From the NCBI GenBank assembly GCA_027014955.1, contig JALWDA010000082.1, positions 1-41,627 on the forward strand: a stretch of 41,627 nt of DNA, read 5' to 3'. The notes beneath the pieces were generated by a model that made no database searches, was not told the origin of the DNA, and worked only from the letters and a program-made list of their open reading frames with translations. The translations under genes and the position numbers were made by a program. This DNA comes from Desulfurococcales archaeon. GTDB lineage: Archaea > Thermoproteota > Thermoprotei_A > Sulfolobales > Fervidicoccaceae. Positions 1 through 41,627 of the stretch are shown piece by piece. How positions within the stretch are numbered: the stretch's first letter is position 1; every line of letters starts with the position of its first letter.

Positions 1-415
1 CGACGGTAATGTAGCTAAGACGAGGTTCAAGGGACACGAACTCGCGCGAGACTACATCAAGGTCCTAACAAGAAGAAAGAGCAGTAAGATACAGGGCATA
101 TTCAATGTTGAGACAAAGGACGGCTACGGTCTCAGGGTTACTGTAATGGTTTTCACATCATACAGGTGCAAGACTAGTCAGAAGAAAGCGATTAGGAAAA
201 TAATGAAAGAAATAGTTGAAAAAACCGCTAGAGAGCAAACATTTGATGAGTTTATACAGTCTATGATATTTGATAAGATATCTGCGGAAATATTTGAGCA
301 GGCTAAAAAGATATACCCTATAAGAAAGGTGGAGGTCTACAAGTCAAAGCTATTAACAATACCCGGACCACATGGCCCCGTGAAGGCAGTTGTTCTCCCA
401 CCTATTTCAAGATAA
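1..415 (+). CDS. rps3ae: 30S ribosomal protein S3Ae (S1e), C-terminal part; 5' end outside window
   Basis: Open frame from position 2 (DGNVAKTRFKGHELARDYIKVLTRRKSSKIQGIF...) continuing into the listed ORF; S3Ae family C-terminus ...IYPIRKVEVYKSKLLTIPG. Confidence 0.93.
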   Translation, partial: DGNVAKTRFKGHELARDYIKVLTRRKSSKIQGIFNVETKDGYGLRVTVMVFTSYRCKTSQKKAIRKIMKEIVEKTAREQTFDEFIQSMIFDKISAEIFEQAKKIYPIRKVEVYKSKLLTIPGPHGPVKAVVLPPISR

Positions 416-623
416 GAATCCAACAACTTTCTCAATGATATTCCTCCCAGACGCCTTTCATATCAGATGTTCTCTAGTAATTTACGCCTTTCCAGAGGAT
501 AGAAACTACATATATTGCTATAGAACTTATTCGTTCCCCGTGTTGGAATAAGTCCCTGTTATGAATATGTCGTCTCTGAAGTACATTGATAGTCGCAGTA
601 CTTGACAACCTAGGTGAACTGGC

Positions 624-1700
624 TTGGCTAAGGATCTTTGCTCTTTTAACGTGCTACTTACTACTGGTTTAGGTAAGGAGGATATTGCCGCGAGTTTCGC
701 TGAGGAGGAAAAGAACGTAGAATCGGTCATGCCCAGACCTTTAGGGTTTAAGGGTCTTGTGTTAGTCAGATGCTCAGAGCCGAAAACCTGCCTTGCCAGC
801 CTGTTGAGAGAGAACGTTTTTATCGAAAAAGGCTTCGTTGTAAACAAGTGCGTTGAAGCGGCGATTGATAAAATAACTGAAGCGTCTCTAAACATTGCTA
901 GGAATGTAATAGGAGAGCATAACACCTTCGCTATAAGGACCGTAAGGAGAGGGAAGCATGATTTTTCCAGTATTGATATTAACGTTCATGTAGGCCGAGA
1001 GGTCCAACTCGCTACAGGAGCCCGCGTTGACCTGGAGAACCCCGATTATACCATTCTTATCAATATCTTGGGGCCAGTCGCTTTCATCTCCATCGTAGAA
1101 AACATGCCAACCAGGCCAAAGCGGTGGAAAGAGAAGACGCCCTTCCACAGGTTTTTCAACAGATTAATAGTAATGCAAGAGCCTTACTTGTCCCACGACC
1201 TAGAGGCATGCTTCAAAATGGGTGAGAGGATAGGAAGAGCTCTGCAGACCTACGAGGTCGGAGACTATTACATCGCCCTAACCAAACCGGTGAATTCACA
1301 CCAGCTAGGCGAGTTCATAAGAGGCGTCACTGAAGGTATTGAATCAAGATACAGCATCCAGGTGAAAAGCTATTCCAGGAAACCCGTTAAAACCAAGGTC
1401 CATGTGTACGAGTTACATCTTCTAGTAAGGAGCTTCAGGGATAACCCCATAATTATATTCGAGCCGGAAGGAGAATATGTAGCAAAAGTTTCGGACAAGC
1501 TGGCTAGGATAATCCAGAGGGGTAAACGCCCCGTGCTCGTATTCGGTGCTAGAGAAGGAGTCCCTACGGGGCTTTTCAGATTCGCTGAGCTTGTGGTAGA
1601 CATAGCGCCCGGTATGACGCTCTCGACCGAACAGGCTCTTACGGCAGCGTTTGGCGCCCTAATTGTTATCCTAGGTGAGGAAGGTGAGGAACAGGCATGA
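624..1700 (+). CDS. THUMP domain + SPOUT-type RNA methyltransferase fusion protein
   Basis: N-terminal THUMP-like region followed by SPOUT-like C-terminal region (FGAREGVPTGLFRFAELVVDIAPGMTLSTEQALTAAFGALI); TTG start. Confidence 0.75.
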   Translation: MAKDLCSFNVLLTTGLGKEDIAASFAEEEKNVESVMPRPLGFKGLVLVRCSEPKTCLASLLRENVFIEKGFVVNKCVEAAIDKITEASLNIARNVIGEHNTFAIRTVRRGKHDFSSIDINVHVGREVQLATGARVDLENPDYTILINILGPVAFISIVENMPTRPKRWKEKTPFHRFFNRLIVMQEPYLSHDLEACFKMGERIGRALQTYEVGDYYIALTKPVNSHQLGEFIRGVTEGIESRYSIQVKSYSRKPVKTKVHVYELHLLVRSFRDNPIIIFEPEGEYVAKVSDKLARIIQRGKRPVLVFGAREGVPTGLFRFAELVVDIAPGMTLSTEQALTAAFGALIVILGEEGEEQA

Positions 1701-2959
1701 ATGCCCCTAGTGCTGTTATACTATCTGCGGGTAAGGGCGAGAGGCTTTGGCCTCTGACGAGCACTAGGCCTAAGCCCCTTCTCCCCATATTATGCAAGCC
1801 CCTCATACTCAACCACTTAGAGGCGCTATATAGCAAGGGGGTGAGGGAATACTTTATCGTAGTACATCACATGGAGGAGCTTGTCAAAAGGGAAGTTAGT
1901 TCCTTCTTCGAGGAACGTAGGGATGCCAATGTTACCTTTGTGAAACAAGGAGAGCCCAGGGGAACCGGTCATGCGGTTCTCAGTGTTTTCAGAGAAGCCG
2001 AGGTCCCAGGAGACCGTCTACTCGTGATTTACGGCGACGTCTACATCGACGTTGAAACCTATAGCAGAGTATTGGACAGTTTCCTACGAGATAGCGGGGA
2101 GGACCACGTGCTAGGGGTTCTTGTGAATGATGTTTCTAGATTCGGGGAACTTCTTGTAGATGATTATGGTAATTTGCTAGAGATAAGGGAGAAACCTGGT
2201 ATTGCAAGAAGGGGGATTATAAACGGGGGTATTTATTTAGTTGAAAAAACTCCTCTTAGGAAAGCCCTCGAGACTGTTAGGGTCTCGGAAAGAGGCGAAT
2301 ACGAACTTACCGATGCCCTCAACAAAATATCTAAAATCACTACGGTTAAGGTTGACGTAATTGAACATTCCAGTTGGAGCGACATAGGGACACCTTGGGA
2401 CTATCTTGAGATCAATCGAAGGATTGTTAAAGAGCGTGTTGGAAGAGTCATTATTGGCGTGGGTTCTCATGTGAGTGAAAATAGCATCCTAGAAGGGCCC
2501 ATTTACATTGACCAGGATGTTACAATAGGCCCGTTCAACAGAATAAGGGGGCCCACCGTAATATGTAGGGGCGTCAGGATCGGCTTTTCTGTAGAAGTGA
2601 AGGCAAGCGTGCTCCTAGAAAATTCTAGAGTACCACACCTCTCGTACGTGGGTGACTCTGTTATAGGGGAACACGCTAACCTAGGTGCAGGGACCATTAC
2701 CGCTAATCTTAGACATGATAATGAGTCTGTTAAGACCGTTGTGAAAGGGAGACTAGTATCCACAGGCATGAGGAAATTCGGTGCAGTAATAGGTGGATAC
2801 GCCAAGACAGGTATAAACACCTCCTTGCTCCCGGGGGTCAAAATAGGTGCGAGAAGCTGGATTGGAGCTGGATGCATAATAGACCGGGACGTACCCGATG
2901 ATAGTGTCGTAAAGTGCAGGTGCGAAAAGACTATCATTGATAGAAGGGATATTCAATGA
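1697..2959 (+). CDS. Bifunctional sugar-1-phosphate nucleotidylyltransferase / acetyltransferase (GlmU-like)
   Basis: N-terminal ILSAGKGERLWPLTSTRPKPLLPI nucleotidyltransferase motif; C-terminal left-handed beta-helix hexapeptide repeats. Confidence 0.9.
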   Translation: MNAPSAVILSAGKGERLWPLTSTRPKPLLPILCKPLILNHLEALYSKGVREYFIVVHHMEELVKREVSSFFEERRDANVTFVKQGEPRGTGHAVLSVFREAEVPGDRLLVIYGDVYIDVETYSRVLDSFLRDSGEDHVLGVLVNDVSRFGELLVDDYGNLLEIREKPGIARRGIINGGIYLVEKTPLRKALETVRVSERGEYELTDALNKISKITTVKVDVIEHSSWSDIGTPWDYLEINRRIVKERVGRVIIGVGSHVSENSILEGPIYIDQDVTIGPFNRIRGPTVICRGVRIGFSVEVKASVLLENSRVPHLSYVGDSVIGEHANLGAGTITANLRHDNESVKTVVKGRLVSTGMRKFGAVIGGYAKTGINTSLLPGVKIGARSWIGAGCIIDRDVPDDSVVKCRCEKTIIDRRDIQ

Positions 2960-4416
2960 AGCGTGCTATCCTCACCAAACGCAGTCTGATTGAAGAAAAT
3001 GTTGTCCTGAAGAAAAAATACGACATATCAATAGGCCTAGTGTATCCTTCAAGTTACCAGGCGAGCCTGTCTAGCTTGGGATATCAGGTTCTTTACTACA
3101 TGCTGAACGATTACCCAGAGGTCTTCGCACAGAGGGTTGTAAGTACTGGGCAAGAACCAGCCCAATCAATAGAGACGGGGGCTCCCTTGAAAAAGCTCGA
3201 TATCCTCATGATAAGCGCTTCGCACGAGCTGGATTACCCTACTATTGTCAATATTCTCAGGTTTTCAGGCGTGCCCTTTCTAAGGGATAAGAGAGGGGCA
3301 TCTGAACCACTCGTAATAGTGGGGGGAGCCGCAGTAACTGGTGACCCTAAGCCCCTCTACCCTATCGCTGATGCTGTTTTCAGAGGAGAAGTAGAGGACA
3401 TGATACCTGAATTTGTAGATAGGCTCTCCTACTTCACGCGTTCAAGGAAAAGGGCCTTTCTCGAAGAGCTTGCTGATGTTGAGGGCTTCTGGGTTCCGGG
3501 CATAAGAGAGAATGCCCTCATAAGGATAACGGGGGACCTAGAAAGTGCATTCCACCCTATAAAACAGATACAGAATCCTGAGACCGAGCCTGTATTCGGG
3601 CGTGCGCTTATGGTTGAGCCTTCTAGGGGTTGTGCTCGGGGCTGTGCTTTTTGCATGGAGGCAGCTATCACAAGAGTGAGGAGGGAGAGGAGCTACCAGA
3701 CGCTCAAACACATAATAGAAAAGGGCTTAGAGGTTAACAGGTTATCTCGGGTAGCCTTCTACACACTCAGCTTCTTTGATTCCCCCTTAGGTGAAAGGCT
3801 TCTAAAGTTCCTATCAGACAAGGGTATAGCTGCCAGTATTCCGAGCGTGAGAGCTGATGCCCTTAACCGTGAAAGACTAGAACTTGTTAAACAGGTGGGT
3901 CAGAAGACTATTACAATAGCGCCCGAGACTCCAGTACTTGGACTGCAGCGTGTGCTTAGAAAACATATTCGAGATGAAAAGGTGTTGGAGGTAGCGTCAC
4001 ACGTTGCTGAGCTTGGCATGGGGTTGAAACTTTATTACATGGTTGGGATACCGGGTGAGTCTCAAGATGACTTGCTCAAGATAGTCGACCAGGTTAAGCG
4101 AGTGAAGGAGATAATCGGTGACAGGCGGAGGGTTAAGGTGAGCGTTAATCCCTTTATTCCCAAGCCTGAGACGCTTCTACATTCAGCAGAGATTGAGGAA
4201 AGGCGCGTTCTTAAGAAAAAATTATATCTGCTAAAACACGAGCTCGGCAAATATGCGGGTAGGGTTGACACGTACCCAGTAAACCTCGCCTATTTCCAAT
4301 ACGAGGTCCATAAGAGGGGCAAGGACGCGTTAGACCTTATACTCAAACATGCAGATAAGGTTGCCCACATCCTTGCGTTGAGAGGCTCCAGAGGAGGTGT
4401 CGAGGAGCTTGGCTAA
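2956..4416 (+). CDS. Radical SAM protein with N-terminal B12-binding-like domain
   Basis: RGCARGCAFCMEA (CxxxCxxC) radical SAM motif; 4-nt overlap with upstream gene. Confidence 0.88.
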   Translation: MKRAILTKRSLIEENVVLKKKYDISIGLVYPSSYQASLSSLGYQVLYYMLNDYPEVFAQRVVSTGQEPAQSIETGAPLKKLDILMISASHELDYPTIVNILRFSGVPFLRDKRGASEPLVIVGGAAVTGDPKPLYPIADAVFRGEVEDMIPEFVDRLSYFTRSRKRAFLEELADVEGFWVPGIRENALIRITGDLESAFHPIKQIQNPETEPVFGRALMVEPSRGCARGCAFCMEAAITRVRRERSYQTLKHIIEKGLEVNRLSRVAFYTLSFFDSPLGERLLKFLSDKGIAASIPSVRADALNRERLELVKQVGQKTITIAPETPVLGLQRVLRKHIRDEKVLEVASHVAELGMGLKLYYMVGIPGESQDDLLKIVDQVKRVKEIIGDRRRVKVSVNPFIPKPETLLHSAEIEERRVLKKKLYLLKHELGKYAGRVDTYPVNLAYFQYEVHKRGKDALDLILKHADKVAHILALRGSRGGVEELG

Positions 4417-5632
4417 CTATAAGCCCCCGCTCATAGGAATTGTTGGAAAGACTAACGTTGGCAAATCCACGCTTTTCTCGGCACTTACCCAGGCCCAGGT
4501 AAGTATAGAGAACAGGCCCTTCACAACGATAGAACCGAATACTGGGGTAGCTTATGTGAGAAAAAGATGTCCCCACACAGAATTCAGACTACCGGGGTGC
4601 GACCCAAGGACAGGCTACTGTATAAACGGGACGCGGTTCATTCCCGTTAACTTGATGGACGTGGCAGGCCTGATAAAAGGGGCCCATGAGGGCAGAGGGC
4701 TTGGAAACAAGTTTATGGACGATATAAGACAAGCCGACGCGTTTATACTAGTAGTAGACGCGTCGGGCTCCACAGATGAGGAAGGCAACCCTATAGACCC
4801 TGGTAGCCGAGATCCCGTTCAAGAGGCGCAGGAAATCCTCGATGAGATAAAGCTATGGTTCGAAAAAATCGTCGCTAGGGATTGGGAGCGCTTTGCTATG
4901 AGTGTAGAAACTGGTAGAAAGGACCCCGTTGACGCGATATACAACAAGCTTTCCGGACTATCAATTAAGAGGAGGCACGTTGTTGAGGCTCTTTCCTCAG
5001 CTGGGCTTGTATCGAAAAAGCTCACTTCTTGGACCCGTGATGACCTGAGAAGGTTCTCTAATATACTGCTTAAGGTGTCTAAGCCTTTTATAATCGCGGC
5101 TAATAAGGCCGACATACCTTATGCCGAAGAGGGTATACGCCGTTTGAGAGAAGCCTTCCCAGGAGTACACGTGGTACCCGTATCCGCTGCTGCGGAGCTT
5201 GCACTAAAGAAGGCTTCCAAGCAGAACCTGATCAACTATATTCCCGGCTCAGGTGATTTCACAATAAATGAGCAGAATAAACTAAGCGTAACGCAGCAGA
5301 AGGCGCTTGAGTATATAAGAAAAAATGTGCTAGATAAGTGGGGTAATACGGGTGTCCAGCAGGCAGTTGAGACGCTTGTATTCGATGTGCTTGGCCTAAT
5401 ATCTGTATATCCCGTAGAGGATCTTGGGAAACTCAGTGACTCGAAAGGAAACGTGTTACCAGACGTCTATCTGGTTCCCAAGTCCATGACCGCAAGGGAT
5501 GTTGCTGGGATAATACATACGGATTTCGCCAAGAGATTCCTATACGCTGTAGATGCTAAGAGTAAGAAGCGTATTGGGGAAGACGACTTGCTTTATGACG
5601 GCATTGTTTTCAAGATAGTTTCATCAAAATAG
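4397..5632 (+). CDS. ychF: YchF/OLA1-type GTPase (Obg-related)
   Basis: GIVGKTNVGKSTLFSALT Walker A, DVAGLIKGAHEGRGLGNKF, NKAD motif; C-terminal TGS-like domain. Confidence 0.93.
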   Translation: MSRSLANYKPPLIGIVGKTNVGKSTLFSALTQAQVSIENRPFTTIEPNTGVAYVRKRCPHTEFRLPGCDPRTGYCINGTRFIPVNLMDVAGLIKGAHEGRGLGNKFMDDIRQADAFILVVDASGSTDEEGNPIDPGSRDPVQEAQEILDEIKLWFEKIVARDWERFAMSVETGRKDPVDAIYNKLSGLSIKRRHVVEALSSAGLVSKKLTSWTRDDLRRFSNILLKVSKPFIIAANKADIPYAEEGIRRLREAFPGVHVVPVSAAAELALKKASKQNLINYIPGSGDFTINEQNKLSVTQQKALEYIRKNVLDKWGNTGVQQAVETLVFDVLGLISVYPVEDLGKLSDSKGNVLPDVYLVPKSMTARDVAGIIHTDFAKRFLYAVDAKSKKRIGEDDLLYDGIVFKIVSSK

Positions 5633-5633
5633 A

Positions 5634-6788
5634 CTAGATGCTTTTTTGTATTAAGAGTGTTGCGATGAGCGCTATTAGGGAAAATGCTGCGGGAAACATG
5701 AAGATCCCAGAGCCGTAGCCTGCTTCAAGTAATAGTCCCGACAATGTGGCGCCAGTCCCTGTTCCAATAATGTTAACAGTCTGCTGTAAACCTATACTTG
5801 TCCCCCTAATGCTTTCGTCCACCCTTAGCATAGTCCACGTGCTTAGCGTCATAAGCGATGCTATGCTAAACCCCATCACAAGGGCGGTGGCAAGGAACAT
5901 TTTTTCTAGAAGCCAGACAGCCAACAAGAGCATTGATATAAGAAGAGCAGTGTATGACGTTACTGTTACTAGTTTTTCCCTCTTAGCGTCAAGGAGCCAT
6001 CCTGTAAATAGGAAGAAAATAATACTGAAACCAGAGGAGATCCCAATAAATTTGCCCGATAAGCCAGCAGCACTTTCATGGGCCAGCCCCCTGTATATTT
6101 CCAGAGCCTGGGGAAGGCCTCCTACAACGAACCCGAAGGCCAGGTAGAGGGAGAATATGGCTAGGGCGCCAATAATTATCCTCCCCGCATGCACTCTCAG
6201 CGTGGTCATAAAGGGAGGTTTCTCACTTCCCTTCCTCGTGCTAAGCGTATTAGGTATAAAGAACGTAGCTATTATTAGACCTATTAATAGGAAGAAGCTG
6301 AGAATCCTAAAGGCGTAGTTGAACCCATACGATTCTACAAGAACACCTCCCATAAAACTGCCTATAGCCACTGACGTCGCCACCATGACCAAGAAGAAGG
6401 ATACAGACTTGCCAAGGTTGTGCTCGGTAGAAACGTTTGCCACCATTGAAAGACTAGCAGGATAGACAAGGCTCCCCCCGATAGCATGCAATATTCTATA
6501 CAATGCTAACTGGAGAGGAGATGATGCGAGGCTGTATAAGTATACGAACAAAGCATCGCCAGCAAGACCCATTACGAGCATTTTTTTACGTCCTATACGA
6601 TCAACAAGAATGCCCGCTACTATGCTTGCTGGGATAGCTACTAGGGAATAAAGCGCAGCAATAATGCCTGCCTGGGCCTCATCTGCCCCAAGCTTTCTTG
6701 CATACGAAGCTATTATGCCTAGCATGAACGAAGTATCCATTATCGCTATAAAGCCTATTATGCCTAGCAATACAAGTGCTCTACGCAT
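5634..6788 (-). CDS. Major facilitator superfamily transporter
   Basis: About 12 hydrophobic segments; GILVDRIGRKKMLVMG loop 2-3 MFS motif. Confidence 0.9.
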   Translation of the reverse strand: MRRALVLLGIIGFIAIMDTSFMLGIIASYARKLGADEAQAGIIAALYSLVAIPASIVAGILVDRIGRKKMLVMGLAGDALFVYLYSLASSPLQLALYRILHAIGGSLVYPASLSMVANVSTEHNLGKSVSFFLVMVATSVAIGSFMGGVLVESYGFNYAFRILSFFLLIGLIIATFFIPNTLSTRKGSEKPPFMTTLRVHAGRIIIGALAIFSLYLAFGFVVGGLPQALEIYRGLAHESAAGLSGKFIGISSGFSIIFFLFTGWLLDAKREKLVTVTSYTALLISMLLLAVWLLEKMFLATALVMGFSIASLMTLSTWTMLRVDESIRGTSIGLQQTVNIIGTGTGATLSGLLLEAGYGSGIFMFPAAFSLIALIATLLIQKSI

Positions 6789-7148
6789 CTTTATCCCTAC
6801 GTGGCTATCTCTCGCTTGTTTTAATAAATTATTACACGTACTGAGAAGTATTGGGATAAACTAGGTATATGCAGAAACATACAATAACGTCCCGGTCGAT
6901 ATTAAAGCACATCACATTGAACTATTAGTGAAGTTATAAAGAAAATGGGATTCTTTTCCTCCTTAGGACTAAATACACTCTCTAGCCTACCTGACATTTA
7001 TATATTACATTCAGATTATGTAGTTAAGAGAGCATAAACTACACAGTCTTTGCCTAACCCAAAATGGGCAAAACAACGCTAGCCCAGGATGCATAGCTTT
7101 TGGAATAGGTTACTAGTTGGCAATTATCCTTACAAATACAACTTAAAA

Positions 7149-7556
7149 CTATTCGTCGTCATACGCATAGTACCGCTTTAGATAGTATCCATCCTCACGT
7201 TTAGGGCCAAAGAACCTTGGGCCGTGTTCATATATTATCTCCCTAAGTTTCTCTGCATAGGATGGGTTAATTTCACCCCTCTCTTCCATATAGTCGATAA
7301 CCTCTAGAGCTTCTTCTTTCGTAGAAGCCCTTTGTATGAAGTCGATTACTGTTGGGTTGTATCCTCTTAATGGGTCTTTTAGCTTAACTCGTGTTCCCGG
7401 TTTCTCGGAAAGTTCTTTCCAGAGGTTCGGGTATTTCTTCTTGAATTCTTCTAGGTCCATCTCCAATGTGCTCAGCCCCGTGCAGATAATACCTGTGTGA
7501 ATTCTTATTTTTCCCCTTAGTCTTAGTATGCTACGTTCTTGAATAATGTTACTCAT
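7149..7556 (-). CDS. DUF2095-like archaeal protein
   Basis: MDLEEFKKKYPNLWKELSE...ALEVIDYMEERGEINPSYAEKLREI...FGPKREDGYY; true start probably the internal Met near 7460, which begins MDLEEFKKK. Confidence 0.65.
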   Translation of the reverse strand: MSNIIQERSILRLRGKIRIHTGIICTGLSTLEMDLEEFKKKYPNLWKELSEKPGTRVKLKDPLRGYNPTVIDFIQRASTKEEALEVIDYMEERGEINPSYAEKLREIIYEHGPRFFGPKREDGYYLKRYYAYDDE

Positions 7557-8101
7557 TTCATACTATATATGGGGAGGTTAGCCTCCATTACCTGTGTAAC
7601 TGCCTCTGCTAGTGCACGTGAGGAGGGGCTGGTCCTTATGACCACGACCCCCCTGTTGGGCTGACCATATAACATGTTTAGGTCACCATGTCCCGATAAT
7701 GTGAGAAGAATAGGTAGTACCAGTAAATCCTCTTCTCCAGAAACCTTTAACAGTGTTTTAATGTTAGGGAAGCCTAGTAGAACTTCTGATATAACTGCCC
7801 TGATTTCCCATATATTTACAGTTCCAGGGAGGTTAGTTACCTGTTTTGTCTCATCAAATAGCTCATCTATTCCACTCAGTGCTCCAGATTCTATCGTTCG
7901 CTGTGTTTTCCCGTCTATCACCGCTAGTGAGGGGGCCTTCCCTAGGTTTTTTATGTAATCTCTTGTAACAATGTCGCCAACAGTAACAGTAGGCTTCTTA
8001 CCCAGTATATGCAAGTGATCCTTCCAAAGCGAGTCTCCTCGATATAGGATACCTATGGGCTTAGAGAGTAGGCTACGCGCCCATGTAGGTAGCCTCAGCA
8101 T
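7553..8101 (-). CDS. GTP-dependent dephospho-CoA kinase (DUF359 family)
   Basis: VTVGDIVTRDY, LAVIDGKTQR, VSGEEDLLVLP motifs and position downstream of spt4. Confidence 0.88.
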   Translation of the reverse strand: MLRLPTWARSLLSKPIGILYRGDSLWKDHLHILGKKPTVTVGDIVTRDYIKNLGKAPSLAVIDGKTQRTIESGALSGIDELFDETKQVTNLPGTVNIWEIRAVISEVLLGFPNIKTLLKVSGEEDLLVLPILLTLSGHGDLNMLYGQPNRGVVVIRTSPSSRALAEAVTQVMEANLPIYSMK

Positions 8102-8106
8102 TTTCG

Positions 8107-8325
8107 CTACCTTATCCTTATTGCATATCTCCCGGGTTTCTCTATTTCCAGGAGCTTAGCTATTTCCGATTTGCTCGGGTCAATGATTATAACCGCCCCT
8201 TCCCACTCATATGTAAAGTCCCTTCCCCCACAGTTGGGGCAGATTTCCTTCTCGGGCTCTACGAGCATCTTGCATTTGAGACATGCCTTGAAATTACTCC
8301 TACGGGCTGCAGGCATCCAGTCCAC
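8107..8325 (-). CDS. spt4: Transcription elongation factor Spt4 (RpoE2)
   Basis: Zinc ribbon ACLKCKMLVEP...ICPNCGG; next to rpo7. Confidence 0.92.
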   Translation of the reverse strand: MDWMPAARRSNFKACLKCKMLVEPEKEICPNCGGRDFTYEWEGAVIIIDPSKSEIAKLLEIEKPGRYAIRIR

Positions 8326-8332
8326 CCATCAA

Positions 8333-8854
8333 CTACTCTATTTTTCCTAAATATGGTTGCCTCATTGTCATCTGAACACGAATGCCCTCCCTCTCAGATC
8401 CAGCGCTTATCCCAACAATTCTTGCCCTGACCATGTCCCCAATCTCTATGGTTTTCCTAGTGTCTTTCAATATGAATCCTGGCCGGGTTGGATCATATTC
8501 CACATACTCTTCTGAAAGCTGAGACTTGTGAACGAACCCGTCTATGGGGCCTATCCTTACGAATATCCCGAAGCTCTTAACATCGACCACAGGCCCTTCA
8601 ACGACTTCGTGTAGGAAGGGCTTGTAGCTTATTATGTCCATTTTGACGTTATGATAAGTTGCTCCGTCGTTCGGGATTATTTTTCCTAGGGGGTCAACCT
8701 CCACATTGTAGACGCCAATGATTATGCCCAGCTCCTTGTCATACAAACCAGAATATTTCTGATTAAGTATGCTTATCGATACATCCTCGAGAGGCTCTCC
8801 CAGCCTATCAGGCGGTATCCTTACAATATCTCTTACATGGGACACAAGGTACAA
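8333..8854 (-). CDS. rpo7: DNA-directed RNA polymerase subunit Rpo7 (RpoE1)
   Basis: Full-length Rpo7 with S1 domain (GPVVDVKSFGIFVRIGPIDGFVHKSQL). Confidence 0.95.
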   Translation of the reverse strand: MYLVSHVRDIVRIPPDRLGEPLEDVSISILNQKYSGLYDKELGIIIGVYNVEVDPLGKIIPNDGATYHNVKMDIISYKPFLHEVVEGPVVDVKSFGIFVRIGPIDGFVHKSQLSEEYVEYDPTRPGFILKDTRKTIEIGDMVRARIVGISAGSEREGIRVQMTMRQPYLGKIE

Positions 8855-9003
8855 CTAAGTGATCACCCCGCGTCGATTTTCAAGCACTCGAGAGCTGTGT
8901 GGACCAGATTAAAGAGCCCGAGTAGGCCAAGTTGATGCAGGTTCCATAGTCAGTGATTCCTAATATTTAGTTAAAAACTATTTCCTAGCATACTCCTGCT
9001 ATA

Positions 9004-9489
9004 CTATATTGTCCTACCTAGCGAGGACTGTACTCTCTTATGAGCCCATCTGAAAAACGCGACATCTACACCCTTCTCTCTGAGCCTTCTTCTGAGCCTC
9101 TTATCATTAGTAGCTACAATCACACTAACACCCTTCTCCTTCAGCCTTGAAGCAAGGGCTTCTATGTCCCTATCGGCCGACATCCTGTCAACGCTATCCA
9201 GCACCCACATACCTGACAATGTTTCCTCAAGTCTCGTTTTCAGGAGGATATTTAAACTATTTGAACTCCTTGCCAGCCTTTCAAGCTCTTCCAGTACGGT
9301 CTTAGTAGTGACTGGTATGATCTTAGCTCCCAGCTCCTCTTCCAGAGGCTCCCTTACTGGGACTCCCCTCATCACGTCTATCATCATGTTCGTGTCAATT
9401 ATTAGAAGGAACTCCGCTTTCCTTCTCCTTATTTCATCGATGAGTTCTTCTAAACCTACTCGACTATACCCCATCCGATTAGTCTCCAT
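9004..9489 (-). CDS. PIN-domain nuclease (Fcf1-like), partner of aIF2-gamma
   Basis: IIDTNMMID ... [12 protein letters not shown] ... [35 protein letters not shown]; 34-nt overlap with aIF2-gamma gene. Confidence 0.88.
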
Positions 9490-10697
9490 CGACCGAACAC
9501 CTGTCTGCTGAAAGCTACCCTGCTCTGTGGTATCGCCGCCACAGGTCTCCTTAGGGAGACTTCTATCCTTTCCTTGTCAACCTTTGTTACGATTCCAAGT
9601 GTTATGGCTGTGCCTACGGTTATCATGAGAGGCTCTCTTGGTTTCAGGGGCTCTACCTTGACAAGCTCTCTAAGACCCACAACTCGTTCCAAGAGGTTGT
9701 ACCTTATAGTTAGTGTCCTAGTAGCTTCTGGTGCGTGACCAGGCTTGGCTAAAACGTTCCCTACAAGCGCATCCGACTTTGTGACGGAGGGGTCCAGCTC
9801 AGTCCCTACAGCTAGAAGACCGCCGGGCCTCGCCACTTCCACTTCTATATCACCGAACCTGAGGCTCGTGACCTTGGTTGTTATAGGAACGTACTCTTCT
9901 CTACCTCCCGTAGTTACTGTTCTTATGCCGGGTGTAAGCTCTACTTCGTCGCCGAGCCTTAGCTCTCCCTGTAGAAGACTACCCCCCACCACTCCTCCTA
10001 CAAGCTTCTCAGGGGGGGTGCCAGGCTTGTTGACGTCAAAGCTCCTTGCTACATACATAAAGGGAGGCTTGCTGGGGTCTCTTTGGGGTGTTGGTATGAA
10101 TTCCTCTATTGCCATTAGTAATACATCTATGTTGGCTCCTTTGAGAGCGCTAACCGGTATTATGGGGGCGTCCTCTGCCCATGTTCCCTCTATCATGTTT
10201 TTTATTTCCTGGTAGTTTTCCCTCGCCCTCTCTGGAGAGACTACGTCAACCTTATTCTGCACTATCACAAGGTTCTTCACACCTATGACACCTAGTGCGG
10301 CAAAATGCTCTGCTGTTTGGGGCTGGGGGCACTTCTCGTTGGCCGCAACAACCAGTATGGCTCCGTCCATAATCGCTGCTCCGGAGAGCATGGTGGCCAT
10401 AAGTATCTCGTGGCCAGGCGCATCAACGTATGAGACTCTCCTTAGTAGCTGTGGTTGGGAGTCGTCGCCGCACGATTCGCACCTGGGGAAGGGGGTGTAG
10501 GCGTCGGGCAGGGGGCAGTTGTCACACTTGTATATGTCGCCGTCCGCGTATCCGAGCTTTATTGTCATCCCCCTCTTGAGTTCCTCACTGTGCTTAGAGG
10601 TCCATATGCCAGTAAGTGCAGCGACTAGGGTTGTCTTACCATGGTCCACGTGGCCGACCATACCTATATTGACTTCTGGCTGTGGCTTTTTGCCCAA
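9456..10697 (-). CDS. eif2g: Translation initiation factor 2 subunit gamma
   Basis: [21 protein letters not shown], zinc-ribbon CDNCP...CESC, NKVD; full-length match to aIF2-gamma. Confidence 0.97.
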
Positions 10698-10783
10698 ATT
10701 GTCCCCCTCACTCTAGGCCATGGGTATTCGCACTTTGCATTATTTCATCAAGTGTGGACAAACCTGTTTTTCAAAAAGCGCGT

Positions 10784-11431
10784 TCAACCAGTAACCCACT
10801 TTACGTTTACCTGTACAATATCCTGTGTTATTGTGTTTCCTCTTACAGTTTTTCTCCTTCTCTCTCCCTTGTTACGAGGCCTATAGCCTGGAGGCCCGCT
10901 TAGGAGCACCCTCTTTTTAACACCTCCATTGATGTCAGGCCTCATGGGGAAGCCTGAGCTATCGCTTCCTCCTCGTATCACGAGCTTGCCTTCTAGACCC
11001 ACCATTGATGCTGGTATCTCGTCGTTTATCTTCAAACCTATCAGTCTCTGACTCTTCTCCTCGTCAAGGACTATCTGCCATGCTCTTGCCTCGAACATTT
11101 CCCCCTCAGCCTCTAGTTCTCCCACGGCGTTAGCCAGTATGTCCATGGGGACGTTAACAACACCCTTTTCAACACCATTGTCTGGTATAGCCTTCAGATG
11201 TATCTTTATTTTCTTATCAGCCTCTCCCTTGAACCGGAGTGTTATGACCTTGACGTTCTCTCCAATCTCCTTAAGAGTATCGGGATTTACCTTGGCTATG
11301 GGCAGTTCCCTTTTCTCATTAACAGACTGGTCTACTTGTATATTCTCGTCAGCCTTTGCCTTTACCTTAACCACCTTTCCACTTGCCCTAGGGTTTGATA
11401 TAGAGAGCCTTATCTCAGGCAACCCTGTCAC
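10784..11431 (-). CDS. rps6e: 30S ribosomal protein S6e (long crenarchaeal form)
   Basis: C-terminal GGSDSSGFPMRPDINGGVKKRVLLSGPPGYRPRNKGERRRKTVRGNTITQDIVQVN. Confidence 0.95.
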   Translation of the reverse strand: MTGLPEIRLSISNPRASGKVVKVKAKADENIQVDQSVNEKRELPIAKVNPDTLKEIGENVKVITLRFKGEADKKIKIHLKAIPDNGVEKGVVNVPMDILANAVGELEAEGEMFEARAWQIVLDEEKSQRLIGLKINDEIPASMVGLEGKLVIRGGSDSSGFPMRPDINGGVKKRVLLSGPPGYRPRNKGERRRKTVRGNTITQDIVQVNVKWVTG

Positions 11432-11634
11432 CCCTCTCGGCCCAGCTAGGCTATACCAGCCGCATCACCGGGCTCTTAATGTTTTCTTACAATAGCACGC
11501 TTTTATCATTGTCCCGAGTAGGGGTTAATAACGTCTCATAAACATTACCACATCTTTCTTCAGTATTAATATACATGTTATCGAATGCATAGTGGCACAT
11601 CACTTGTAATAAAGGTGGCTTTGCAAATTTTAGA

Positions 11635-13473
11635 ATGGATTACCCTGTAGAGTGTGGGAACATGGCCACAAACGCTGTTGACCCTGGCAAGCGGCTGAGG
11701 CAACCTATAGTGGTTGTTCTAGGCCACGTAGACCATGGTAAGACTACATTGCTTGACAAAATACGGGGAACGGCCGTCGCGCGGAGAGAGCCGGGCGAGA
11801 TAACACAGCACGTTGGGGCGAGCGTGGTTCCAGCTAGGGTCATTGAGGAGATAGCTGCTCCTTTGAAGAAGCTTATCCCCATCAAGCTCAAAATACCGGG
11901 TCTGCTCTTCATAGACACTCCCGGACATGAGCTTTTCGCTAACATGCGTAGAAGGGGGGGCTCGGTTGCCGATTTTGCGATAGTGGTCGTCGATATTAAC
12001 GAGGGTGTTAAGGAGCAGACTAAGGAGAGCATAGAGATACTGAGACAGCGTAAGGTCCCTTTCCTTGTAGCTGCTAACAAGATTGACAGGATTGTGGGTT
12101 GGAGAAGTTTTCCCAACCAGCCATTCATAATTTCTATACAGAGGCAGTCTCCCCAAGTCGTTAGAGAACTTGATGAAAAAATATACAAGCTGGTAGGACA
12201 ATTGGGCATGCTGGGCTTTAACTCGGACCGGTTTGATAGAATAAGGGACTTCACAAGAACTGTCGCGATAGTGCCTATATCAGCTAAAACGGGGGAAGGG
12301 ATCCCAGAGTTGTTAGCGGTGCTTGCTGGCCTAACTCAGCAGTACCTGGCGAACAGGCTGGTTTATGCGGAGGGGCCGGCTAAGGGTGTTGTGCTGGAGA
12401 AGAAGGAGGAACCTGGTTTGGGGAGCACTATAGATGTTATAATATATGATGGGGTTATCAAGCGAGGCGATACGATTGTCGTGGGGAGTCTGAGCGAGCC
12501 CATAGTCACTAGGGTCAGGGCCCTCCTTATGCCGAAACCTCTGCAGGAGATAAGGTCCCCTGAGGACAAGTTCGTTAAGGTAGATGAAGTATATGCGGCA
12601 AGCGGTGTTAAGATTGCCGCTCCAGGGCTCGATGAGGCAATAGCGGGCAGCCCACTATATGTTGTTGAGAGAGAGGAGGATGTAGAGGAGATAAAGAGGA
12701 AGGTCATGGAGGAGATTGAGAGTGCTATCATAAGGACGGATAAGACGGGGGTGGTAGCAAAAGCCGACACCATCGGAACGCTTGAAGCGCTTGTTGAGGC
12801 GCTTCGAAGGAACAATATACCCGTTAGACAGGCTGATGTGGGGCCGATATCCAAGAGGGATGTTCTTGAGGCTAGCGTTTCGAAGGAAAAGGATGTCACT
12901 CTTGGGGTTATACTAGGCTTTAACGTCAAGGTTACAAAAGAAGCCGAACAAGAGGCGCGTAAGGTAGAGGTTAAGATATTTGTTAACAACGTAATATATA
13001 GGCTCTTGGAGGATTACCTAGAGTGGAGGAGGAAGACCAAAGAGCTAGAACGGCTTAAAGAGCTAGAATCCCTGGTGCGGCCCGCAAAGATAAGAATACT
13101 GCCCGGCTACGTGTTCAGGAGGAGCGATCCCGCTGTTGTTGGTGTGGAGGTTCTTGGGGGGGTTCTGAGACCAGGAACCCCATTGATGAGATCCGACGGT
13201 AGGAAGCTGGGTACTGTTATGCAAATACAGGACAAGGGCCAACCCGTTAGGGAGGCCAGAGCTGGGATGCAAGTTGCTGTGTCCATTAGAGGCAACATAA
13301 TGATTGGGAGACATGTTGACGAGGGCGACATAATATACTCCGACGTTCCCGACCAGCACGCTCGTAAACTGCTAAGGGAGTTCAAAAGCGACATAAGTGA
13401 TGATGAGGTCATGGTGCTAAGGGAAATAGCCGAGATAAAGAGAAAGACAAACCCCTTCTATGCGATGGTCTAG
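11635..13473 (+). CDS. infB: Translation initiation factor aIF2/5B (no intein)
   Basis: [32 protein letters not shown]; alternative start MATNAVD at 11662. Confidence 0.96.
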   Translation: MDYPVECGNMATNAVDPGKRLRQPIVVVLGHVDHGKTTLLDKIRGTAVARREPGEITQHVGASVVPARVIEEIAAPLKKLIPIKLKIPGLLFIDTPGHELFANMRRRGGSVADFAIVVVDINEGVKEQTKESIEILRQRKVPFLVAANKIDRIVGWRSFPNQPFIISIQRQSPQVVRELDEKIYKLVGQLGMLGFNSDRFDRIRDFTRTVAIVPISAKTGEGIPELLAVLAGLTQQYLANRLVYAEGPAKGVVLEKKEEPGLGSTIDVIIYDGVIKRGDTIVVGSLSEPIVTRVRALLMPKPLQEIRSPEDKFVKVDEVYAASGVKIAAPGLDEAIAGSPLYVVEREEDVEEIKRKVMEEIESAIIRTDKTGVVAKADTIGTLEALVEALRRNNIPVRQADVGPISKRDVLEASVSKEKDVTLGVILGFNVKVTKEAEQEARKVEVKIFVNNVIYRLLEDYLEWRRKTKELERLKELESLVRPAKIRILPGYVFRRSDPAVVGVEVLGGVLRPGTPLMRSDGRKLGTVMQIQDKGQPVREARAGMQVAVSIRGNIMIGRHVDEGDIIYSDVPDQHARKLLREFKSDISDDEVMVLREIAEIKRKTNPFYAMV

Positions 13474-13530
13474 CAATAATTATTAAACCACTATCGCAAC
13501 ATTTGAGAAACCGACAAAGAGGTGTAAGCC

Positions 13531-13713
13531 ATGCCAGTAAGAGCAACCTGCGCCTTCTGCGGACGCGACATTGAGCCAGGTACTGGTTTCATGTATGTAA
13601 AGAACGACGGCAGTGTACTCTGGTTTTGTAGCAGGAAGTGTTACAAGAACATGATAGTACTGGGAAGAAAAGCCCGTAAGCTAAAATGGACCCTAGCTAG
13701 TCGAGCGAAGTGA
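13531..13713 (+). CDS. rpl24e: 50S ribosomal protein L24e
   Basis: [13 protein letters not shown]...[24 protein letters not shown] zinc-finger protein. Confidence 0.95.
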
Positions 13714-13957
13714 GCGGTCAAGTAATATTACCTAGCCATATACAGGCAGTATAGGCTTAATACTCGTTTAATGCATACACTATAACGGCGTGACGACCCC
13801 GTACCATTTGCAACGAAGGAGAACAGTTTTCCATTTTTAATCTTAACTCAAAACATTCCTAGAACCAGGGCAGGCTACCCACATTAGGCTGGATATCCAT
13901 ATGGGCTTGATATATTATCCTCTCGACACTAGACTTCTTCACCGGGAGGTGATTTAG

Positions 13958-14380
13958 TTGGAAAGGACTTTTGTTATGATCAAACCTGATGCTGTTAGGA
14001 GGGGTCTGATTGGGGAGATACTTAGAAGGTTTGAAAGGAAGGGTCTAAGGATAGTTGCGATGAAACTTGTTAGAATGACCCGGAGAGAAGCAGAGGAGCT
14101 ATACTCCCCCCATAAGGAAAAGCCCTTTTTCGAAAGCCTAGTCAAGTTCGCCACAAGCGGGCCAGTTGTTGTCATGGTGCTAGAAGGCGACAGCGTTATC
14201 AGAGTAGTAAGGAACCTGATAGGAGCAACTGACGCGAGAAAGGCCGCTCCTGGCACGATAAGGGGGGATTTTGCTAACGATATAGAAAAGAACGTGGTAC
14301 ACGCGTCAGATTCACCCGAGAGTTTTGAGAGGGAGCACAGGATTTTCTTCAAGGACGATGAATTTGTCTCATACGAATAG
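13958..14380 (+). CDS. ndk: Nucleoside diphosphate kinase
   Basis: [21 protein letters not shown] and active-site region [23 protein letters not shown] start preceded by GGAGGTGA. Confidence 0.96.
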
Positions 14381-14439
14381 GTAGGGGGAATAATTGCTTT
14401 ATTAACCACTCAGATGGAGACACATATTAGGCGGAAGAG

Positions 14440-14700
14440 GTGGTTAACGTGGCAAGCAAGGCCGACTCGCCGGAGGAATTCAATGTAACAGAAGAGATAG
14501 GCTTCCCCGCTGAGGTTATCCAGATAATAGGGAGAACAGGTGTAACTGGCGAGATTACACAGGTCAGGGTAAGAGTCCTTGAGGGAAGAGACAAGGGCAG
14601 GATATTGACAAGGAATGTTAAGGGACCTGTAAAGCTAGGAGATATACTGATACTTAGAGAGACAGAAAGGGAAGCTAGGAGGCTTTCCGGTAAACGATAG
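14440..14700 (+). CDS. rps28e: 30S ribosomal protein S28e
   Basis: [58 protein letters not shown]. Confidence 0.95.
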
Positions 14701-14862
14701 AACCCGTTGCACCCATTTCCTGTCGAGAATATTTCTAATCAATACCATTGTATGCAGAGTGCTTACTCTAGGTAGCCGCTTTTAATTTTGTAGAAAAACA
14801 ATTAAGAATTTCTCAGTAGAGTTTTTGTCTTTGGGTTAGATGAGATGCTTCCTGATAATTCT

Positions 14863-15246
14863 TTATGATTGTGCCCTTAGCTTGGATACCTCGTCTATGA
14901 TTTCTTTTACCAACGATGATGCTTCTCCCGGCTCGATTATTGCGACCGAGGCCGCCTGCACCTCTATGCCCGCTGCTTCACCTAGCCGTTTCTTGCTTGG
15001 CACGTATACGTAGGGTATCTTCTTTTCGTCACAAAGTAGAGGAAGGTGCGCGACAACCTCGGGAGGGTCGACATCTTCTGCTATTACGACAAGCTTCGCT
15101 ATTCCTCTTTCCACCGCCTTGGTCGTCTCGTTAGTCCCTTTCTTTATCTTGCCCGTCTCCCGGGCCTGCTCAACAGCCTTGTAGGCTTTCTCGGCGAGCT
15201 CTTCTGGAACTTCGAACTTTACATAGAAGGGCTTCGACATCAACAT
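14863..15246 (-). CDS. rpl7ae: 50S ribosomal protein L7Ae
   Basis: [61 protein letters not shown]. Confidence 0.97.
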
Positions 15247-15323
15247 CCCCCCATTAGGGTTCGTTCATCAACCATCCCTTATGGAGCTCGGGGGCATTTT
15301 ATCTGTTTTGCAGAGGTGCCGTA

Positions 15324-17078
15324 TCACTCGTGTGAGAATATCGCTTCCACAATTGGGTAACGTCTTTCAATACGCGCGAATCCTATTCTGAAGAACTGTA
15401 CGAAATCCCCGTCTATCCCCTGCACTGCACTTTTCTCAACTTTACCCAATATTGTTGCAAATTCCTCATCCCGGGGAACAAGTAATAGCGCATCTACTGC
15501 CTCTTTTTCCGGTAACCACTGTATGATACTCAGCCTTTTCTTCCTGGCATATTCTAACTCAATGCTTTTAAGAACGAGCTTGCCGTCAGTAACCTCGTAG
15601 TTGCCCAGCTCCATAAGCCGTACTTCTTTTCCTAGAGACCTTTGGTAGTCGTCTCTGGATATTAATATCTGGTCACCCTGACACACCCTCCATTTTCTAC
15701 TACCCATGTCAGAGTGGTCGGGGTGGTACGGTATAACGGCCTCTAAGCATTCCCCGCCGCTGTTGTTATCAACCTCTAGGACTACAGGCTCGGGTACAAA
15801 GGATAGTCTCGGAGCGATACTATCGACTAGCTTCCTGTTCACAGCTGCCAGGTTAGCATAGCTTATCCTGACATCGTTCCTCTTAACACCTATATCCACC
15901 ATTATTGCTTTTATTGCATCAGGGTGTATGCCTCTCCGCCGCAGGCCTGCCAATGTAGCGAAACGGGGGTCATCAAAAGTATATGAGCCTGCGGTCGCCT
16001 TAGAGAGTATTTCTCTTATATGTGACTTACTCATTATGAGGTTCTCAAGCTTCAAGCGACCAACGTTTATCGTTGTAGGATACCGCCATCCCATGTGTTG
16101 GTATAGGAACAGCTGTTTTACGGTATTCTGGGCGTGTTCCTTACCTCTTATTATGTGGGTTATTCCCAGAAGGTGATCGTCGACTCCTGCGGCGAAGTTA
16201 TAGGTGGGCCATACAGAGTATCTACTTCCTGTAAGAGGGTGGGGGTGTTTGTCGGTGTCTATCACTCTGAACGCGACCCAGTCGACAACGCTCTTGTCCT
16301 TGTGATGCCAGTCGGTCTTTACCCTAAGGACAGCCTCGCCCTCCCCGTATTGGCCACTGATCATTTTGTCGAACTCCTCAAGGTTATGCTCTGAGGGAGC
16401 ATCTCTCTGAGGGTGTGGCTTTCCGCTCAACAACAGTTTTGAGAACTCCTCTTTGGGAAGTCTATCGACATATGCCCCTCCCTTCTCTATGAGTTCTCGT
16501 GCAATTTCGTAGTAGGTGTCCATGCGGAGACTCTGTATCACTTCCAAGTCCCAGTCGATGCCGAGCCACTTTAGGTCCTCTTTTATTAAATGATACGCGT
16601 CAGGTAGCGGTGTTTTCGTCCGTGGGTCGGTGTCCTCGAACCTGAGTACAAAAATACCCTTATACATCCTAGCGTAATAGTGGCTTAGTATCGCAACCCT
16701 ACTATTTCCGAGATGTATTACGAAATCTGGGTTTGGAGCAAATCTTGTCCTGACCTTCCCCTCCTCGCCTCCTGGTAAGGGGGGAAGCCCCTTTTCACCC
16801 TCATCACGCTTCTCCTCAAGAAGTTCAGGATAGTTCTTCTTTAGATAATCCTCCTGCCTGTCTATGCTCATCTTGTTGACTTCTTCTACAATTTCCTGTA
16901 TGAGGGGAATTAGGCTCTTGATATGCCTTCTAGCCTGAGGCTCCTCCGCTACTATCTTCGATACAACGTGCTTGAGAGAGGCCTTGCCTCCATGCTTATA
17001 TGCGTTGAGAAGCGCGTGCTTGAATACAGTTTCTTTCAGTTCCTTCCACAGGTCCTCAACTTCCGGTTCTACATTCAA
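15324..17078 (-). CDS. gltX: Glutamyl-tRNA synthetase (archaeal GluRS)
   Basis: RFAPNPDFVIHLGNSRVAILSHYYARMYKGIFVLRFEDTDPRT; LIMSKSHIREI. Confidence 0.95.
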   Translation of the reverse strand: MNVEPEVEDLWKELKETVFKHALLNAYKHGGKASLKHVVSKIVAEEPQARRHIKSLIPLIQEIVEEVNKMSIDRQEDYLKKNYPELLEEKRDEGEKGLPPLPGGEEGKVRTRFAPNPDFVIHLGNSRVAILSHYYARMYKGIFVLRFEDTDPRTKTPLPDAYHLIKEDLKWLGIDWDLEVIQSLRMDTYYEIARELIEKGGAYVDRLPKEEFSKLLLSGKPHPQRDAPSEHNLEEFDKMISGQYGEGEAVLRVKTDWHHKDKSVVDWVAFRVIDTDKHPHPLTGSRYSVWPTYNFAAGVDDHLLGITHIIRGKEHAQNTVKQLFLYQHMGWRYPTTINVGRLKLENLIMSKSHIREILSKATAGSYTFDDPRFATLAGLRRRGIHPDAIKAIMVDIGVKRNDVRISYANLAAVNRKLVDSIAPRLSFVPEPVVLEVDNNSGGECLEAVIPYHPDHSDMGSRKWRVCQGDQILISRDDYQRSLGKEVRLMELGNYEVTDGKLVLKSIELEYARKKRLSIIQWLPEKEAVDALLLVPRDEEFATILGKVEKSAVQGIDGDFVQFFRIGFARIERRYPIVEAIFSHE

Positions 17079-17541
17079 CTTTTAAACTCACCCCCCGCTC
17101 GTCCACTACCACTACGTATTCATCCGATTTTCCAAGGGGATTCGCGACTACGAGTAGGACAAGCCCTTCTACTCCGGGCCTCGTTTTCCTGAAGGTCCCC
17201 TTTCGTGACATAAGGCCCGCGATTACAGTTTTCTTTCCAATAAAGTCACCTGTAGTGACGTAAGTGGCAACCATATGTGAGCGATATCTGATAAGAGTTA
17301 CCTCAACGCCTTTCTTTATAAGGTACGCATAATGGCCGTCATATATCGCAATATCGTGCTCTAGCACAAAGTTTTCAAGTGGAGGCCCGTCGAACCTGAA
17401 GAGGCTCTCGCATGCAGTCTCCTTATAACAAGCCATATCGCTCCTAGGCTTGTTAGAGATAAAACAATCGTTGTTACCTATGCATAAGTAATTAGAGTAC
17501 TCTCCTTCCCAAGTAAAGCACCTCGGCGTTCGTCTATACAA
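17056..17541 (-). CDS. DUF2118-like conserved archaeal protein (biotinyl/lipoyl-fold-like C-terminus)
   Basis: HDIAIYDGHYAYLIKKGVEVTLIRYRSHMVATYVTTGDFIGKKTVIAGLMSRKGTFRKTRPGVEGLVLLV resembles DUF2118; position between idsA and gltX. Confidence 0.5.
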   Translation of the reverse strand: MYRRTPRCFTWEGEYSNYLCIGNNDCFISNKPRSDMACYKETACESLFRFDGPPLENFVLEHDIAIYDGHYAYLIKKGVEVTLIRYRSHMVATYVTTGDFIGKKTVIAGLMSRKGTFRKTRPGVEGLVLLVVANPLGKSDEYVVVVDERGVSLKVECRTGS

Positions 17542-18561
17542 TTACTTCTCCCTCGAGACAATGAAGGTCGCTAGCTCCTTCAACACATAAATGTACTCTG
17601 GCCTCTTTACTCCTTTTAATGAATTTAGCTCTGAGATAGCTTCTTCGGCAAGCTTGTAAGCTTCTAGCTCGGTCTCTCTGCGTATCCCCAAGTCTTCTAT
17701 CATTGTAGCGACCTCCTCAAAATCTTCCAGGGAAGCGTTTCTGTTGCCCAAGACTTCCTTTAGTCTCTTCCTGAGTTCCTCAGAACCCCTTTCCATGGCC
17801 CTTATTATTAGCAGGGTCTTCTTGCCCTCTCGGAGGTCACTATAGACAGGCTTGCCCGTCACCTCGGGGTCACCGTATATTCCCAGGATATCATCTTTTA
17901 TCTGGAAAGCTATGCCGATGTTCCTCCCATACCTCTTCATCCGCTCAACATCCTCATCACTCGCTCCCGCTAGTAGAGCACCCATGGCAGAAGATGCTTC
18001 TATGAGAGCGGCTGTTTTCCTGTATACCATGTCAAGGTATTCTGCTTCGGTAACTGCCTGTTTTTCCTCAAACATCATATCAAGTGCCTGTCCTTCCGCA
18101 ACTATGCTTGCAGCCCTGCTGAGTATGTTGACCGCACGTAGTGATGATAGGGGTTCATGTACGTTACTGGATAGTTCACTACTTGTTGGCACTTCGAAGG
18201 CCTTCGAAAAGAGAAGGTCGCCAGCAGTTATTGCCACTGGGACCCCCCATTTACGGTGAACTGTTTCTACACCCCTCCGGAAGTCGTCATTGTCCATGAT
18301 ATCATCGTGTATAAGCGTAAACGTATGTACAAGCTCGACCGCCGACGCATATGGTATGAGGCGGGCATACTCTCCTCCCAATGCAAGGCCGCTTGCAACT
18401 AGTATCGCTGGCCTCACCCTCTTCCCGCCTGCCCGTATTATATGGAGTGCAGCTTCATATAGGTGCTTAGGCGTGCCAACAACATTCTCGTAAATGAACT
18501 TGTCAACATCTTTGGCGACTTTTTCCAGGAGCTCTCTTAGGTCCATCTCGTACCCCAACAA
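17542..18561 (-). CDS. idsA: Geranylgeranyl/farnesyl diphosphate synthase
   Basis: GGKRVRPAI, LIHDDIMDNDDFRRG, GIAFQIKDDILG aspartate-rich motifs. Confidence 0.95.
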   Translation of the reverse strand: MLGYEMDLRELLEKVAKDVDKFIYENVVGTPKHLYEAALHIIRAGGKRVRPAILVASGLALGGEYARLIPYASAVELVHTFTLIHDDIMDNDDFRRGVETVHRKWGVPVAITAGDLLFSKAFEVPTSSELSSNVHEPLSSLRAVNILSRAASIVAEGQALDMMFEEKQAVTEAEYLDMVYRKTAALIEASSAMGALLAGASDEDVERMKRYGRNIGIAFQIKDDILGIYGDPEVTGKPVYSDLREGKKTLLIIRAMERGSEELRKRLKEVLGNRNASLEDFEEVATMIEDLGIRRETELEAYKLAEEAISELNSLKGVKRPEYIYVLKELATFIVSREK

Positions 18562-18610
18562 CGTCTTTATTCACGCCTTATGCTACATTGTTTTATTGTA
18601 GTTTATTGTT

Positions 18611-19792
18611 TTATTTTCCACCTCTCCACATGTCCCTGGATTCGAGGGGTTTTAAGGATTTTAGCATCTTAAAATACTCCTCATAATCGATCCCGCGCTG
18701 CTCCAACCAAGACCTTATGCTTGGCCCCAACACTGGTCTAGTTTTCTGTAGACTCTCCACGTTACCAGACGCGGTAAGGTATAGGGCGGCCCTTATCTCG
18801 TAGCCAATTTTATTTATAAAATGGTCAAGCTCTTGCTCCGAGACAAGAACAGACCTTAACATGGGAAGTGCCATTCCCGCAATATCTGAACCTAGTGCTA
18901 TAGACTTGGCGATGTCAAGGCCAGTTCTGATGCCACCACTTGCTATTATGATGGCGTCCCTATGAGCCCATCGCGTTTCTACTATGCTTAAGGCGGTTGG
19001 AATCCCCCACGAGCTAAATGTCTTCCCAGCTTCTTCTAGCAACCTTGCCTTTTTTATACGGGCTCTAAACATCTCCACCTTTATCCAGTTCGTACCACCC
19101 GCACCGGAGACATCTATGTACCGGACGCCTATATCCCTTAACTTCTCCGCTACCTGCATAGATATGCCAGAACCAGTCTCCTTTACTATAACCGGCACGT
19201 CTAGACGGTCAACAAGGAGTTTCAAAGACCTTAAAACACCCCTATAATCAACATCACCCTCCGGCTGAAAAGCCTCCTGGCCCGGATTTAGGTGAATAGC
19301 CAAACCATCCGCCTCTATCATCTCAACCGCCTTCTCAGCCATGTGAATCGGGTCGCCCCTAACCAGTTGGGGTGCTCCAATGTTAGCAATAACAGGCACA
19401 TTATGCGCCTCTTCCCTAACCACCTGGTAAGTCCAAGCCAGGCTCCCATCTCTGAGCGCGGCCCTCTGGCTTCCCACACCTATTGCTATTCGGTGCTTAG
19501 ACGCTGCTCTTGCGAGCAACCTGTTTATTTCGCCACTAAAGGGATGGCCTCCTGTCATCCCAGTTATCATTAAAGGCATAGATAATGTCTTGCCGAGAAA
19601 CTTTACACTAGTGTTTATTTTACTCAGGTCTGTTTCCGGCAATGCCTGGTGGACTAGATAAACCTCTTCCAAAAGAGTGGTCCCGGCCTCCACTTCGTCC
19701 CTAAAGGCAACAAGAATATGCTCCAGCTTTCTGAGCGATGTTAGATCATCCATTCGTTTTCCACGCTGGCTCAAAAACCGATCACCGTCCAT
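18611..19792 (-). CDS. fni: Type 2 isopentenyl-diphosphate delta-isomerase
   Basis: MPLMITGMTGGHP, IAIGVGSQRAAL, HLNPGQEAFQPEGD, VSGAGGTNW, ASGGIRTGLDIAKSIALGSD; likely starts at internal MDDLTS. Confidence 0.95.
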   Translation of the reverse strand: MDGDRFLSQRGKRMDDLTSLRKLEHILVAFRDEVEAGTTLLEEVYLVHQALPETDLSKINTSVKFLGKTLSMPLMITGMTGGHPFSGEINRLLARAASKHRIAIGVGSQRAALRDGSLAWTYQVVREEAHNVPVIANIGAPQLVRGDPIHMAEKAVEMIEADGLAIHLNPGQEAFQPEGDVDYRGVLRSLKLLVDRLDVPVIVKETGSGISMQVAEKLRDIGVRYIDVSGAGGTNWIKVEMFRARIKKARLLEEAGKTFSSWGIPTALSIVETRWAHRDAIIIASGGIRTGLDIAKSIALGSDIAGMALPMLRSVLVSEQELDHFINKIGYEIRAALYLTASGNVESLQKTRPVLGPSIRSWLEQRGIDYEEYFKMLKSLKPLESRDMWRGGK

Positions 19793-19932
19793 GTTATTAT
19801 TTGCCCAATGCTTGTTTGTTCTAGGAGAATTATTAATTATGACACTGAAACAAAAGGCCCTGATAAAGTAGTGTTAGCGCGACTCCCGGTACAAGCCAAC
19901 ATAGACGGTTGTTTTGAACTCCATGGACAAGA

Positions 19933-20472
19933 ATGTATAGGGTGACCAAAACGTTAGAACTACCCCTGTTTTATAGGACAGCTAGATTGCTCTTACACGA
20001 CCCTGAAAACGCGATAATCCTTTCACGGAGCATGCCCCGAGACCCAACACGTGGCTATGAGCCGTTTTCTCAACTCGCTAATCTCGCTAACAGCCTAGCA
20101 AGCACAGATCCCTCTCTCATTAGCTCGATTCACACCAGGTTTATTGAAAGATGTGGGGCACCTAGTGGTGATGGGATATCATGGAGGAATAGCAAATACC
20201 CTGGGACCTCAGACCTGGCAGATATTAACAACAGTAGAGGTATTCTTGATGATTTACTAAGGGTTTTAGAGGAGCTCGAGACCATTTTCATTAACTACCC
20301 GCCGCATATAGCACGTAGGCTCGAGAGAGACTTTGTTGCTGGTACAGGAATTAATATACTTGGACTGCTGTCAAGATGCGTACAAGAAGCTGGCCTCTCT
20401 AACACCTTTCTTGGAGAAATGCTTGAAATCCTAGAGAGATACTGGAAGTACATCACTGCAAAAAAGACCTAG
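19933..20472 (+). CDS. Hypothetical protein (no family recognised)
   Basis: 179-aa ORF with ATG start, helical-looking composition, on the strand opposite to the isoprenoid block. Confidence 0.6.
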   Translation: MYRVTKTLELPLFYRTARLLLHDPENAIILSRSMPRDPTRGYEPFSQLANLANSLASTDPSLISSIHTRFIERCGAPSGDGISWRNSKYPGTSDLADINNSRGILDDLLRVLEELETIFINYPPHIARRLERDFVAGTGINILGLLSRCVQEAGLSNTFLGEMLEILERYWKYITAKKT

Positions 20473-20507
20473 ATGAATGAGGGCTTGCATCAGCATAGTA
20501 GATTAAC

Positions 20508-21362
20508 TTAGCCTATTGTAGTCTCTATCTCGCTTTTCACTATGAGAGTTCCTAATGTTCTCTTACCTTTTTTAAGATAGTCGAGCAGAACCCCAGGGGG
20601 CTCGCCCGGGAGTATTATCGTCTCAACCACATCTGTAGTCATCATGCCTTTTTGTATAGCTTTGAGCTTCCCTATTATCCCGCTGGTGACATCAAAGTAC
20701 CCATGCCTTGCCTTCTGCTCTTGGGATATCTTATTTATAAGCCAGTCGAGCCGGTATAGGCTTATTTTCCTAACAATATCACGAAAACCCCCTTCTCTCT
20801 CAATGTAAATGCCCGGAGCGTCTACCAGAAAAACAACCTTCGAGGCGTTTATGGCTGATGCAATTAAGTATACGAGGGTATCGCCAGACAATATTGAGGG
20901 ACCACACTCTCCCTTCGAGGCCACAATGTCACCGTACATGACTGGCACTATACCTCTCTTGAATAACATCCTAAGGGTTTCGAAAATACAATAGTATTCC
21001 CCACTGCTGCATGAATAGTTGCAAACCGAGCGTGGGGGGAGGGAGACTGCAGGGACTCCTGCTTTAACTAGCTTCTCAGTCACTAGTCTGTTAAGTTCGT
21101 CCATCGACATTGTTACCTGGTGAAAATCTTCATAGTCAAGCTTTCCTTTTATTTCCATAATATTCTTCACAGTATAATGGCCAAAGGAGCCGCCGCCATG
21201 AACTATGGCTATATCGAAGTGTCTTTTTAGAGAACCTATTTCCTTGGCTATCCTGCCTATAGTCCTGGTTCTGGGCTTGAACGGTGTTGTTTTATCTGTT
21301 ATTACACTTCCACCCAGCTTCATTACTATCGGCTGATTGGTTTCGTTTCCCTGCTCATCCAT
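20508..21362 (-). CDS. Isopentenyl phosphate kinase (amino acid kinase family)
   Basis: VMKLGGSVITDK, IVHGGGSFGHYTV (IPK histidine), LSGDTLVYLIA, DAPGIY, DVTSGIIGKL. Confidence 0.95.
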   Translation of the reverse strand: MDEQGNETNQPIVMKLGGSVITDKTTPFKPRTRTIGRIAKEIGSLKRHFDIAIVHGGGSFGHYTVKNIMEIKGKLDYEDFHQVTMSMDELNRLVTEKLVKAGVPAVSLPPRSVCNYSCSSGEYYCIFETLRMLFKRGIVPVMYGDIVASKGECGPSILSGDTLVYLIASAINASKVVFLVDAPGIYIEREGGFRDIVRKISLYRLDWLINKISQEQKARHGYFDVTSGIIGKLKAIQKGMMTTDVVETIILPGEPPGVLLDYLKKGKRTLGTLIVKSEIETTIG

Positions 21363-22179
21363 GGCCGTCCCTCCAGTCCAGCCGGGCGACCACAGCCTCT
21401 CCTGGCAGAGAGGGTAGGATTATCAGGTTTTCCCGATAACCGGGATGCCTACGCTCTACTTTATAGAGGGTTCCCCATATACTGTTATAAAAAACTACTA
21501 GTTCCCCTACAGCTGAGCCCTGGAGCGTTTCTAGTTCTGCTTTGCTAAGTCTGTTTATTAATTGTATAAGTGTGAGTGAGGACACCTTAGCCATAAGGTC
21601 TAGGAACTCTCTGTCACGGGACACGTTCTTTCTTAGAGAAGGCTTAACCCTATATACGAATTTCAACGGTAGTCCGTCTGTCTCATAATTTATCTTTTCA
21701 CCGGAATTTGAAACAATTGTAGCAGTATCCCATTCGAGGCATGTGGCGAGCGCTTCCGACTCTACTTTGCTTATACCCTTCTCCATTAGTAGGGAGGAGA
21801 GTATCGCAATCCTTTCGTCTCGTTCAAATGTTTCCCCATAGAGTGTTTCCAGTGCCCTGATTGCGACATATACTATGCTCCCAGCGAATCCTATCCTATA
21901 GTCCTTGATGCCCTCCCAGCTTATCATGAGTCTTATATTATCTGGAACCGCCTCGTTCATCAAATATGATAGGACGTTTACCAGGAAAGAACCCAGCGCA
22001 TGACCGGGGTTAGGTCTGAGTATTACTCCTTTTTTTCTGGACTCTTGGTAGGAGACTCTTATTGTAATGCTTTCTGTTCTTGCTGGATAGCATATTACTG
22101 GGGGTGCTCGATCTGGTATTCTATGCCCTATCAGCACGGGAAGACGCTTTTCAGCTAGGTAGAGAAGCTCTTCTCCCAT
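21355..22179 (-). CDS. Divergent GHMP-kinase-like protein at the mevalonate kinase position
   Basis: Between MEMO and IPK genes; possible degenerate GHMP motif GFAGSIVYVAIRALETLYGE; canonical GLGSSA motif absent. Confidence 0.45.
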   Translation of the reverse strand: MGEELLYLAEKRLPVLIGHRIPDRAPPVICYPARTESITIRVSYQESRKKGVILRPNPGHALGSFLVNVLSYLMNEAVPDNIRLMISWEGIKDYRIGFAGSIVYVAIRALETLYGETFERDERIAILSSLLMEKGISKVESEALATCLEWDTATIVSNSGEKINYETDGLPLKFVYRVKPSLRKNVSRDREFLDLMAKVSSLTLIQLINRLSKAELETLQGSAVGELVVFYNSIWGTLYKVERRHPGYRENLIILPSLPGEAVVARLDWRDGHG

Positions 22180-22218
22180 AGCTGTCGTCTCCCTTGGGCA
22201 GTGTCATAATCCTTGGTT

Positions 22219-23091
22219 TCAAGCCATATCAAGACGGAACTGTGCTGCAAGATACCCTACAACGCTGCTTTTGTCACCGCTAGTGTCTCCCGAGGTGGCG
22301 TGTTTGAGTATAATTGGTTTTACACGTGTCATTGTCCTAGCAAGGTACATGAGCACCATTATGCCTATGGGACCGCATACGGTTATGTTCTCCCTTACTA
22401 TTGTATGAAAGAATCTCTCAGGGTCGAGGCTCACTATAGCGTCTATTGCTTTCCTGTCCTTCTCCAGCGTTACTTCGTGGGGATCATAGTGGTTAAGGTC
22501 GCTACTCGCCAGTATCATTGCGTCGCGCCCTACCTCATCTAAAGCTTTTCTTATATCTTCCGCTAGGCTTTTGGCAACTTTTGGCGTTTGATCGTATGCT
22601 ACTATGGGTAGTATTCTTATCCCGCTATTATATATGTACTGAAGATATGGTAACTGTACCTCCAAGCTGTGTTCCTGTATATGCGCGTCGTAGTCGGGCA
22701 TAACCACTGTACTGTTTTTTACAAACCATTCAAACATTTCTCTATCAACAGGTATCCTGCCGAGGGGAGTTTTCCACTCCTTCCAAGGCGCTATTGACAC
22801 AGGTGCCCCTAGTCCTGTATGGTTGGGCCCTATGAGTATAACCGTTTCCGGGGCTTTCTCCCTAGACAGGCTATAATATGCATGGGCAGCAACGGGGCCA
22901 CTGTATATGTACCCTGCGTGAGGAACTATGTAGCCCAGAGACTCTCTCTGGCTACCCCTATTCCTAGGAGGAAGGCTACCTGGACCTACCTCGTGTAGGA
23001 AGCTCCATTCTATCCTTTTGAGAAGAAGGTCTTTGTCTGATTCGTAGAAAAAACCAGCTACTGCTGGGGGCCTTACCAGGCCTTCTATCAA
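22219..23091 (-). CDS. MEMO1 family protein
   Basis: [52 protein letters not shown]. Confidence 0.95.
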
Positions 23092-23750
23092 GTCCTTACA
23101 CCTAGTTTTGTCTCGAAGGAACTGGGAGGCTCTGGTAGGTCCTCTCCCTTGCCTAACTCTCCCCTCTCTCTAAGGACTTCCCGTGCCAGCAGCCAGTAGA
23201 GGAGAGCGAGGCTCTTCCTCCCCTTGTTATTCGCTGGTATTATTAGGTCTATGTTCTCCGTACGGTTATCAGTGTCCGTGAACGCTATAATTGGTATACC
23301 CACCTTGGCTGACTCCGTGAGTATTTGCTGGTCTGCCCTTGGGTCAGTCACCACTATTACATCGGGCTCAGAGTACCACTCGAGGTGAGGGTTCGTCAAA
23401 ATGCCCGGTATTATCCTACCGGTCACAGCTTTGGCCCTAGCGTATGTGGCGAACTTCCTCACAGGCGTAAAACCGTATTGCCTGACACTGACCACAAGTA
23501 TCTTTTCAGGATCGTATCTCGAGAGAGTCTTCGCCGCTATCCTTAGCCTTTCATCAATCTTCCTAACGTCAAGCACGTAGAGACCATCAGGCCTTATCCT
23601 GTAGACGAAGGGTTTCATCATACGCGTGCAAATATGTGTACCAATATGGACCCCGGCGGCAAGGTACTGGTCAATAGGTACTAGGAGCTCAATTTGCCTC
23701 TTCTTAATCTCTGCTTCCTGCTCCTTTTCCTGCTGTTGACCCTGAGACAC
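23088..23750 (-). CDS. rps2: 30S ribosomal protein S2
   Basis: [38 protein letters not shown]. Confidence 0.96.
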
Positions 23751-23759
23751 GAGTTAGAC

Positions 23760-23960
23760 TCACCTCATAGGCCTGAATTTCATGACCTGTTTTATAAGAG
23801 AAACGTGGCCAAGCATGGTTCTCCTGCAACAGTATCTGTCAAGGCCCAGGTCATCCAGTACTTTCTCCGGGTCCTCTCCTTTCTCGACCCTTTTGCTAAA
23901 TTCCTCCCATAGATGGCCTAGGGGCCTACCGCATGTGAAGCATCTGACGGGTATTATCAC
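23760..23960 (-). CDS. rpo10: DNA-directed RNA polymerase subunit Rpo10 (RpoN)
   Basis: [21 protein letters not shown]...[16 protein letters not shown]. Confidence 0.96.
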
Positions 23961-23966
23961 TAGTCT

Positions 23967-24371
23967 TCACCTGTAGGATTTCTGCCATCTCCTACGGGCG
24001 CTGTACCTCATGGGTTTCTCGGGCTCGGTCCTCCTAGGGTCACCTACTATCATGTGCCTATCATAGTCGTAATATATCTTCTTGAGGCTAGGTCTCTCAA
24101 AGAAGGCGAGAAGGCCGCGCGCAATCGCTGTTCTCACGGCATCCGCCTGACCCATGACGCCCCCACCCCTAACCTTCACTATTATGTCAACCTTGCTCCA
24201 AAGCTCGTGGCCTGCCAGCAATAGCGGCTCCATGACTTTCATTCTGAAGAGCTCAACAGGGTAAATCTCCAAGGGTATCCCATTGATCCAGACCCTCCCT
24301 TTACCCTCTTTTATAATGGCTCTCGCTATTGCTTTTTTCCTCTTTCCCGTCGCGAGCGCTATTCTCATCAT
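23967..24371 (-). CDS. rps9: 30S ribosomal protein S9
   Basis: TGKRKKAIARAIIKEGKGRVWINGIPLE...C-terminal YSARRRWQKSYR. Confidence 0.96.
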   Translation of the reverse strand: MMRIALATGKRKKAIARAIIKEGKGRVWINGIPLEIYPVELFRMKVMEPLLLAGHELWSKVDIIVKVRGGGVMGQADAVRTAIARGLLAFFERPSLKKIYYDYDRHMIVGDPRRTEPEKPMRYSARRRWQKSYR

Positions 24372-24832
24372 GCTTCACCTCTCCATCCCATTAACTTAGC
24401 CAGCTCTCCAACAGTTATGAACCTTGTCTCCAGTTTCGCGGCATCGGCTTCCTTAAAACTCACTTTCTCGAGCCCTTGGAACTCCTCAGGAACACCAACG
24501 TACACCTTAAGCCTTCGTAGGGCCTCTCTACCCTTAGGCTTCCTGTGGGGAAGCATTCCCTTAATGGCTGATTTAACTATACGCTGTGGGCTTCTTTCCC
24601 TCCTAATGCCCTGCCTCTCCGGGTTCCTGTAGGTTTGAACCTTGAACATTCGCATATAGCCGTCTATGACGCGTTTCGGCTCACCGCTTAACACTGCCTT
24701 CTCCGCATTTACTATGACGACCTTTTTGCCCTCGAGCAGCATCTTCGCCACGCGGCTTGCCATGCGCCCCAGGATAAGTCCAGAGGCGTCGACAACCACC
24801 ATGGTTTTCTGTAGCTCCTGCATAATCTGCAC
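24368..24832 (-). CDS. rpl13: 50S ribosomal protein L13
   Basis: VVVDASGLILGRMASRVAKMLLEGKKVVIVNAEKAVLSG. Confidence 0.96.
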   Translation of the reverse strand: MQIMQELQKTMVVVDASGLILGRMASRVAKMLLEGKKVVIVNAEKAVLSGEPKRVIDGYMRMFKVQTYRNPERQGIRRERSPQRIVKSAIKGMLPHRKPKGREALRRLKVYVGVPEEFQGLEKVSFKEADAAKLETRFITVGELAKLMGWRGEA

Positions 24833-24836
24833 CTCC

Positions 24837-25214
24837 TCAACCTATAAGTACGAATCTTTTACCCTTAATGTGCTCGAGTATCTCCTCCTTCTCAACAAGT
24901 TCTCGGAGAGTTATCGGCTTGCCACCAGCCTTTGTTATCTTATCAAGTGCTGTGAGACTAAAAGACTCGGCGACTATGGTCAAGCTTTTGGTAAGCATGC
25001 CCGAGCCTAGCACTCTTCCCGGAACAACTGCTATCTCATCTTCTTTTGCGTACCTGTTTATCCTACTAATGTTCACGGCTCTTCTCCTTCGCCTCGGCCG
25101 GGCTAGTTCCTCAGCTACCCTAGCCCATATTCTTCGCCCGTCTTTCTTTGATAGACGTAATAGCTTTCTTATGAGAACCCTCCTTAGCGTATTTGTTGAG
25201 CTGGTTCTAATCAT
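24837..25214 (-). CDS. rpl18e: 50S ribosomal protein L18e
   Basis: RPRRRRRAVNISRINRY...VPGRVLGSGMLTKSLTIVAESFSLTALDKI. Confidence 0.94.
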   Translation of the reverse strand: MIRTSSTNTLRRVLIRKLLRLSKKDGRRIWARVAEELARPRRRRRAVNISRINRYAKEDEIAVVPGRVLGSGMLTKSLTIVAESFSLTALDKITKAGGKPITLRELVEKEEILEHIKGKRFVLIG

Positions 25215-25230
25215 TGCAGACGCCCCGTTT

Positions 25231-26118
25231 TTATTCTTGTACTGGAACCTGCTTCGAGAGCTCTTGCCTGAACGTGTTTATTTTTTCTTTAAGGACCTTT
25301 ATGGATTCCATTATTATGGTCTCGGGCCTTAGAGCGCCCGAGGATTCAATAGTTAGGATGAGTGAGTTTTCTAGATATTTTATCTTTAGTGGGGATTGCT
25401 CCCCCCCACAGACTTTTTCTACGCAAAACCGCAAAAGGCTGGTGTTCTTCACATCATGGAGGAGTAGTTCTCCTTTTCTTGTTTTCTTCATTTTCTCGGC
25501 TAGGTCGGGGAAACCCTTTGCAATACAGTCTAGACAATCATTTAATTTAGTGTTCTCATCAAGACCGTTTAGGTCAAATACTAAGACAGGCAAGTAGGTC
25601 AGGACAGAAACTGTGGTGGGGCTCCACTTTATGTGTTCCTTGCCCCTACCCAGCCTAGCTTGGGCCTCTAGTGAAACACTCTGTCCCTTTCCAAGGACTA
25701 CTATGGGTATGTTCTCATATACCGGCTTTATGTCGGGGTCCTCTATTTGCATGTCCCCCGAGTAGACCACTTTTTCCTCCTCTTCATCATTCCTCACATC
25801 AAGTACAATCCTAGTATAGCAGTCTTCACATGTAGGGCATTCAGAGCACTCTTCTGGTGACCGGTATTTCTTTATAGCTTTTTCACTGTCAAGCGGAACC
25901 ATAGCCATCCTGTGTGCAAGGTTCTCGTCGTGTATAACGCTGTTGTTCTCCACTATGAAGAGTGTGTCTATTGCTATTGTAGGCACCTCCTCCATGGCGG
26001 CACGCCTTATGCTCGAAAGTACGTGGAGTGGGTAGCCTTCTAACAGTATTCTTATCCGGCTGTCGCTTTTACCTAGCACCTTGACGCTAGACTCTGCCAT
26101 TACCAACACACCGGCCAC
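25231..26118 (-). CDS. rpo3: DNA-directed RNA polymerase subunit Rpo3 (RpoD)
   Basis: AAMEEVPTIAIDTLFIVENNSVIHDENLAHRMAMVPL; CSECPTCEDC metal loop. Confidence 0.95.
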   Translation of the reverse strand: MAGVLVMAESSVKVLGKSDSRIRILLEGYPLHVLSSIRRAAMEEVPTIAIDTLFIVENNSVIHDENLAHRMAMVPLDSEKAIKKYRSPEECSECPTCEDCYTRIVLDVRNDEEEEKVVYSGDMQIEDPDIKPVYENIPIVVLGKGQSVSLEAQARLGRGKEHIKWSPTTVSVLTYLPVLVFDLNGLDENTKLNDCLDCIAKGFPDLAEKMKKTRKGELLLHDVKNTSLLRFCVEKVCGGEQSPLKIKYLENSLILTIESSGALRPETIIMESIKVLKEKINTFRQELSKQVPVQE

Positions 26119-26124
26119 TATCGG

Positions 26125-26526
26125 CTAGACCCTTCTACCTCTCCGGCCACCGGGCCTCCTTGTTGTATCGTGAGGTATGGGAGTCACATCCTCTATACGG
26201 CCAATAATGAACCCGGCCCTTGCCAGCGCACGTATGGCTGCCTGGGCTCCTGGGCCCGGTGTCTTAGGCCCATGTCCACCCGGGGCTCTTACTTTAATGT
26301 GAATCGCGTTTATACCCTTCTCCATAGCTATCTGAGCTGCCCTCGAGGCACTTATCATCGCTGCATATGGAGAGGGTTTTTCTCTGTCGGCTTTTACCAC
26401 CATTCCCCCACTAACCCTGGATACGGTTTCCGCTCCAGTCAGGTCTGTTATGTGGACAATTGTGTTGTTGAGACTACTGTATATGTGAGCGACGCCCCAT
26501 TTGAGCTCGCGTGACTGGAACGACAT
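26125..26526 (-). CDS. rps11: 30S ribosomal protein S11
   Basis: [24 protein letters not shown]...[16 protein letters not shown]...[21 protein letters not shown]. Confidence 0.97.
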
Positions 26527-26562
26527 GGCTAACTTTCCCCACTATAGTTGTTATAGAGCCCG

Positions 26563-27093
26563 CTATGGAGATGTTAGGCTTGGAGCCTGTTGCTCCTCCT
26601 CCAGCCTTTTTCTGAAGGGACTTGAGGGTAGAATATCTATTTTATCCTCCTCATCCCTATCAACCAGGTATCCTGGACTAGTGACCCTTCTTCCACCTAT
26701 ACCTATGTGCCCGTGCACGATAAGCTGTCTCGCCTCATATATTGTTCTCGCTAGCCCCTTTCTATAGACTAGTGTTTGCAGACGGCGTTCCAGAATATTT
26801 TCAGCTTTAAGGGAGAGCACATCATCAAGGGTTGCCCCTTCATTCAAATACCCCTTCTTGACCAGTATTCTCAGAAGCTCCGCCTCATCTTGTTTGCGAA
26901 GCTCCTCTGGGAGCGCCTGCAACCTCCGTGCCCTATGCCTGTACTCCCTAGCCATAGTATTGGCTATCCAGAGTTCCTTCTTGTTTCGTAGGCCATATTT
27001 TCCGACAAGCTCGATTTCCTGCATCAGGCGCTCCTTTATCCAAGGATGGCCAGGGCCCATCCACTTCTTTCTAGGCTTCTTAGGGTCACCCAT
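26563..27093 (-). CDS. rps4: 30S ribosomal protein S4
   Basis: [33 protein letters not shown]. Confidence 0.96.
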
Positions 27094-27109
27094 GGCTCTC
27101 CGCCTCTAC

Positions 27110-27574
27110 TCACTTCTTCTTCTTTCTCACACCAACAGTAACTCCCAGTCTCCCAGTGGTGTGGGTTCTCTGACCCCTAACCTTGAGGCCAAGGGCGTGC
27201 CTTATACCCCTCCAGCTCTTGATACGTTTCTCACGCTCTATGTCCTGTTTTGCTTTGAATATTAGGTCCGAGCCCACAAGGTGCATGTCCTCCCCGGTCT
27301 CATAGTCCTTCCTCCTGTTATACATCCAGGGTGGAAGACCGTATCTTTTTGGATTTGATAGCAGGTCCTCTATCTTAGCAACCTCTTCGTCGGTTAGAAG
27401 GCCGGTCTTTTTCTCGGGGTCTATCCCAAGCTTCCTGACAATAGCCATGGCGGTGGTTACTCCTATTCCCTTTATCCCAGCCAAGCCATAAACTACCTTA
27501 AGCTTTCCATCAATGTCCGTACCTGCTACCCTTACTACGTATCGGAACTGTTCTGCCTCAGCCATGTCCCACAC
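27110..27574 (-). CDS. rps13: 30S ribosomal protein S13
   Basis: [24 protein letters not shown]...[25 protein letters not shown]. Confidence 0.97.
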
Positions 27575-27733
27575 ACGCTCTCCAGGGCTTTGAGTTTCCC
27601 GTTATATCATTCCTGTTACGGTGAGCCTGCCAGGTAGTGTAAACACTAGGCTCCGCGTCATTTCACTTTACATTGTCCGGGGTTTTAATTTATTCTCTTT
27701 TAAAACATTGGAGGAAGAAGGGCCCAGGTTGGC

Positions 27734-28840
27734 TCAGCGGATTCGTTTCTTCAGGCCCTCAAGCCAGCCGGGCTCCAGTTGGGAGTAGAAGGCCTTCAGT
27801 AACTCAACCGTATAGTAGAGGTCCTTGAGATCCAGGAGCTCCACTGGACTGTGGAGATATCGTGTGGGTATGCTTATGACTCCTGCGGGAATGCCCTCTC
27901 TGGACAGCTGAATCGCGGTGGCATCAGTTGTTCCACGGGGCAGTACCTCCACCTGGTGGGGTATGTTACTGTTCTTGGCGACCTCCACGAGCTTGTCAAT
28001 TATTTCCTCGCTTACTATAATACCCCTGCCTGACTGGCCGTCGACTATTTTTATGGTTGGCCCCATCCCGACCTTGGCTACGGCATCCTGCTCGTCAACA
28101 CCCGGGACATCGTTCGCAGCAGTAACGTCTACAGCTAGTGCGAGGTCAGGATTAACAGAGTATGATGACACCGTGGCGCCCTTGAGTCCCACTTCCTCTT
28201 GCGAAGTCGCGGCGAATACAAGGCTAACCTCCCCAGGGTCGGCATCTATGAACGCTTTCAAGGCAGCGGCCAGGCCCGAGCGATCATCCAGGGCCTTCCC
28301 AGCAACTCTTGTACCAGCCAGCCTCGTTAGGGACGAGTCAAGTACTATGGGTGACCCCTTTCTTATCCCCATCTCCTCGACCTCCTCTCTCGATGATGCC
28401 CCAATGTCTATGAAGAGCTTGTCCATTTTCACAGGCTTGTCCCTCTCCTCGGGGCTGAGGAGGTGGGGTGGCCTGACCCCAATCACGCCGGGTACCCATG
28501 CTCCTCTGAAGCTCCTTACTCTAACCCTAAGGGCTGGAAGTATGGCTTCGTTCCATCCTCCTATGGGGCTGAAGTATATGAACCCTTCTTCGGTAATGTG
28601 TCGTACCATAAGCCCTATCTCGTCCATGTGGGCTGCTATCATGAGTTTCGCGTTGCTCGAACCTTTCTTTTGGGCAATAACGTTCCCCAACGGGTCTATC
28701 CTTATGGAGTCGGATACGGGCTCCAGTTGTTCTATTATGAACTCCCTGACCTCGGTCTCTCTCCCGCTAATCCCCCTGAGCTCTGTGAGTTTTGAGAGGA
28801 GGCGAAAGAGTTCTTCAAGCTGGCTAGGCTCGGGGTGCAT
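27734..28840 (-). CDS. M42 family metallopeptidase (endoglucanase/aminopeptidase-like)
   Basis: IAAHMDEIGLMV, ALDDRSGLAAALKAF, TSQEEVGLKGA, PRGTTDATAIQ, STRYLHSPVE. Confidence 0.95.
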   Translation of the reverse strand: MHPEPSQLEELFRLLSKLTELRGISGRETEVREFIIEQLEPVSDSIRIDPLGNVIAQKKGSSNAKLMIAAHMDEIGLMVRHITEEGFIYFSPIGGWNEAILPALRVRVRSFRGAWVPGVIGVRPPHLLSPEERDKPVKMDKLFIDIGASSREEVEEMGIRKGSPIVLDSSLTRLAGTRVAGKALDDRSGLAAALKAFIDADPGEVSLVFAATSQEEVGLKGATVSSYSVNPDLALAVDVTAANDVPGVDEQDAVAKVGMGPTIKIVDGQSGRGIIVSEEIIDKLVEVAKNSNIPHQVEVLPRGTTDATAIQLSREGIPAGVISIPTRYLHSPVELLDLKDLYYTVELLKAFYSQLEPGWLEGLKKRIR

Positions 28841-28935
28841 CGAATCCGATCACCCGTCGGTTCTTTTGCATGTATGGCTTCTTCTATGGTTGTCTTGTTA
28901 TCTATTTGATGGTTTCGTATTTGATATTTAACAGG

Positions 28936-30129
28936 CTATTTAGGTCTCTTAACTTCCTCCCTTATTGCATGCGATGCCTCTTCAACCTCACCCTCAGTGT
29001 TGTAGAAATGGGGGGAAATCCTGAGGAAGCCCGGTCTAGCCGATACTATTATTTTCCTATGTTTTCTCAGCCTCGCTACAACTGTTAGGGGGTCTTGTAA
29101 ACGTGCTATAACTATCCCCGACTCCTCGCCGCTCCTAACCTCCAGCGCAATGTCCCCCAGTACCTCTCTAACTACTCTAGCCAGGCTGGTGATTCTTTCA
29201 AAGATACGTTGCCATCCAAACTTCTCCATGAAACTTAACGATGATGATAACCCGACGAAGGAGACGAAAGAGGGCGTACCCCACTCGAAACTATTGGAGC
29301 TAAGAGGTGCTTCGAAGTCCCAAAGAGGAAGTTCTCGCTCGAAGAGCTCTTCTCCCCCTGCTATCCTGTCAAGTACACCGTCTTTTACACCCAGCCATCC
29401 GAGGTAGAGCGGCTCTATGTAATCCCACACCCTTGAGGAAACGTACAGGAACCCCGCACCGTGTGGGCCCATAAGCCATTTGTAGGAGCCGAAATATAGG
29501 AAGTCAGGGCCCTGGTTACTGACGTCGACCTTTATGCTTCCAACAGAGTGGAAAGCATCGGTCACCAGGAAGGCACCATAATCGTGGACTATTTTTGACA
29601 CGTTTCTAAGGTCGACTGCGATGCCCGTTCTCCACGAAACGTGGTCGACCATCACAAAGCCTGTACGCCTATCAATAGCCTCCTCTAGTTCAGCAACCTT
29701 CTCATCACTATGCAGTCCCTTGAGAAGCACTATCTCTCCTATAAGCCCTTTTTTCTTAAGCTGCAGAAGGGTGTAATAGTTTGTGGGAAAACCGTAAGAG
29801 TCCATAATAACCTTGATATCCCCACGCTTGGACCTATGCAATTCCATAACCAGTGTAGCGATTATAGCGTTCAACGCAGTAGTGGCATTAGGGATAGTTG
29901 CGAGACCAGATGCCCGCGTGTTTAATAGCATCGCCACCTTATCTTTCAGACCCATTATTGTCCGCAGCCCGTTCTCCCAGGGCTCACCCTCTCTAGACCA
30001 TTTGTCTAAAAAGGAATGTATGCTCTCCACTGTGGGTAGGGGGAGAGGGCCTGCACCAGCGTTATCAAGATACACATAATTCCGCGTGATAGGTATCTTA
30101 TTACGCAAGGACTCCAGGTCCATATTCAA
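28936..30129 (-). CDS. Class V aminotransferase family protein (cysteine-desulfurase-like fold)
   Basis: YVYLDNAGAGPLP, VMVDHVSWRTGIAVDL, VTDAFHSVGSIKVD, YFGSYKWLMGPHGAGFLY; ATG at 30123 is a likelier start than the TTG at 30129. Confidence 0.92.
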   Translation of the reverse strand: MNMDLESLRNKIPITRNYVYLDNAGAGPLPLPTVESIHSFLDKWSREGEPWENGLRTIMGLKDKVAMLLNTRASGLATIPNATTALNAIIATLVMELHRSKRGDIKVIMDSYGFPTNYYTLLQLKKKGLIGEIVLLKGLHSDEKVAELEEAIDRRTGFVMVDHVSWRTGIAVDLRNVSKIVHDYGAFLVTDAFHSVGSIKVDVSNQGPDFLYFGSYKWLMGPHGAGFLYVSSRVWDYIEPLYLGWLGVKDGVLDRIAGGEELFERELPLWDFEAPLSSNSFEWGTPSFVSFVGLSSSLSFMEKFGWQRIFERITSLARVVREVLGDIALEVRSGEESGIVIARLQDPLTVVARLRKHRKIIVSARPGFLRISPHFYNTEGEVEEASHAIREEVKRPK

Positions 30130-30163
30130 CGTCCTCGATCACGCTTTTAACCTCTTAAGAGAT

Positions 30164-30172
30164 AGCTATAAG
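30164..30172 (+). promoter_or_regulatory. Candidate archaeal TATA box for tRNA-Ser
   Basis: AGCTATAAG centred about 25 nt upstream of tRNA position 1. Confidence 0.45.
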
Positions 30173-30192
30173 ATGATTATAGTATAACACGA

Positions 30193-30293
30193 GCCGGGGT
30201 GCCCGAGCGGACCAAGGGGCTGGCCTGGAGAGGCCGCCGGTTAGCCAGTGCCCCTTACGGGGCGCGCGGGTTCGAATCCCGCCCCCGGCGCCA
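30193..30293 (+). tRNA. tRNA-Ser (anticodon GGA) with encoded CCA and a ~12-nt intron at 37/38
   Basis: Acceptor GCCGGGG/CCCCGGC, D-stem CCC/GGG, anticodon stem CTGGC/GCCAG only after removing AGGCCGCCGGTT, long variable arm CCCC-TTAC-GGGG, T-arm GCGGG TTCGAAT CCCGC, then GCCA. Confidence 0.93.
30231..30242 (+). other. Predicted tRNA intron (12 nt, canonical position 37/38)
   Basis: Excision restores 7-nt loop CTGGAGA and 5-bp anticodon stem; boundary ambiguous by 1 nt (A231/A243). Confidence 0.82.
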
Positions 30294-30423
30294 TAAGCTG
30301 TTCTGAAGGGCCTATAATCCGTGGTGCCTTACTTTTAGGTTCCTAAGTGTATGCCAAAAACATAGTATCCTGATAGATGCTTTATGTCTTCCTCGGGAGC
30401 TTTTTCCTGATCCTAGTGACTTG

Positions 30424-30846
30424 TCATTGGCCTATTATTGTTACGTGGATCCTACGCGTGTAACGTGGTCCGTCTAGTTCTAGTAGGAATATCTCCTGCC
30501 ATGTGCCTCTTACCAGTCTGCCCTCCCTTATAGGGAATACGCGTGCGTTACCAAATATGCTGGCCGCTATGTGGGCAGCAGCGTTGTCATCTATAATGTT
30601 ATGTTTCCACTCTCCGTTCCAGGGTATGTTGGTTTCAATCCACCTTACTATATCTTGTTTGAGGCCGCTTTCGTCTTCATTGGCTATTATGGATGCTGTG
30701 GCATGAGGAACATGTATTATGCAGATACCCTCTTTCACCCCGCTCCTTCCCACTATGTTTTCAACCTCTGTGGTAATGTTTATGAGCTGGGTTCTCTTGG
30801 AAGTTGTTAAAGTTATTTCTTCTGTGATTATCCTCGTCTCCCCCCA
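30424..30846 (-). CDS. UPF0047/YjbQ family protein, extended from the 109-aa ORF
   Basis: VPHATASIIANED...DDNAAAHIAASIFG...EGRLVRGTWQEIFLLELDGPR; frame is open upstream of the GTG at 30753 to a GTG at 30846, adding MGETRIITEEITLTTSKRTQLINITTEVENIV. Confidence 0.85.
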   Translation of the reverse strand, partial: WGETRIITEEITLTTSKRTQLINITTEVENIVGRSGVKEGICIIHVPHATASIIANEDESGLKQDIVRWIETNIPWNGEWKHNIIDDNAAAHIAASIFGNARVFPIREGRLVRGTWQEIFLLELDGPRYTRRIHVTIIGQ

Positions 30847-30979
30847 CCCCTAAGGCATTTTTGTATTTAAGACTGGTACAATACCCACGCTCCCACAGGC
30901 GAGGTAAAAAACCACCTTACTTGCCATCAATGATCAAGTAGTATTCTTGTACTGGAACCATTCTTGTAATAATCGCTTA

Positions 30980-31480
30980 CTAACTAGTGATCTTTTTCAA
31001 CGCTTCTATGGCTTTTATTGGATGTTCCTCTGCTTTTACGCCACGTATTATTTCTCGTATAACACCGTTCTCGTCTATTATGAAGGTCACTCTCTCAGCG
31101 CTTGGTCTCTTGCTTAGCCTTGTCCTCAGAACGCCATATTTTTTCGCAACCTCCCCCCTTTCGTCCGATAGTAGTTCGAATCTGAGGCCATATTTCTCCG
31201 CGAACCTCCTATTGGCGTTCACGCTATCAGTACTTATACCAAGCACGACAGCGTTGAGCTCCGTAATCCTGTCCAGGTGAGCGTTGAACGTCTCTGCTTC
31301 CCGCGTGCATCCTGGGGTCATGGCCCTAGGGTAGAAGTAGAGCACCACTCTTTTACCCCTTAGGCTAGAGAGCCTGATTTTCTCTCCAGTGTGTGCAGGC
31401 AGCTCGAAGTCCGGCGCGGGTTCTCCTACCTTCGCCTCCATTTCTGAGTCACCTTGCATATTTATTTCGCTCTCTTCCAC
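30980..31480 (-). CDS. Peroxiredoxin (BCP/PrxQ-like)
   Basis: PAPDFELPAHTGEKIRLSSLRGKRVVLYFYPRAMTPGCTREAETF; likely true start at 31441 (MEAKVGEPAP). Confidence 0.93.
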   Translation of the reverse strand: MEESEINMQGDSEMEAKVGEPAPDFELPAHTGEKIRLSSLRGKRVVLYFYPRAMTPGCTREAETFNAHLDRITELNAVVLGISTDSVNANRRFAEKYGLRFELLSDERGEVAKKYGVLRTRLSKRPSAERVTFIIDENGVIREIIRGVKAEEHPIKAIEALKKITS

Positions 31481-31503
31481 TTTTTCTATCTATTGGAAAA
31501 AGG

Positions 31504-31983
31504 GTGCTGGGCTTGCTTCGAGTAGGCGTGGGTGCGGTCGTATTACGTGATAGGAGTATTTTGCTCGTAAAAAGGAGGTATCCACCTAGCAAGGGTTATT
31601 GGAGCATACCAGGTGGCCACTTGAGGGAGGGGGAGAGCGTCTACGATGCGGCTTTGAGGGAGTTGGCAGAAGAGACTGGGCTAAGAGGTAGACCCCTGTG
31701 CGTGTCTTGCGTGGATGAACTCCTAGTTTATGGGAGCCAATCGGGAAAGTTGAAGACCCACTATGTTCTCGTGGATGTGGCTGTAGAGGTCGATGAGGGT
31801 TATGCGCCACGTCCTGGAAGCGATGCCCTTGACGCCAGATTCATGGATATTGACATGGTGCTAGCAAGAGAGGATGTAACCCTCAGCACTGTGTCTTTTT
31901 TGATACGGCTTGTCGATAAAGGGGGCCTGGAAAACCCCTGTGGTGGCATAGTACCTTCATCTAGGACAGTAGTGGTGGAATAG
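31504..31983 (+). CDS. NUDIX hydrolase
   Basis: GGHLREGESVYDAALRELAEETGLRG Nudix box; the ORF track extends upstream into prx, GTG at 31504 is the plausible start. Confidence 0.92.
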   Translation: MLGLLRVGVGAVVLRDRSILLVKRRYPPSKGYWSIPGGHLREGESVYDAALRELAEETGLRGRPLCVSCVDELLVYGSQSGKLKTHYVLVDVAVEVDEGYAPRPGSDALDARFMDIDMVLAREDVTLSTVSFLIRLVDKGGLENPCGGIVPSSRTVVVE

Positions 31984-31994
31984 GCTGACTAGGC

Positions 31995-32552
31995 TTATCC
32001 AGTAGCCTTCCTCTGAACTTCTATGACAATTACACGCCCCTTCTGTGTTGTTTTGGTAACTTTCCCGTCGGGGAAGTTTTTGAAAATGCCCTCAACGAGG
32101 CTTAGTGCATCATCGGGTTCCATGGCGATATCCACTGGCACTGTGGCTATCAGTGCAATGTTTCCCCTCATATCTTGGAAGAAAACGTTGTTCTTCCCCA
32201 GAATGAAGGATAGTAGAGAGTATGTAAGGCGAAGGGGATCGCTACCCTTCCCCAGCTTCGTGTACAGCAGCATCCCAATACTCTCTCCTAGTGTTCTCCA
32301 ATCTATCTTGCCTCCAAAGGTTTTTTCCAGGCAGAGCCTGAATCCGAGGCTCCTCAGCGTATCAATAACCACAAGTTCCAGTGCGGCCTCACGGGGGTCG
32401 TCATAGCCTGCCTTGTCTAGCAATATGGCTGCGTCAATTAGTGTGTTAGTGAAGGAGAAGAGAGTTGAACCCCGTTTTGCAGCTATCCGGTTAAGCTCCT
32501 CCGCCTTTCCAGAGTCGGCTGCAAGCATCTTCCTGTTAAGGGGCATCGCCAT
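31995..32552 (-). CDS. Hypothetical protein with RHH-like N-terminus, paralog of the adjacent gene
   Basis: beta-alpha-alpha-like N-terminus; shared IGMLL block with the 32578..33165 product. Confidence 0.65.
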   Translation of the reverse strand: MAMPLNRKMLAADSGKAEELNRIAAKRGSTLFSFTNTLIDAAILLDKAGYDDPREAALELVVIDTLRSLGFRLCLEKTFGGKIDWRTLGESIGMLLYTKLGKGSDPLRLTYSLLSFILGKNNVFFQDMRGNIALIATVPVDIAMEPDDALSLVEGIFKNFPDGKVTKTTQKGRVIVIEVQRKATG

Positions 32553-32577
32553 TACCTTCCCTTTATTATGGGCTAGT

Positions 32578-33165
32578 TTACCTTATTTTGCGGAAATCCG
32601 CTAAAATGAGACCAGGGTTGTAATCTACCTTCAGTTCTTCATAACCCATGGAAAACAGGGCTCCCCTTAGCAAATTTAGGGGGACCTCTATAAGTTTCTT
32701 TGAACGCCCGTGTATTATGAGGGCTATTTTCAGGCCCTTACCCTGTCGTTGCACCTTTATCTGGGAAGCTTCGGGGAAAAGCGCCCTTAGGAAGTATTCT
32801 ATCTTTACCTCGTCTCCCTGTTCCTCGTCGAGCGTGAGCAGCATCCCAATGTTGCGTCCAGTCTCCAGAGCCTCAGCAAGAGCCTCCCTGTACTCTTTTT
32901 CATCCATACTTTCTACAAGCTTGCTCAGTAGGGGCAGGGGCACCATGGTGAATCCTATGCGAGAGAAGGCCTTCTGTACAAAATACTCTTTGTCTACTGT
33001 GTTGAGATTCCCGTTGTTGAGAAGGGCTATCTTGATACCTTTCTCAACCAGCATGTTTATGAGGGTCTTAAAAGGCACTCCTATACTCGATGAAATAGAA
33101 TAGAGTTGTTCCACAAGATCAGCCTGGAGAGGAACCAGCTTAACATTTCTTCGGGGAGCCCCCAA
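32578..33165 (-). CDS. Hypothetical protein with RHH-like N-terminus, paralog of the adjacent gene
   Basis: NVKLVPLQADLVEQLYSISSSIGVPFKTLINMLVEKGI resembles beta-alpha-alpha RHH layout; same size and orientation as neighbour. Confidence 0.65.
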   Translation of the reverse strand: MGAPRRNVKLVPLQADLVEQLYSISSSIGVPFKTLINMLVEKGIKIALLNNGNLNTVDKEYFVQKAFSRIGFTMVPLPLLSKLVESMDEKEYREALAEALETGRNIGMLLTLDEEQGDEVKIEYFLRALFPEASQIKVQRQGKGLKIALIIHGRSKKLIEVPLNLLRGALFSMGYEELKVDYNPGLILADFRKIR

Positions 33166-33401
33166 ATGGTTCCACCACTCAAGACTTGGGGAGAACCTGT
33201 AGGTTTTTCTCGTTCTATCCTAATTATAGTTTTTACGCACCACTCTGAAACACGATGTTAAATCACACAAGAGGAAATACGTGACAGAGAATTTTGCTCA
33301 AACCGTTAGATAGCATCTGTAATATAACCCGGGTTAATATCATAAGGTGAATTAAAATAAAGTAGTTAACCTTATTTATTTTCTCTTAAATATTATGTTG
33401 T

Positions 33402-33407
33402 AAAAAA
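33402..33407 (-). terminator. Candidate oligo-U terminator downstream of the stalk-protein gene
   Basis: T6 run on the minus strand within AT-rich DNA just after the stop codon. Confidence 0.35.
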
Positions 33408-33415
33408 TATTTTGC

Positions 33416-34966
33416 TTAGGCGGATATCTTCTTGTTAATGAAGAACATTACTCCGAGGGCTATTAGTATGGCTATGATGCCTACAGCTATTCCAGCCTGG
33501 GCCAGACCCTTCGCTCCTGATACTGCCTGGACCTTATTGTTGAGGTCATTGACCTGGTTCTCAAGGTTAGCAAGCTTGTTGTCAAGGTTACCGAGTTTCT
33601 GGTTAAGTGCATCTACGTTGGATTGTAGCTGGTTAAGGTTGTTCTGTAGCTGGTTCAGCTGGCTCTGAAGGGCATTAATCGTGTTCTTGAGGTTATTCAC
33701 GTCATCCCTTACTAGGTTGACCTCGTTCCTAACGTTATCCACATCCGTCTTTTTGGCAAGGTCTCCAAGCTGCGCCTGTAGGTTCTGAACGGTTGCTTGC
33801 AGTGTATTGAGCTGGGTCTGGAGACTGTTGAGGTTATTCTGTAGCTGGCCTAGGCTCCCCGTGAGCTGATTTATCTGGTCAGTAAGCTGACCAACAGTGT
33901 CTGAGAGGCTGGTGACCTGGTCACTCAGCTGAGCAGTCTGGCCCTCGAGGTCGCCCAGTCTGGACTCAAGGTCTGTTACCTGGCCCTCCAGGTCCGCTAC
34001 TTGCTGACCTACGTTGACAAGAGTTATGAACTCTATTGTCTGAGAAGCCGTTTCTCCACCATAAGTGGCCTCAACAGTCAGCATACATGTCCTATCTAAC
34101 CCAGGTGCAGGTATCTGTACACTTCCTACGAACATACCTATATCGGCATCGTAGGTTAACTCAAACTCTATTGGTGGCAGACCCATTGCTGCCCTAGGGC
34201 CGCTTGTCAGATACCCTCTCACAGTAGCATCGCTAACTTCTGTGTTTCCATAGTATACCTTGGCCTTTACTTCCAAAGTCTCTCCCTCACGTGCAACTCC
34301 AAACAGAGGCTTGCCATCCCTAGTTATAGCCTCGATAACAACACTGAGCTTCTGTGTAGTGAGTACAACATCGGCTGTAAATGTACCGGGTATATTAGTT
34401 ACATCAACGGTTTCTACAACGGTGATGAAGCCCTCCTTCTCAACCTTAACTGTATAGGTGCCAACTTCGCCTACTGTTACTTCATATACGCCTGAGGCAT
34501 CGGTAACATCAACCGCAACAGTAGCTCCATCCATCAATACGGTTACAGTGGCTCCTTCAACAGGGTTACCTGCCTCGTCTATAACAGTTCCACGTATGGT
34601 TGCAAGGGGCGACACGAACTGAACTGTTGCCGTCGCTTCCTCCCCTGTAGCAGTATCTTTTACCGTGATGGTATAAGTTCCAAACGGAAACAGATTGTTG
34701 GCTTCACTGGGGAACGATAAAGGAGCAGCGCTGTAGGTACCATCATCGCTCACCCTTACCTGATCAAGTGCCACCAGGGCACCATTGGGGTTCTCGATAA
34801 CTATTGAGACTAGGGCATTAGGTGTCGCGAGGCCGCTTATAACAAGCTGTTCTCCCGGATAGTAGGTATCCTTCTCAGTTGATACGGTTATTGCTGCGAC
34901 AGGTACAAGTGCTAGCATTATCGCCAACCATGCTACTAGGATTATGCCATTTTTCCATTTTTTCAT
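33416..34966 (-). CDS. Secreted membrane-anchored coiled-coil protein (SlaB-like S-layer stalk candidate)
   Basis: Signal peptide, N-terminal beta/Ig-like region (KDTYYPGEQLVISG), carboxypeptidase-regulatory-like domain (IRGTVIDEAGNPVEGATVTV), ~160-aa Q/N/L coiled coil, C-terminal TM (AGIAVGIIAILIALGVMFFINKK). Confidence 0.85.
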   Translation of the reverse strand: MKKWKNGIILVAWLAIMLALVPVAAITVSTEKDTYYPGEQLVISGLATPNALVSIVIENPNGALVALDQVRVSDDGTYSAAPLSFPSEANNLFPFGTYTITVKDTATGEEATATVQFVSPLATIRGTVIDEAGNPVEGATVTVLMDGATVAVDVTDASGVYEVTVGEVGTYTVKVEKEGFITVVETVDVTNIPGTFTADVVLTTQKLSVVIEAITRDGKPLFGVAREGETLEVKAKVYYGNTEVSDATVRGYLTSGPRAAMGLPPIEFELTYDADIGMFVGSVQIPAPGLDRTCMLTVEATYGGETASQTIEFITLVNVGQQVADLEGQVTDLESRLGDLEGQTAQLSDQVTSLSDTVGQLTDQINQLTGSLGQLQNNLNSLQTQLNTLQATVQNLQAQLGDLAKKTDVDNVRNEVNLVRDDVNNLKNTINALQSQLNQLQNNLNQLQSNVDALNQKLGNLDNKLANLENQVNDLNNKVQAVSGAKGLAQAGIAVGIIAILIALGVMFFINKKISA

Positions 34967-35019
34967 GAGCGTTCACCATGTCCTTGATTTTCAGTTTATT
35001 AGGTATAGACAAACTTGAA

Positions 35020-35036
35020 TTATTAAATATATAGAT
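35020..35036 (-). promoter_or_regulatory. Candidate TATA region for the stalk-protein gene
   Basis: Minus strand reads ATATATTTAATAATTC about 55-70 nt upstream of the start codon. Confidence 0.35.
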
Positions 35037-35093
35037 TTTTACACCTAACCCGACGAAGCGATGCTATTTTGTATTATTCGGGAAAGGTTAATT

Positions 35094-35124
35094 AAAAAAC
35101 ATTTTTTATATTTTGTAAAAATTG
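35094..35124 (-). terminator. Candidate multi-U terminator region downstream of the large S-layer gene
   Basis: Several T-runs on the minus strand, including T6 at 35094-35099. Confidence 0.35.
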
Positions 35125-35143
35125 CTCAAATGGTCTCCAGAGC

Positions 35144-38100
35144 CTACTCGCTCACCGTTATCGTTAGCTGCAGAGGTTCTTCTGACAGCGGTTCTCTCTC
35201 TGCAAGGTTCCAGAAGAACACCTTCACCTCATACTCGCCAGGAGCTGCTGGTATCCATGGCACGTTAGCGATTGTGCTCTCACCAGCGTTGATGGTGATC
35301 CTCGCTGTGCTTATTCCAGCGGGGACTCCATTCTGATAGGCCACTAGTATGATGTCGACAGTGACAGACCTAGTAGTGTCGATGTTGGCCACGGGCACCT
35401 GTAGCAGTATTGGTGTTCCAGCTTTGGGTGTGGCAGGAGCACCTGTTATGTCAACCACACTAACCTCGTCGGGAGCGCCTGGGCTCACCGGTGTTGGCGT
35501 CGTGAAGCCTATCTGTAACATTACCTCGCTTGTGACCTTAGTGCTACCATCAGCGGCTATTGGGTCCTCATAGCTTATCTTGAGTATGTCACCTATGCTG
35601 AAGAATGGCGGGAATCTGTCGGTATCAATGGTGTATGGTGCTTCGAACACACCAGTATTGTCACCTGTCTCTATCAGTGTTATTATATCGCCAGCTGGGT
35701 CAACTGGCTGTAGCTCTCCTCCTACCATTCTCCAGCTTGTTATTGTCACATTGACTTGTTGCTGGCTGTTGGGATCTGTGTTCTGATCTGGGTCCACTAC
35801 TCTTATGATAATGTCCTCTTTGTCGTTGTAGAAGTCCTTCTGAGGCTCCACACTCACTTCACCGTCCCACGCAATTACTTGCAGCCATTTGACTACTGCC
35901 CTGCTATCGCCATCAGCTGCTACTGGGTCTACGAACCTGAAGACTATGTTGTCTGGAACTGTCACTTCTAGGGCAGTGTTGCCACTATCGGGGGTGTCCG
36001 TGTAGTTTAGCTGTATTGTTGCTTCGAATGTTGCTGGCTCGTCTGCCGGCTGTAGTGTGTTTATCCTGAGTTCGTCGTTGAGCATGCTTCTTATGTATAT
36101 CTCGTTTCCAGCTAGGTTAAGGTTGTTGCCATTCTCCCATGTTATTATATAGTCGGGGTCTTTGACGTATATGGTGACCAGGCTGTGAGGTCCGACACTT
36201 TCCACATCAGCTCCCAGTGATCCTATGTAGAACTCGGAGTCATGGGCGATGACCATGCCGCTAGCCTTTGCAGTATCGGGTCTCTGATAGGTGACGCTTG
36301 TTAGCGCGGTGAAGTTATCATAGTATGACAGCTGGAAGCTCTTGTAGGGGTCGGTTATATCGAAGGGAGCATCAACACCTACCCTGAATACTCCCTCGAA
36401 TATACCCGTGTTCGCTCCGGTTTCTGTTAATGTAGCCATTCCAGTAATATCACCGTCGACCTCTATGGTTACCTGCTCTTCAGCTGCACTGTCCGCGTTT
36501 TCGTCGGGCTCAACAAGTGTTATGTATATGTAGTCTCCCATAGAGAAGCTGGTGGCATTTATCGTTAGGGTCGCTGTACTGGGTCTTATGGTGGCAGTGT
36601 CTACATAGTCGTTTCCTGAGAATGTGTAAGTTACTTTAACCGTAGCTCCAACGAAGGGCAGTGGATCACTGCTGATGTCAACGGTGAACTGACCAACGAA
36701 TACACCAGTGTCAACGTCGGTCTCGACTAGGTTTCCTAGAGGTGTCAAGAATGGAGCAGCGCTGCGTGGCGTGCCGTTCCAAAGTATAACTTCTGCCGTT
36801 ATATCGGCGGGTGATATTGTGTCCTTTATTCCTGGATTGGTGTTAGCGAATGGGTTGTTGACGGTTACGTATACCGTGAATGTCCCGTCCTTTGGCATTG
36901 GGTATGTATCACGGTCGAGGGTTACGCTTATCTCTGGTCTCGATATTAATACCGTTGCGCTTGCAGTCTTCCCACTGTATAGGTCAACCCACCTGAATAC
37001 GACCTCATCACCATCAGTTGGCGGCTCGTCAAGCCATGTAAGGTCAAAGGTTGCCTGGAATACACCTGGCTCTACTTCTTCGAAGAAGATGAAGAAGTCT
37101 TCACTTGCATTGAATAGCACATTACCGTTGAGCAGGACTTCTAGGCGGCCTTGCTCGTTGTTTGCAAACGTTATGTTAAGAGGATCTGTAGCCGCAATTG
37201 CCTCACCAAAACTGTCAGTCGCGTCATCACCTCCGTCGTTGAGGTCCATGTCGGTTAATGTTAGGGTTACCTGCTCAGTTGGCAGCGCTTGTGTAGGTTC
37301 TACTGAGAGAGCTGGGTCATAATCCGTCATTGTTACGTCTCTAGCAGCTACGATACCGTCTGCTGACGGGTCATAGTAGTCTACGTTAATTGACCTAGGA
37401 GTATTAACATAGAACACTTTGTTGGCAGTATCAATGTCCTCAGTGTTGTCATAGTTCAGATACACCTTCCCTACAAACACACCAGTGTTATCATCGGTCT
37501 CTTCAAGGCCTACTATCATGTTGTTAGTAGCTGCCCCGAAGTCTGGATCTGTTATCGTCACGTTTACATATATCATGTCTTTCGCACCGGTATCTAGGTT
37601 GGCATCAGCGTCAGTAACCTCTATTGTTAGCTCAGTAGATAGGCTAACGGTAGATGGCAGACTTATTAGACCGTTTGTCCTCTGCAGGTACACGCTTGCA
37701 CTTGTGTCGTCTTCGCTTATTATTTCTATGTGGTCAAAAGGTATAGTGTTGTTGGCGATGGTTGTGAAGTTGACCCATGTGTAGACATTACCCATGTAGT
37801 CTTGTGTTAGGTTATAATATTCCATACCACTGGTAGTGTACCCGAGTTTATCAAATATGTCATGAAGCGTTATGCTTCCTTTGAAGTGAGCGGTGTTGGC
37901 ACCAGTCTCTGTTACTGGGACCGAGAGCGTGGTGGAAGCTACTTTGTAGACGTCGCCTAGCCTGTCAACTAGTGTAAAGTTAAGCTCATAGGTGAAGGAC
38001 TCGGCGCTAGTGGGGTCTTTGTTATAGTCCTGGTCATGTATAGTGACGTATATTGTCGCATTGCCGAAGGCTGGTACATTTTCTCTGTCAAGTAACACTT

Positions 38101-38653
38101 GTGCTGTGAAGGGCTTGTATGTTATCGTGACTGTAACAGTCCCTCCGGGTCCTATGTATTCGAATGTTATTTGATCGTCCTCGGCTAGAGTTACCTCAAA
38201 GTCGTTGCCGGTGCCATTGTATAGGAACTGGCTGACAAGCGGGTTCTGAGGAGTTGCAGGAACATTCGTTGAGTTGAATATTACATATGCAACGAATACA
38301 CCGCTTGAACCCACTTCCTTCAGCTCAATTGAGTCCTGTATTACTCCGTTTTTGTACATGTTGACTGTTATGTTACCCGAGCCTGCTCTTGCTGTGTCTG
38401 TCACCTTCACTTCTATCCATGTTCCATTGATGAAGTAGCCTCCGTGGGGGTCGGCTGATGTCTGTATTGTCGGTGTGGCTGCTTGGGCTGGCGTGAGGGG
38501 TACTAGTGGTAAGGCCATTAGGATTACTAGTATGAGGGAGAGGATTTTCCTTGTTTCCATAACGGTTTCCCCCATGTGATTACCTTGTCCAGGTCGTGTT
38601 TTATGATAGAGTGTTAGTGTGTTTATAACTGATTTGACTACATTTGTATACAA
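35144..38653 (-). CDS. Large secreted multi-domain beta-repeat protein (S-layer lattice candidate, SlaA-like)
   Basis: Signal peptide METRKILSLILVILMALPLVPLTPAQA; about 8 modules with DxDxNxD loops and ETGxNTGVFxG-type motifs; no C-terminal TM; likely start ATG near 38575. Confidence 0.85.
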   Translation of the reverse strand: MYTNVVKSVINTLTLYHKTRPGQGNHMGETVMETRKILSLILVILMALPLVPLTPAQAATPTIQTSADPHGGYFINGTWIEVKVTDTARAGSGNITVNMYKNGVIQDSIELKEVGSSGVFVAYVIFNSTNVPATPQNPLVSQFLYNGTGNDFEVTLAEDDQITFEYIGPGGTVTVTITYKPFTAQVLLDRENVPAFGNATIYVTIHDQDYNKDPTSAESFTYELNFTLVDRLGDVYKVASTTLSVPVTETGANTAHFKGSITLHDIFDKLGYTTSGMEYYNLTQDYMGNVYTWVNFTTIANNTIPFDHIEIISEDDTSASVYLQRTNGLISLPSTVSLSTELTIEVTDADANLDTGAKDMIYVNVTITDPDFGAATNNMIVGLEETDDNTGVFVGKVYLNYDNTEDIDTANKVFYVNTPRSINVDYYDPSADGIVAARDVTMTDYDPALSVEPTQALPTEQVTLTLTDMDLNDGGDDATDSFGEAIAATDPLNITFANNEQGRLEVLLNGNVLFNASEDFFIFFEEVEPGVFQATFDLTWLDEPPTDGDEVVFRWVDLYSGKTASATVLISRPEISVTLDRDTYPMPKDGTFTVYVTVNNPFANTNPGIKDTISPADITAEVILWNGTPRSAAPFLTPLGNLVETDVDTGVFVGQFTVDISSDPLPFVGATVKVTYTFSGNDYVDTATIRPSTATLTINATSFSMGDYIYITLVEPDENADSAAEEQVTIEVDGDITGMATLTETGANTGIFEGVFRVGVDAPFDITDPYKSFQLSYYDNFTALTSVTYQRPDTAKASGMVIAHDSEFYIGSLGADVESVGPHSLVTIYVKDPDYIITWENGNNLNLAGNEIYIRSMLNDELRINTLQPADEPATFEATIQLNYTDTPDSGNTALEVTVPDNIVFRFVDPVAADGDSRAVVKWLQVIAWDGEVSVEPQKDFYNDKEDIIIRVVDPDQNTDPNSQQQVNVTITSWRMVGGELQPVDPAGDIITLIETGDNTGVFEAPYTIDTDRFPPFFSIGDILKISYEDPIAADGSTKVTSEVMLQIGFTTPTPVSPGAPDEVSVVDITGAPATPKAGTPILLQVPVANIDTTRSVTVDIILVAYQNGVPAGISTARITINAGESTIANVPWIPAAPGEYEVKVFFWNLAEREPLSEEPLQLTITVSE

Positions 38654-38781
38654 GTTATGTGTTTTGCCGTGAACAATGCAACACTATTGCGTGAGGCTAA
38701 AGCGGTCATTAAAGAAGTAGTGAGAATCAAGAAACACAGCCCACATCTAAAGACTGATGCTTTTCATTGCGTTGAGTATAT

Positions 38782-39273
38782 TTAAGGCTCTCGTATGGGT
38801 TCCCGTCTGAGCCTTACGCCGTCTCCGATTATCCAATATTCTCCGTCTTCCCTGACCTCAAGCTTGAAGATAGGGGGCTCTTTTTTTACACGTTCGAGTA
38901 CTTCTCTTGCTTTTTCGAAGGCCTTTTCCCTTCTTGTTGCAGTTACTATTATTAGTATGGTGGGCTCTCCCGGTTTTAGTTCGCCGTTGTTGTGGAGTAT
39001 TATCGTGGTTTTTACTTGGGGGTCTCTTTTCTGGTCTTGAGCGATTTTGTCGAGAACTTTGCTCGTGTGAGGCTCGTATGCTTCATATACTAGTTTCTTA
39101 ACTTGTTTACCATTTACGCGACCCTTTACGTGGCCTAGGAAAATCACCGTGCCCCCCGCTTCTTCTTCACCAAGTTCCGATATGGTTTTGTTAAGTATTT
39201 CTGGGATTTTTTCGAGGCTTAACCTATCAACGCGTCCGTGGAAGAGTGGAGTTTGTTTTTCTTTCGCGTCCAA
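38782..39273 (-). CDS. moaE: Molybdopterin synthase catalytic subunit MoaE
   Basis: GGTVIFLGHVKGRVNGKQVKKLVYEAYEPH; KKEPPIFKLEVREDGEYWI. Confidence 0.92.
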   Translation of the reverse strand: MDAKEKQTPLFHGRVDRLSLEKIPEILNKTISELGEEEAGGTVIFLGHVKGRVNGKQVKKLVYEAYEPHTSKVLDKIAQDQKRDPQVKTTIILHNNGELKPGEPTILIIVTATRREKAFEKAREVLERVKKEPPIFKLEVREDGEYWIIGDGVRLRREPIREP

Positions 39274-39277
39274 GGGT

Positions 39278-39535
39278 TTATCCCCCTGAGGGGAGGGGCA
39301 TTAGTGCTACTTCATCCCCGTCTTTGAGGGGGTCTGTGTCTTGTGCTGGGGAGCCGTTTTTGAGGATGTTGAGGAGGGGGGTTCCGTAGTATTTGCGTAG
39401 TTGTGGTGTTTTTGTTGTTAAGTGTTTTATTAGGTCCTCTATAGTTGGGTTGTCTTCTTGTAATTCTATTTCTAGTTCTTGTTTTCCAGAGAAGAGGTCT
39501 TTATAGAATGAGAGAAATCTGACCTTGACTCTCAA
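39278..39535 (-). CDS. moaD: MoaD-family sulfur carrier protein
   Basis: Ubiquitin-like, ends ...GDEVALMPLPSGG (C-terminal GG). Confidence 0.93.
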   Translation of the reverse strand: MRVKVRFLSFYKDLFSGKQELEIELQEDNPTIEDLIKHLTTKTPQLRKYYGTPLLNILKNGSPAQDTDPLKDGDEVALMPLPSGG

Positions 39536-39541
39536 CTTGTT

Positions 39542-39976
39542 TCACCTTTCCCCTGTTTTGCGTTTTTCCAGAACTCTTACATTTTCAATCCTTGTGGTGG
39601 GGTATTGGCCTTCCTCGTCTTTTTCCATGGATTTTACCATGTCCCATATGGTTAGGAGGGCTGCCGTGACTCCTGCTAGGGCTTCCATTTCCACACCTGT
39701 TTTATAGGTGGTCTTAACGGTTACCCTCACGCGTATGCGGGTGTCTCCTATCTCATGCTCTACCTTTACTCCTGTTATAGGTATGTTATGGGTTAGGGGG
39801 ATTATCTGAGGCGTGTTCTTGACAGCCATTATTGCTGCTATCTTACTGGTTTCTATGACGTCGCCCTTAGCTATGCTTCGCTCTTTTATTGCTCTGATGG
39901 TCTGCCTTTTCAGCGCTATGGTGCCCTCTGCTATTGAGATACGTGGTATGTCTGGCTTTCGAGTTATGTCTATCAT
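39542..39976 (-). CDS. moaC: Cyclic pyranopterin monophosphate synthase MoaC
   Basis: GDVIETSKIAAIMAVKNTPQIIPLTHNIPITGVKVE; TGVEMEALAGVTAALLTIWDMVKSMEKD. Confidence 0.96.
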   Translation of the reverse strand: MIDITRKPDIPRISIAEGTIALKRQTIRAIKERSIAKGDVIETSKIAAIMAVKNTPQIIPLTHNIPITGVKVEHEIGDTRIRVRVTVKTTYKTGVEMEALAGVTAALLTIWDMVKSMEKDEEGQYPTTRIENVRVLEKRKTGER

Positions 39977-40986
39977 GTAGGTGATATCCCCCTGTCTTTT
40001 GTGTGGAGAACCTTCTGAAGGGATGGAGGGAACCGGGGTTTTCTCGACAGGAGTGCCCTTACTATGGTCCTCTTCACTCCGGAGATATCTTGTTTTTCCA
40101 GAAAAGGCATAAGGTCTGCGCTATGCTCTTCTGCATAGAGACAGGTCTTTACCTTGGCGTCGGGGGTTATCCGTATGCGTGTGCAATTATAGCAGGCCAG
40201 AGGGTTGTTATATCCCCTGATTAGAGTCACGTTCACCCCATTTTTGGTGATGTAGACCTTCCTGCTATGGGGCTTCTTGATATAATGGTCTCTAGCACGT
40301 GTCCTCAGGTATGTCTCTATGCTGTCGATAGCTGTGTCGAGCATCCTCCACTTTGCCAAGTCCATGCGTATGGTTGGGCGACCATTGCCAGCTTGGTGGA
40401 ATATCGGCATTACTTGGATGACATTTATACCCAGACCAAGTTCTTCTGCAAAACGGAGGACGCGGGGAAACTGAGAAAGATTCTTTCTAAGGGCTACATA
40501 GTTTATCTTTACTGGTATCCCTTCTTTAAGGGCGGCCTCTATTCCCCTTACAACCCTGTTCAAGTCCCCTCCACCCGTAATTTCCCTGAACAGGCCCTCG
40601 TCAAGGGCGTGGATACTAACATTGATATGATCCAGACCGGTAGAGGCTAGTCTAGAGGCCCATTTTTCGAGCAAGTGGCCGTTAGTAGTTAGACTGGTTT
40701 TAAGTCCAAAGTCTGTGAATGCTAATATTATCTTGTCTAAGTCTTGCCTGAGGAGGGGCTCTCCTCCTGTTACCTTTACTTCCTTTCCGCCTAGTTCTTT
40801 GAAGGCTTTAGCTACAAGTACATAATGTCGAGGAGACATTATACCTTGGGAATAAGCTACACCCTCCATGTGGCAGAATACGCATTTGTAATTGCATTCG
40901 TTGTTGACAGATACTCTTAGCCCTTCCAGCGGTCTGCCGTACTTGTCTGTGGGAGGTGAGGTTGTTGGCAAAACTTTTTCCTCCAA
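39973..40986 (-). CDS. moaA: GTP 3',8-cyclase MoaA (radical SAM)
   Basis: LRVSVNNECNYKCVFCHMEG; KVTGGEPLLRQDL; second cluster CYNCTRIRITPDAKVKTCL. Confidence 0.96.
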   Translation of the reverse strand: MEEKVLPTTSPPTDKYGRPLEGLRVSVNNECNYKCVFCHMEGVAYSQGIMSPRHYVLVAKAFKELGGKEVKVTGGEPLLRQDLDKIILAFTDFGLKTSLTTNGHLLEKWASRLASTGLDHINVSIHALDEGLFREITGGGDLNRVVRGIEAALKEGIPVKINYVALRKNLSQFPRVLRFAEELGLGINVIQVMPIFHQAGNGRPTIRMDLAKWRMLDTAIDSIETYLRTRARDHYIKKPHSRKVYITKNGVNVTLIRGYNNPLACYNCTRIRITPDAKVKTCLYAEEHSADLMPFLEKQDISGVKRTIVRALLSRKPRFPPSLQKVLHTKDRGISPT

Positions 40987-41002
40987 CCAGTACCGCTTCT
41001 TT

Positions 41003-41025
41003 AATTATGCTATTTTTGCATAATT
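41003..41025. promoter_or_regulatory. Perfect inverted repeat AATTATGC-N7-GCATAATT, candidate operator
   Basis: 8-bp arms with 7-nt spacer in the moaA/ABC divergent intergenic region, beside moaA TATA-like sequence. Confidence 0.5.
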
Positions 41026-41094
41026 TTACTCTGAAGAGGAACTATTATAAACCAATCGCACATCGTTTCCCTGATAAGGACTTAGGGAAAGACA

Positions 41095-41627
41095 ATGCCA
41101 GGAGAAGATGTTCTCTTAAAACTGAAGGGCGTTTATGCAGGATATTCTAGCAACAAGATAGTATTAAGAGGTGTTAACCTGGAGGCTAAGAAATCACAAA
41201 CTATAATAATAACAGGGCCTAATGGTAGCGGTAAAACGACTCTACTAAAGACTATAGCAGGCCTTACCAAGATTTTCTCTGGAAAACTTTTATTCAATGA
41301 AGGAGACGGGGAACCGGAACCGCCTTTAAGAGGTATTGGCCTTGTTCTCAACCCTCATCCGCTTGTACCTAGTCTTACTGTTAAAGAAAACCTTGAGATT
41401 ATTCTTCAATACAGAAAAAAACAAAACTTACCTACCGCGGACATAGATGAGATTGTCAACCTTGTTGGCATTGTTGAGCTTCTAGGCAAAAAGGCCCTAG
41501 AGCTCAGTAGTGGTGAGAGGCAGCTTGTAGGGATAGCTCAGGCCCTGCTAACTGTTCCGAGGATACTTTTGCTTGACGAACCTCTTGCTCATCTGGACAG
41601 CAAAAATACTGCTAAAGTCTCGGAGGC
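41095..41627 (+). CDS. ABC transporter ATP-binding protein (3' end outside window)
   Basis: ITGPNGSGKTTLLKTIAGL Walker A, LSSGERQLVGIAQALL signature, ILLLDEPLAHLDS Walker B; frame open to the window edge. Confidence 0.93.
   Translation, partial: MPGEDVLLKLKGVYAGYSSNKIVLRGVNLEAKKSQTIIITGPNGSGKTTLLKTIAGLTKIFSGKLLFNEGDGEPEPPLRGIGLVLNPHPLVPSLTVKENLEIILQYRKKQNLPTADIDEIVNLVGIVELLGKKALELSSGERQLVGIAQALLTVPRILLLDEPLAHLDSKNTAKVSE

Follow-up and report, generated by a model that had tools for sequence, protein, structure and literature searches.

Genes and features of the locus

We analyzed a 41,627-nucleotide stretch (hereafter the window) from a contig of a 1.42-Mb, 71%-complete MAG, from which further S-layer genes could be missing. 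The window's eIF2gamma is 98% identical to that of 'Desulfurococcales archaeon isolate S141_metabat1_scaf2bin.117' and 69% identical to those of Pyrodictium/Tiamatella MAGs, neighbors that point to a probable vent habitat for the host. Two adjacent ORFs run in the same direction here, as a sequence-only reading of this DNA had described without naming the strand; both are on the minus strand, with a gene for a large lattice protein first and slaB directly 3' of it. Directly 5' of the lattice gene (38782-40986, minus strand) lie molybdopterin synthesis genes, read from the sequence as MoaE, MoaD, MoaC and MoaA-like, which are ordinary chromosomal surroundings. The pair and its parts are as follows:

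35144-38560, minus strand: slaA-like lattice gene (ORF, AlphaFold model, homology to 8c8k_A and SlaA, charge and sequons)
38480-38560, minus strand: signal peptide METRKILSLILVILMALPLVPLTPAQA of the lattice protein (hydropathy; start conserved in relatives)
35147-35797, minus strand: C-terminal ~217 residues of the lattice protein, its last two Ig-like domains (profile alignments)
34967-35143, minus strand: slaA-slaB intergenic stretch, with a T-run (35099-35094), a TATA-like CTATATATTTA (35034-35024) and GGTGA before the slaB ATG
33416-34966, minus strand: slaB-like stalk gene, 516 aa (NF040788; 8qox_B by sequence and fold)
34019-34885, minus strand: three SlaB beta domains, residues about 28-118, 119-205 and 206-316 (model, PF13620, coil-free matches)
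33518-34012, minus strand: SlaB coiled-coil stalk, residues 319-483 (heptad periodicity, model)
33422-33505, minus strand: SlaB C-terminal TM helix, residues 488-515 (hydropathy, model)

The longest ORF of the lattice gene (35144-38653) opens at a TTG at 38653, an unlikely start because a TATA-like TTATAAAC (38628-38621) lies downstream of it and because the signal peptides of relatives start level with ATG 38560. Translation probably begins at ATG 38560, giving a protein of 1,138 aa up to the stop at 35144, or at the alternative ATG 38575 (1,143 aa), and an SD-like GGGGGA supports this pair of starts.

By hydropathy the lattice protein carries an N-terminal signal, no TM segment thereafter and no C-terminal anchor, and its AlphaFold model (relatives as alignment, copy modeled without the first Met, mean pLDDT 86.2) is all-beta. 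Its chain consists of roughly nine Ig-like domains in which DxDxN and ETxxNTGVF motifs recur, in line with the secreted, anchorless ~1.14-kaa protein of repeated beta modules of the sequence-only reading; large size, secretion, beta-rich content and lack of a membrane anchor also characterize SlaA in the wider sense. The protein has 16 N-glycosylation sequons, no cysteine and a calculated pI of 4.05. Its net charge is about -115, compared with -5 for Metallosphaera-type SlaA, -12 for Sulfolobus acidocaldarius SlaA and -206 for the Nitrosopumilus type, and we interpret this strong acidity as adaptive for a salty habitat close to neutrality. A steady N-to-C charge gradient, as seen in ammonia oxidizers including the Nitrosopumilus maritimus S-layer protein, was looked for in the lattice protein and not found.

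The stalk protein is a long-form SlaB

Hydropathy places TM-like segments of the 516-aa protein at its N-terminus (residues 8-26) and C-terminus (492-510), while residues 318-482 show a strong seven-residue hydrophobic periodicity (lag-7 autocorrelation 0.88). The AlphaFold model, again with relatives as alignment (mean pLDDT 83.8, beta domains >90), shows one long helix spanning residues 319-483 and, at 488-515, the TM helix, and Pfam detects CarboxypepD_reg (PF13620) at residues 123-202. This order of parts, from the signal peptide through the beta domains and the coiled coil to the TM segment at the C-terminus, which the earlier reading had also discerned, is the anatomy of SlaB, and PMC6911244 and PMC10903991 describe the same layout for long-form SlaB.

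At full length, the protein matches NCBIfam NF040788 (S-lay_SlaB; E = 3.5e-55) and PDB 8qox_B (E = 1.1e-24). Because coiled coils yield false matches, we also removed the coil, and residues 1-317 alone still matched both NF040788 (E = 4.1e-29) and 8qox_B (E = 5.3e-11). Foldseek likewise ranked 8qox_B first for the model (3.3e-24), ahead of the next match at 2.8e-12. The score of 187.6 bits falls short of the NF040788 equivalog cut-off of 700 bits, a threshold set for Metallosphaera; since S. acidocaldarius SlaB itself reaches just 145 bits, below the window protein, a sub-cut-off score does not exclude membership in the wider SlaB family. Matches of the 516-aa protein to SMC, Rad50, DotF, sigma-1 and other Pfam, NCBIfam and PDB entries were all confined to the coil (residues about 300-500) and were discarded. 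As a genome probe, NF040788 proved unselective, since its coiled-coil part (positions above 300) matched in almost all genomes, and a profile of the beta domains only was used in its place.

Relative to Sulfolobaceae SlaB (NF040788; 8qox_B), the window protein agrees in signal peptide, three beta domains, coil, C-terminal TM, sequence, fold and the slot downstream of the lattice gene, with identities of about 23-30% (38-46% to its nearest relatives). It differs in its coil, which spans 165 residues compared with the 132-residue helix reported for S. acidocaldarius SlaB, and in having no N-glycosylation sequon, whereas S. acidocaldarius SlaB has them. A close relative (G005) carries a second, short SlaB-domain ORF of 243 aa without a stalk (L052:8554-9282).

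The lattice protein links Nitrosopumilus and Metallosphaera-type S-layer proteins

As a single query, the lattice protein had no match in Pfam, NCBIfam or the PDB, nor did it match the curated SlaA models NF040787 and NF041073 (NCBIfam equivalogs). Its relatives located beside SlaB genes form one connected family, and a profile built from 13 members matches the N. maritimus S-layer protein (8c8k_A; E = 2.5e-52), best across the last 218 residues; a 33-row profile, which contains three Sulfolobaceae SlaA, does so at E = 2.6e-89. Conservation peaks in the C-terminal ~217 residues, which align with residues 1517-1734 of the Nitrosopumilus protein and also with the C-terminal end of Metallosphaera-type SlaA. 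Foldseek searches with the lattice model agree: the first four matches are all N. maritimus S-layer structures (1.5e-41 to 1.5e-27), followed by general Ig arrays at 2e-21. TM-scores do not exceed 0.35, low values of the kind that flexible chains of several domains should give.

Turning to SlaA, a lattice profile built without Sulfolobaceae detected seven of seven tested Metallosphaera-type SlaA (2.3e-17 to 1.9e-27) and matched no reversed control sequence. A first hhalign comparison of the 13 relatives against three SlaA only was not significant, whereas larger, separated alignment sets gave a significant result. With these sets, a profile comparison to SlaA of the kind that had been proposed alongside the sequence-only reading was positive for Metallosphaera-type SlaA (hhalign 99.7%, E = 2.1e-26, 628 columns), while the S. 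acidocaldarius SlaA group reached 86.5% at best, over 288 columns near the C-terminus. S. acidocaldarius SlaA was also missed in the single-sequence PDB search and in the first hhalign of the 13 relatives, and was absent among the best 50 Foldseek matches listed for the lattice model. Because of these profile, hhalign and Foldseek scores, we regard the lattice protein as a homolog of Metallosphaera-type SlaA that lies closer still to the Nitrosopumilus protein, with an indirect tie to S. acidocaldarius SlaA.

Each of these known systems shares some features with the window pair and departs in others. The N. maritimus S-layer protein (8c8k/8c8m, PMC11153153) has the same Ig-like array and strong acidity along with the profile and fold similarity, and in Nitrosopumilus-type genomes, too, a SlaB-domain gene adjoins the lattice gene (L251); it is, however, about 1,730 aa long compared with 1,138 aa, and the window host is a hyperthermophile and no ammonia oxidizer. 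Metallosphaera-type SlaA (NF040787) shares gene order and significant profile similarity over the C-terminal half, but at about 1,370 aa is longer and near neutral where the lattice protein is very acidic. S. acidocaldarius SlaA (NF041073; 7zcx) is alike in role, genome position and secreted, beta-rich, anchorless character, but its sequence match with the lattice protein is not convincing. The host order itself also includes SlaA/SlaB pairs of the NCBIfam types, two with the SlaA of PDB 7zcx (G036 and G045) and one Metallosphaera-type (G027).

The lattice family therefore forms a bridge, in that its profile reaches both Metallosphaera SlaA and the Nitrosopumilus S-layer protein, groups with little direct similarity to each other, and the Nitrosopumilus structure becomes a usable template for Desulfurococcales-type coats. 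We did not find this profile link between lattice families stated in the literature covered, which did not extend to preprints. Separately, the lattice protein of one relative (G055; L037:7574-11311) matches the model of the bacterial, anammox Kuenenia Kustd1514-type S-layer glycoprotein (NF052345) through its C-terminal third (E = 3.7e-31), a match that the window lattice protein does not share and that represents a possible link between archaea and bacteria.

Gene order and co-inheritance of the pair

The gene pair proved to be conserved in related genomes. A large gene lies immediately 5' of the SlaB gene on the same strand for 46 of the 47 full SlaB genes of the order, at a gap of -1 to 234 bases, the lone exception being a 766-aa match in G052. 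Of these 46 upstream genes, 34 match the lattice profile and the remainder are Sulfolobaceae SlaA. Of 17 loci drawn from other families of the phylum, 16 have a SlaB-domain gene after the lattice gene; the loci include those of Nitrosopumilus-type (1,710 aa) and Nitrososphaera-sized genomes, presumably ammonia oxidizers and so named by us from genome and protein size. Broad SlaB distribution is not in itself new, because a SlaB homolog has been reported in most Nitrososphaerota and Thermoproteota architectures have been drawn (PMC11153153).

For 43 pairs, the lattice and SlaB trees correlate (distance correlation r = 0.59, 0/2000 permutations) and have oddities in common, namely two types within family f8 and a cassette (G146a) that groups apart from its own family. 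The genome in question, G146, carries two slaAB cassettes of different types (L208 and L209), one of which sits among other families in both trees, a sign that a whole cassette may have been transferred. Because the trees correlate and share their oddities, the data fit a lattice + SlaB cassette that would be inherited, and sometimes transferred, as a unit, and support a single ancestral cassette of this kind in Thermoproteota. The pairing, which had been proposed from architecture only, now draws on sequence and fold homology, conserved gene order and co-varying trees.

A predicted lattice and stalk at the cell surface

With this gene structure, domain anatomy, homology to known S-layer proteins, conserved order and correlated trees, the two genes very probably make an outer coat (S-layer) of lattice protein and membrane stalk, both true relatives of the Sulfolobus and Nitrosopumilus coat proteins. 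The division of labor between SlaA (lattice) and SlaB (stalk) seen in the sequence-only reading accordingly stands, on homology of both proteins as well as gene order, and the two-gene Sulfolobus S-layer extends to hyperthermophilic Desulfurococcales-type archaea by sequence and fold, beyond layout.

Both proteins would be exported via Sec-type signal peptides, after which the lattice protein is predicted, from its homologs, to self-assemble through its chain of Ig-like domains into a porous canopy. SlaB would oligomerize by its 165-residue coiled coil, presumably as a trimer as in Sulfolobus, with its C-terminal helix in the membrane and its N-terminal beta domains holding the canopy. According to PMC10903991, SlaB trimers standing in the membrane hold the canopy through their N-terminal beta domains, close to those C-terminal domains of SlaA that face the membrane; by analogy, contact is most likely made with the lattice protein's C-terminal Ig domains and would fix how tall the pseudoperiplasm is. 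Across the phylum, conservation is highest in the last two lattice domains, where anchor contact is expected. The contact between a positive SlaA and a negative SlaB proposed for S. acidocaldarius cannot apply unchanged, because both partners are acidic here. The SlaA:SlaB copy-number ratio, like the contact site, is taken from homologs. In the spacer between the genes, the T-run and TATA-like box suggest partial termination and a separate slaB promoter, by which slaB could be tuned on its own.

That apparent promoter after the T-run bears on a reading we consider possible, if clearly the less probable one, in which labor is divided as proposed for Nitrosopumilus: the lattice protein would be partly self-anchored by its C-terminal domain and SlaB would be a minor, sub-stoichiometric tether. 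SlaB is reported to be far less abundant than the S-layer protein in Nitrosopumilus (PMC11153153), and both sequence and fold bring the lattice protein nearer to the Nitrosopumilus protein than to S. acidocaldarius SlaA; the window SlaB, however, has the long Sulfolobus form with three beta domains and a 165-residue coil, whereas Nitrososphaeria-type SlaB is about 300-360 aa long with a weaker heptad signal. It is improbable that the pair is an accessory surface pair or paralogue, comparable to the SlaB paralogue M164_1049 discussed in PMC6911244, with the main S-layer encoded elsewhere. The MAG is incomplete and some relatives have more than one cassette (such as G146) or other stalk genes, but the homologs in Nitrosopumilus and Sulfolobaceae are the main S-layer, and this is the sole slaAB locus detected in the 71%-complete assembly. 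Convergence on SlaA/SlaB logic without common descent, as in the 'independently assembled' version of the sequence-only reading, draws on the lack of a significant SlaA match for the lattice protein alone and the marginal link to S. acidocaldarius SlaA, but is contradicted by SlaB homology in the beta domains alone and in fold, lattice homology to Metallosphaera-type SlaA and the Nitrosopumilus protein, conserved order and correlated trees, and we consider it extremely unlikely. The 'divergent' version named in that reading is likewise not supported.

Ribbon-helix-helix genes beside slaAB and possible alternative stalks

For the lattice + SlaB coat proposed here, candidate regulators lie directly 3' of slaB, where two genes have N-termini that we read as ribbon-helix-helix (RHH) motifs:

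32578-33165, minus strand: RHH-A, 195-aa ribbon-helix-helix-like protein (conserved slaAB neighbor; not itself an S-layer component)
31995-32552, minus strand: RHH-B, 185-aa ribbon-helix-helix-like protein (tandem partner of RHH-A)

Neither window protein matched Pfam; one relative passed the Pfam RHH_1 cut-off (7.5e-5), with several others below it. An RHH-A profile matched 79 of 214 genomes of the order. For 21 of the 34 non-Sulfolobaceae slaAB genomes, the match lies no more than 5 kb from slaAB; among the other 13, RHH-A occurs elsewhere in eight (mostly on other contigs) and five have no counted match. The association between RHH genes and surface-layer genes is strong, but its binomial P should not be taken literally, since it ignores shared ancestry and since the nine additional genomes described below came from stretches centered on the RHH pair. 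From position and motif, we would guess that RHH-A and RHH-B regulate the S-layer. More tentatively, and with less than even confidence, the tandem RHH genes may be dedicated transcription regulators of surface-layer loci across the order, whichever stalk is used, SlaB or a longer tetrabrachion-like one; if so, they would represent a first candidate for a circuit that controls S-layer synthesis in archaea, and their linkage offers a testable entry to S-layer gene control.

In nine further genomes, which lack slaAB and were picked up in stretches centered on the RHH pair, the pair adjoins a gene for a protein of 735-1,216 aa that has a signal peptide and a long coiled coil and ends in a TM segment. 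These long stalks are possibly tetrabrachion-like alternatives to SlaB. Such loci include L270:3191-6616, L272:4655-7645, L273:8374-11277, L277:3853-7500, L284:4132-7740, L285:4187-7804 and L286:3888-6092, and the L270 protein shows a weak SlaB beta-domain match (8e-6).
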